Of a DNA stretch of 44,521 bases, positions 1 through 44,521 are shown piece by piece. The notes below the pieces were generated by a model that did not search any database, was not told the DNA's origin, and saw nothing but the letters and a program-made list of their open reading frames with translations. Each line of letters opens with the position of its first letter. The stretch's first letter is position 1. Source of the DNA: Bacteroidota bacterium (GTDB lineage: Bacteria; Bacteroidota; Ignavibacteria; Tepidaquicellales; Tepidaquicellaceae); assembly GCA_018266845.1 (NCBI GenBank), contig JAFDZO010000035.1, positions 1 through 44,521 of the forward strand. Reading direction: 5' to 3'. A program made the position numbers and the translations under genes.

Positions 1-2456
1 GTACCGCCTGCATTCAGATAAGCTTTTAGCGAGTCTTTCTGAACAAGAGAAATGAAGTTTGTTGCTTCTCCGAGCCAGATGACTTTCTTATAGCCTCTGA
101 ATGAAAGTGAGCTTGTGTTAGTATTTGCGCCTCTGTTGTATAAATCAAATGTTACGCCTAATCTGCCGAGGTTGACTGTTATTGAGTCGCGGCTGATTCT
201 GCAGTTTGCAGTGGTTGAGTCGTAAGCTACGATAACATCACCTTTAGCTTGTCTCTTTAAGGTTAAAGCAAAGGTTTGTGTTGAAGCTAATGAGTCTGTT
301 GCGCTTCTGTAGGCATAAACTCTCCATTGACCGACAACTGAGTCTCCGGGATTAATTCCTTGGGCTGCAAGCATAGCATCGAGCGTAGCATTAGGAATGC
401 TTAAAGAAGAATCAAATCCTGTGTTTCCTGATGGAATGTAGAAAATAGGCGCGCCGCTGAATGTCGGAGCGTCGAATAACCATTTATATCTTGTACCTGA
501 ACCTGAACGTGTCCATGAAATATCTACGTTTGTCGGGTTGAATACTGAAGTTGTAATTGTTGTGCCGTTTACAGGAGCAACTAAGTTGAAGGCTGTTAAA
601 GCAGGTACGCCTCTTCTTAATGTGATTGCTCTTGGTCCGTTTGTTGATTTTAACGAGTCAACTCCCGGAGCGCCCGGAGCTTTAAATGCCCATACGTCCC
701 ATTGTCCTACTGCTGAGTCTGATGCTGTACCATTATTTGTAAATCCATTTGCTGCTAAAATATCATCAAGCGCGCCTAAAGTTGTTGTAATGGAATTTGA
801 ACCTGAAGGAATTGTGAGTCTTCTTGTTCCCGTTGTCGGGCTTCCAAAAATCCATTTGTAGTTTGCAGTGATTGTAGAAGTATCCCATGTAATTGTTACA
901 GGAGTTGTAGAACCCGGGAAAGTAACTATTCTTGAACTTGCTGCAGGTGTTTGAAGATTAAAAGCATTTAATCCGTTTAGCTGAATTGTTACCGAACCGA
1001 CCCATGTCTGGAATAAAGTTGAGGCATTGCCGTTTTTGTCATCCATCCATGCTGCATAAACTTTTCCGTTACCGGAAGTACAACCAATGTAGTCACCCAT
1101 TGTATTTACGCCGGGCAATAACTTTGGTTTAAAGTTGTGGTCTGCAATTTTTTGGTCAGTCCAGGTTGTACCGCCGTCTAATGAACGTGAAATATATACG
1201 GTTGCAGAGTCACCTGATGAAGGAAAATCTCTGTTATCGTAATAAATGACGTTTAGACCGCCTGCTTCGTCAACTCTTACACAAGGGAAGAACTGCACTT
1301 TTCCGTTATTGAGAGCATCCTGGTTAACTCTAATGCCTGATGACCATGTTGTACCGCCGTCACTTGACCTGTTTAAAATAATATCTGCATCAGTTCCTGC
1401 AGGAGCCAAATTGATTTGTGAAGTTACAACATATATCCAACCGTTTCTTGCTCCGCCTGTTTTATCGCAATCAACTCTTGGGAAACCGTTTGTTCTTATA
1501 CCCCATCCGTTAAATGAAGATGAACGTGAACCGTTAGCGTCAAATGCGTTTTCTGTAGTAGTGAAATTCAGACCTCCGTTAGTTGACTTTGCAAAACCAA
1601 CAAAATCTTCGGTGAAAGGTGATGAAGAAACACCTGCGGTCCAAACTACATACACCTGACCATTGGGTCCTGTAACAACATCATGACCTTGCGCATTGTG
1701 TCCTGTTGGAGTTGCATTTAAAACTATTGGTGTTGACCAAGAAACGCCGCCATCAGTTGTTCTGGAAAATCTACCATTACCGGGAGTTGTTCCGAAACTT
1801 GTCCAAGCCATGTAAGTGTTTCCGTAGAATGGGCTTGAAGGGGAATTATCGGTATTGGCTAAATTTTTATCGCAGTTAGCATCTAATACTACATCAAAGG
1901 TAGATGACCATGTTACCCCTTTGTTTGTGGAGTAATTAGAACCCATACCTTTTAAGCTTCCGAAATTAGTTGTAGATGTTAAGTGCGTGAAAATGAATCT
2001 TCCATTCTTATCAATTGCCGGACCGGGGTCTCCGCGCTGATCTGCCTGGCTTGGTGCTGCCATTGTATCTGTTCCATACCAGTTATTTCCACCGTCAGTG
2101 GAAACATAAGTACCTGCATTGATGGATGACCCTCTGATATTTTGTGAAGCTACATACAGAATGTTCTGGTTGTTTGGGTCTCTTGTCATGTATATCTCGC
2201 ACTGTTGATTTAACGAAGGATATACTCTGATACTTGGATTAATTACTAGAGTTTGTTGTGGTGTGTAAACAACTCTTGAATCGGTAGTCCATGATTTTAC
2301 TCCGATATCAGTGGCTTGGGGAAGCTGGTCCCCGTTTTTTTGTGCCGCTATCATCTGTGGATTGTAATACCATCTTGGGCTTTCATCTGTTTTTTGCCCG
2401 GTGAGATAAACAAATCCAATGATAACAAGTGAAAAAAGTACCAATAACTTCTTCAC
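1..2456 (-). CDS. Secreted Asp-box (sialidase-like propeller) protein, C-terminus outside window
   Basis: Partial gene; about 818 residues are visible and the C-terminus lies beyond base 1. It starts with GTG at 2456, six bases after an AAGGAG ribosome site. The N-terminus (MKKLLVLFSLVIIGFVYL-like) is a membrane-crossing export signal. The first ~480 residues carry repeated Asp-boxes (S-T-D-G-G-x-T-W type), the hallmark of sialidase/BNR beta-propellers. Two beta-sandwich-like modules containing GQW-V-A follow, resembling SusE/Ig-type folds. The protein is a close tandem paralogue of the next gene (2615-5662) up to about residue 740. It then diverges into a different domain containing KKVIWLGEA...DSLKAYLNAGG, which looks like the flavodoxin/GATase-like modules of FCB surface proteins. 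A T9SS sorting domain is expected past the edge but is not seen. Substrate is unknown; Asp-boxes alone do not prove sialidase activity. Confidence 0.85.
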   Translation of the reverse strand, partial: MKKLLVLFSLVIIGFVYLTGQKTDESPRWYYNPQMIAAQKNGDQLPQATDIGVKSWTTDSRVVYTPQQTLVINPSIRVYPSLNQQCEIYMTRDPNNQNILYVASQNIRGSSINAGTYVSTDGGNNWYGTDTMAAPSQADQRGDPGPAIDKNGRFIFTHLTSTTNFGSLKGMGSNYSTNKGVTWSSTFDVVLDANCDKNLANTDNSPSSPFYGNTYMAWTSFGTTPGNGRFSRTTDGGVSWSTPIVLNATPTGHNAQGHDVVTGPNGQVYVVWTAGVSSSPFTEDFVGFAKSTNGGLNFTTTENAFDANGSRSSSFNGWGIRTNGFPRVDCDKTGGARNGWIYVVTSQINLAPAGTDADIILNRSSDGGTTWSSGIRVNQDALNNGKVQFFPCVRVDEAGGLNVIYYDNRDFPSSGDSATVYISRSLDGGTTWTDQKIADHNFKPKLLPGVNTMGDYIGCTSGNGKVYAAWMDDKNGNASTLFQTWVGSVTIQLNGLNAFNLQTPAASSRIVTFPGSTTPVTITWDTSTITANYKWIFGSPTTGTRRLTIPSGSNSITTTLGALDDILAANGFTNNGTASDSAVGQWDVWAFKAPGAPGVDSLKSTNGPRAITLRRGVPALTAFNLVAPVNGTTITTSVFNPTNVDISWTRSGSGTRYKWLFDAPTFSGAPIFYIPSGNTGFDSSLSIPNATLDAMLAAQGINPGDSVVGQWRVYAYRSATDSLASTQTFALTLKRQAKGDVIVAYDSTTANCRISRDSITVNLGRLGVTFDLYNRGANTNTSSLSFRGYKKVIWLGEATNFISLVQKDSLKAYLNAGG

Positions 2457-2563
2457 AGGTTCTCCTTAGAGGTTTAGTTTTTAAAATTACTTACAAATTA
2501 TAGTAATTAGATTTGAGAAGCAATTAATTTGCTAATGATAGAGTAAAAAAAAATCAAAATAAA

Positions 2564-2594
2564 AAAGCCCATTTCGCATAGCAAAATGGGCTTT
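2564..2594 (-). terminator. Rho-independent terminator after the 2615-5662 gene
   Basis: An 11-base stem (AAAGCCCATTT/AAATGGGCTTT) with a short loop lies 21 bases past the stop codon of the minus-strand gene. On the minus strand it is followed by a T-rich run. It separates the two paralogous propeller genes, so each is probably its own transcript. Confidence 0.8.
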
Positions 2595-2614
2595 CTGAAA
2601 CAAAACTCTCCAGT

Positions 2615-5600
2615 TTATTTAATAAGAGTCATTCTTTTAGTTTCAACAAAATCAGCAGCTTTAATTCTATAGAAATAAACTCCGCTGGCAAACGCCGATG
2701 CGTTAAATTCTACCGAATGATATCCTGCTTCTTGAACCCCGTTTACCAATGATGCAACTTCTCTGCCCGTTACATCGAATACTTTAATCGAAACGAATTC
2801 CTGTTTCGGCATTGCGAAATTAATTTTAGTCGTCGGATTGAACGGGTTCGGGTAATTTTGAGAGAGTTCAAATTTTTCCGGCAGTAAGCTTACAGGAGTT
2901 CCAATACCAGTTAATGTACCTGCTGTAATATTGTCTATAAATAAGTTATTCCCATATGCGCTTAAAGCAGTAAACCTTACCTTATTAGTACCAACCGGCA
3001 TAGACAGTATTTTTGTTGCCCATTGCCCCGCTGAAGGTGTAAACGAGCCTAATGATTGAACAACAGTTGACATAACCGGTGAGTTATTATACCCTGATGA
3101 TAGACTTGTTGATTGATACATAGCTAATAACCTTGTCCATGTTGTTCCGCCATCTGTTGATGTTTCTATAATACATGAATCAATAGCTGTTGCAGTGTAA
3201 TATGCAGCAGCGTAATTGAACCTTAAATAGTTTGATGGTCCTGTTACAGGCGGAAACTGATTTGAAGTTAACACCTGCGGTCCCGTTGTTGTTTGAGCAC
3301 TATAAAAATTATATTTTGTAGATGCTGTTCCATTCCCGTAACCCGGTACAAGTTCTCGTGTCCAGTATTGAGTTCCTGTTCCGGTTAAAGTCCATTCAGC
3401 AGGGGGATATGTAGTTCCCTCAAATGATTCATTTAACGGAAGCGCTCCGACTCTTCTAAGCGTTAAGTTTCTTGTTTCGCTTGAAGCTGTTGAATCCGTC
3501 GCACTTCTATAGGCATATACTCTCCACTGTCCTACCATAGAATCTCCTCTTGCAACTCCAAGCGTCTGAAGCATTCCGTCAAGCGTTGAGTTAACAATGG
3601 TCAAAGTAGTATCAAATGAATTATTGTTTGAAGGAATATTGAAAACGACCGGACCTGAAAAATTCGGGCTGTCAAACTGCCATTTGTATTTTAATCCTTG
3701 TCCGCCGCTTTTCCACGAGATTGTAATATTAGAGTTATCATTCGGAGCTGTAATTTGAGTTGTGTTATTCAGGGGTTGAACCAAGGCAAATGGAGTAACA
3801 TTTAGCTGACCTCTTCTTAAAGTAAGGTTTCTCGGTCCATTTGCTGCCTTTAAAGAATCAGCTCCCGGTGCGCCCGGAGCTTTAAATGCCCATACATCCC
3901 ATTGACCTACTGCTGAGTCTGTTACCGAGCCGTTGTTTGTAAAACCGTTTGCTGCTAATAAATCATCAAGCGCGCCTAAAGTTGTTGTAATGGAATTAGA
4001 ACCTGCCGGAATTGTAAGTCTTCTTGTTGCAGTTGTCGGATTTCCAAAAATCCATTTGTAGTTTGCAGTGATTGTAGATGTATCCCATGTAATTGTTACA
4101 GGAGTAGTAGAACCCGGGAATGTTACAATTCTTGAAGATGCGGCAGGTAATTGAAGATTAAAAGTACTCAAAGCATTAAGTTGAATTGTTACCGAGCCGA
4201 CCCAAGTCTGGAATAAAGTCGAAGCGCTTCCTGTTTTGTCATCCATCCACGCTGCATATAATTTTCCGTTTCCTGAGGTAACTCCGATATAATCGCCCAT
4301 TGTTGTTACACCCGGCAATAATTTCGGTTTAAAGTTGTGGTCTGCAATTTTCTGGTCGGTCCAGGTATTTCCTCCGTCAAGAGAACGGGAAAAATATACT
4401 GTGCAGGAATCACCTGAAGAAGGAAAATCTCTGTTATCATAATAAACTACATTCACGCCCCCCGCTTCATCTACTCTCACGCATGGAAAATACTGAACTT
4501 TTCCGTTGTTGAGCGCATCCTGATTAACTCTTATTGCTGAAGACCAAGTTGCGCCTCCATCCGTAGATTTTCTTAAGATTACATCTGCATCAGTTCCTGC
4601 AGGAGCAAGATTGATTTGAGGAGATACAACATATATTGTTCCTCTTCTTGGACCGGAGGATTTATCAACATCCATTCTGGGAAATCCGTTGGTTCTTATT
4701 CCCCATCCATTAAATGAAGATGAACGGGCTCCGTTAATATCATAAATATTTTCAGTTACTGAAAAATTTGCTCCTCCGTTTGTTGATTTTCCAAAACTCA
4801 TGTAATCTTCTGTGAATGGAGCCGAAGTAATAATTCCTGCCCAAACTACATAAACTTCCCCATTAGGTCCTACGCAAACATCATGTCCTTGTGAGTAATG
4901 CCCTGAAAGAGGAGCATTCATTAAGAATGCAGGTGTCCAGCTTACACCGCCATTTGTTGTCCTCGAAAAGAAACTTCCAATAATACTGCTTGGAGGGAAA
5001 ACTGTCCACGCCATGTATGAATTACCATAGTATGGACTTGATGGGACGTTGTCAGTATTTGCGAGATTTTTATCTACATTAGGGTCTATCATAATATCGT
5101 ATGTAGCAGCCCAGTTGAGACCTTTATTAGTAGAGTAATTTGCTCCCATTCCTTTAAGGCTTCCGAAGTTAGCTGTTGATGTTAAGTGTGTAAAAATGAA
5201 TCGCCCGTTTTTATCAATTGCCGGACCGGGGTCTCCGCGCTGGTCAGCTAAACTTGGCGCAGCCAAAGTATCTGAGCCTTTCCATGTCAAACCGCCATCC
5301 GTTGATACATATGTACCTGCATTAATAGATGCGCCTCCTGAAATATTCTGTGAAGCAACATATAATATTTGTGGATTTGATGGATCGCGTGTTATATATA
5401 TCTCACATTGCTGATTTAATGACGGATACACTCTGATGCTTGGACTAATTACAAGAGTTTGCTGTGGAGTGTAAACGATTCTTGAATCGGTCGTCCATGA
5501 TTTTACCCCAATATCTGTTGCCTGAGGAAGCTGCTCCCCGTTTTTTTGTGCCGCTATCATTTGAGGGTTGTAATACCACCTTGGACTTTCATCTGTCTTT

Positions 5601-5662
5601 TGCCCGGTGAAGTACACAAACCCAATAATAACGAGTGAAAAAAGTACTAATAACTTTTTCAA
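2615..5662 (-). CDS. T9SS-secreted Asp-box propeller protein with MAM-like and sorting domains
   Basis: 1015 residues. The start is TTG at 5662, chosen because AGAAGGAG lies eight bases upstream and the N-terminus matches the paralogue. Order: signal/membrane segment (1-20), propeller with at least five Asp-boxes (STDGGLTW, TTNGGVSW, STNGGANF, STDGGATW, SLDGGNTW) to about residue 480, and two repeated beta-sandwich modules (about 500-735) that each end in NLTLRR. Then comes a MAM/choice-of-anchor-J-like jelly-roll domain (NESFEG...PPAEWTL, about 740-900), and finally an ~80-residue T9SS type A sorting domain (LSQNYPNPFNPTT ... ASGVYFYRI ... KRMTLIK). The protein is therefore predicted to cross the outer membrane by T9SS and to be surface-attached or released. 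It is the tandem duplicate of the gene at 1-2456. The ligand or substrate is unknown. Confidence 0.93.
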   Translation of the reverse strand: MKKLLVLFSLVIIGFVYFTGQKTDESPRWYYNPQMIAAQKNGEQLPQATDIGVKSWTTDSRIVYTPQQTLVISPSIRVYPSLNQQCEIYITRDPSNPQILYVASQNISGGASINAGTYVSTDGGLTWKGSDTLAAPSLADQRGDPGPAIDKNGRFIFTHLTSTANFGSLKGMGANYSTNKGLNWAATYDIMIDPNVDKNLANTDNVPSSPYYGNSYMAWTVFPPSSIIGSFFSRTTNGGVSWTPAFLMNAPLSGHYSQGHDVCVGPNGEVYVVWAGIITSAPFTEDYMSFGKSTNGGANFSVTENIYDINGARSSSFNGWGIRTNGFPRMDVDKSSGPRRGTIYVVSPQINLAPAGTDADVILRKSTDGGATWSSAIRVNQDALNNGKVQYFPCVRVDEAGGVNVVYYDNRDFPSSGDSCTVYFSRSLDGGNTWTDQKIADHNFKPKLLPGVTTMGDYIGVTSGNGKLYAAWMDDKTGSASTLFQTWVGSVTIQLNALSTFNLQLPAASSRIVTFPGSTTPVTITWDTSTITANYKWIFGNPTTATRRLTIPAGSNSITTTLGALDDLLAANGFTNNGSVTDSAVGQWDVWAFKAPGAPGADSLKAANGPRNLTLRRGQLNVTPFALVQPLNNTTQITAPNDNSNITISWKSGGQGLKYKWQFDSPNFSGPVVFNIPSNNNSFDTTLTIVNSTLDGMLQTLGVARGDSMVGQWRVYAYRSATDSTASSETRNLTLRRVGALPLNESFEGTTYPPAEWTLTGTGTQYWTRELVPGYGNGTASTKYNFYSAQTTTGPQVLTSNQFPPVTGPSNYLRFNYAAAYYTATAIDSCIIETSTDGGTTWTRLLAMYQSTSLSSGYNNSPVMSTVVQSLGSFTPSAGQWATKILSMPVGTNKVRFTALSAYGNNLFIDNITAGTLTGIGTPVSLLPEKFELSQNYPNPFNPTTKINFAMPKQEFVSIKVFDVTGREVASLVNGVQEAGYHSVEFNASAFASGVYFYRIKAADFVETKRMTLIK

Positions 5663-5825
5663 TTGATTGACTCCTTCTGATTGGTTTTTAAATGTAGAGC
5701 GAGGTGAATGAGATTTATCTTAGAAGGAGAATGGAATGAGGCGAACTTTGTTAGAGGTTAGATAAGTTACTTTAATCTGAAAATAAAATCAATAAAAATT
5801 GATGTCAGCTAATAATGTTGTACTA

Positions 5826-6800
5826 TTAATTTTGAAGCTCTATTTCATCCAGCTTGTGTTTAGAATGTTTATTGTAAAAATAAACTGCAATTATTCCTAC
5901 AACAACTGCAAACCAAAGTGTTGCCACCCGTATAATGATAGTAGATGCTGCGGATACATCCTTTGGAATTTTGAGAATTATTAATAGTCCGGTCATAGAT
6001 GCTTCTGTTGCGCCAAGCCCGCCCGGCAGCATGGCTATTGCCCCTACGAGAGTAGCGAAACAATAAATAAATGATGCTGTAAGAAAACCGGTTTCAATAT
6101 TTGAGGTAGATGAAAATATTTTCAAAACGTAATAAAATCCCCAGCACTCGAAAAGCCATGCAGCTAAACTGATGAGAATTGCGACAATAAGAGGCTTTAT
6201 TTTTACAAGCTGATAGATGCTATCGTATGCGATATGAATTTTGTGAACGTGTTTAGATATGAATTTTATTCTCTCAAGAGAATTAATAATCGCGAGCGAT
6301 AATTTCTGAAAACTTAGTATTAAAGTTACTCCGATGAAAAATATTCCTACACCTATTATAATCGAACGTCCGTAATCGAATACATATGCTCCTGTGATGC
6401 AGATTATTATGATTGAAATAAAATCTGTAATTCTTTCTGCAATAATAATTGGCGCTGACTTTGCTATGGGAGTCCCTGTTTCTTCTTTTAATAAATACGA
6501 TTTCAAAACCTCGCCCATCTTGCCGGGAGTAACACTCATAACAAACGCAGATAAAAATATTTTAAAGCTAAGCAGGGGAGCGACTTTTATATTGAGAATT
6601 TTTAAATAATATTCCCATTTAAAAAATCTTGCAATGTAATTTAAAAATGAAAGTCCGAGTATGATAGGGAAGAAAAGCCAGTTAAATTTTCCAAGCGCTC
6701 CGACGAGCTTATCAAAATCTGCATAGAAGCTGATGCCTAAAAATATCAGCGCGCCGAAAACTGCCGAGAGTAAAATTTTCTTTTTATACTTTGAGAACAA
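5826..6800 (-). CDS. Flippase-like / lysylphosphatidylglycerol synthase TM-region family protein
   Basis: 324 residues, almost entirely hydrophobic, with about eight predicted membrane helices and a short charged C-terminal tail. The motif LPGGLGATEASMTGLL near residue 280 and the early PGKMGEVLKSYLL segment are typical of the UPF0104/YbhN-like 'flippase-like domain' family. That family corresponds to the membrane half of lysylphosphatidylglycerol synthases (MprF) without the synthase half. Members sit in the inner membrane and are thought to move or protect lipids or glycolipids; the true substrate here is unknown. The start is TTG at 6800, one base after the maf stop codon, so the gene is probably translationally coupled as the last gene of proS-maf. 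No later start keeps the first helix intact. Confidence 0.85.
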   Translation of the reverse strand: MFSKYKKKILLSAVFGALIFLGISFYADFDKLVGALGKFNWLFFPIILGLSFLNYIARFFKWEYYLKILNIKVAPLLSFKIFLSAFVMSVTPGKMGEVLKSYLLKEETGTPIAKSAPIIIAERITDFISIIIICITGAYVFDYGRSIIIGVGIFFIGVTLILSFQKLSLAIINSLERIKFISKHVHKIHIAYDSIYQLVKIKPLIVAILISLAAWLFECWGFYYVLKIFSSTSNIETGFLTASFIYCFATLVGAIAMLPGGLGATEASMTGLLIILKIPKDVSAASTIIIRVATLWFAVVVGIIAVYFYNKHSKHKLDEIELQN

Positions 6801-6801
6801 T

Positions 6802-7389
6802 TTAAATGACTTTCTGTATCGTTGTGTAAAGTTTTACCAATGGGAGACCTACTATATTATAATAATCTCCGTTAATTTTTTCTATAAATAAACATCCAAA
6901 ATCATCCTGTATGCCGTATGCGCCCGCTTTATCAAGCGGCTTGAATTTATTTACATAATAATTTATTTCATCGTCTTTCAGCTTACGGAAAAAAACCTCC
7001 GTTTTTTCATAGGCAAATTCTTCTTTGCCGTTCTTTGTGTTTATTACATTCAGCCCCGTATAAACATAGTGCTTTTTTCCGCTCAGCATTTTTAAATATG
7101 CCTTTGCTTCTTTCAGGTTTGCCGGCTTATGAAGAATAGTTTTTCCTATAAGAACAATTGTATCGGCACCAATGACAATTTCATTTTTGTAATTTGCGGC
7201 GACAATCCTTGATTTGTTCAGAGCATTTATCTGGACAAGCTTTATGGGATTGTATTTTGAAACTTCAAGTTCATCAGATTTACTATCCACAATTTTATGC
7301 TTTAAGCCAATCTGTGTAAGCAAATTTGCTCTACGCTGCGACTTTGAAGCAAGGATATACTTAGAAGCTAATATTTTCTTAAGAGACAA
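6802..7389 (-). CDS. maf: Maf family nucleoside triphosphate pyrophosphatase
   Basis: 195 residues, the normal length for Maf proteins. These hydrolyse non-canonical or modified nucleoside triphosphates to monophosphates in the cytoplasm (house-cleaning; historically 'septum formation inhibitor'). Visible family motifs are ILASKSQRRANLL near residues 15-27 (phosphate-binding S-x-S-x-R-R region), VIGADTIV near 72 (catalytic Asp region), KPANLKEAKAYLKMLSGK (about 88-105) with HYVYTGL, and the DKAGAYGIQ...G...YYNIVGLP block near 155-185. It lies 20 bases downstream of proS and one base from the membrane-protein gene, so the three form one operon. dTTP/UTP versus m7GTP specificity cannot be fixed by eye. 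Confidence 0.93.
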   Translation of the reverse strand: MSLKKILASKYILASKSQRRANLLTQIGLKHKIVDSKSDELEVSKYNPIKLVQINALNKSRIVAANYKNEIVIGADTIVLIGKTILHKPANLKEAKAYLKMLSGKKHYVYTGLNVINTKNGKEEFAYEKTEVFFRKLKDDEINYYVNKFKPLDKAGAYGIQDDFGCLFIEKINGDYYNIVGLPLVKLYTTIQKVI

Positions 7390-7409
7390 ATTATTTTTGA
7401 TGGAAATTT

Positions 7410-9422
7410 TTATTTTGGTAAAATAATTTTAAAATCATGATGGTAAGTTCTACGATACAAAGCTTTTAAGGTGCTTGGTTTACATTCTAATATTTCCTGA
7501 TTATCTACTTCGATTCCAATAATTCGGTTTTTCTCATCAAACTTAGATTCCGCTAGAATGTATTTATTCCTAAATCCTAACAGTATTTCCCATAATCTTT
7601 TTTCTATTTGGAATTTCTTATGATTTGATGATATATGGAAATACAGATTTGGCTTTACACTTAAATTATGTTCATAAGGATTAAATGTAGAATCTTTCTT
7701 AACTCTCTTGTCAACATTGATGGCTATTAGTAAAGCTAAAAAATTATTGAGAAAATTTTGTGAGTCTATGAAATATCTTTTGCCTGTTTTTCGTTCTTTT
7801 ACTTCGATCTTGCCACGTTCAAGATTTTTTTCACTAACAATAACCTGATAAGGAATTCCTATTAAATCGGCATCATTAAATTTAATTCCTGCTCTAACCT
7901 CTACTCTATCGTCATATAAAATATCTACGGAATTTTTAAGCTTGTTATAAAATCCAGTTGCTTGTTTAAACATCTTTTTATTGTTCGTATTTGCACAAAT
8001 TAAAACAACATCAAAAGGGGCAATTTCACCATTCCATATTATTCCGAACTTGTCATGATTTTGCTCAATGTGGGCAGCAGCAATTCTTTCAACGCCTATT
8101 CCGTAACTTCCCATGATAATCGGATGTGAATTTCCCTGCTCATCTAAAAATGTTGAGCCGAGAGCCTCTGAATATTTTGTGCCAAGCTTAAATATGTGTC
8201 CGACTTCAATTGCTTTGGTAATCCTTATCTTATCTTTTTTATCCTGTGTAAGTTCGCCGTCTTTTACCGTTCTTATATCGTAATATTTTATTGAAGGAAC
8301 ATCTCTCTTAAAATCAATATTTCTGAAATGATAATCATTTTTATTTGCGCCGCTTATTAACTCATCTGCATCTTCAAGACGTAAATCCGCAACGACTGTA
8401 ATTTTATCGTTTGTAATTTTTAAAGGACCGATTGACCCTGCATCCGCTCCGGTGATTTCCATCAATTCTTCTGGGTGTCCCGGACGGATATTCTGCCCGA
8501 AAATATTCTGCAGCTTTGTTTCACTCACTTCATCGTCTCCGCAAACAAGAGTAAGAACATAACTGTCTCCGTTCACAAAAATTCTTGATTTAGCAAGTCG
8601 TGTCCAGTCATTTTCAGTATTAACAAATTTAGAAAGCTCTTCGATTGTTTTTATATTCGGAGTATGAAACTCTTCTGCTTGTAAGTTTGAATTTTTTCTT
8701 TCAACTTTTTCTGCATAAGAAACTGCAACTTCTATATTGGAGCAGTAAGAATTATTTTCAGTTACCACAATATTATCTTCACCTGCATCTGACTCAACCA
8801 TAAACTCTTCAGAATCACTTCCGCCCATAGCTCCGCTGAATGCAGTTACCACATAAAAATTCAGTCCGCATCTTGTGAAAATATTTCTGTATGCCTGCGC
8901 ATGTTTATCGTATGAAATATCCAGACCTTCCCATGAAGAATCGAACGAATACGCATCCTTCATTGTAAACTGCCTTCCGCGCAGAACACCTGAGCGCGGT
9001 CTTGCTTCGTTACGGAATTTTGTTTGTATCTGATACCAAATCTTTGGCAAGTCCTTATATGAAATCAAATTCAGCTTTGCAATTGAAGTGAATACTTCTT
9101 CATGTGTAGGAGCTAGCACAAGCTCGCGGTTTTTTATTCTGAAAATTGTATCGCCGTAGTCGTCAAGCCGTCCCGTCTGCGCCCAAAGCTCATTGGGAGA
9201 AAGGGCAGGGAGGTGAAATTCTTCTCCGCCTATGGCATTCATTTCCTCGCGGATGACTTTTTCTATTTTTCTGAAAACTCTTAATCCGAATGGGAGGTAG
9301 GAATAAACGCCTGATGTAAGCTGACGAATCATTCCTGAACGAATCATTAATTTGTGTGAAGCAACAACTGCATCTGCAGGCTCTTCTTTAACAGTCGGTA
9401 AAAAAAATTGTGATAAACGCAT
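7410..9422 (-). CDS. proS: Prolyl-tRNA synthetase (bacterial type) with C-terminal extension
   Basis: 670 residues. Bacterial-type class II prolyl-tRNA synthetase, which attaches proline to tRNA(Pro). The N-terminal catalytic core includes TSGVYSYLPFGLRV, LAPTHEEVFTSI (motif 2 region) and FRNEARPRSGVLRGRQFTMKD. A YbaK-like editing insertion lies around residues 220-390, with LAKSRIFVNGDSYVL containing the lysine expected for deacylation. Motif 3 is GSYGIGVERIAAA, and the anticodon-binding domain ends around GKIEVKERKTGKRYF (near 555). Family members normally stop within about 15 residues of that point (~565-575 aa). This one continues for about 105 more residues with no recognised domain (see findings). 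The gene starts with ATG at 9422 and leads the proS-maf-membrane-protein operon. Confidence 0.95.
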   Translation of the reverse strand: MRLSQFFLPTVKEEPADAVVASHKLMIRSGMIRQLTSGVYSYLPFGLRVFRKIEKVIREEMNAIGGEEFHLPALSPNELWAQTGRLDDYGDTIFRIKNRELVLAPTHEEVFTSIAKLNLISYKDLPKIWYQIQTKFRNEARPRSGVLRGRQFTMKDAYSFDSSWEGLDISYDKHAQAYRNIFTRCGLNFYVVTAFSGAMGGSDSEEFMVESDAGEDNIVVTENNSYCSNIEVAVSYAEKVERKNSNLQAEEFHTPNIKTIEELSKFVNTENDWTRLAKSRIFVNGDSYVLTLVCGDDEVSETKLQNIFGQNIRPGHPEELMEITGADAGSIGPLKITNDKITVVADLRLEDADELISGANKNDYHFRNIDFKRDVPSIKYYDIRTVKDGELTQDKKDKIRITKAIEVGHIFKLGTKYSEALGSTFLDEQGNSHPIIMGSYGIGVERIAAAHIEQNHDKFGIIWNGEIAPFDVVLICANTNNKKMFKQATGFYNKLKNSVDILYDDRVEVRAGIKFNDADLIGIPYQVIVSEKNLERGKIEVKERKTGKRYFIDSQNFLNNFLALLIAINVDKRVKKDSTFNPYEHNLSVKPNLYFHISSNHKKFQIEKRLWEILLGFRNKYILAESKFDEKNRIIGIEVDNQEILECKPSTLKALYRRTYHHDFKIILPK

Positions 9423-9494
9423 TGCATTATTTTAGTGAATAATGAAAATAACTTTATATATTTGGTAATTCAATTCAGAAAGTTTGGAGAAATA

Positions 9495-9631
9495 TTTTAC
9501 CTCAAAGAGGCAATGATTCTTGCAAAGAATGCAAAGTAAAATACGACTAATTCTATAAGTTCAATTGTAGGAATCAAACAATTTTTAAATCTTTGCGAAC
9601 TTTATAATCGCTTTGCATCTTTGCGGTAAAA
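9495..9631. repeat. CAAAG-type imperfect inverted repeat, in the 296-base spacer upstream of 9719
   Basis: The left arm (9495-9536) reads TTTTACCTCAAAGAGGCAA and onward. The right arm (9591-9631), read in reverse, gives TTTTACCGCAAAGATGCAA. The arms carry several GCAAAG units and bound about 55 bases of AT-rich DNA. A related unit, AACGCAAAGAAGCAAAGG, lies at 15791-15808. No gene is seen in this spacer (9423-9718). It may be a small dispersed repeat or the remnant of one. Confidence 0.6.
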
Positions 9632-9718
9632 AAATAGCGCAAAAAATAATTCACTTCATACTGCGTTGTAATAAAAATATATTTTCGTTATTGTCGTAAA
9701 AATTAATTCATAGTATCT

Positions 9719-10186
9719 ATGAGTTCTGCTTATCTTCACATCCTGCTGAACCATATCCCCGTTATCGGAACAGCAATCGCAGCATTTGTAATGTTTTACG
9801 GATTCTTCAAACGAAGCGATGAAATAAAAAAGCTTGCGCTGATTGTCACAATTCTTGTCGCAGCCGCATCTGTAGTAGTTTATCTCACAGGTGATAAGGC
9901 AAAGGGCAGCGTTGTGAGTATTGAAGGTGTCAACAGCGACTTTATTGACCCGCATGAAGAATTCGCCGAAGTGGCAATCATTGTTTCAAATGTTGTCGGG
10001 CTGCTTGCTTTAGTTACACTTTTCGTTTTCAGAAAACCCAAACATCTTCCCATGTGGGCGGCAGCTTTATTTTTTGCTTTGATACTTGCCGTTAACGGTA
10101 TGATGGCATGGACGGCTCATCTTGGCGGCATGATAAATCATACAGAGATAATGGGAGTTTCTCCTCTGAAAAAAACCGATAAGTAA
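9719..10186 (+). CDS. DUF2231-like small integral membrane protein
   Basis: 155 residues with four predicted membrane helices (about 8-27, 36-55, 82-102 and 108-130). Conserved histidines flank the helices: HILLNHIPVIG at the start, HEEFA in the middle, and HLGGMINH near the C-terminus. This layout resembles DUF2231/YeaQ-type predicted membrane proteins, in which the histidines have been proposed to bind haem; no CxxCH motif is present. It stands alone on the plus strand and converges with the SDR gene, seven bases apart. The function is not known, and the family match is by pattern only. Confidence 0.7.
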   Translation: MSSAYLHILLNHIPVIGTAIAAFVMFYGFFKRSDEIKKLALIVTILVAAASVVVYLTGDKAKGSVVSIEGVNSDFIDPHEEFAEVAIIVSNVVGLLALVTLFVFRKPKHLPMWAAALFFALILAVNGMMAWTAHLGGMINHTEIMGVSPLKKTDK

Positions 10187-10193
10187 AGTAATT

Positions 10194-10901
10194 TTATAAA
10201 TCGCCTTTGATTGGTCTGATGGTAACGTCTTCTATCATGACTTTCTTCGGTTGCTCGAATATGTTTAATACTATCTGAGCAACTTCATTTGCAGTCATCA
10301 TTTTGCTTGAGTGTTTCTGGCGTGTCTTGTTATCCCACATCGGGGTTTCAGTCGCGCCGGGAAGCACATTGGAGACTTTTATATTGAGGTGTCTTACTTC
10401 TTTTCTAAGCGAGTTTGCCATAGCAAGTATTCCTGCCTTCGATGCAGCATAAACAGAGCTGTTCGTGAAAACTGTCGTTGCTGCCACCGATAATATATTT
10501 ATTATGTGTCCGCCTTTGTTCTTTATCATCTGGGGAAGGACATATTTGATGGCAAGGAATGTTCCTCTGAGATTTGTGTTTATTACGTTATCGAAGTCGA
10601 AGGATTTTGTTTCAAGAAATGTTTTGAAAGTAGTTACGCCCGCATTGTTTATAAGGCAGTCTATCCTTCCGTATTTTTCTCTTATTCTTTTCGCAGTGCC
10701 TATGATGCTCCGCTCAGAAAGCATGTTGCATACAAATGCAGTAGCTTCTCTGCCGGCGAATTTTATCTCGCTTGCAATCTGAACTAAGCGCGATTTTCTG
10801 CGTCCCGTTACAACTACAATATATCCGGCTTTGGAGAATTCGTTAGCGATTTCTCTTCCGATGCCCGTAGAAGCTCCCGTAACCCAAACTACTTTTTGCA
10901 C
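10194..10901 (-). CDS. Short-chain dehydrogenase/reductase (SDR)
   Basis: 235 residues, classical SDR size. It shows the dinucleotide-binding TGASTGIG (about 6-13), the structural NNAG (about 87-90), a catalytic Ser in ILSVAA and the YAASK catalytic pair near residue 150, then LPGATETPMW after it. The arginines in VVTGRRKSR after the second strand suggest NADPH use. It is a cytoplasmic oxidoreductase of unknown substrate and has no operon partner. It is distinct from the FabG copy at 13267-13989. Confidence 0.9.
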   Translation of the reverse strand: MQKVVWVTGASTGIGREIANEFSKAGYIVVVTGRRKSRLVQIASEIKFAGREATAFVCNMLSERSIIGTAKRIREKYGRIDCLINNAGVTTFKTFLETKSFDFDNVINTNLRGTFLAIKYVLPQMIKNKGGHIINILSVAATTVFTNSSVYAASKAGILAMANSLRKEVRHLNIKVSNVLPGATETPMWDNKTRQKHSSKMMTANEVAQIVLNIFEQPKKVMIEDVTIRPIKGDL

Positions 10902-11050
10902 TGCAAAAATTTTTGATTAATACAAAAATAGTCTAACAATATACAATTAGCAATTTGTTTACATCGGACAGGGAAATAATTTGATGTGGGATTTGTATGA
11001 AGATTGAAGTAATGCTTCTTACCATTATTACTTTTAGGAATAACAATACT

Positions 11051-11157
11051 AAACTCTCCCCTTGAGGGGAGTACTTTCGCGAAGCGAAAGGGAGGGGTGT
11101 TTAAAGAACACCCACCGTCTCGCTTTCAGCGAGCCACCTCCCTCAAGGGAGGAGTTT
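11051..11157. repeat. Solo 107-base five-hairpin palindromic element (copy A of the DUF559-linked family)
   Basis: The ends are inverted (AAACTC at 11051, GAGTTT at 11152-11157). Inside are five consecutive hairpins: 11056-11071 (CTCCCC/GGGGAG), 11074-11090 (CTTTCGC-GAA-GCGAAAG), central 11095-11113 (GGGTGTT/AACACCC, loop TAAAG), 11119-11133 (CTCGCT-TTC-AGCGAG), and 11137-11152 (CCTCCC/GGGAGG). The element is nearly symmetric about the central loop. A near-identical copy lies at 19684-19789, differing by one base in the first loop and by the central loop. It looks like a non-autonomous, MITE- or REP-like repeat. Confidence 0.85.
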
Positions 11158-11180
11158 AAAATAAATAATATTAAGTAAGG

Positions 11181-11207
11181 TTCCCCCTCCTTATTAAGGA
11201 GGGGGAA
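11181..11207 (-). terminator. GC-rich palindrome after the mutase gene, likely terminator
   Basis: TTCCCCCTCCTT - ATT - AAGGAGGGGGAA is a perfect 12-base stem with a 3-base loop, 14 bases past the mutase stop codon. It could end transcription of the mutase operon. The same palindrome type recurs at 35029-35047, so it may also be a dispersed repeat that doubles as a terminator. Confidence 0.55.
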
Positions 11208-11220
11208 AGAGGTTAACAAT

Positions 11221-12780
11221 TTACCCTTTATACTCTCCCCAAACTCCTCTCAGAATATTTGAAATCTCGCCGATTGTTGCGTAGCTTTCTATTGCCTCTA
11301 AGAAATAGGGAAGCATATTTTCATTAGTAGATGCCTTCTGCTTTATTACTTCAAGCAGCTCGTTTACTTTTACGTTGTCTCTTTCAGCTTTCAGCTTGCG
11401 CAATTTTTCCGTCTGAATATTTCTTACTTCATCGGAGATTTTTAATATATCGTGCGCCGGCTCTTCTTCAGTTGTGAATTTATTCACGCCGACAATCACA
11501 TTTTCGCCTGACTCCAATCCAAGCTGGAAGTTATACGCATTATTTTCTATCTCGCTCTTCTGATATCTCGCTTCGATTGCCTTCGTTGCCCCGCCCATCT
11601 CTTCTATCTTCTCAATATATTCCCATGCCTTTTCTTCTATCTGATTCGTTAGCTCCTCTATTATATATGAGCCGCCAAGCGGATCAACCGTATCGGCAGC
11701 GCCGCTTTCATAAGCAATTATCTGCTGTGTTCTCAAAGCCGTCTGAACAGATTCTTCCGTCGGTAATGAAAGAGCTTCATCTTTTCCGTTCGTGTGCAAT
11801 GACTGGCATCCGCCCATCACTGCAGCAAATGCCTGCAATGTAACTCTTACAATGTTATTATTGATTTGCTTATCAGATAAGGTCGAGCCGCCCGTCTGCG
11901 CATGAAAACGCAGCTTCATGCTGTTTTCATCTTTCGCTTTGAATTTCTCCTTCATTATCTTTGCCCAGATTTTTCTTGCTGCTCTGAACTTTGCAACTTC
12001 CTCAAGAAAATTATTGTGAGCATTGAAGAAGAATGATAAACGCTTTGCAAACTTATCTACATCAAGCCCCGAATTTATTGCCTGCCTTACGTATTCAATG
12101 CCGTCCGATAAAGTAAAAGCAACTTCCTGCACTGCATTACTTCCTGCTTCTCTTATATGATAGCCGGAGATTGAAATTGTATTCCACGAAGGTAAGTTAT
12201 CACTGCACCATGAAAAAATATCCGTGATAAGGCGCATTGATTCCTTCGGTGGATAAATGTACGTTCCGCGCGCAATGTATTCTTTTAGTAAATCATTTTG
12301 TATCGTACCCGATATTTTTTTTAAGTCGGCATTTTGTTTTTTTGCAATGGCAACATACATCAGAAGCAAAAGCGATGCAGTTGCATTTATTGTCATTGAT
12401 GTTGTAACATCGGCTAGCTTTATTCCGTCGAAGAGCGTTTCCATATCTTTTAGCGAGTCAATGGCAACGCCTACTTTTCCTACTTCTCCCTCTGACATTT
12501 TATCGTCGGAGTCGTAGCCGATTTGCGTAGGCAAATCGAATGCAACGGATAAGCCCGATGAGCCGTTTGCGATTAAATATTTATATCTTTGATTTGATTC
12601 TTCCGCAGTGCCGAATCCCGCATACTGGCGCATTGTCCAGAAACGCGAACGGTACATTGATTCGTGTACGCCTCTTGTAAACGGATATGTGCCGGGATTT
12701 GCCTGCAGTTCACCTTGGGTGAGAAACTCGGGAAAGATAATTCCCGAATCTGTTTTGAATACTTCTTTACGGTTAGCCAT
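11221..12780 (-). CDS. Methylmalonyl-CoA mutase large (catalytic) subunit
   Basis: 519 residues. Catalytic TIM-barrel half of the coenzyme-B12 acyl-CoA mutases, without the C-terminal B12-binding domain, so it needs a separate ~140-residue small subunit (not in this window). Family motifs: [73 protein letters not shown] and [18 protein letters not shown]. The Tyr in RQYAG and the Arg in YIARGTY match methylmalonyl-CoA mutase, where isobutyryl-CoA mutases have Phe and Gln. The reaction is therefore probably (R)-methylmalonyl-CoA <-> succinyl-CoA. The gene is 22 bases downstream of a lipoprotein gene and may share its transcript. Substrate remains an inference from two residues. Confidence 0.9.
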
Positions 12781-12802
12781 ATTATCAGGGTTAAGTTGTC
12801 AA

Positions 12803-13165
12803 TTACTTTAAGTCCACGCCCGATTTCAAAAACTTATAATGCTTTTTTGATTCTTTCGAGTAAAATTCATTCTGGTTTATAGCTATAATATCCCATGAGT
12901 TTTTCTCCCAGTATTTCGGCTTTTCTTTTAGCTCGATAGTAAAGGTAGAATCGTTCACGGCTTTTATTGTGTACTCGGATTTATGAGTAGCTACTCCAAG
13001 TGAATCATCCCATTTCAAATAAATATATTTTTCATCGAAGCCTGCCATCTGCTTTTCGGGTCCGTTTGTAAATACAAATACCTTATCAACTAAGTTAAGC
13101 TTTTTCTCATTGCATGACATAAGAGCAATTGATGTTAAAAAAAATAATATTAATAAATATTTCAT
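12803..13165 (-). CDS. Small predicted lipoprotein
   Basis: 120 residues. It begins with a lipoprotein signal peptide, MKYLLILFFLTSIALMSC, where Cys18 is the likely lipidated residue after the hydrophobic stretch. The mature part is a short, charged, beta-rich domain (KVFVFTNGPEKQM, YIYLKWDDS, STFTIELKEKPKYW). No family is recognised. It lies directly upstream of the mutase gene on the same strand (22-base gap), but nothing in the sequence ties it to mutase function. Predicted location is the periplasmic face of the inner or outer membrane. Confidence 0.75.
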   Translation of the reverse strand: MKYLLILFFLTSIALMSCNEKKLNLVDKVFVFTNGPEKQMAGFDEKYIYLKWDDSLGVATHKSEYTIKAVNDSTFTIELKEKPKYWEKNSWDIIAINQNEFYSKESKKHYKFLKSGVDLK

Positions 13166-13196
13166 AAAATTGTTTTTGTAATGTTATTATTAATGT

Positions 13197-13258
13197 GTAG
13201 AGACGCAATACATTGCGTCTCGATTAATTAATAGAGACACAATGTATTGTGTCTCTAC
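13197..13258. repeat. Double palindrome GTAGAGACGCAAT...GTCTCTAC downstream of fabG
   Basis: Two adjacent hairpins: GAGACGCAAT-AC-ATTGCGTCTC, then GAGACACAAT-GT-ATTGTGTCTC, joined by GATTAATTAATA. The outer ends GTAGAGAC and GTCTCTAC are also inverted. It begins nine bases after the fabG stop and ends 32 bases before the lipoprotein start. It may serve as a terminator for fabD-DUF3109-fabG, but the composition (two copies, C/T swaps kept paired by G/A swaps) is that of a dispersed palindromic repeat. Confidence 0.75.
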
Positions 13259-13266
13259 AAAGTTGT

Positions 13267-13989
13267 TTACATCACTAATCCGCCGTCAACGCAGAGTGTC
13301 TGTCCTGTGATATATGCTGCATCATCCGATGCAAGAAATTTTACTACTCCTGCAACTTCATCTGCCTTTGCAAATCTCTTCAGCGGAATATTAGATAAAT
13401 AATTTGTCTTAACTTCTTCGCTAAGTTTATCAGTCATTTCTGTTTCAATAAATCCCGGAGCGATTGCATTCACGTTTATATTTCTCGAAGCAAGCTCTTT
13501 GGCAACTGCTTTTGTGAAACCAATTACTCCTGCCTTGGAAGCAGAGTAATTCGCCTGCCCTGCATTGCCGATTACTCCCGAAATAGAAGTTATGTTAACA
13601 ATCTTTCCTGACTTCTTTCCCATCATTGGGCGCGTAACAGCTTTTGTAAAATTAAATACTCCCTTGAGATTCGTATCTATCACTGCGTTCCAATCGTCTT
13701 CCGACATTCTCATAAGCAGTCCGTCTTTTGTGATTCCGGCGTTATTTACCAGTACGTCTATTTTGCCGAACTCTTTCACAAGCGCATCTACTAATTCACC
13801 GACTGCCTTCGCATCGGCAACATCGCATTTGTAATGTTTGATATTTTTCGAATCAAAATAGCTTTCATCAATAGCATTTTTATAGGTAACAATTACCGTT
13901 GCGCCTTCATCGCTGAACGACTCAGCAATTGATTTTCCTATTCCGCGTGAACCGCCGGTTACAACTACTACTTTATCTTTGAATCTCAT
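13267..13989 (-). CDS. fabG: 3-oxoacyl-[acyl-carrier-protein] reductase
   Basis: 240 residues. SDR family: VVVTGGSRGIGKSIAESF (8-25, NADP-binding), VLVNNAGITKDGLLMRM (about 80-96), Ser in ITSISG, YSASKAG with the catalytic Tyr/Lys near 148-152, and the C-terminal ITGQTLCVDGGLVM typical of FabG. It reduces 3-oxoacyl-ACP to 3-hydroxyacyl-ACP in type II fatty acid synthesis. Position supports the call: fabD and a DUF3109 gene lie upstream on the same strand with gaps of 16 and 36 bases. The last gene of that operon, it is followed by a double palindrome. Confidence 0.93.
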   Translation of the reverse strand: MRFKDKVVVVTGGSRGIGKSIAESFSDEGATVIVTYKNAIDESYFDSKNIKHYKCDVADAKAVGELVDALVKEFGKIDVLVNNAGITKDGLLMRMSEDDWNAVIDTNLKGVFNFTKAVTRPMMGKKSGKIVNITSISGVIGNAGQANYSASKAGVIGFTKAVAKELASRNINVNAIAPGFIETEMTDKLSEEVKTNYLSNIPLKRFAKADEVAGVVKFLASDDAAYITGQTLCVDGGLVM

Positions 13990-14025
13990 TGGAAAAATTT
14001 TCTGTTTTGGAATTTTGTAAAATTT

Positions 14026-14748
14026 TTATTGTTCACCAAGTTTGTTGTGAACTTCCGGCTCACTACTGTTTTCAGGATTAGGATAAATTCGCCGGTCAAC
14101 TTTCTGTGCAGTTTCTATCGAATACTTCGGAGCAAAATTCTTTTTGTAGTAATCGTTTAAAAAATTCAACATGTCTTCGCCGAAGACATATTTTATTTCT
14201 TCCTGAGTACCTTCGAGAACCGATTGTGAAAAATTCTGCTTTTCGTGAATACCGCAGTACAATAAATTATCTGAGTGCTCATCGTCGAACATAATCACGC
14301 CTCCCATTAAAGTTACAGGATAAAGAATACAGTGCGTTGGTTTTATAGCCCATTTATGTAATCCCATTTTCATAGCGGCAACCTGCAAAGAGCAGTAATG
14401 ATTATCATCCATAAAAACACATTTCTCCCGGTCAATGTTATCTACGAACACATTCGAGCCTGCCGCATAGCCGGAGGGGAAATCATCATCTTCGATAATT
14501 TCTTCATCGAACCACTGCGACTCATCTTTTATCTGCTGAGGAGACATTACTTCCTTGATAACTTCTTTATGCTCAAGTATTACATTGCGGAAATCCTTAT
14601 CCATATAAACTCCGCAGTCACAGCACTGTCCGCCGCATATCTTCATATCGCATCCCGGAACAAATCCCTGCGTAAAAATAGAAGTGTGAATCTTCTGCCC
14701 GTTGAACTCTATAATTTTATCTGTTTCTTCTGCCTGCTTATTAATCAA
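14026..14748 (-). CDS. DUF3109 family cysteine-cluster protein
   Basis: 240 residues, cytoplasmic, without a signal or membrane segment. Near the N-terminus, after FVPGCDMKICGGQCCDCGVY (about 30-49), there are six cysteines, followed by YMDKDF. Further conserved-looking pieces are EKCVFMDDNHYCSLQVAAMKMG (about 110-131), HKWAIKPTHCILYP, and the CGIHEK segment. This is the pattern of DUF3109, related to the YkgJ-type putative zinc- or iron-binding cluster proteins. It lies between fabD and fabG with tight spacing, so it is co-transcribed with fatty-acid synthesis. The function is unknown; a metal-binding role is inferred from the cysteines. Confidence 0.85.
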   Translation of the reverse strand: MINKQAEETDKIIEFNGQKIHTSIFTQGFVPGCDMKICGGQCCDCGVYMDKDFRNVILEHKEVIKEVMSPQQIKDESQWFDEEIIEDDDFPSGYAAGSNVFVDNIDREKCVFMDDNHYCSLQVAAMKMGLHKWAIKPTHCILYPVTLMGGVIMFDDEHSDNLLYCGIHEKQNFSQSVLEGTQEEIKYVFGEDMLNFLNDYYKKNFAPKYSIETAQKVDRRIYPNPENSSEPEVHNKLGEQ

Positions 14749-14764
14749 TGTATTGTCTTATGTT

Positions 14765-15685
14765 TTAATTTAAATTTTCTATATCTGCTGCTGTAGAAAT
14801 ATTGAAGCACTCGACATTCGGATTTATTTTTTTTACAAGTCCAGTTAAAACTTTTCCCGAGCCGATTTCATAAAATTTCACTGCGCCTGCATGTACCATG
14901 TTGTTAACACATGCTTCCCATTTTACAGTCGCCATAAGCTGTCTGTAGAGAGCATTTTTAATTTTATCTTTATTCTCGAACGGCTCTGCTTCTACGTTTG
15001 CGTAAACAGGAATCTTAGCATTCTCAAAGTTTGTGCTGTTGATTGCCAGTCTTAGCTCTTCAGCAGAAGAATGCATTAAGTTTGAGTGGAACGCTCCGCT
15101 TACTTCAAGCTGCTTAACCATTCTTGCTCCGTATTCTTCCTTTGCAATTTTCATTGCGCGCTGAACGGCTTCAATGTCGCCCGAAATTACAATCTGCCCC
15201 GGACAGTTATAGTTTGCCGGCTGAACAATTTTTCCTTCGCCCGCTTTTTCGCAGATGTCTTTCACTTTGTTTTCATCCACACCGATTATTGCTGCCATCG
15301 TGCCCGGCTGCTGAATGCCCGAATCACGCATAAGCTCGCCGCGTTTTTTTACAAGGCGAAGCCCGTCTTCAAATGAAAAAGACCCGGCATAGGCATTTGC
15401 AGTGTATTCACCGAGTGAATGCCCTGCCGTAACATCGCCTTTAATTTTATCGCCGATTAACTTAGTAAGAATGTATGAATGTATATAAAGAGCGGGTTGT
15501 GTAATGTGAGTTTCTTTAAGAACGTCTGCGGGTCCATCGAAGCAGATTTTTGAAATATGAAATCCCATAATGTCATCGGCTATATCGTAAAGCTCTTTTG
15601 CCATAGGATATTTTTCATAAATATCTTTGCCCATTCCAACTGCCTGAGAGCCTTGCCCCGGAAAAATAAAAGCTATTTTACTCAA
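14765..15685 (-). CDS. fabD: Malonyl-CoA:acyl-carrier-protein transacylase
   Basis: 306 residues, the usual FabD length. It transfers malonyl groups from CoA to ACP to start each elongation round. Motifs: FIFPGQGSQAVGMGKD (6-21), THITQPALYIHS with the conserved Gln, AGHSLGEYTA with the nucleophile Ser near residue 91, the substrate-binding Arg in VKKRGELM, and SGAFHSNLM with the catalytic His near 200. It is the first gene of fabD-DUF3109-fabG. The C-terminal VKFYEIGSGKVLTGLVKKI matches the family end. Confidence 0.95.
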   Translation of the reverse strand: MSKIAFIFPGQGSQAVGMGKDIYEKYPMAKELYDIADDIMGFHISKICFDGPADVLKETHITQPALYIHSYILTKLIGDKIKGDVTAGHSLGEYTANAYAGSFSFEDGLRLVKKRGELMRDSGIQQPGTMAAIIGVDENKVKDICEKAGEGKIVQPANYNCPGQIVISGDIEAVQRAMKIAKEEYGARMVKQLEVSGAFHSNLMHSSAEELRLAINSTNFENAKIPVYANVEAEPFENKDKIKNALYRQLMATVKWEACVNNMVHAGAVKFYEIGSGKVLTGLVKKINPNVECFNISTAADIENLN

Positions 15686-15877
15686 TTTGTGTTGTGTTAA
15701 ATAATAAAATATAGATTGTTACCAAAATTAGTCATTATGCAAACGACATTCAATTTAAGACGAATTCCGAATTTTTCGATCAAACGTTTTAACGCAAAGA
15801 AGCAAAGGTTTAGAAAAGAACGCAAAAAATTTATGTGAAGTATTAAAAGATATGAGGTAGATTTAATTGAACTTTGA

Positions 15878-16258
15878 TTAGAGAAATAAAACTTCATTTA
15901 GTGAAGTAACTCTTTCAAAATCCTTATCCATTGTAACAATTTTTAAACTGTTTTCCATAGCACATAAAAACTGATAAGCGTCGTCGAAATCTAAATTATG
16001 CATTTTGATTACTTGTGGAAGTTTAGCGTAAGATGATTTTTCTAAAGAAATGATTTGAACATTCGGGAGTACATCATTAATAAATGTTTCAAAGATGTTG
16101 ATGAGATTATTCCTTGAAGCTATGACACCTATTGAATGTAGTGAGAAATCTGTTATTCCAATATTAGATATGTTCTCGTTGAGAAAGTTTTTGCAATTTT
16201 CTTTTTTTTCTTGTGATAAAAGTATCTCTAAAAAAATATTAGTATCTATTAAATACAC
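15878..16258 (-). CDS. PIN-domain toxin, VapC-like
   Basis: 126 residues, typical VapC size. A PIN-fold ribonuclease that would cut RNA when its antitoxin is lost. Metal-binding candidates are D5 in LIDTN, the cluster D90/D92/D93 in LDFDDAYQ, and D111/D113 in TMDKDF. The usual second acidic residue is not obvious; that stretch is ITDFSLHSIGV, a variant I associate with one PIN subfamily. The gene starts with GTG at 16258, which shares its G with the antitoxin stop (TAGTG), so translation is coupled. The function is inferred from domain and gene pairing. Confidence 0.85.
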   Translation of the reverse strand: MYLIDTNIFLEILLSQEKKENCKNFLNENISNIGITDFSLHSIGVIASRNNLINIFETFINDVLPNVQIISLEKSSYAKLPQVIKMHNLDFDDAYQFLCAMENSLKIVTMDKDFERVTSLNEVLFL

Positions 16259-16455
16259 TATCTGTATTGGGATGATTTATGCTGTAATTCAACAGAAGTA
16301 AATTTATCCGGCAATGAAGATAATCCGCCTTCCCAGTTAAATTTAAATTTAGATTTATTTTTAATTTTATCAGATAATAACCTGTCAACATAATCTTCAA
16401 CTTCGTGTCTTAACTTAGGTGTTAATCTTTTTAATTTTTCTTCTAATTTATCCAT
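16258..16455 (-). CDS. VapB-like antitoxin (DUF2281 type)
   Basis: 65 residues from the ATG at 16455. A TTG seven codons earlier (16476) is possible but less likely. The N-terminal helix, MDKLEEKLKRLTPKLRHEV, continuing into EDYVDRLLSDK, resembles DUF2281 antitoxins ('E-x-LP-x-x-x-EV-x-DF'). The C-terminus (FNWEGGLSSLPDKFTSVELQ) is the flexible tail that usually wraps the toxin active site. The stop overlaps the start of the PIN toxin gene by one base, the classic toxin-antitoxin layout. It should neutralise the toxin and repress the shared promoter upstream of 16476. Confidence 0.8.
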   Translation of the reverse strand: MDKLEEKLKRLTPKLRHEVEDYVDRLLSDKIKNKSKFKFNWEGGLSSLPDKFTSVELQHKSSQYR

Positions 16456-16606
16456 TATGTAAATTTGCTTAAACAAAATATAGAGTATATGTTTTTTTCA
16501 ATCAATGAATATTCCACTAAAAATAAAAATTTTTAATTTTATTTAACCGCTGAAATTCGTAATTTCAAAAATTCACTAAAAAATTCCAATACTTTATAAA
16601 TAAAAT

Positions 16607-18565
16607 ATGAGCTCACAAGAACAAAACATTACGTCTTTATCGAATGAAAAGAGATTATTCAAACCGAAAAAATCTTTTGCGGAGAAAGCGCACATAAAAT
16701 CATTTGAGCAGTATAAAAAAATGTATGCTCAGTCAATAAAAAACCCCGAGAAGTTCTGGGCAAAAGCTGCTGAAGAGCTTCACTGGTTTAAAAAATGGAC
16801 GAAGGTTTTGAAATGGAAAGCTCCTCATTCCCAGTGGTTTTCGGGAGGCAAATTAAATTTATCGTATAACTGTCTGGATAGGCACGTAGAAAACGGAAGA
16901 AAAAATAAAGTTGCATTGTTCTTCGAAGGTGAGCCGGGCGATATGCAGACCTTAACATACGGCCAGCTTCTCACCGAAGTGAAAAAATTTGCAAACGTTC
17001 TTAAAGAGAACGGAGTAAAGAAAGGCGACAGAGTCTGCATCTATATGCCGATGGTTCCCGAAGCAGTTATTGCAATGCTTGCCTGCGCAAGAATCGGCGC
17101 AGTGCATTCAGTTATCTTCGGCGGATTTGCTGCGCACGCACTTGTTGATAGAATCAACGATGCAGAAGCGTGCATGGTCATCACTGCCGACGGCGCGCAT
17201 AGAAGAGGACAGCTTGTAGAGCTAAAGAAAAACGTAGATGAGGCACTGCCTTCCTGCCCCACGATTAAGACAGTTTTAGTTGTGAAACGCTGCGGTAATG
17301 AAATCAAGTGGAACGATATGTTCGATAAATGGTATCACACTGAAATGGAATTTGTTACTGATGACTGTCCCGCCGAAAAACTCGATGCCGAGCATCCACT
17401 TTATATATTATATACCAGCGGAACAACCGGCAAGCCGAAGGGAATTTTGCACACAACGGGCGGCTACTCAGTGCAGACTTATCTCACCGCAAAGTATGTT
17501 TTCGATTTGAACGATGACGATGTTTACTGGTGCACGGCTGATATAGGCTGGGTAACCGGACACAGCTACGTTGTTTATGGTCCTTTGCAAAACGGAGCAA
17601 GTGTCCTTTTATACGAAGGCGCGCCAAACTACCCGGAGCCTGACCGCTTCTGGAAGATGATAGATAAATACAAAGTAACAATTTTCTATACTGCGCCAAC
17701 GGCGATAAGAGCTTTTATAAAGTGGGGAACTCACTGGGTTGATAAGTATAAACTGGATTCGTTAAGGCTGCTCGGAACTGTGGGCGAGCCGATAAACCCC
17801 GAGGCGTGGATGTGGTACAATAAAGTAATCGGTAAAGAGCGATGCCCGATTGTTGATACGTGGTGGCAGACGGAAACCGGAGCGATTATGGTTTCGCCGC
17901 TTCCTGGAGCAACGCCTACAAAGCCGGGCTCAGGCACGCTGCCTTTCTTCGGAATTGATATTGCAGTGCTTGATAAGCAGGGTGTTGAAGTAAAAGCGAA
18001 TCAGGGAGGACTGCTTGTTATCCGCAAGCCGTGGCCCTCGATGTTGAGAACAATTTATAAGGACGATGAGAGATACCAGAAACAATATTGGAGCGAGTTT
18101 AAGGGTATGTATTTTACAGGCGACGGCGCGCGCCGTGATAAGGACGGCTATTTCTGGGTAATGGGACGTGTTGACGATGTGCTTAATGTCAGCGGTCATA
18201 GGCTCGGCACCGCTGAGATTGAATCGGCGCTTGTGGCTCACATAAAAGTTGCCGAGGCTGCAGTTGTGGGCAAACCCGATGAAATAAAGGGCAATGCCAT
18301 CTGCGCATTTGTTACGCTTGAAAGCAGCCACGCTCCGAGTGATGAATTAAAGAACGAGCTTAAGGCATGGGTTGCAAAGGAAATCGGCGCTCTTGCAAGA
18401 CCGGATGAGATTAGGTTTACCGATGCGCTTCCGAAAACGAGGAGCGGAAAAATTATGAGAAGATTGCTTCGTGAACTTGCTTCAAGCGGAGAGGTTAGGG
18501 GAGACGTAACGACGCTTGAAGATTTTGCAGTGCTTGAGAAATTGAGAGAAGGGGAAGAGGAGTAG
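16607..18565 (+). CDS. acs: Acetyl-CoA synthetase
   Basis: 652 residues. AMP-forming acetate-CoA ligase: acetate + ATP + CoA -> acetyl-CoA + AMP + PPi, in the cytoplasm. The N-terminal ACAS domain ([20 protein letters not shown], about 29-48) precedes the adenylation domain. Core motifs: [19 protein letters not shown] (P-loop, near 273), [32 protein letters not shown] near 425, and [20 protein letters not shown]. The regulatory and catalytic Lys is K615 in [11 protein letters not shown], which is the usual acetylation site. The gene stands alone with its own terminator. Its GC content is visibly higher than that of most neighbours, common for a well-expressed conserved enzyme. Confidence 0.97.
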
Positions 18566-18595
18566 GGTTTAAGTTATGAGTTAGGAATTAATAAT

Positions 18596-18634
18596 TGACC
18601 TGATGGAGGTTACTATCCGACAGGTCATTTTTTT
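18596..18634 (+). terminator. Rho-independent terminator after acs
   Basis: TGACCTG (18596-18602) pairs with CAGGTCA (18621-18627), with GGA/TCC pairing inside the loop, followed by a run of seven T. It is 31 bases past the acs stop codon. Confidence 0.8.
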
Positions 18635-18720
18635 AGCATCAAGTTTTGGCAAAATACTTTTTCCTTGTCGAAAATGAATAATAATTGTAAATTATTTAAG
18701 TTCAGAAATTTTAATCTAAA

Positions 18721-19470
18721 ATGAAGATTTTTTACTTAATTTTATTTGTTTTTTTAGTAGCAGTTTCAGGTTGTTCTTCCGAGAGCTTACTCGTTAAGAA
18801 ATATAAAAATGTTTATGAACCTGTGAAGCAAGATGGTATTACTTCGTATTATATTGCGGGGATTCCCTTCGGGGCTTTCGGAACCGATAAATATTCTGTA
18901 ATATTTAGTTTGCAGCCGACTTCTATTGAAAAAGATGAATACTTATCACTATGGGTGCTATATAAAAATTTAGATGATGCTGAATACCTTTTGGAACCTG
19001 CCAGATTAGTTAAAATGAACTTATCGAGCAAGGGTGCGAAAATAAATTCAATAAACCCTTCGTCTCCATTAGCAATTTTAAATGAAATAGAGAAAAGCAA
19101 GCAAGCTGATTTAGTTACAACAGCAATTACAGGTGCTTTAAAATCCATTACTTATAAATCTGAAGTAGGAAAAGAACTTTCATCTCAAAACACAGACAGA
19201 AAAATTTTAGATATTGAAAGCTGGTATAATTTATATGCTGAAAGTATAAGCAATGGGATATTGAGAAAGAATACAATTTTTAAAGATAAAAGTGTTAATG
19301 GTTTGATTTATTTTTATTCTCCTTATCCAAAAGAAGAACCTTTAATTATACATGGTCAAACTTATAAACAAGGAAAAGTTTTCGATTTTAATGATTTTGA
19401 TATTAGCATTGAAGTTCAATTACCGGATGGTTCTAAGGAAATAAAATTTATACGAATGGCCGGAGAATAG
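18721..19470 (+). CDS. Predicted lipoprotein of unknown function
   Basis: 249 residues. The signal peptide MKIFYLILFVFLVAVSGCSS has a lipobox (VSGC) with Cys18 as the lipidation site. The mature protein shows no family I recognise. It has alternating beta-like stretches (YYIAGIPFGAFG, YSVIFSLQPTSIEKDEYLSLWVLYKN) and ends with FDFNDFDISIEVQLPDGSKEIKF. It is monocistronic: acs ends 155 bases upstream behind a terminator, and repeat DNA begins about 90 bases downstream. Confidence 0.75.
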   Translation: MKIFYLILFVFLVAVSGCSSESLLVKKYKNVYEPVKQDGITSYYIAGIPFGAFGTDKYSVIFSLQPTSIEKDEYLSLWVLYKNLDDAEYLLEPARLVKMNLSSKGAKINSINPSSPLAILNEIEKSKQADLVTTAITGALKSITYKSEVGKELSSQNTDRKILDIESWYNLYAESISNGILRKNTIFKDKSVNGLIYFYSPYPKEEPLIIHGQTYKQGKVFDFNDFDISIEVQLPDGSKEIKFIRMAGE

Positions 19471-19557
19471 TATTTTACTTCACAATTTTAGAATCTTTTT
19501 TCTTGCAATTCTTGCTTCGCTGTTTGTAATAGGCATAAGAAGAAAATTTAAGCCGTA

Positions 19558-19609
19558 GAACACCCCTTGCCTTCACTTCGTTCAGGCGCTCCCCTCAAGG
19601 GGAGAGTTT
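19558..19609 (-). repeat. Variant half-copy (copy D) of the DUF559-linked palindrome
   Basis: Read on the minus strand it begins AAACTCTCCCCTTGAGGGG and ends AGGGGTGTTC, as in the left half of the full element. The second hairpin is replaced by GCCTGAACGAAGTGAAGGC, which still folds around a GAA loop. Different stem, same shape and same loop. Confidence 0.75.
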
Positions 19610-19683
19610 CGCGTTTTTGAAAATAATGTTAGTTTTGAAATATAGTTTTATCTAAAGAGTAAAACATTAAAACACCAGTTTCT

Positions 19684-19789
19684 AAACTCTCCCCATGAGG
19701 GGAGTACTTTCGCGAAGCGAAAGGGAGGGGTGTTTATACAACACCCACCGTCTCGCTTTCAGCGAGCCACCTCCCTCAAGGGAGGAGTT
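19684..19789. repeat. Full five-hairpin palindromic element (copy B)
   Basis: Same five-hairpin structure as 11051-11157. The side hairpins, arm hairpins and inverted ends are identical apart from TTGA -> ATGA in the first loop. The central loop is TATAC instead of TAAAG, so the loop is the freely varying part. It ends 100 bases upstream of the DUF559 start codon. Confidence 0.85.
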
Positions 19790-19828
19790 AATAATTTTTG
19801 TAAGAAAGTTTATTGAAGTTAAGGAACA

Positions 19829-19881
19829 AAATTCTCCCCTCGAGGGGAGTACTTTCGCGAAGCGAAAGGGAGGGGTGTTTT
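19829..19881 (+). repeat. Left half-copy (copy C) joined to the DUF559 start
   Basis: AAATTCTCCCC-TCGA-GGGGAG hairpin, the CTTTCGC-GAA-GCGAAAG hairpin, then GGGAGGGGTGTTT. The sequence stops at the point where full copies have their central loop. The DUF559 ATG follows eight bases later at 19890. The G-rich GGGAGGGG could act as a distant ribosome-binding site. Confidence 0.8.
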
Positions 19882-19889
19882 TAGAAAAA

Positions 19890-20258
19890 ATGAAATACGA
19901 AATAATAAAATATCATCCTTCCTTAAAACCATTTTCACGTAAATTAAGAAAAGAAAGCACACTCTCTGAAATTCTCCTCTGGGATAAACTCAAAAACAAG
20001 CAGCTCTTTGGTTATAAATTCCTGCGGCAAAAACCGATTGATAATTTTATTGTGGATTTCTTCTGCAAAGAACTAATGCTTGCAATAGAAATTGATGGTT
20101 CATCACATAATGAAAAAGTTGAGCAAGATTTAGAAAGGCAAATGAAAATAGAGAACCTTGGAATTAAATTTTTACGATTTCAGGATAAAGATGTTAGATT
20201 TAAAATGAACGATGTATTGATTACTATTGAAGGCTGGATAAAAGAAAATAGTTTGTAA
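19890..20258 (+). CDS. DUF559 endonuclease-like protein
   Basis: 122 residues from the ATG at 19890. A longer reading from 19695 would encode 65 residues of repeat DNA, so I reject it. DUF559 is a PD-(D/E)XK/Vsr-like nuclease fold. Visible pieces: LRKESTLSEILLWDKLKNKQ (20-39), GYKFLRQKPIDNFIVDFFC (41-59) and LAIEIDGSSHNE (64-75), giving candidate metal ligands D56, E67 and D69 with H73 close by. The C-terminal FLRFQDKDVRFKMNDVL matches the family end. It would be a small DNA endonuclease of unknown target. The gene is directly attached to a half-copy of a palindromic repeat that also exists solo in the window (see findings). Confidence 0.9.
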   Translation: MKYEIIKYHPSLKPFSRKLRKESTLSEILLWDKLKNKQLFGYKFLRQKPIDNFIVDFFCKELMLAIEIDGSSHNEKVEQDLERQMKIENLGIKFLRFQDKDVRFKMNDVLITIEGWIKENSL

Positions 20259-20320
20259 CGCATATCACCTCCTTTTCACTTTGATTTAAAAAAAAATGCT
20301 GTATCTTTTTCAAAAAAATT

Positions 20321-20728
20321 ATGGCGAAAAATTACACTCTATCCCTCTCTCACGAGTATCAGGTCTCACCGGAAAAAGTTTACGAAAAAATTCAGGACGG
20401 AACAATTTTTAAGCTCGCCGGATGCGATGATTTGCTGCACGAGTTTGCCGTAGATGCTCCCGTTGCAATGTTCTTTAATGATAGGGGACAGATATTCGGC
20501 ACATATAAGGAGATTGTAAAAAATAAAAAAGTTGTTCTGGATTGGAATGTTACGGGATTCGATAAGCCGGAAGAACTTAATACCCGCCTTGAAATTACGC
20601 TTTCCCCGAAAGAAAAAAACAAAACCTCACTATCACTCACAAACTCGGAAATAAAAAATGAAGCATCCTATGAAGCAAAGAAAAAAGCGTGGGAAGAAAT
20701 TTTAGATGATTTGGAAAAGGAATTTTAG
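20321..20728 (+). CDS. SRPBCC/AHSA1-like ligand-binding domain protein
   Basis: 135 residues, soluble, no signal. The sequence opens with a strand (YTLSLSHEYQVSPEKVYEKI) followed by a helix, then GQIFGTYKEIVKNKKVVLDWNVTGFDKP, TRLEITLSPKEKNKTSLSLTNSEI and a long terminal helix KKAWEEILDDLEKEF. That is the helix-grip order of the START/SRPBCC superfamily and closest in style to AHSA1 (Aha1 C-terminal-like) proteins. Family members bind hydrophobic ligands or act with chaperones; no substrate can be named. It lies 62 bases after DUF559 with its own AT-rich leader. Confidence 0.75.
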   Translation: MAKNYTLSLSHEYQVSPEKVYEKIQDGTIFKLAGCDDLLHEFAVDAPVAMFFNDRGQIFGTYKEIVKNKKVVLDWNVTGFDKPEELNTRLEITLSPKEKNKTSLSLTNSEIKNEASYEAKKKAWEEILDDLEKEF

Positions 20729-20847
20729 ATAGCAAAATGACTGCCGTCAAATTATAAAATAACGAAAACTGAAATTAAATGTGAGTCTAAAATGCTTTCA
20801 GTAAAGAAACATTTAGCTTATTTTTGTGCAATTATAAAACTCACTCA

Positions 20848-21813
20848 ATGCACATTTTTGATTCTCTTATTGGCAGCCTGCTCTCGCCGATGGTTCTCGC
20901 ATTTGCTCTTGGTATTTTAGCCACATTAATAAAAAGCGATTTAAAATTTCCTGACGGGCTTTATGCAGCTCTTACAATTTATCTTCTTTTTGCCATAGGG
21001 CTTAAAGGAGGTTATAAGCTTTCCCAGACTCCTATTAAAGAGTTTATTCTGCCTGCATTATTCGGTCTGCTTCTCGGAGTAATGATTCCTATATGGATGT
21101 TCTTCATTTTGAAAAAATTCGGGAAATTTGATTACACGAACGCGGCTGCAATTGCCGCTCATTATGGCTCCGTCTCGGCAGTAACATTCGGCGAGGGAAT
21201 AGCTTTTCTCGACCTGATGAAAATTCCCTATGAGGGATACATGCCTACTCTGCTTGCAGTGATGGAAATTCCGGGAATAATTGTCGCGCTTCTTATTGCA
21301 AGAAAATATTCCAAGTCGGAATCTTCAATGGGAAGAATTTTTCACGAACTGTTTACAAATAAAGGAACCGTGCTGTTAATCGGCGGATTGGTTATAGGTT
21401 TTGTTTCGGGAAATAAAGGGCATGAGCAGATTGCCCCGCTTTTTGAAACACTGTTTAGAGGTATGCTTACTTTGTTTCTTCTTGAAATAGGGCTTGTTAC
21501 AGGAAGGAAACTGGCTGACCTGAAAAAAGTTGGCTCTTTTCTCGTTGCATTCGGTATAGTGATGCCTATAGTAAATGCTGTTATAGGAATTTTGTGCGGA
21601 AAGCTTGCGGGGCTTGGAGTGGGCGGATGCACGATGCTTGGCGTACTTGCCTCAAGCGCATCGTATATTGCTGCGCCGGCAGCTGTAAGAATTGCGCTGC
21701 CTGAAGCAAACCCGACGTATTATTTGACATCGGCATTGGCAATTACTTTTCCTTTTAATGTTACCATTGGTCTTCCGCTATATTTCTCTATAGCGAATTT
21801 TATCGTTGGGTAA
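20848..21813 (+). CDS. sbtA: SbtA-type sodium-dependent bicarbonate permease
   Basis: 321 residues from the ATG at 20848. An in-frame TTG eight codons earlier is unlikely because MHIFDSLIGSLLSPMVLAF is the usual family start. About ten membrane helices, with LLFAIGLKGGYKLSQ, NAAAIAAHYGSVSAVTF and GLGVGGCTMLGVLASSASYIAAP as recognisable family blocks and a soluble loop in the middle. SbtA imports HCO3- with Na+ across the inner membrane; it is best known from cyanobacteria but is also found in heterotrophs. The next gene encodes an SbtB/PII-like protein, the usual regulator, which strengthens the call. Confidence 0.9.
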   Translation: MHIFDSLIGSLLSPMVLAFALGILATLIKSDLKFPDGLYAALTIYLLFAIGLKGGYKLSQTPIKEFILPALFGLLLGVMIPIWMFFILKKFGKFDYTNAAAIAAHYGSVSAVTFGEGIAFLDLMKIPYEGYMPTLLAVMEIPGIIVALLIARKYSKSESSMGRIFHELFTNKGTVLLIGGLVIGFVSGNKGHEQIAPLFETLFRGMLTLFLLEIGLVTGRKLADLKKVGSFLVAFGIVMPIVNAVIGILCGKLAGLGVGGCTMLGVLASSASYIAAPAAVRIALPEANPTYYLTSALAITFPFNVTIGLPLYFSIANFIVG

Positions 21814-22128
21814 ATTTGAAAAGGTCTTTTTACACAGAGCGGGGAAAACTGTTTTCAGATTAAGAGACTTTTTTTTCCTAAGCTCCGGCTTAGAAAAGAA
21901 AATTTTGAACTCGCTATGAAGCGGATTTTATCCAGATACCTCGGGAGCTTCGTAATGCGAAACTGAATTTATGCTGTGAAATCGTGCATCTCCTTACTAA
22001 GAAAGGCGAAGTTTGAACGGCAGATGGGTGTGCTAAAAACATGCCCTTAAAGCGGAAGCTGTTTTGTGTGAAAATAATTTTAAAAAAATTTTAATGATGC
22101 GTTTATAAATTTAACAAAAGAAAATTTT
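21814..22128. other. Structured 315-base spacer between sbtA and sbtB, no gene seen
   Basis: No plausible coding frame. Several hairpins can be drawn: 21878-21893 (CTAAGC-TCCG-GCTTAG); a GAAGC/GCTTC stem enclosing GGATTTTATCC around 21917-21946; and GGGTGTG-CTAAAAA-CATGCCC around 22026-22046. It could be a structured leader for sbtB or a decayed element. No known riboswitch consensus was recognised. Confidence 0.4.
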
Positions 22129-22428
22129 ATGGAATTAAAATCATTGAAGCTTGTTACAATATTTTCAGACGATGCTCTTCAGGATGAAATTATTGAAGCG
22201 CTGAAAGGCTGCGGAGTGAAGGGCTATACAATTGAAGATGCAAAAGGGGAGGGGCTGCACCGTATGCGAATGAATGAGCTTGAAGGAACAATAATAAGGA
22301 TTGAGACGATATGCAATGAGGCAAAGTGCGATGAGGTTTTTAAGATGCTCTCGGAAAAATTTTTCAATGAGTACGGAGTGATAGCATTTGCGACGGATAT
22401 TCAGGTATTGAGGAAAGAAAGATTTTAA
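22129..22428 (+). CDS. sbtB: SbtB-like PII-family regulatory protein
   Basis: 99 residues, a compact ferredoxin-like PII fold. SLKLVTIFSDDALQDEIIEAL is strand-helix 1. GCGVKGYTIEDAKGEG covers strand 2 and the start of the T-loop. FKMLSEKFFNEYGVIAFATDIQVLRKERF corresponds to the SbtB C-terminal block ('KFFTDYAGI...EVL'). The T-loop is short and lacks the uridylylated Tyr of GlnB. The C-terminal CGPEGC redox extension of some SbtB proteins is absent. SbtB proteins bind adenine nucleotides (cAMP, AMP, ADP, ATP, c-di-AMP) and control SbtA. Paired with sbtA upstream, though the two are 315 bases apart. Confidence 0.85.
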   Translation: MELKSLKLVTIFSDDALQDEIIEALKGCGVKGYTIEDAKGEGLHRMRMNELEGTIIRIETICNEAKCDEVFKMLSEKFFNEYGVIAFATDIQVLRKERF

Positions 22429-22578
22429 AAAATTATTCACAAACAGAGAAAAATGTCAAGTTGAGAAAACATATATTTACTTCTCTAAAATCGGGATAAG
22501 ATTTTGTTTATAAAGAATTTATTGAGCAGAAACTGAATTTTCTTGAAATTAATATTGTTAAATTAGTAATTTGACTCA

Positions 22579-22602
22579 AAACTTACGACCCCCCGTAAGT
22601 TT
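22579..22602. repeat. Short palindrome upstream of the YCF48-like gene
   Basis: AAACTTACG (22579-22587) and CGTAAGTTT (22594-22602) form a perfect 9-base stem around a C-rich loop. It lies 150 bases after sbtB and 95 bases before the next start. No T-run follows, so it is not a standard terminator; it may be a dispersed palindrome or an operator. Confidence 0.5.
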
Positions 22603-22697
22603 CACATTATAAAAAAACAATCATTTGCAATGAAAATTTATCGCATTTAAAATCACCCTTTTTTTACCTACCTTTTCACATAAACGAGAAAAAAGCT

Positions 22698-23975
22698 ATG
22701 AAAAAAATCTTCATTTTGGCAAGCATTCTTGCCTTATTTTCTTTTCAATCCCTCTATTCACAATGGGTTCAGCAAACCAGCGGAACCACAGCCCAATTGA
22801 AGTCAGTATCTGCAATCAGCGACCAGATTTGCTGGGTTAGCGGAGTCGGTGTTGTGCTTAGGACAACAAACGGCGGAGTTAACTGGATAAACGCCACAGG
22901 CAATATAGCCGCTACATTTGGCGGTTCCAATATTTGGGGCATTGACGGGCAAACTGCTTTAGCCGCAGGAACCATTTCAGGAAACGCCTTCGTCTATCGA
23001 ACCTCAAATGGCGGAGTAAACTGGAGTCAGGTATTTACCCAAACAGGCGGCTTTATTAATTCTGTCTGGATGACAGGAGGTCTTAACGGCTACATGATGG
23101 GAGACCCTGTAGGCAATAAATGGTCTTTATGGAGTTCTAATTCGACCGGTTTTGCATGGGACTCCACCGGATTACGCCTTGATGGAACAGGCGAAGCCGG
23201 ATGGAATAACGGGTTGTATATAACAGGCACAAAAGTGTGGTTTACTACAAACACAGCTGCCGGGAAAATTTATTATTCTACAAACTCAGGCACTACTTTT
23301 ACTGTACAGCAGACCGGAGCAACATCAGCATCATTTGCTACGATTTGGTTTAACTATACCAACGTGGGTATGGCAAGTTCAAACGGTTCGCTTTTCTATA
23401 CAACTACTTCCGGCGCAACATGGTCGCCTATAGCTAATGTGCCCGGCGGAACAGCTAATATTAGCGGAATTACAGGCAAGAACAATGCCTGGTGGGTATC
23501 AAGAAATACTGCAAGCACGAGTATATATCATACGCGGGATAACGGAGCCACATGGATTTCCCAATCCTGCCCAAGCGGTTCTTATGCTCACATAGCATTG
23601 GGCAGATTATCAACGGGCGGCAGCGCAAATATCTGGGCTGTAGGCGAAGCAGGGAAAATTATTTTCCTTTCAGGTATCGTAAGTGTTGAGCCTGTTAACT
23701 CAGAAGTGCCAAGCCGGTATTCTTTAGAACAAAATTTCCCGAATCCGTTCAATCCCGAAACGAATATAAATTTTTCGCTTCCAAAAAATACTTTTGTTAA
23801 GCTGAAGGTGTATAATTCAACAGGTAAGCTTGTTTCGGAAGTTGTTAACGAATACAAATCAGCGGGTAATTATTCGGTAAGATTCGACGCCTCTGAATTA
23901 AGCAGCGGAGTGTATTTTTATTCAATTGAAACGGAAGGTTTTACACAGACTAAATCAATGATGCTAATAAAATAA
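22698..23975 (+). CDS. T9SS-secreted YCF48/Asp-box-like repeat protein
   Basis: 425 residues. Signal peptide MKKIFILASILALFSFQSLYSQ, cleaved near residue 20. The body has repeated units of the YCF48/BNR propeller kind: WVQQTSGTTAQLKSVSAISD, VLRTTNGGVNW, VYRTSNGGVNW, YYSTNSGTTF, HTRDNGATW. From about residue 345 a T9SS type A sorting domain follows (LEQNFPNPFNPETNINFSLP ... SSGVYFYSIETEG ... KSMMLIK). It is predicted to be an outer-surface beta-propeller. YCF48 itself assists photosystem II, but that role cannot apply without a photosystem; here only the fold is meant. It is followed by its own terminator. Confidence 0.9.
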   Translation: MKKIFILASILALFSFQSLYSQWVQQTSGTTAQLKSVSAISDQICWVSGVGVVLRTTNGGVNWINATGNIAATFGGSNIWGIDGQTALAAGTISGNAFVYRTSNGGVNWSQVFTQTGGFINSVWMTGGLNGYMMGDPVGNKWSLWSSNSTGFAWDSTGLRLDGTGEAGWNNGLYITGTKVWFTTNTAAGKIYYSTNSGTTFTVQQTGATSASFATIWFNYTNVGMASSNGSLFYTTTSGATWSPIANVPGGTANISGITGKNNAWWVSRNTASTSIYHTRDNGATWISQSCPSGSYAHIALGRLSTGGSANIWAVGEAGKIIFLSGIVSVEPVNSEVPSRYSLEQNFPNPFNPETNINFSLPKNTFVKLKVYNSTGKLVSEVVNEYKSAGNYSVRFDASELSSGVYFYSIETEGFTQTKSMMLIK

Positions 23976-24003
23976 TTTTAGCAATACCTTCAAATTAATA
24001 TAA

Positions 24004-24038
24004 GCCGTTTTGAGTGATTTTTCTCGAAACGGTTTTTT
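24004..24038 (+). terminator. Rho-independent terminator after the YCF48-like gene
   Basis: CCGTTTTGAG pairs with CTCGAAACGG (one G-T pair) around a short T-rich loop, followed by seven T. It lies 28 bases past the stop codon. Confidence 0.85.
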
Positions 24039-24113
24039 TATTTACGGCTCTTTTTTCCTTTTAAGAGAATAAAGTTTTTTTAATATTATTTTCTTTAACA
24101 AATAATATTTAAC

Positions 24114-24686
24114 ATGAAAAATCTTTTTGTATTAATATTTTTTTCAGTCTTTCTCGTAAGCTCAGTTTCCTTTGCCCAAAGCAGCGCGAAAGATACAACA
24201 AAGAAAAAACCATCGGGCATAAAAAGAAACATTACAGCAATTGCAGTTGTTTTAGGAAATACGCCTGATGGAATTACAGGTGTCATAAAGTTTACAAAAC
24301 TAAAAAAGGGTGTAAGAATTTCAGGAGAAATATACGGACTGACTCCGGGTAAGCACGGGTTTCATATCCATGAAAAAGGGCTGTGCGACCGCCCGGATTT
24401 TTCAAGCGCAGGACCTCATTTCAATCCCGATGGAACGAAACATGGTAGTATGGACTCGGAACACAGACATAAGGGTGATTTCGGTAACATTGTGGCGAAC
24501 GATTATGGGGTAGCTAAATTTTCTTTCGTTGATTATTCAATTAGCTTTAAGGGTAATAACGGAATAATAGGGAGAAGTGTCGTTATTCATGCCAAAGAAG
24601 ATGATTTGAAAACTGACCCTAGCGGGAATTCAGGAAGCAGGATTGGGTGCGGAATTATTCAGTTGAATACTTACAGAAAGCATTAA
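24114..24686 (+). CDS. sodC: Cu/Zn superoxide dismutase, secreted
   Basis: 190 residues with a signal peptide (MKNLFVLIFFSVFLVSSVSF, cut near AQSSA). It converts superoxide to oxygen and hydrogen peroxide in the periplasm. The metal site is complete: Cu ligands in GFHIHE, the bridging His in GPHFNP, Zn ligands in KHG and EHRHKGD, and the last Cu ligand in VVIHAKEDDL. The disulphide pair is Cys in GLCDRP and Cys in RIGCGII. About 30 Lys/Thr-rich residues lie between the signal and the domain. A 9-base AT-only inverted repeat (24082-24090/24101-24109) sits four bases before the ATG and might affect translation. It is transcribed alone up to a shared bidirectional terminator. Confidence 0.96.
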   Translation: MKNLFVLIFFSVFLVSSVSFAQSSAKDTTKKKPSGIKRNITAIAVVLGNTPDGITGVIKFTKLKKGVRISGEIYGLTPGKHGFHIHEKGLCDRPDFSSAGPHFNPDGTKHGSMDSEHRHKGDFGNIVANDYGVAKFSFVDYSISFKGNNGIIGRSVVIHAKEDDLKTDPSGNSGSRIGCGIIQLNTYRKH

Positions 24687-24691
24687 AACTA

Positions 24692-24721
24692 AAACCCCTG
24701 TAAGATTTCTTACAGGGGTTT
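24692..24721. terminator. Bidirectional terminator between sodC and the VCBS-repeat gene
   Basis: AAACCCCTGTAAGA - TT - TCTTACAGGGGTTT is a perfect 14-base stem with A and T tracts on its flanks. It lies between the convergent stops at 24686 and 24726 and can serve both genes. Confidence 0.85.
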
Positions 24722-24725
24722 AAAA

Positions 24726-26225
24726 TTATTTTATGTATGCCATTCGCTTTAAATCGGTAAAACCATTTGCTGTTAATTTATAGAGGTAAACTCCCGAACT
24801 CAAATTATCCGGTTTCCATTTTATAAAATAGTAACCGGCAGTCATATTTTTATCAATTAAGTTTTCCACTAAATTTCCTTTTACATCATAAATTTCTAAA
24901 GCCACTTTGGAATCTGATTTTAAACTGAATCTTATTTCTGTTTCTGGATTAAATGGATTTGGAAAATTTTGATGAAGTTTAAAATATTCCGGCACTTGCG
25001 ATGAAAGTTGGTTTACATTTATTGAAGAAATATTTTCCCTAAATAGAAGTAAATCGCTGCCGCCAGATGTATTGCTTCTTCTATGAACGACGTAAATATC
25101 CGGCAGGGTATCATTGTTGAAAAAATCAATTTTCATTCCCAATCCTTCTGCAAAAACAGAGGGAGGAAATACCTTACTTGTAACTTCGGAAAAAACTCCG
25201 CCCCCTTGATTTACAAAAGCTTTTACGGGTCTGTTCACAAAAACATTCGATGTTATCAAGTCCGGCTTTCCGTCAAAGTTAAAATCAAGAAAAAGCCCTT
25301 CCATAGTATGTTCATTATCGAAAGGAATATTTGAACCTGTAACATCGGTAAAAATACCGCTTCCATTGTTTAACAAAAGCCTGTCTTGCGGATTTCTTCC
25401 GGCAATAAAACTTACGTTAGCAAAGAAAATATCTAAATCACCATCTGAATCAACATCGGATAGCGTAACCTTTCTTGTCTCTTCATTACCATAAACAGGA
25501 AGCCTTAACGTAGTTTCATCCGCAAAATACCCGCTTCCATTATTAATGAAAATTTTGTTTCCGTCCTCGCATCCGAAAATCAAATCTAAATCCCCATCTC
25601 TGTCAATATCAGCAGCTTTTATATCCTGAGGTACCATCAGTACGGAAGGGAGTCTTGTAGTATCGCTTCTGAAAGTTGCATTGCCATTATTGATAAGAAC
25701 TTTGGTAATACCGGGAGGAGATGGATTGCCTGCCTGGTTTGAGCCGAAAATTAAATCAGGGTAGTTATCATTGTTAAGGTCTATTGTTATTACAGCGTTC
25801 GAAATGAAATTAGGTATTCTGTTGTTAGCATTATCGAAGTAACCGTCTCCTCTATTCAAATAAAATTCATGCACTGCATTATCTTCACTTGCAAATAATA
25901 TATCAATATCTCCATCGCGGTCAAAATCGGAAACAACAATATCTTCACTGTCATATGAGAATTGAGGTATTCTCCACGACTCATCAACAAACATTCCGTT
26001 TCCCTGATTGATTAATATCTTGTTTTGAGCATACTCCCTTGCTATGATAATATCCTTGTCGCCATCGTTATCTATATCGGCAGATTCAACGTCCATACCC
26101 GGACCGCTTACCGTGGATATGGGAAGATTTGTTGAAGTAACATTTTTGTATAAGTATTGAGCATTGATTTTAGAAGACACCAAAAGGATGAGGGAAGCGG
26201 AAAGCAGTAATGAAAAATTTTTCAT
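24726..26225 (-). CDS. T9SS-secreted FG-GAP/VCBS-repeat protein
   Basis: 499 residues. The signal peptide runs MKNFSLLLSASLILLVSSKINAQ. The body is a seven-bladed-type propeller with at least six Ca-binding loops of the D-x-D-x-D-G-D-x-D kind (ESADIDNDGDKDIIIA, VVSDFDRDGDIDILFA, IDLNNDNYPDLIFG, KAADIDRDGDLDLIFG, TLSDVDSDGDLDIFFA, FNFDGKPDLIT). From about residue 415 there is a T9SS sorting domain (LHQNFPNPFNPETEIRFSL ... SSGVYLYKLTANG ... KRMAYIK). Integrin-like propellers of this kind usually bind other proteins or glycans at the cell surface. The ligand is unknown. It is the last of a run of minus-strand surface genes. Confidence 0.93.
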   Translation of the reverse strand: MKNFSLLLSASLILLVSSKINAQYLYKNVTSTNLPISTVSGPGMDVESADIDNDGDKDIIIAREYAQNKILINQGNGMFVDESWRIPQFSYDSEDIVVSDFDRDGDIDILFASEDNAVHEFYLNRGDGYFDNANNRIPNFISNAVITIDLNNDNYPDLIFGSNQAGNPSPPGITKVLINNGNATFRSDTTRLPSVLMVPQDIKAADIDRDGDLDLIFGCEDGNKIFINNGSGYFADETTLRLPVYGNEETRKVTLSDVDSDGDLDIFFANVSFIAGRNPQDRLLLNNGSGIFTDVTGSNIPFDNEHTMEGLFLDFNFDGKPDLITSNVFVNRPVKAFVNQGGGVFSEVTSKVFPPSVFAEGLGMKIDFFNNDTLPDIYVVHRRSNTSGGSDLLLFRENISSINVNQLSSQVPEYFKLHQNFPNPFNPETEIRFSLKSDSKVALEIYDVKGNLVENLIDKNMTAGYYFIKWKPDNLSSGVYLYKLTANGFTDLKRMAYIK

Positions 26226-26274
26226 AATTTTTTCATTACCTACGAAAAATGGAGATGAAAGGTTTCAATATCCC

Positions 26275-26301
26275 CCCTGTTTTTAAGAGTATCAAACAGG
26301 G
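26275..26301 (-). terminator. Candidate terminator after the beta-helix protein gene
   Basis: CCCTGTTT (26275-26282) pairs with AAACAGGG (26294-26301), 25 bases past the stop at 26326. No long T-run follows on the minus strand, so the call is tentative. Confidence 0.45.
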
Positions 26302-26325
26302 AGAGATGAATTTTAGAAATGAAAA

Positions 26326-27786
26326 TTATTTTATAAGTATCATCGCTCTTGTCTGAACGCGGTCTGCATAGTTCAGCGTATAAAAATATACTCCGCTGGT
26401 AAGCGTATATTTTCCTGCGTCGAAATTAACTGCGTAAGCCCCCTCATTCTTGACCTCATTTAGAATCACGGCAATTTCTTTTCCCAGAGAGTTGTAAATC
26501 TTCAGGCTGACAAATCCGGCTTGCGGGATTTCAAAGTTTATTAAAGTTGAAGGATTGAATGGATTGGGGTAGTTTTGCTTTAACTCAAAGTTTGCAGGTG
26601 CAGTCGCAAGGTTATGAATTCCAACAACGGAAGCTGCGATTAATTTGCTAAGCGGACCTCCGTAGGCGCCCATATCATTTCTTGTAGTTCCTTTCGCAGG
26701 GAAAAGAGCCAAACCCGGTGTCGAGCCTTGCGGGTCATTATAGTTGGCGGCGGGATTTCCTTTATCAATACAGGGGGAAGAAGCTGAAAGTAAGTAGTTA
26801 GTTGAATCAAATTGCGGATTTAAGGTATCGTTTCCTGTTCCGGCAAAACCATTTTGAACACAAGAATAAGTAACAGTGGCTGTACCTGAAAATATATCTG
26901 AAATTTGTTTTAACCCGGCTGATGATACGTTTGCAGTGTTTCCCCACACTATATTGTTTAATATTGTAGTAGGAACCTGATAAACCAAAATGCCTCCGCC
27001 TTGTCCGGCTGCGCTGCCGCCTCCACCAAAGGAAGAATTGTTAATAATTGTATTGTTTTCAATAACACAAACATTAGTTGTATTTCCGTTAGTCCAAACT
27101 CCGCCTCCGCCATATGTAGGAGCGCCTGCAACCGCTTGATATACTTTATTATTAAAAATTACGCAATTTTTTAGCACCGAGTTGCTGTAATTAAATACAA
27201 CTCCTCCTCCATACATACCTTCATTGTTAAAAATTATATTGTTTAGAATCTTTGCCCTTCCATCACCCATACGAATTCCTCCTCCTCCGGTACTTGAGAT
27301 TCCGGCAGGTCTTCTGATTGCCTTATTGTCACTTATAATATTAAACTGTACAGTAGCTTTAGTATATTGCATTAATATTCCTCCTCCTTCGCAATACCTT
27401 CCTGCTCCATGTTCATCCTGCCATAGTGTTCCGGTTCCGGCGGTCAAAGTAAATCCCTGAAGAACAGCAATCGAATCGTCGTTATTTGAAACAATTCTAA
27501 CACAGCTTGCGGAATCGGTATTTGCCGGTGTGCTGCCGTTAATAATCGTGGATGAAATAATTGATACGTTTTGAGTCTGGTAAAAGGTTGAGGTTACAAT
27601 AATATTTTTTCCTTTGAGGTGAATGTTCTCGAAATACGTGCCAGGTTGAACGAGCACAGTATCACCATAAACGGCAGCATTTATTGCCGCCTGTATAGTT
27701 GAGTATTGTGAGGGAACATTTTTTATTGCAGCATTCAGAGAGGGGATGAGGGCTGCAAGGAAAATTATCAGTAGTATTTTTTTCAT
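26326..27786 (-). CDS. T9SS-secreted parallel beta-helix (pectin-lyase-fold) protein
   Basis: 486 residues. Signal peptide MKKILLIIFLAALIPSLNAA. It then has the start block of right-handed beta-helix proteins, NVPSQYSTIQAAINAAVYGD, followed by TVLVQPGTYFENIHLKGKNI, and repeated coils rich in NNI/NNT and GGG (IRMGDGRAKILNNIIFNNEG, NVCVIENNTIINNSSFGGGG, TILNNIVWGNTA). The coils end around SSPCIDKGNPAANYNDPQG, a common end marker for this group. From residue ~400 comes a T9SS sorting domain (LKQNYPNPFNPSTLINFEIP ... TSGVYFYTLN ... RAMILIK). Folds of this kind bind or cleave polysaccharides, but no catalytic residues were identified. The gene begins 17 bases after an ECF-like sigma gene, so the two are probably co-transcribed. 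Confidence 0.92.
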   Translation of the reverse strand: MKKILLIIFLAALIPSLNAAIKNVPSQYSTIQAAINAAVYGDTVLVQPGTYFENIHLKGKNIIVTSTFYQTQNVSIISSTIINGSTPANTDSASCVRIVSNNDDSIAVLQGFTLTAGTGTLWQDEHGAGRYCEGGGILMQYTKATVQFNIISDNKAIRRPAGISSTGGGGIRMGDGRAKILNNIIFNNEGMYGGGVVFNYSNSVLKNCVIFNNKVYQAVAGAPTYGGGGVWTNGNTTNVCVIENNTIINNSSFGGGGSAAGQGGGILVYQVPTTILNNIVWGNTANVSSAGLKQISDIFSGTATVTYSCVQNGFAGTGNDTLNPQFDSTNYLLSASSPCIDKGNPAANYNDPQGSTPGLALFPAKGTTRNDMGAYGGPLSKLIAASVVGIHNLATAPANFELKQNYPNPFNPSTLINFEIPQAGFVSLKIYNSLGKEIAVILNEVKNEGAYAVNFDAGKYTLTSGVYFYTLNYADRVQTRAMILIK

Positions 27787-27803
27787 TAACTAGTTTTGAT
27801 TTT

Positions 27804-28697
27804 TTAATTTACGGTAAAGATGTTATTGAACTTATCACTTTTTAGTATTTCACGGAGTGATTCTACAAAATCTGGGGATTGCTGATATGGGTGTGTCCTG
27901 AAAACCTGACTGCATTCATTATCTAAAATGTCAGATAGGACTTCTGTTCTTTCACCTGCGATTTTATCCATTTTGAAATAAGCTCCTCTTGTGAATCTTA
28001 GGTTATTGGGGTTTACGTAGCCAACGTTTATGAGAAATTTTGTTTTCTTTGAACATCGGCAGGGGTTTTCTTTATTGACAAGACCGCATTTATTAAACAT
28101 GAAGCTGTGAAGGTCTTTCCTTGCGCGCGAAAGTTTTTGGCGAAAATTATCTTTTGAAATTTCCATTATTTCGCTTCCAATAGTATCAGATACACCGAGA
28201 AGACTTCCTAACGTATAAACTAAGCGCTGCTCTCTATCTAAGCAAAGGAGCATTCCAAACATACAGGAAATTTTTACTTCTTCTACAAGAATTTTCGAAT
28301 CAACCGAGTAATTTGAGTTGTCAGGAAAATCACCATCAGGGCAATTGTCTATACTTTGGGCGTATTTCACAAAATTATCTGCGTGATTAACCTCACCTAA
28401 ACTTTTTCTGATGTTCAAGACATGGTTGACCACAATTCTGTAAGCCCATGTTCTAAAACTGCTTCTGCCTTCAAAACTTGAGAGCTTTGTAATAATTTTA
28501 ATGAGAACTTCCTGTGTAACATCTTTTGCCTCATCCGGGTAAAAGACCATTCGTAAAGCTATATTGTAAATATAGTCTTGGTGCTTTTTTACGAGCTTTT
28601 CTAAAGAATCTTTGTTTCCTTTGACTGCTTCGGCGACAAGTTCTGCATCCGAACTATCACCATTGTATTTGTCAGAAAGAATGTTTTGCGAAATCAT
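27804..28697 (-). CDS. ECF-like RNA polymerase sigma factor with cysteine motif and C-terminal extension
   Basis: 297 residues, longer than usual ECF sigma factors (~180-200). Region 2 spans about 18-95: LVKKHQDYIYNIALRMV, YPDEAKDVTQEVLIKIITKL and FRTWAYRIVVNHVLN. Region 4 is around 150-200: LCLDREQRLVYTLGSLLG, GSEIMEISKDNFRQKLSRAR, which should bind the -35 element. Then comes NKCGLVNKENPCRCSKKTK (about 205-223) with three cysteines, and a C-terminal part of about 75 residues ending ECSQVFRTHPYQQSPDFVE, continuing to LKSDKFNNIF. The cysteines could sense redox or metal. No separate anti-sigma gene is visible, so control may be built in. It sits directly upstream of a T9SS beta-helix gene. 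Confidence 0.85.
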   Translation of the reverse strand: MISQNILSDKYNGDSSDAELVAEAVKGNKDSLEKLVKKHQDYIYNIALRMVFYPDEAKDVTQEVLIKIITKLSSFEGRSSFRTWAYRIVVNHVLNIRKSLGEVNHADNFVKYAQSIDNCPDGDFPDNSNYSVDSKILVEEVKISCMFGMLLCLDREQRLVYTLGSLLGVSDTIGSEIMEISKDNFRQKLSRARKDLHSFMFNKCGLVNKENPCRCSKKTKFLINVGYVNPNNLRFTRGAYFKMDKIAGERTEVLSDILDNECSQVFRTHPYQQSPDFVESLREILKSDKFNNIFTVN

Positions 28698-28892
28698 ATT
28701 TTATTAGACAGTAAAATTTTAAAAGTGTGACAAATTATTTTTGGTTAGCTTTTTAAGCTCTCAAATGTTGTTTTTATAAAAAAAGTAGTTTTTTAATCAC
28801 ATAATATGATACTGAAAAATTGTCTTTTATAAAGTTAATGTATTTAACTTTGATAGAAAAGAATATTGGAGGTTAATGTGAGGAAATAGAGG

Positions 28893-28928
28893 CTACTACA
28901 AGACCTGTATAACAAGGTCTTGTAGTAG
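28893..28928 (-). terminator. Strong hairpin after the 28952-32008 gene
   Basis: CTACTACAAGACC (28893-28905) and GGTCTTGTAGTAG (28916-28928) form a perfect 13-base stem with a 10-base loop. It lies 23 bases past the stop at 28952. No T-run follows, but the position suits a terminator or a 3'-end stabiliser. Confidence 0.55.
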
Positions 28929-28951
28929 AAAGGATTTTGTATCAGGTAATG

Positions 28952-31900
28952 TTATTTTACAACCTGCATCTTCTTTGTATCCGAGAATAAAACTCCCGAA
29001 TTATCGTAAATAACAATTCTGTAGAAATAAACTCCACTTGAGAGGGAAGAAGCGTTGAATTTTACCGAATAAAACCCTGCCGGTTTAAATTCATTTACTA
29101 TATTCGTTACCTCTTTGCCAAGTATGTTGTAAACTTTCAATTCGACTTTGCTGTCTTTTGATACCTGATAGTTAATGATTGTTTCAGGGTTAAATGGATT
29201 AGGATAATTTTGTAAAAGCATAGCAGAAACCGGCACTCCGATTGTAACCTCGTTGTTTAGATTATAATAAGTGAAGTTTCCGTTGAAATCCATTTGCTTT
29301 AATCTATATTGGTATCTTCCGGTTTGTAAATTATTATCTGAATAAGTATAAGTATGCTTTAAGCTGCTTGTACCATTTCCTCTCACAAAACCAATATTTA
29401 TCCAGTCTTCATTAGAGGATTTTCTTTCAATGTTATACCCTTCATTATTTTCTTCCTGTTCGGTAGCCCATGTTAACTTTACATTATTGTTAACAATTTG
29501 AGAACTAAAGGACGATAGCTCTACAGGAAGCAGCGGGTCGCTTGCGCGGATTGTATAAATTCCCCTGCCATGCGTGCCAAAAGCAAGTATGCTGTCTGTC
29601 TGTCTGAAACGGACCATACTGACAACAACATTTTGGTCGTTGAAAGTTTGCTGAGTCCATGTTGTGCCCAAATCAGCCGAGTTACAATAATACAATCCTG
29701 TGCTGGTTCCTAAGAAATACATCCTCGAATCTGTGTTTACAATTGCGCAGCTTCTTATGGAGGGACCGCTTGCAGTGTTTAAATTTCCGCCGACGTTAGT
29801 CCAGCTTGTTCCGCTGTTTGTAGAGTACCAGACCCTGTTTACATTGTAGTTACTGAAGGTAAGCATTACGTTAGCGGAGTTAAACGGGTCAACAGATATT
29901 GAACTGACATATCCCGATGGAAATGAACCTGAAGTAATATTTGTAACTGTAGGGGTTGCGCCTGTGCTTGCATTATCAATTCTTCTCACCTGTCCGTTGC
30001 TTGTTCCGTAATATACTACGTCAGAGTTATTAGTCTTTGAAACTCCAATAGCGCTTACGCGATTACCTGCTCCTAAACTTAACTGCGAAGTTGTAAGGTA
30101 TGTCCATGAAGTAGAAGGTGTGCCTGACTTTACGTTGTCATTTCTCCATATTCCTGTAGTCGAAGATGAACTGCCTGCGCCATAGTATAAATAAGTGGAG
30201 TTGTTTGGGTCAAGCTCAAATGGGTTTACAAATTGTTGATTGAGACCTGTTCCCGGATGAAACAATTCTATAAAAGTAAAATCTCTTTCGTAACTTCTTA
30301 TTCTTCCGTTTTGTGTTGAATAGTACATTCTGTTATCAGCCGTTGGAGCAATAGCTGTAAATGTTCCGTCTCCGCCTTCAGGGCTCATAGTCCAGCCCGG
30401 AAATCCTGTAGCATTTAATACTTGGTTTCCGTTGTCCTGCGCTCCGCCAACGATTAGATTACTGCCAGCTTCAGGAGCTATTGCTACTGTATAAAGCTGC
30501 GTTACATTATAGCCGTTATTTAATGCAGACCATGTTACGGGTGTACCTCCGCCTGTTGTATTATACATATTAGAAGAATAAGATATTCCGCCGTCATGTC
30601 CGCTGTAACCAAGCGAATCACTAATCGGGTGAAATACAAATGAATGATTATCGGGATGGTGGTTTGCATATTGTGAAATATCGTTTGATGTAGCGTATCC
30701 GCCAATCCAACCCGAAGAACCGACAAGCGTAGTGAAACCGTTCAATGACCTGTATAAATTTGTTGCGCCGACTACTACAAGGTTTGAATCTCTTGAACCA
30801 ACTGCAACTTTTAGGTTATATGAACCTTGAGTGTTTAAGCCCTGCACTGGGGCAGCAGCAGTAGGAAGATTTGAGGACAGGTCAGTCCAAACACGAGTTG
30901 AATCGTTATATTTCCATAGACTGACCCATTCGTTTGCATTTGTAGGGTCTCCAACTTTACCCGATCCCGGAGTCTGTCCGTAAACATAGATTAAGTTTCT
31001 TCTGGTAACGGTATCCACAGGAATTCCTGTTGTTCTCACCTGATTAGGATTGGGGTAGCTTGCAAGCACTAACCGTGTATAATTAGCGGGCATAAAAGAT
31101 GGATTAATTTTTGTCCAAGTTGTTCCGCCGTCCTTTGAGCGGTAAATTCCTTTGGCAGTATCTGAATTTGAACTTGAGAATGTTGCAAATACTATTCCTC
31201 TTGACGTTACTAAAACATCGGTTGCGCTATTATCTGCAAGATTGCCAAGCACAACATTCCAGGATGTTCCGCCGTTGGTACTTTTTGTAATTACATCGCA
31301 TGCAGCAGCATATAAAACATCCTGAGTATTTGTTGAAGGGTCAATAACAACATTAAAAACAAAGTTAAATTCATTCGTAAACGATTGAGGAGTACTAACG
31401 CTTGTGCTCGGAAGTAATGTCCAGCTATTTCCATTGTTTGTAGATTTATAAATTCCATCTCCGATAAAACTTGCGCCTGTAGCGCTTGCAGAGTTACCGA
31501 ATCTTTCTCCGCTTCCTGCATACCAAGTATCTTCTTTTCCGACTCTGAAATCCTGCGTAAGACAAGTTACGCTTCTTAGTTGAGATGCTCCAAAAGTATT
31601 AGTCCAGTTAGTTCCGTTATTAGTTGATTTGAAAATTCCTCCAGAAACTCCGCCGGCAATGATAGTAGTGGTGGCAGCCGAAGAGCTTCTTACATCTACG
31701 CCTAAAGCTCGTGTCCTTCCGCCCCGGTTATCGGGTCCTCTTTCTATAAGATTACTGTTATCTAGGCTAGTTAAATCTATTTTGCGTTGACGGCTTGCCC
31801 ATTCCAATTCCTTTGCCCTTATATTAGGTGGGACTTGATTTGTAACAGGGTCGCGCAGCATTTGAAACTCTTGCTCAAGTCTTTCCTGCGGGTTTTCATA

Positions 31901-32008
31901 TTCATCTTCACTTTCTTTATCGGTATTATTAATTTTCAGAAAATGATTTACAGCGAAGATACACGCTGCTAAAGCGAGAATCAAAAAAAAGTAGTGATTT
32001 TTTTTCAT
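28952..32008 (-). CDS. Large T9SS-secreted sortilin/BNR-type propeller protein
   Basis: 1018 residues. N-terminal membrane/signal segment (HYFFLILALAACIFAVNHFL), then an acidic stretch and RAKELEWASRQRKID. The block NLIERGPDNRGGRTRALGVD (about 87-106) is a common start of large VPS10/sortilin-like propellers in FCB bacteria. Many Asp-box-like turns follow (FKSTNNGTNW, YKSTNNGNSW, TKSTNGGTSW, YRSKDGGTTW, WYSTNSGTSW). The propeller ends around FGTHGRGIYTIRASD near residue 820, then a fibronectin-like domain (LPVELSSFSSQIVNNNVKLT, starting about 830) of the kind often seen before sorting domains. The T9SS domain is LLQNYPNPFNPETIINYQVS ... SSGVYFYRIVIYDNS ... KKMQVVK, with an extra loop. Surface location; ligand unknown. 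Transcribed alone from the 238-base divergent spacer. Confidence 0.92.
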   Translation of the reverse strand: MKKNHYFFLILALAACIFAVNHFLKINNTDKESEDEYENPQERLEQEFQMLRDPVTNQVPPNIRAKELEWASRQRKIDLTSLDNSNLIERGPDNRGGRTRALGVDVRSSSAATTTIIAGGVSGGIFKSTNNGTNWTNTFGASQLRSVTCLTQDFRVGKEDTWYAGSGERFGNSASATGASFIGDGIYKSTNNGNSWTLLPSTSVSTPQSFTNEFNFVFNVVIDPSTNTQDVLYAAACDVITKSTNGGTSWNVVLGNLADNSATDVLVTSRGIVFATFSSSNSDTAKGIYRSKDGGTTWTKINPSFMPANYTRLVLASYPNPNQVRTTGIPVDTVTRRNLIYVYGQTPGSGKVGDPTNANEWVSLWKYNDSTRVWTDLSSNLPTAAAPVQGLNTQGSYNLKVAVGSRDSNLVVVGATNLYRSLNGFTTLVGSSGWIGGYATSNDISQYANHHPDNHSFVFHPISDSLGYSGHDGGISYSSNMYNTTGGGTPVTWSALNNGYNVTQLYTVAIAPEAGSNLIVGGAQDNGNQVLNATGFPGWTMSPEGGDGTFTAIAPTADNRMYYSTQNGRIRSYERDFTFIELFHPGTGLNQQFVNPFELDPNNSTYLYYGAGSSSSTTGIWRNDNVKSGTPSTSWTYLTTSQLSLGAGNRVSAIGVSKTNNSDVVYYGTSNGQVRRIDNASTGATPTVTNITSGSFPSGYVSSISVDPFNSANVMLTFSNYNVNRVWYSTNSGTSWTNVGGNLNTASGPSIRSCAIVNTDSRMYFLGTSTGLYYCNSADLGTTWTQQTFNDQNVVVSMVRFRQTDSILAFGTHGRGIYTIRASDPLLPVELSSFSSQIVNNNVKLTWATEQEENNEGYNIERKSSNEDWINIGFVRGNGTSSLKHTYTYSDNNLQTGRYQYRLKQMDFNGNFTYYNLNNEVTIGVPVSAMLLQNYPNPFNPETIINYQVSKDSKVELKVYNILGKEVTNIVNEFKPAGFYSVKFNASSLSSGVYFYRIVIYDNSGVLFSDTKKMQVVK

Positions 32009-32246
32009 TGGAGTAAGTTAGTGTTTAAATTAATGCTGCTCTGAACCGGAAGTTTTTCAGAGAATTGAGATTTAGTTTGATAGGAATAATCTAAAATTTT
32101 TCCTAACAAATTCCTAACAAAATTTGCCACTTTTTTGTCTGTAAGGGAAGTCTAATGAAATATGCAGTGAAAAACTTATCTGTTTATAAACTTTAATAAA
32201 ATGAGTAAATTTAAAGTTATTGTAAAAATTTAACCTAAAGAATTAA

Positions 32247-33452
32247 ATGAAAGAAGTATATATAATAGACGGATTGAGAACTCCTATCGGTAAATACGGA
32301 GGGACATTAAAGGATACACGACCTGATGATATGATGGCATCATTAATGAAAGAGCTTGTAAAAAGAAATTTTGAATATAAAGGAATTCAGAAAGAGGAAA
32401 TTGAAGATGCAGTAATCGGGAATGCAAACGGAGCAGGAGAAGAAAACAGAAACATTGCAAGAATGTGTGTATTACTTGCTGGACTGCCTCTAACAATCGG
32501 CGGTGTTACTGTAAATAGATTGTGCGGTTCAGGGATGCAGGCATTTATTGATGCAGTGCGCGGTATAAGAAACGGAGAAGGGGAATGCTATCTTGCCGGA
32601 GGAGTGGAGTCAATGACCCGCGCGCCATTTGTTATGGCTAAGGCTACCGAGCCGTTCTCAAGGAAAGCTGAAGTGTTCGATACAACCATAGGTTGGAGGT
32701 TTACAAATCCCGCTTTAGCTAAACTGCACTATCCTTTTTCTATGGGAGAGACTGCTGAAAATGTCGCGGAAAAATATAAGATTACAAGGGAGAGACAGGA
32801 TGAGTTTGCGTATAAATCTCAGATGAAAGCAAAGGCAGCTATAGAGACGGGAAAATTTAATAATGAGATTTTACCTGTAGAAATAAAATCAAAAAAAGAT
32901 GTAGTTATATTCAACACAGATGAGTTCCCGAGATTTGATACGACAATAGAAAAGCTTGCAAAACTAAAACCTGCTTTCAGAGAAGGCGGAACAGTAACTG
33001 CGGGAAACTCCAGCGGTGTTAATGACGGAGCAAGTTTGTTACTTATAGCTTCGGAAGATTTTGTTAAGAAGCATAACTTAAAACCTAGAGCAAGATTTGT
33101 TTCAGGAGCGGTGGCAGGTGTTGACCCTTCCTGCATGGGAATCGGTCCCGTTCCGGCGACAGTCAAAGCGCTTTCGAGAGCGAATCTAAAGGTTGACGAC
33201 CTTGATTTAATCGAGCTTAATGAGGCATTTGCGGCACAGTCTCTTGCCTGCATAGACGAGCTTATGCTGGATGAAAGCAAAATCAATGTTAACGGCGGGG
33301 CAATAGCCCTTGGGCATCCGCTTGGAAGCAGCGGCTCGAGGATAGTTCTCACCCTCTTGAACGAGATGGAGAAGCGGAATAAGCGCTACGGATTGGCGAC
33401 GATGTGCATAGGCGTTGGACAAGGAATTGCTTCAATTATAGAAAGAATCTGA
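32247..33452 (+). CDS. Thiolase (acetyl-CoA acyltransferase)
   Basis: 401 residues, normal thiolase length. Catalytic residues are all present: nucleophile Cys in NRLCGSGMQAFIDAVR (near 90), His in GGAIALGHPLGSSGSR (near 356), and the second Cys in TMCIGVGQG (near 387). The segments TTIGWRFTNPAL and GETAENVAEKYKITRERQDEF resemble PcaF/PaaJ 3-oxoadipyl-CoA thiolases, but also general degradative thiolases. The reaction is cleavage or formation of a 3-oxoacyl-CoA with acetyl-CoA. No other beta-oxidation gene lies next to it, so the chain-length role is unclear. The stop codon overlaps the first two bases of an inverted repeat (33451 on). Confidence 0.92.
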   Translation: MKEVYIIDGLRTPIGKYGGTLKDTRPDDMMASLMKELVKRNFEYKGIQKEEIEDAVIGNANGAGEENRNIARMCVLLAGLPLTIGGVTVNRLCGSGMQAFIDAVRGIRNGEGECYLAGGVESMTRAPFVMAKATEPFSRKAEVFDTTIGWRFTNPALAKLHYPFSMGETAENVAEKYKITRERQDEFAYKSQMKAKAAIETGKFNNEILPVEIKSKKDVVIFNTDEFPRFDTTIEKLAKLKPAFREGGTVTAGNSSGVNDGASLLLIASEDFVKKHNLKPRARFVSGAVAGVDPSCMGIGPVPATVKALSRANLKVDDLDLIELNEAFAAQSLACIDELMLDESKINVNGGAIALGHPLGSSGSRIVLTLLNEMEKRNKRYGLATMCIGVGQGIASIIERI

Positions 33453-33484
33453 ATTCTGAATTCTGAGGTATGAGTTCTGAATTA
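33451..33484 (+). repeat. Left inverted repeat of the four-helix-bundle cassette
   Basis: GAATTCTGAATTCTGAGGTA then TGAGTTCTGAATTA. Its reverse complement matches 33875-33908 at 28 of 34 positions by hand alignment. It begins inside the thiolase stop codon. Confidence 0.8.
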
Positions 33485-33524
33485 ACTATATCAACTTTAG
33501 ACAAATCTTAAAAGATTTTTATAT

Positions 33525-33884
33525 ATGAAAGAAAGTGTTGTGGTTATAAAAAGCTTTGATTTCGCTATAAGAATCGTAAATCTTTATAAATATCTTGTTG
33601 ATAAGAAGAAAGAATATGTAATGTCTAAACAGGTATTGAGGTGTGGGACATCTATCGGCGCAAATGTAAAAGAATCCAGAGACGCTGAGTCTAAATTAGA
33701 TTTTATTCATAAATTATCAGTGGCATTAAAAGAGGTAGATGAAACTTCCTATTGGTTAGAACTTCTTTGCAAAACGGAATTTATTTCTATAGAACAATTT
33801 GAAAACTTAAATGATAATGTTGTTGAGCTCCGAAAAATAATTTCTTCTATTATACTTACAACAAGGCAAAATCTTAATTCATAA
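33525..33884 (+). CDS. Four-helix-bundle protein (S23 / 23S rRNA intervening-sequence type)
   Basis: 119 residues, soluble, all-helical by appearance. Family signatures: SFDFAIRIVNLYKYL (10-24), QVLRCGTSIGANVKESRDAESK (about 37-58, the most conserved part), FIHKLSVALKEVDETSYWLELL (about 61-82) and the last helix VVELRKIISSIILTTRQNL. This is the TIGR02436/S23-like family, first noticed in intervening sequences of 23S rRNA genes and related in fold to Avd of diversity-generating retroelements. Here it is not in an rRNA gene: it lies between a thiolase and pgsA, bounded on both sides by inverted repeats; its last bases overlap the right repeat. Molecular function is unknown. Confidence 0.9.
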   Translation: MKESVVVIKSFDFAIRIVNLYKYLVDKKKEYVMSKQVLRCGTSIGANVKESRDAESKLDFIHKLSVALKEVDETSYWLELLCKTEFISIEQFENLNDNVVELRKIISSIILTTRQNLNS

Positions 33885-33908
33885 CTCATAATTCAGAATT
33901 CATAACTA
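33875..33908 (+). repeat. Right inverted repeat of the four-helix-bundle cassette
   Basis: TAATTCATAACTCATAATTC then AGAATTCATAACTA. It is the inverted partner of 33451-33484. It overlaps the last codons of the four-helix-bundle gene and ends two bases before the TTG start of pgsA. Confidence 0.8.
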
Positions 33909-33910
33909 AA

Positions 33911-34474
33911 TTGACTTTACCAAACCAGTTATCGGTACTGAGAATTATTCTGGCTCCTGTTTTTTTGTATTGCTTCCTTTCGCAGGATGTACTGCTTAAA
34001 AAAATCTCGGTTGGAATTTATCTTCTCGCTACGATTACTGACTGGTATGACGGATGGCATGCGCGCAAATTCGGTCAGGTTACAAAAACCGGTATCTTTC
34101 TTGATCCCCTTGCCGATAAAATTCTCACCTCCTGCGCATTCATTGGATTTTACTATATGGACATCATGCCTCTATGGATGGTGATTCTAATTGTTTTCCG
34201 GGACTTAGTTATTACATTACTCCGTTCATATTCTGAGATGAACGGCAAAACTCTCCCTACTTCTTATATCGCAAAGGTAAAAACGTTTGTACAGATGACG
34301 TATATCTTCGCAATTCTTTTACTAATTTTCTGGAGCTTGTCTTCAACAAGTTTATCAGTAAAGGTTGATGTAGGCGTTTTCCTTATTTCTCCTTACAATT
34401 TCGGAATTATGTACCTTGTTACCTTCCTTACAGTTTATACCGGCATTACTTACTTTTTCGAAAAGAAAAAATAA
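33911..34474 (+). CDS. pgsA: CDP-diacylglycerol-glycerol-3-phosphate 3-phosphatidyltransferase
   Basis: 187 residues, an inner-membrane enzyme making phosphatidylglycerol phosphate from CDP-diacylglycerol and glycerol 3-phosphate. The CDP-alcohol phosphotransferase motif D-x2-D-G-x2-A-R-x8-G-x3-D-x3-D is complete: D44, D47, G48, A51, R52, G61, D65 and D69. Four to five membrane helices surround it. The start is TTG at 33911 (MTLPNQLSVLRIILAP, the typical PgsA beginning), with the inverted repeat immediately upstream and no Shine-Dalgarno. pgpA follows after four bases, and encodes the next enzyme in the pathway. Confidence 0.94.
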   Translation: MTLPNQLSVLRIILAPVFLYCFLSQDVLLKKISVGIYLLATITDWYDGWHARKFGQVTKTGIFLDPLADKILTSCAFIGFYYMDIMPLWMVILIVFRDLVITLLRSYSEMNGKTLPTSYIAKVKTFVQMTYIFAILLLIFWSLSSTSLSVKVDVGVFLISPYNFGIMYLVTFLTVYTGITYFFEKKK

Positions 34475-34478
34475 TTTT

Positions 34479-35003
34479 ATGAGACTAGTAAAAACAAAAG
34501 AGATAGTTAACCCGGATTTTAAAGTTGACTTCTTCAGCCGTCTGATTGCAAGCTGGTTTTTTACCGGCTATTTTCCAAAGGGTTCAGGAACGGTAGGAAG
34601 CCTCGCCGCATTTGTGGTTTTTCTTTTCCCTTCAATGAATGACCCATACAGGTTAAGTATAGCGTTTTTGATTGTATTTATTCTAGGAACATACGCGACT
34701 ATTCCTATGATGAAACGCTACGGCAACGACCCTTCAACAGTTGTGGTGGATGAAGTTGTGGGGCAATGGTTTACCATAATGATTGTAATGGCTGCGGGTT
34801 ACTGGAAACTAACTCTTATTAATTGTCTTGTAACTTTTATCGGTTTCAGAGGATTTGATATATTAAAGCTTCAACCTGCAAAATATTTTGACAGGAAACA
34901 CACAGCGTTAGGAGTAATGCTTGATGATGTTGCCGCAGCAGTGTATGGCGGAATATTTTCTATTTTTGTAATTATTGCTTTGCAGAGAATGTTTGGGTGG
35001 TAG
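34479..35003 (+). CDS. pgpA: Phosphatidylglycerophosphatase A
   Basis: 174 residues from the ATG at 34479; a longer reading would overlap pgsA. It removes phosphate from phosphatidylglycerol phosphate to give phosphatidylglycerol, completing the step started by PgsA. Family blocks: FTGYFPKGSGTVGSLAAF (near 27-44), VVVDEVVGQWFTI with the DE-x2-GQ motif (about 88-100), FRGFDILKLQPAKYFDR (about 123-139), and GVMLDDVAAAVYGG (near 145-158). It has several hydrophobic segments and acts in the inner membrane. The gene is four bases after pgsA, so coupled expression is likely. Confidence 0.94.
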   Translation: MRLVKTKEIVNPDFKVDFFSRLIASWFFTGYFPKGSGTVGSLAAFVVFLFPSMNDPYRLSIAFLIVFILGTYATIPMMKRYGNDPSTVVVDEVVGQWFTIMIVMAAGYWKLTLINCLVTFIGFRGFDILKLQPAKYFDRKHTALGVMLDDVAAAVYGGIFSIFVIIALQRMFGW

Positions 35004-35028
35004 AGTTTATATTACATGAGTAATGCCC

Positions 35029-35047
35029 CCCTCCTTTCTAAGGAGGG
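35029..35047. repeat. CCCTCCTT/AAGGAGGG palindrome between pgpA and cinA
   Basis: An 8-base stem (CCCTCCTT - TCT - AAGGAGGG) flanked by extra C residues. It belongs to the same type as the hairpin at 11181-11207. No T-run follows, so cinA could still be read through from pgsA-pgpA. Its AAGGAGG is too far from the cinA ATG (38 bases) to be its ribosome site. Confidence 0.55.
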
Positions 35048-35085
35048 AAATTCAATTTATAAATATTTTTTTTCTAACACCTTTT

Positions 35086-36333
35086 ATGAATTCTAAAATA
35101 CTTACTGTCGGGGATGAAATTTTAATAGGGCAGATTGTAAATACGAATGCTGCATATCTCGGCGATGTACTTTTTGCAATAGGAATGCCTGTGGAAAAAT
35201 CGGTTACAATAGGCGATGATGAGAAAATGATTTTGGACGAGTTTAAAGATTCGTTAGAAAATTATGACCTTACAATTATTACAGGAGGACTTGGACCGAC
35301 GCATGACGATATCACAAAACCTGCCTTAGTAAAATTTTTTAATGATGAGCTTATTCTTAATGAAAAAATTTTAGAATACGTTACGAAGCTGTTTGCATCC
35401 CGGAATATTATAATGCCTAAGGTTAATGAAGGACAGGCGATGGTGCCATCAAAATCAAAAGTAATTTGGAATGCAAACGGTACTGCGCCGGGAATATGGT
35501 TGGAGCAGGAAAATAAAGTTTTTGTTGCGCTGCCGGGAGTTCCTTACGAAATGAAGGCAATGATGGAAGAATCTGTTGTGCCGATGTTGAAAGAAAAATT
35601 TCTAAGTAATCTTGATTATGTTTTAAAGCAAAAGACACTTCTTACTACGGGAGTGGGGGAATCGGTGCTTAATGAGATGATTGGTGATGTGCTGTCAATC
35701 ATTAAAAATGACAAGCTGGCATTTCTTCCGAGTATAGAAGGAGTGCGTTTAAGAATTAATGTAAAATCGGATACCGAAGAGAATGCGGATAAAAGAGTTT
35801 CTGAAATCGAAAATCAGATAAGAGAAAAAATAGGGGAGTATATTTTCGGTACGGGCAATGATATTTTAGAAGAAATAACAGGGAAACTTTTAACGCAAAA
35901 AAAACTCACGCTTGCTGCTGCCGAATCTTGCACAGGCGGATTGCTTTCCTCAAGGATTACGGATGTAAGCGGAAGCTCCGCATATTTCCTTGGAGGAATT
36001 GTATCATATGCCAATGAAGCTAAGATAGAATTTCTTGATATAAAGGAAGATACTTTGAAAAACTACGGAGCTGTAAGTGAACAGACGGCGATTGAAATGG
36101 CGGAAAATGTTAGGAAAAATTTTAACTCAGATATAGGAATTTCAACGACTGGAATTGCAGGACCGACCGGAGGGACGGCGGAAAAGCCTGTCGGGCTTGT
36201 ATATATAGGGTACTCAGATAGAGAAAAAACTTATGCAAAGCAGTTCTTATTTAGCGCTTTTAGGGAAAGAAATAAAAAACGCGCTGCGCAGGAGGCTTTG
36301 GAAATTTTAAGAAAGGAGTTGCTTCAGAAGTAG
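35086..36333 (+). CDS. cinA: CinA: NMN deamidase / competence-damage-inducible protein
   Basis: 415 residues from the ATG at 35086. The upstream in-frame start would read through the palindrome, and MNSKILTVGDEILIGQIVNT is the standard beginning. The N-terminal half is a molybdopterin-binding-like domain (TIITGGLGPTHDDITK near 65-80; WNANGTAPGIWLEQ; LPGVPYEMKAMM). The C-terminal half (about 255-415) is the PncC nicotinamide-mononucleotide deamidase domain, with AAAESCTGGLLSSRITDVSG and GISTTGIAGPTGGTAEKPVG. It recycles NMN in NAD metabolism; COG1058 domains can also hydrolyse ADP-ribose-type substrates. It follows pgpA on the same strand, 82 bases apart. Confidence 0.95.
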   Translation: MNSKILTVGDEILIGQIVNTNAAYLGDVLFAIGMPVEKSVTIGDDEKMILDEFKDSLENYDLTIITGGLGPTHDDITKPALVKFFNDELILNEKILEYVTKLFASRNIIMPKVNEGQAMVPSKSKVIWNANGTAPGIWLEQENKVFVALPGVPYEMKAMMEESVVPMLKEKFLSNLDYVLKQKTLLTTGVGESVLNEMIGDVLSIIKNDKLAFLPSIEGVRLRINVKSDTEENADKRVSEIENQIREKIGEYIFGTGNDILEEITGKLLTQKKLTLAAAESCTGGLLSSRITDVSGSSAYFLGGIVSYANEAKIEFLDIKEDTLKNYGAVSEQTAIEMAENVRKNFNSDIGISTTGIAGPTGGTAEKPVGLVYIGYSDREKTYAKQFLFSAFRERNKKRAAQEALEILRKELLQK

Positions 36334-36510
36334 TTTTAACTTAAATTAATTCGGTGTTTTGAGTTCCGTCAGGTAATATTATGAAAATTCAAATGAAAAA
36401 AATGCCCGTATTAAAAAGCAATAACTTTTTCCTTTTCATTAAATTTTTTTTTATACTATCTTACTATTTATTAATTCAATTAACCTCATAATTTTAGAAG
36501 GAGAACTCTA

Positions 36511-38484
36511 ATGAAAGAAATCTACTCTCTCAGGCAGAGAATTGTTTCATTTTTTTCTTTATTGATTGCAGTATTTGCTCTAACCGGTTTGGGAAATGCT
36601 GCCTCAATGTTCGATGACCCCCGCTTCGACAGAATACCTCAAAGCTATCTTGATCAGATAGCCGCGCAAAATGATTTTTTTGCGCCAGCATTAATCACCA
36701 TTAATGATTTTGACAATTTCGATATGGGTACATCTCAGGCAGAACCTCATATCTCTCAAAATCCGAGAAATCCTCTATGGAATTTCTGCGCCTATAATAT
36801 TAATGTTCCATTTAGAACTTTAGACGGAGGTATTACTTGGACTCCTACTTCAGTTTCATTGCCAAGCTCATCAGGTGATCCTATTACTGCTTATGACAGT
36901 TTAGGTAATTTATTCTACGATAACATGAAAAACCCAATAACCGGCACTTGGACAATTAAATCTACTAACGGCGGAGTGAATTGGGGCACCGGAGTATCAG
37001 CAAATGTTGGTAATGACAAGAACTGGTTATGCGCTGACCAAACAGGAGGCCCATATTCAAATTACTTGTATGGAGCAATGACTCCCGGTAATATAGTTAG
37101 AAGCACGGATAATGGTGCTACATTCTCAACTATGGCAACTTTCACCAATTCTTTGCCTGGAGCTATGACATGTGTTGGGGCAAATGGATCAGTTCAAGGT
37201 GGAAGCGTTTACGCAGTAATGCATACTGGAACAAATTCAGCTGGTATTTATACGATTTACCGTTCGACTAACGGCGGCGCTAATTTTACGCAGATGTCTC
37301 AGAACCAGTATTCAAACTATATCGGCACTGAAACAGGAGGACGTTCAACAGTTCAGGGTATGAGAACAAGACCATATCCGATGATTGCTGCAGATAACAG
37401 TTTTGGTCCTTATAGAGGAAGATTGTATTTAGTCTATGCTTCAAACAATCCTTCCGGCAATGGAAATAAGTCCGATATTTTTTTAAGATATTCTACTGAT
37501 TTCGGAGCTACATTCTCAAATGCTGTTGTTGTAAATGATGATGCAAATTCGCAAAACAACTTCCAATTTTTCCCTGCCATCTGGTGTGAGAAAAATACCG
37601 GAAAGCTGTATATAAAATGGTATGATTCAAGACGCTGCCCGACTTCAGATAGTATGGACGTATATGCAACATACACCACAGATGGCGGACAAACTTTTGC
37701 TACGAATCAGAGAGTTACGAATCAGATGTTTAAAATAAAATTATCTTCTTCAGGTTCTGCTCCTGCTTATCAAGGCGACTATGACGCTATTAGCGGAAAC
37801 CCTGTCAGCGCAATGGTCTGCTGGACTGACTTTAGAAATAATAATTACGGAGCATATACAGGTTACTTCCCGGATTATGCTATGCGGGTCAGTAATAATA
37901 ATTTGAACATTAACGGCAACAGCTTTGCCAATATTTACACGACAATTCCTGCAACAAAATTATATGACAAGGTTGTGAAGTTTTCTGCGACGGTAACCCC
38001 TACTCCGACAGTTGGCGCGATTACAGTTCAATTTGTAGGAAGGGATTCTATCACTACAATTCCTGACTCTGTGCAAACAAGAATTAGCGTTGCTCCGAAT
38101 ACAACAACAGGCACTTATACTGTTGCAATATTGGCTCAAGGTCCGAACGGAACTCCGAGACATCAAAGAACTGTAACAGTAAACGTTGGCTCTACCGGCG
38201 TAACAGAAACCGGCGCGCCTGTTAAGTATGAGTTATCTCAAAATTATCCTAATCCATTCAATCCTACAACGAAAATTACATACTCGATTGCAAAGCAAGG
38301 CGATGTAAGAATTATCGTGTTCGATGCGTTAGGCAAACAGGTTACTGAAATGGTGAAGAGCAATTTACCGGCAGGAAGCTATTCTGTTGATTTTAACGGC
38401 TCAAGATTAAGCTCCGGCTTATACTTCTACAGAATTGTAACGGACGGCTTTACCGATACAAAGAAGATGATGCTTGTGAAGTAA
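36511..38484 (+). CDS. T9SS-secreted Asp-box (sialidase-like) propeller protein
   Basis: 657 residues. The ATG at 36511 follows AGAAGGAG by seven bases. Signal peptide with a positively charged N-region (MKEIYSLRQRIVSFFSLLIA), cut near GNAAS. The propeller shows Asp-boxes FRTLDGGITW, IKSTNGGVNW, VRSTDNGATF, YRSTNGGANF, LRYSTDFGATF and TYTTDGGQTF. The block GPYRGRLYLVYASN and the KWYDSRRCPT...DSMDVYATYTTDGG stretch resemble the tandem paralogues at 1-5662 (there YYDNRDFP...SCTVYFSRSLDGG). One beta-sandwich domain (about 475-560) precedes the T9SS sorting domain (LSQNYPNPFNPTTKITYSIA ... SSGLYFYRIVTDG ... KKMMLVK). Predicted surface protein, substrate unknown. It has a clear terminator. Confidence 0.93.
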   Translation: MKEIYSLRQRIVSFFSLLIAVFALTGLGNAASMFDDPRFDRIPQSYLDQIAAQNDFFAPALITINDFDNFDMGTSQAEPHISQNPRNPLWNFCAYNINVPFRTLDGGITWTPTSVSLPSSSGDPITAYDSLGNLFYDNMKNPITGTWTIKSTNGGVNWGTGVSANVGNDKNWLCADQTGGPYSNYLYGAMTPGNIVRSTDNGATFSTMATFTNSLPGAMTCVGANGSVQGGSVYAVMHTGTNSAGIYTIYRSTNGGANFTQMSQNQYSNYIGTETGGRSTVQGMRTRPYPMIAADNSFGPYRGRLYLVYASNNPSGNGNKSDIFLRYSTDFGATFSNAVVVNDDANSQNNFQFFPAIWCEKNTGKLYIKWYDSRRCPTSDSMDVYATYTTDGGQTFATNQRVTNQMFKIKLSSSGSAPAYQGDYDAISGNPVSAMVCWTDFRNNNYGAYTGYFPDYAMRVSNNNLNINGNSFANIYTTIPATKLYDKVVKFSATVTPTPTVGAITVQFVGRDSITTIPDSVQTRISVAPNTTTGTYTVAILAQGPNGTPRHQRTVTVNVGSTGVTETGAPVKYELSQNYPNPFNPTTKITYSIAKQGDVRIIVFDALGKQVTEMVKSNLPAGSYSVDFNGSRLSSGLYFYRIVTDGFTDTKKMMLVK

Positions 38485-38507
38485 AATTTAATTTTCTTTA
38501 ATACGAA

Positions 38508-38545
38508 GAAAGGCTTGCGGCGAACAGCTGCGAGCCTTTTTTATT
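38508..38545 (+). terminator. Rho-independent terminator after the 36511-38484 gene
   Basis: AAGGCTTGCGGC pairs with GCTGCGAGCCTT (two G-T pairs) around GAACA, followed by TTTTTTATTTT. It slightly overlaps the 3' end of the convergent methyltransferase gene. Confidence 0.85.
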
Positions 38546-39299
38546 TTAAGGAAGCTTTGAATGCGCGCATTAGTATTCCAGCCGATACAGCGAGATTGAG
38601 CGATTCGCAAGGGGAGTATCCTTCTATTTTTATCCTGTCGAAATTCCTGCGTTTTAAGTCATCTGAAATTCCGTTTGCCTCGCTTCCGAAAACCAATACA
38701 TACTTATCCTGTTTATTAATAGTATATTCTGAAAGACCATTTTTGGTATCTAAATCCGTTAAAAGAATTTTATAACCTTCCGGCTGCAACCCGGAAAGTT
38801 TTTCGGATAGATTTACATCAAGGTGTAATTTTGTGTGGAATACCGCTCCCTGTGATGAGCGAAGTGTTTTTGAATTGTAAACATCTGCGCTGTTTGAAGA
38901 AACCAGTATATCATTAATGCCAAACCAGTATGCTGTTCTTATAATCGTGCCCAGATTGCCGGGGTCGTTAACGTTTTCTAATGCGATTACTAAGTTATCT
39001 GAAACAAGCCGGCTTGACTGCTCCGGCATTTTGACAACAGCAGCTATTCCCTGCGGATTAACAGTATCGGATAATTTATTAAAATCTTTTTCCGCTACTG
39101 AAGAAACTTCAAAAGGCGAAACGTCTAAATCCGGGCTACCGAAGTCATTTCTGATAATAATTTTTTCAATGAGATTTTTGTACGGAGAAGCGAGGCACTC
39201 TTCAACAAGATGTTTCCCTTCGATTAGGAATTTTTTTTCAATCTCCCTGTATTTTTTTATTTTCAGGCTTGAATAATATTTGACTTCACTGTTTGTCAA
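38541..39299 (-). CDS. TrmH/SpoU-family RNA 2'-O-methyltransferase
   Basis: 252 residues. An N-terminal substrate-binding domain (KIKKYREIEKKFLIEGKHLV, about 13-32) precedes a SPOUT methyltransferase domain with the three knot motifs: ALENVNDPGNLGTIIRTAYW (about 107-126), LVFGSEANGIS (about 198) and IEGYSPCESLNLAVSAGILM (about 220-240). It methylates ribose in rRNA or tRNA with S-adenosylmethionine. By layout it is closest to RlmB/TsnR-like proteins; the exact nucleotide cannot be fixed. It overlaps the rdgB gene by four bases (ATGA), so the two are coupled. Confidence 0.92.
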   Translation of the reverse strand: MTNSEVKYYSSLKIKKYREIEKKFLIEGKHLVEECLASPYKNLIEKIIIRNDFGSPDLDVSPFEVSSVAEKDFNKLSDTVNPQGIAAVVKMPEQSSRLVSDNLVIALENVNDPGNLGTIIRTAYWFGINDILVSSNSADVYNSKTLRSSQGAVFHTKLHLDVNLSEKLSGLQPEGYKILLTDLDTKNGLSEYTINKQDKYVLVFGSEANGISDDLKRRNFDRIKIEGYSPCESLNLAVSAGILMRAFKASLK

Positions 39300-39880
39300 T
39301 CAAAGAATTGTTTTAATTTTTGTAATGCAAGTGAGCGGTGAGATATTTTATTTTTTTCTTCACCGGTTAACTCGGCAAATGTTTTTTCCGAATGTAATGG
39401 CAGAAAAAGCGGGTCGTAACCAAATCCTTTTTCGCCTCGTTTTTCGTTGATGATGCTTCCTTTCACAATCCCTTCAAAAAAATATTTTTCCGGTTCATTA
39501 ATATAAAGACAAATAACGCTTCTGAATTCGGCAGAGCGGTCAGGTTTATCCTTTAGCTCATCAAGCAATTTTTGGCAATTGCTTTCATAGGTTGCATTCT
39601 CACCGGAATATCTCGCGGAGTAAACTCCCGGCTCTCCATTAAGCGCATTAACAAACAACCCCGTATCGTCGGCTATTGCCGGCATATTAAATTTTTCCGA
39701 AACTGCTTTTGCTTTTATTAAAGAATTTTCTTCAAGTGTGTTCCCTGTTTCTTCGGGGTCGGGAAATTCAGGGAAATCCTTTAACGAAAAAATTTTCATT
39801 TCACTGCCGGAAAGAATGGAGGATATTTCTTCTATTTTATGACCATTATTGGAGGCTATTACTAATTTTTCAAGTTTCAT
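39296..39880 (-). CDS. rdgB: RdgB/HAM1 dITP/XTP pyrophosphatase
   Basis: 194 residues, normal family length. It removes inosine and xanthosine triphosphates from the nucleotide pool in the cytoplasm. Motifs: LVIASNNGHKIEEISSIL (about 5-22), IADDTGLFVNALNGEPGVYS followed by ARYSG (around 70-95), GSIINEKRGEKGFGYDPLFLP (about 142-162), ELTGEEKNKISHRSLALQKL (about 171-190). It is first in a two-gene unit with the RNA methyltransferase, with which it overlaps. Confidence 0.95.
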   Translation of the reverse strand: MKLEKLVIASNNGHKIEEISSILSGSEMKIFSLKDFPEFPDPEETGNTLEENSLIKAKAVSEKFNMPAIADDTGLFVNALNGEPGVYSARYSGENATYESNCQKLLDELKDKPDRSAEFRSVICLYINEPEKYFFEGIVKGSIINEKRGEKGFGYDPLFLPLHSEKTFAELTGEEKNKISHRSLALQKLKQFFD

Positions 39881-40019
39881 TTGGAAAGGTTAAACCTTTT
39901 CGTATTTTTGCAGTCTTATTAAATAGAAAATAAAAAAATTTTACGGAACAAATAAGTAAACATAAAGTATAAAACTCAAGAAGTAAAACAAACCTAATAT
40001 ACCCGCTTTTAATCCTCTG

Positions 40020-40050
40020 AAGCTCTTTTCACTAAAAAGGAAAAGGGCTT
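40020..40050 (-). terminator. Candidate terminator after the ABC exporter operon
   Basis: AAGCTCTTTTC (40020-40030) pairs with GAAAAGGGCTT (40040-40050), with one G-T pair, nine bases past the stop at 40059. There is no downstream T-run on the minus strand, so it may be a weak terminator. Confidence 0.45.
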
Positions 40051-40058
40051 TCCTCACG

Positions 40059-41843
40059 TCAGACAATAATATCTTCTTTATATTGCAGCTCATAGAGCTT
40101 ATAATAAAGCCCTTTCTTGTCGAGCAACTCCTGATGCGAACCCATCTCTTTTATTTCTCCTTTGCGCATTACAATTATCTTATCACAATTCTGAATCGTA
40201 GAAAGGCGGTGCGCAATTACAATGGAAGTCCTTCCTTCTATTAATTTTTTAATCGCTTCCTGAATAAGTATTTCAGTTGCAGTATCAATGTTGGAGGTTG
40301 CTTCGTCCAATATCAATATTTTCGGGTTATATGCCAATGCTCTCGCAAATGAAATAAGCTGTCTCTGCCCTGTGGAAAATGTAGTTCCGCGTTCGTTCAC
40401 TTTATGATGAATTCCGTCAGGCAGTGAATTAATAAACGGGCGCAGCCCTGTTTTATCTATAGCGTTATTTACATCTTCCAAAGTAATTTTAGGGTTATCC
40501 AGCGTAATATTTTTTTCTATGTTGCCGGAAAAAAGAAATACATCCTGAAGCACAACGGAAATATTTTTTCTTAAATCCTTTTGCCTTATATCATTGATGT
40601 CAATTCCGTCAACAGTAATTTTTCCTTTATTGATTTGGTAAAACTTGGAAATCAAATTTATTATAGTTGTTTTGCCGGAACCTGTTGCGCCGACAAAAGC
40701 AATTTTTTCTCCTTCATTAATTTTGAAGGAAATATCTTTTAAAACATAGTCGTCATTGTTATACGCGAACCAGACATTTTTAAATTCAATGCTGCCTTTT
40801 ATTTTATCAATGCGGACTGCATCAGGCTTATCTGTTATAGCCGGCTTTTCATCAAGCAAAGAAAAAATCCTTTCGCTCGAAGCCATTGCAGTTTGCAGTA
40901 CGTTGTATTTTTCGGATAAGTCCCGTATCGGTCTGAAAAACATTTCAGAGTACTGAATAAAGGTAATCAGCACTCCGAGAGAGACTGCGCCTTGAATAAC
41001 TTCTCCGCCTCCGTACCATAAAATCAGTCCCGATGAAACTGCAAGAAAAAGCTCAACGATAGGGAAGAAAATCGCATAATAAAAAACGCTTCTCTTATTT
41101 TCTTTTGTGTGCTCGCTGTTTATTTCTTCAAACTCATTTATCGTTCTTTTTTCTTTAGCGAAGAGATGCACAATAGAAACCCCTGTGATATGCTCCTGTA
41201 TGTAGGAATTTATTCTTGAAATTAGCAGCCTTATTCTTGAATATGAAACTCTGATTTTTTTTCTGAAAATAATCGTGGCGTAAATTAATAACGGGAGAAT
41301 GGAGAGAGTAACTAATGCAAGATGCCAGTCGAGAGTAAACATAAAATATAAAATCCATAACAGTGTGAAAATATCCCCGAAAGCTGTTACAAGCCCTGAA
41401 GAAAAAACATCAAACAAAACCTCTACGTCAGAAGTTACCCTTGTGATTAATCTTCCGGCGGGATTGTTGTCATAGAATTTCAAATGCAGGTTTTGTAAAT
41501 GCTCAAAAATTTTCATCCTCAAATCCATAATAATATTCTGTCCAATCCAGCTGGTTAGATACGTCATTGCATACTGGATAATTCCCTGCAGAATTAATGT
41601 GGCAAAAAGTATCAGCATTATTGTCTGCAAGCCCGGCACATCTTTATTCGCAATTTTCTCATCAATTGCTATAGGCGTGAGGCGGGGTCTGACTGCTGCC
41701 AGAGCAGAAACTGTAATAGTCAAAAGCACTGCCAGAGCAATATACTTTGAGTACGGCTTAAAGTACGCAATAAGCCGTTTGAAAAGATACGAGTCTATTT
41801 TTTTGTGTAACTGCTCTTCGGATTTATTTTTTTGCTCTGCCAA
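40059..41843 (-). CDS. ABC exporter half-transporter, subunit with canonical Walker B
   Basis: 594 residues. Six membrane helices (about 35-320) followed by an ATP-binding domain. Walker A: GATGSGKTT; Q-loop: VVLQDVFLF; signature: FSTGQRQLISFARAL (divergent from LSGGQ); Walker B: ILILDEATSNID with the catalytic Glu; H-loop: VIAHRLSTI. It is seven bases downstream of the partner gene (41851-43602). Together they match asymmetric heterodimeric exporters such as BmrCD and TM287/288: this subunit supplies the hydrolysing Walker B but a degenerate signature. Probable role is export of a lipid, drug or other hydrophobic compound through the inner membrane; substrate unknown. Confidence 0.93.
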   Translation of the reverse strand: MAEQKNKSEEQLHKKIDSYLFKRLIAYFKPYSKYIALAVLLTITVSALAAVRPRLTPIAIDEKIANKDVPGLQTIMLILFATLILQGIIQYAMTYLTSWIGQNIIMDLRMKIFEHLQNLHLKFYDNNPAGRLITRVTSDVEVLFDVFSSGLVTAFGDIFTLLWILYFMFTLDWHLALVTLSILPLLIYATIIFRKKIRVSYSRIRLLISRINSYIQEHITGVSIVHLFAKEKRTINEFEEINSEHTKENKRSVFYYAIFFPIVELFLAVSSGLILWYGGGEVIQGAVSLGVLITFIQYSEMFFRPIRDLSEKYNVLQTAMASSERIFSLLDEKPAITDKPDAVRIDKIKGSIEFKNVWFAYNNDDYVLKDISFKINEGEKIAFVGATGSGKTTIINLISKFYQINKGKITVDGIDINDIRQKDLRKNISVVLQDVFLFSGNIEKNITLDNPKITLEDVNNAIDKTGLRPFINSLPDGIHHKVNERGTTFSTGQRQLISFARALAYNPKILILDEATSNIDTATEILIQEAIKKLIEGRTSIVIAHRLSTIQNCDKIIVMRKGEIKEMGSHQELLDKKGLYYKLYELQYKEDIIV

Positions 41844-41850
41844 ATTATTA

Positions 41851-43602
41851 TTATGATTCCTGTATTTCTTCTTCGAGTAATTGTTTTTGATAAATGTCGT
41901 AATAAATTCCGCCTAAGCTGATTAGCTCGTTATGAGTGCCTTGCTCTTTTATAACCGAACCGGACAGTACAATAATGTTGTTTGCGTTTTTTATAGATGA
42001 TATTCTATGGGAAATAATTATACTTGTCCTGTTTCTCATTACCTGCTTAAGCTCGTTCAATATTTCTTCTTCTGTGTGAGTATCAACTGCCGAAAGCGAA
42101 TCATCTAAAATTAATATTTTGGGATTTTTATAAATTGCCCTTGCGATAGAAGTCCTTTGTTTTTGTCCTCCCGAAAGCGTAATGCCTCTTTCCCCTACAA
42201 CTGTTTGAAATTTCTCCGGGAAAGAACAGACATCTTTATAGAGAGAGGATGATTTTGCCGATTCGATTACTTTATCATAATCGAGATAATCTTTTGAATA
42301 GGAAATATTTTTTTCAATAGTGGTTGAAAACAAAAATGATTCCTGCGGAACAACGCCAATGGATTCCCGAAGCGTATTTAGCGGAATTTTTTTGATTGGG
42401 ATTCCGTCAATTAAAATTTCCCCTTCTGAAATATCGTAAATTCTGGAGAGAAGATTTATCAGTGTTGTTTTCCCGCTTCCGGTATGCCCGATGATTCCGA
42501 GCGTTGTGCCTTTGCTGATTTTCAAATTAATATTTTTCAATACAGAGGCATGCCCGGCGGGATATTTGAACGAAACGTTTTTAAACTCCACTTCGCCCTC
42601 TATATTTTCTGCTGCAATGTTGAAGTCGGTTTGTTTGTTATCAGAGATTTCGGGTTTGAGCTTCATAATGTTCATCAGTCTTTCCATAGAAGGCGCAGCT
42701 CTTTGCGTGAGATTGATAATCCATCCGAATGCAATCATGGGCCAAGTGAGAAGCCCCAAGTAAATCAAAAATGTTGACATGTTCCCAAGCGTCAGCCTGT
42801 TATTGATTATTTCAATTCCACCGAAGTAAATAACCAGCACCAATGATACGCCCGTCAGCAGATACATCATGGGAAATGAGAAGGATTGAACTTTTGCCAG
42901 CGAAAGATTTTTCCTGAAGTAATCTCTTGATATATTTTGAAACTCTGCAATCTCGCCCGCCTCTCTTGCATACGATTTGACAACTCTTATTCCCGAAATA
43001 TTTTCCTGCGCTTTAGATGTGAGGTCAGAAAAAGATTCCTTCACTTTTAAAGAGCGCGAGTGAGTCATCCTTCCTACTTTATAAACGATGAAGCTTATAA
43101 ACGGCAGGGGGGAAAGCGCAACAAGCGCAAGGAACGGGTTTATATAAAACATGATTGAAACCGTAAGCAGCGTTCTGTAGAAGGTTTGGATTGTGTACAT
43201 AATTCCCGGACCGACAAATTCCCTGATTGCATTGATGTCATTTGTCGCAAGCGCCATAATGCTGCCGGTGGAGTTTTTGTTAAAAAAATCTTTCGGCATA
43301 TTTACAATGTGGCTGAAAAAATCATGGCGCAGGTCGTTTTCTATTTCTCTTGAAACTACAATTATATTCTGCCTTACTAAGAAAAGGAAAAAGCCTCCTG
43401 TTAAAGTCGAGGCGATTGCAGTCAGTGAATAAAAAATAATTTTGGAATAAGTTACGCCTGTTCTTAGCGCATCAATCCCGTTGCCTACAATTAAGGGAAA
43501 CATCGAACTGAAAGAAATAGAAAGGATTATAAAGATAAAACCTAACAAGAGTTTCTTTCTGTATTTTTTAACGTAGGGGAGTAAATTTAAGAGTGATTTC
43601 AT
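41851..43602 (-). CDS. ABC exporter half-transporter, subunit with degenerate Walker B
   Basis: 583 residues. Six membrane helices (about 15-310), then the ATP-binding domain. Walker A: GHTGSGKTT; Q-loop: VVPQESFLF; signature: LSGGQKQRTSIARAI (canonical); Walker B: ILILDDSLSAVD, where the catalytic Glu is Asp; H-loop: IISHRISSI. The Glu-to-Asp change is the mark of the non-hydrolysing subunit in heterodimeric exporters. It is the promoter-proximal gene of the pair. The complex would have one working and one degenerate ATP site. The upstream gene (43659 on) is on the same strand, 56 bases away, and may belong to the same transcript. Confidence 0.93.
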   Translation of the reverse strand: MKSLLNLLPYVKKYRKKLLLGFIFIILSISFSSMFPLIVGNGIDALRTGVTYSKIIFYSLTAIASTLTGGFFLFLVRQNIIVVSREIENDLRHDFFSHIVNMPKDFFNKNSTGSIMALATNDINAIREFVGPGIMYTIQTFYRTLLTVSIMFYINPFLALVALSPLPFISFIVYKVGRMTHSRSLKVKESFSDLTSKAQENISGIRVVKSYAREAGEIAEFQNISRDYFRKNLSLAKVQSFSFPMMYLLTGVSLVLVIYFGGIEIINNRLTLGNMSTFLIYLGLLTWPMIAFGWIINLTQRAAPSMERLMNIMKLKPEISDNKQTDFNIAAENIEGEVEFKNVSFKYPAGHASVLKNINLKISKGTTLGIIGHTGSGKTTLINLLSRIYDISEGEILIDGIPIKKIPLNTLRESIGVVPQESFLFSTTIEKNISYSKDYLDYDKVIESAKSSSLYKDVCSFPEKFQTVVGERGITLSGGQKQRTSIARAIYKNPKILILDDSLSAVDTHTEEEILNELKQVMRNRTSIIISHRISSIKNANNIIVLSGSVIKEQGTHNELISLGGIYYDIYQKQLLEEEIQES

Positions 43603-43658
43603 ATGGACTCACAAAAATACAACAAAAAAAATATGTAAATAAGTCCAAAAGAAAAACT

Positions 43659-44521
43659 TTAAGACAAGTTGTTTCGCTTGCGCAGGAACCACTCCAGACA
43701 AAGGAAAAAAATCACAAGCGATAAAAAGTAAGGATTGAACTTTAAGTTAAAATCTTTGCGCGCGCCGGATACGTATGTTTTTGAATTTGAAACGGAATCG
43801 AGATAGCTTTGTATCTGCGATTTTGAATATCCCGTCAAATTTCTTCCTCCGGTGGATGCAGCAAGTTCTGAGAGCAGCGTTTTATCCGAATTAGTTTTTT
43901 TAAACTCCAGATTATTTTCACCGGCAAGTAGCCTTTGGGGAGAAGCGTCAACTAAACTGCCCGCTGAATAAAGCCCGGCAGTCAGCTTGTAGTCTCCTTC
44001 ATTTTGCGGAGTGAACACTCCTTCAAAGTATTCGGAATTTATTTTTTTTAATTCTATTTCATTGTTAAAACTTCCTGACGAGATTGTTACTTTAACGGAG
44101 GGCGAATTTATTTCTGAAGCATTTTTAATGCGCGCTCTCAAAATAACATCATCGTTTGCGGAGGAAACATTTTTTGAAAGCTCAAAATCCAAAATCTTCT
44201 TTTTATCTTTAGATGAAATTGAAAAAATTGAAGATGAAATAATTTTGCTTAAAACGGAAGTAAAGTCATTTTGTTTATTCAGCCGCAGCTTATAAAACCC
44301 ATGAAACAAAAATGCTGCAGAGCTTTTCTTTTCAGAATTCAAAATTATTGCAGCCGGCTGGGAATTTTTTGAGCTTATTAAAAAACTTTCCGCTCCGGGT
44401 TTAACGGAATATGAGTTTAAGTTTATAAAAATAGAAGGCGCAGAATTTATTAGCTTGAAGTCAGAGCTTTTTGTGAATTCAGAGCCTGAGTTTTGAATGA
44501 GCTTTAATTGAGATTCGGCTT
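43659..44521 (-). CDS. Membrane-anchored protein, C-terminal part (N-terminus outside window)
   Basis: Partial: about 287 residues are open to the window edge with no stop. A TTG at 44342 is only an internal codon, since the frame continues as AESQLKLIQNSGSEFTKSS and so on. A beta-rich extracytoplasmic region (DVILRARIKNASEINSPSVK, FNNEIELKKINSEYFEGVFT, EGDYKLTAGLYSAGSLVD) is followed by one C-terminal membrane helix (PYFLSLVIFFLCLEWFLRKR). This layout resembles the end of large VWA/glutamine-amidotransferase-like membrane proteins common in Bacteroidota. The family is a guess without the N-terminal part. Confidence 0.7.
   Translation of the reverse strand, partial: AESQLKLIQNSGSEFTKSSDFKLINSAPSIFINLNSYSVKPGAESFLISSKNSQPAAIILNSEKKSSAAFLFHGFYKLRLNKQNDFTSVLSKIISSSIFSISSKDKKKILDFELSKNVSSANDDVILRARIKNASEINSPSVKVTISSGSFNNEIELKKINSEYFEGVFTPQNEGDYKLTAGLYSAGSLVDASPQRLLAGENNLEFKKTNSDKTLLSELAASTGGRNLTGYSKSQIQSYLDSVSNSKTYVSGARKDFNLKFNPYFLSLVIFFLCLEWFLRKRNNLS

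Follow-up and report, generated by a model that had tools for sequence, protein, structure and literature searches.

Single-domain DUF559 nuclease genes associate with triplex-type repeats: a candidate transposase-free selfish element

The DUF559 gene and its repeats in the window

The window (the whole stretch of DNA analysed here, 44,521 nucleotides from a Bacteroidota bacterium) carries a gene for a single-domain DUF559 protein, preceded by copies of a palindromic repeat (Table 1). Sequence analysis of the window resolved the repeat into two half-units in inverted arrangement, each consisting of a pyrimidine-purine hairpin and, after it, a third block of purines in mirror order to the second. 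The motif of the left half-unit reads CTCCCC-TCGA-GGGGAG-(20 nt)-GAGGGG. An earlier note on this DNA had described a five-hairpin repeat in one full, one solo and two half-copies, and we recovered all of them in the same places, with identities of 78–97%. The left half-copy indeed ends where full copies have their central loop, eight bases before the DUF559 ATG at 19890. Structure prediction also gave five hairpins for the full copy (z = −6.7; 0 of 200 shuffles equally stable), but the feature common to DUF559 loci is the triplex motif described below and not the set of five hairpins.

Table 1. Coordinates of the DUF559 gene, the repeat copies and a further repeat-framed gene in the window.
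Feature	Position	Strand	Details
Solo full copy without a gene	11051-11157	+	97% identity to 19684-19789; motifs 11056-11097 (+) and 11111-11152 (-)
Inverted half-copy	19558-19609	-	78% minus-strand match; motif 19562-19604 (-)
Full copy (inverted half-unit pair)	19684-19789	+	Motifs 19689-19730 (+) and 19744-19785 (-)
Left half-unit (LE)	19829-19881	+	91% identity to full copy (match to 19886); motif 19834-19875, faces gene
DUF559 (PF04480) gene, single-domain PD-(D/E)XK/Vsr-like nuclease	19890-20258	+	122 aa from ATG 19890; Pfam E = 1.4e-29
Possible decayed right half-unit remnant	20268-20281		12/14 bases, just past the stop codon; may be a chance match
23S_rRNA_IVP (PF05635) four-helix-bundle gene	33525-33884		Between inverted AT-rich repeats (gaattctgaattctgaggtatgagttctgaatt upstream, inverse downstream)

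The strict triplex motif, for which all three blocks are required, occurs six times in the 44.5 kb window, every time within a repeat copy, and four of the six fall within 330 bp upstream of the DUF559 gene. Genome-wide, the window repeat has about 39 matches (3.5 Mb, 46 contigs). The motif scan of the window found no intact right half-unit after the DUF559 stop codon, and Rfam and tRNA scans of the whole window gave no matches. The true start of DUF559 is uncertain, because its frame is open upstream across the repeats and reaches an ATG at 19695. Between 19695 and 19889 the repeats are in frame with DUF559, and use of the upstream ATG would add ~65 repeat-encoded residues at the N-terminus.

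The PF04480 profile matched the protein with 102.6 bits against a gathering cut-off of 20.6. Residues E27, D56, E67 and D69 were invariant among 20 sequences, and H73 was conserved in at least 90% of them. The AlphaFold2 model (pLDDT 87.5) matched best to 3HRL (Z = 16.3), which we take to be the crystal structure of the gonococcal DUF559 protein, followed by I-Bth0305I (Z = 12.4, rmsd 2.1) and Vsr (Z = 9.8); the product of the gonococcal DUF559 gene matches the 3HRL chain along the compared stretch. The conserved acidic residues and these matches bear out the PD-(D/E)XK/Vsr-like fold that had been assigned to the protein in the earlier note. The dN/dS ratios of 0.02–0.27 in comparable pairs indicate that DUF559 is under purifying selection. 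In Caulobacter, the SOS response of cells without a cytosine methyltransferase requires VsrA, a DUF559 protein (PMC12907096). Given the catalytic residues, the selection, the fold and the role of VsrA, it is plausible that DUF559 is an active nuclease.

The source genome contains two DUF559 genes. The second (L001) forms a complete unit, in which inverted copies of another repeat family frame the gene (left-right alignment score of the flanks 40.5), and this family (cccctcc..ggggttaggggtggtt) itself recurs in the source genome. One genome therefore has two repeat families, each with its own nuclease gene.

The triplex motif and its association with DUF559

The DUF559-linked repeats share a common plan of pyrimidine block, loop, purine block, spacer and a further purine block. 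The latter mirrors the first purine block, G being opposite G and A or T opposite A, as in the purine-motif triplex code (e.g., GAGAAGGGGG with GGGGGTTGAG in G003). Across 164 informative hairpins, a 7/7 fit was reached by 45% under the mirror code and by 20% under a direct copy (p = 5e-5), and the mirror code also fitted better than shuffled tails. This pattern identifies the DUF559-linked repeats as predicted intrastrand-triplex motifs of the BoxC/PIT/TM kind, with which they share the three-block layout (pyrimidine, purine, mirror purine), the inverted pairs and the repeat-linked instability. All six window half-units contain the pyrimidine block, the purine block and the mirrored third purine block, of at least 6 nt each. 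Their second loop, however, has 20–21 nt and a nested hairpin, compared to loops of 1–6 nt in the ITxF definition, so we regard the window family as a long-loop variant and not a strict member. The second loop is short in other DUF559-linked families, for instance TTA in E. coli. The loops of triplex hairpins often contain additional short hairpins or repeats (tttcgcgaagcgaaa, gcggctttagccgc, tgtcaaagccagttcttcgac; L157/L170, L145, L162, L177 and loop 2 in the window), as if they were insertion targets.

BoxC/PIT/TM repeats have been known in E. coli since the 1990s, and later in Neisseria and cyanobacteria; we know of no enzyme partner for them. The element is thus not undescribed in the sense of the earlier note, as far as the kind of repeat is concerned. 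We found no report of its link to DUF559 in open-access full text, and an earlier description may exist elsewhere. As reported by Holder et al. 2015 (PMC4666352), the triplex motif is present in more than 260 genomes and is tied to local genome instability in E. coli. The E. coli motif folds into a triplex in vitro, according to CD and NMR, whereas DMS footprinting in vivo showed no stable triplex; for the window family, such folding is predicted from the sequence. No gene partner of the motif was known, and by their own account Holder et al. never found mobility activities, or remnants of a transposase or integrase, near it.

The association of DUF559 genes with triplex repeats is near certain. 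A strict motif lay within 200 bp of 93 of the 130 single-domain DUF559 genes. Upstream, it was found at 82 of the 130, compared to 14 of 280 control genes (p = 4.5e-37; the compared genomes are related, so the tests are not fully independent). The earlier note had proposed to test whether the repeat is commoner beside DUF559 than beside other genes, and it is: most DUF559 genes have it, and unrelated genes seldom do. The motif was present on either side of 72% of single-domain DUF559 genes and 10% of controls, and on both sides of 35% and <1%, respectively. Where a control gene had a free upstream stretch of 150 bp, the motif preceded it in 13 of 140 cases (p = 1.6e-21 against single-domain DUF559), and clustering of DUF559 at 70% identity (95 clusters) gave a mean motif fraction of 0.67. 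Among the upstream motifs, 56% point at the DUF559 gene and 23% away from it. About 28% of single-domain DUF559 genes have no strict motif within 200 bp, and many of these have degenerate or other hairpins.

Measures other than the strict motif gave the same contrast. A G+C-rich upstream hairpin preceded 52 of 68 single-domain DUF559 genes and 11 of 138 controls (p = 1e-23). The upstream flank aligned with the inverted downstream flank (score ≥ 15) for 56% of single-domain DUF559 genes and 0.7% of controls. As an internal control we used DUF559 domains that are part of larger proteins; these had a left-right inverted repeat in 0/5 and an upstream hairpin in 1/5. In Cytophagales and relatives, DUF559 domains occur in proteins of ~500 aa without flanking repeats (L034-L036, L038, L039), seemingly at one shared place in several Bacteroidota genomes.

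The link is also visible at the level of genomes. The median number of motif hits was 19.5 in genomes with single-domain DUF559 and 1 in those without (p = 1.4e-5; 59 genomes, kinship ignored), with a few of the hits per genome supplied by the DUF559 flanks themselves; a reversed control pattern had a median of 1 in both groups. Some genomes without DUF559 carry motifs, for example 43 in G004; the repeats can therefore persist after loss of the gene or depend on different partners.

The arrangement spans bacterial phyla and is not particular to the source genus. DUF559 is present in 42 of the 59 genomes of the class, and loci from other phyla, picked by protein similarity only, gave the same repeat picture; the link was seen in Ignavibacteria-like relatives, other Bacteroidota, Nitrospirota, a planctomycete and Cyanobacteriota. 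An upstream hairpin accompanied 91% of 22 single-domain DUF559 genes from 12 distant genomes and 76% of 21 DUF559 genes at the best Cyanobacteriota loci. In E. coli, a repeat of the triplex type lies downstream of the DUF559 gene ycjD (L375, L382). The gonococcal DUF559 gene (3HRL) has the repeat on both sides, as direct repeats, and the repeat is also near the DUF559 genes of Azospirillum and Picosynechococcus PCC 7002.

Signs of mobility and alternative explanations

The recurring unit, of about 0.5 kb, consists of a triplex half-unit, DUF559 and an inverted triplex half-unit, and it occurs as dispersed or tandem paralogues. In G019, two DUF559 paralogues with 89% amino-acid identity lie in unrelated places, and their homology is confined to the stretch from the left hairpin through the right arm. 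G003 has a repeat-gene-repeat-gene-repeat array and, at a separate place, a third copy. Across genus g17 we compared an orthologous intergenic site that is empty in G035 (74 bp). It has the hairpin alone nearby in G037 and contains the DUF559 unit in five other species (G029, G032, G034, G038 and G039), some of which have the gene in reverse orientation. Pairs of species with DUF559 at the same orthologous site have the gene in opposite directions (L131 vs L159, L144 vs L169), as if it had been inverted between the flanking repeats or inserted independently.

E. coli has a single, fixed ycjD, which we rejected as a clean present/absent insertion and as an excision polymorphism: of 5426 E. coli genomes, 3364 have the gene (sapF-fabI locus; L375, L384), and the other strains inspected have a multidrug efflux operon there. 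The E. coli pstB-pstA region is polymorphic for an 85-bp solo-repeat segment with the 7-bp repeat AACCGTG on either side; insertion with duplication and deletion between repeats explain it equally well. Beyond this one ambiguous case, no clean target-site duplication was found, and indels of 22–260 bp between syntenic species pairs included no clean motif insertion. The paralogous units and the filled and empty sites are compatible with mobility of the unit.

We lean, with modest confidence, towards single-domain DUF559 being the gene-bearing partner of the triplex repeats, the two forming a transposase-free selfish element copied by cutting and break repair. It is rather unlikely that the repeats are fragile, recombination-prone sites which spread without the nuclease, and at which DUF559 genes have accumulated as passengers. 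The instability described by Holder et al. (PMC4666352) and the motif-rich genomes without DUF559 would agree with such passengers. Other small mobile-looking genes of the related genomes, however, do not gather at the motif, which was beside none of 24 GIY-YIG, 28 IVP and 15 Y1_Tnp genes (0/67 together). Moreover, DUF559 often sits inside a pair of inward-facing motifs, beyond mere nearness, and gene and repeat recur as a single discrete paralogous block.

About equally unlikely, or slightly more so, is a non-mobile, addiction- or defence-like pair, in which DUF559 would be a Vsr-like repair or restriction-type nuclease and the motif either a control element or a site that is protected or targeted. 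The fold match to Vsr, the part of Caulobacter VsrA in mismatch-linked DNA damage (PMC12907096) and a weak PADLOC similarity to methyl-directed REases speak for it. VsrA shares the fold and has a DUF559 domain, but Vsr is tied to the repair of 5mC mismatches, and no cytosine methyltransferase gene was present among the ORFs at 17.5–22.5 kb of the window, a linkage that is typical of Vsr and not universal. The motifs also lack promoter or terminator activity, according to earlier work as cited in PMC4666352, and the two-sided inverted pairs, the dozens of gene-less copies and the genome-specific families resemble the ends of an element.

The arrangement recalls REPtrons and REPINs with RAYT (TnpA-REP), in which a single-domain enzyme gene lies between inverted palindromic repeats and many solo or paired copies have no gene. 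The window enzyme is, however, a PD-(D/E)XK nuclease and not an HUH Y1 transposase, and its repeats follow the triplex mirror code. It is very improbable that they are conventional REPs mobilised by a RAYT/Y1 transposase, with DUF559 there by coincidence, even though Y1_Tnp genes are present in 34 of 40 relatives. By inspection, the palindrome foot at the ends of the window copies carries no tag of the GTAG/GTGG (or CGTC) type, and none of the 15 Y1_Tnp genes lies by a motif. The sister genome G001 lacks Y1_Tnp genes yet has the same repeat family together with 7 DUF559 genes, which excludes RAYT as a necessary mover and supports the statement of the earlier note that no transposase is present; we rejected RAYT as the mover on these grounds. 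Chance or composition, in the form of GC-rich, terminator-like hairpins beside solitary genes of any kind, can be practically set aside: some controls (8%) do have upstream hairpins, but they already contradict it for the three-block motif (63% vs 5%, or 9% with free upstream DNA) and the left-right inverted similarity (56% vs 0.7%).

Proposed mechanism and other repeat-framed genes

For the selfish element that we favour, we infer structure-specific cleavage with copying by repair. A single repeat strand, exposed on the lagging strand or at a nick, would fold into a hairpin or triplex, which DUF559, as a Vsr/I-Bth0305I-like enzyme, would recognise and then cut. Break repair would copy the whole unit or the repeats alone, with homology arms supplied by other copies of the repeat; the repeats would thus be target and homology arms alike. 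In this way the gene could home into repeat pairs while gene-less solo copies build up. Cutting and break-repair copying are favoured because the enzyme class suggests cutting over strand transfer, and because the nearest well-defined selfish nuclease spreads likewise. Homing endonucleases spread selfishly through cutting and break repair, and they typically, not universally, reside in an intron or intein. I-Bth0305I, an EDxHD/Vsr-like homing endonuclease, was the second-best fold match; the window DUF559, in contrast, is a free-standing intergenic gene with no intron or intein, framed by many-copy repeats.

Other small genes are framed by repeats as well, among them the 23S_rRNA_IVP gene of the window (Table 1). 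Its counterparts in relatives show left-right inverted similarity in 23 of 28 cases, a score that low complexity may inflate. Solo GIY-YIG genes (L209, L211, L216, L217, L225, L226; L208, L214, L224) were observed in two settings, either directly after a tRNA gene, in which case the tRNA 3′ end recurs downstream in inverted form, or flanked by cccgcgaaagcgggaatc or gagcggagtcgaag repeats. They offer a lead for CGTC-type REPs, which reportedly have no transposase of their own.

It is possible, and we put it forward tentatively, that DUF559 proteins are pan-bacterial nucleases for intrastrand triplexes or hairpins that spread transposase-free elements by homing-type repair, that the GIY-YIG and 23S-IVP genes with their own inverted repeats are parallel systems, and that small non-transposase proteins drive a good part of the small dispersed repeats of bacteria. 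A nuclease partner makes the origin, spread and instability of BoxC/PIT/TM repeats directly testable with one small protein of known crystal structure (3HRL), and DUF559, a widespread family of unknown function, gains a candidate role.
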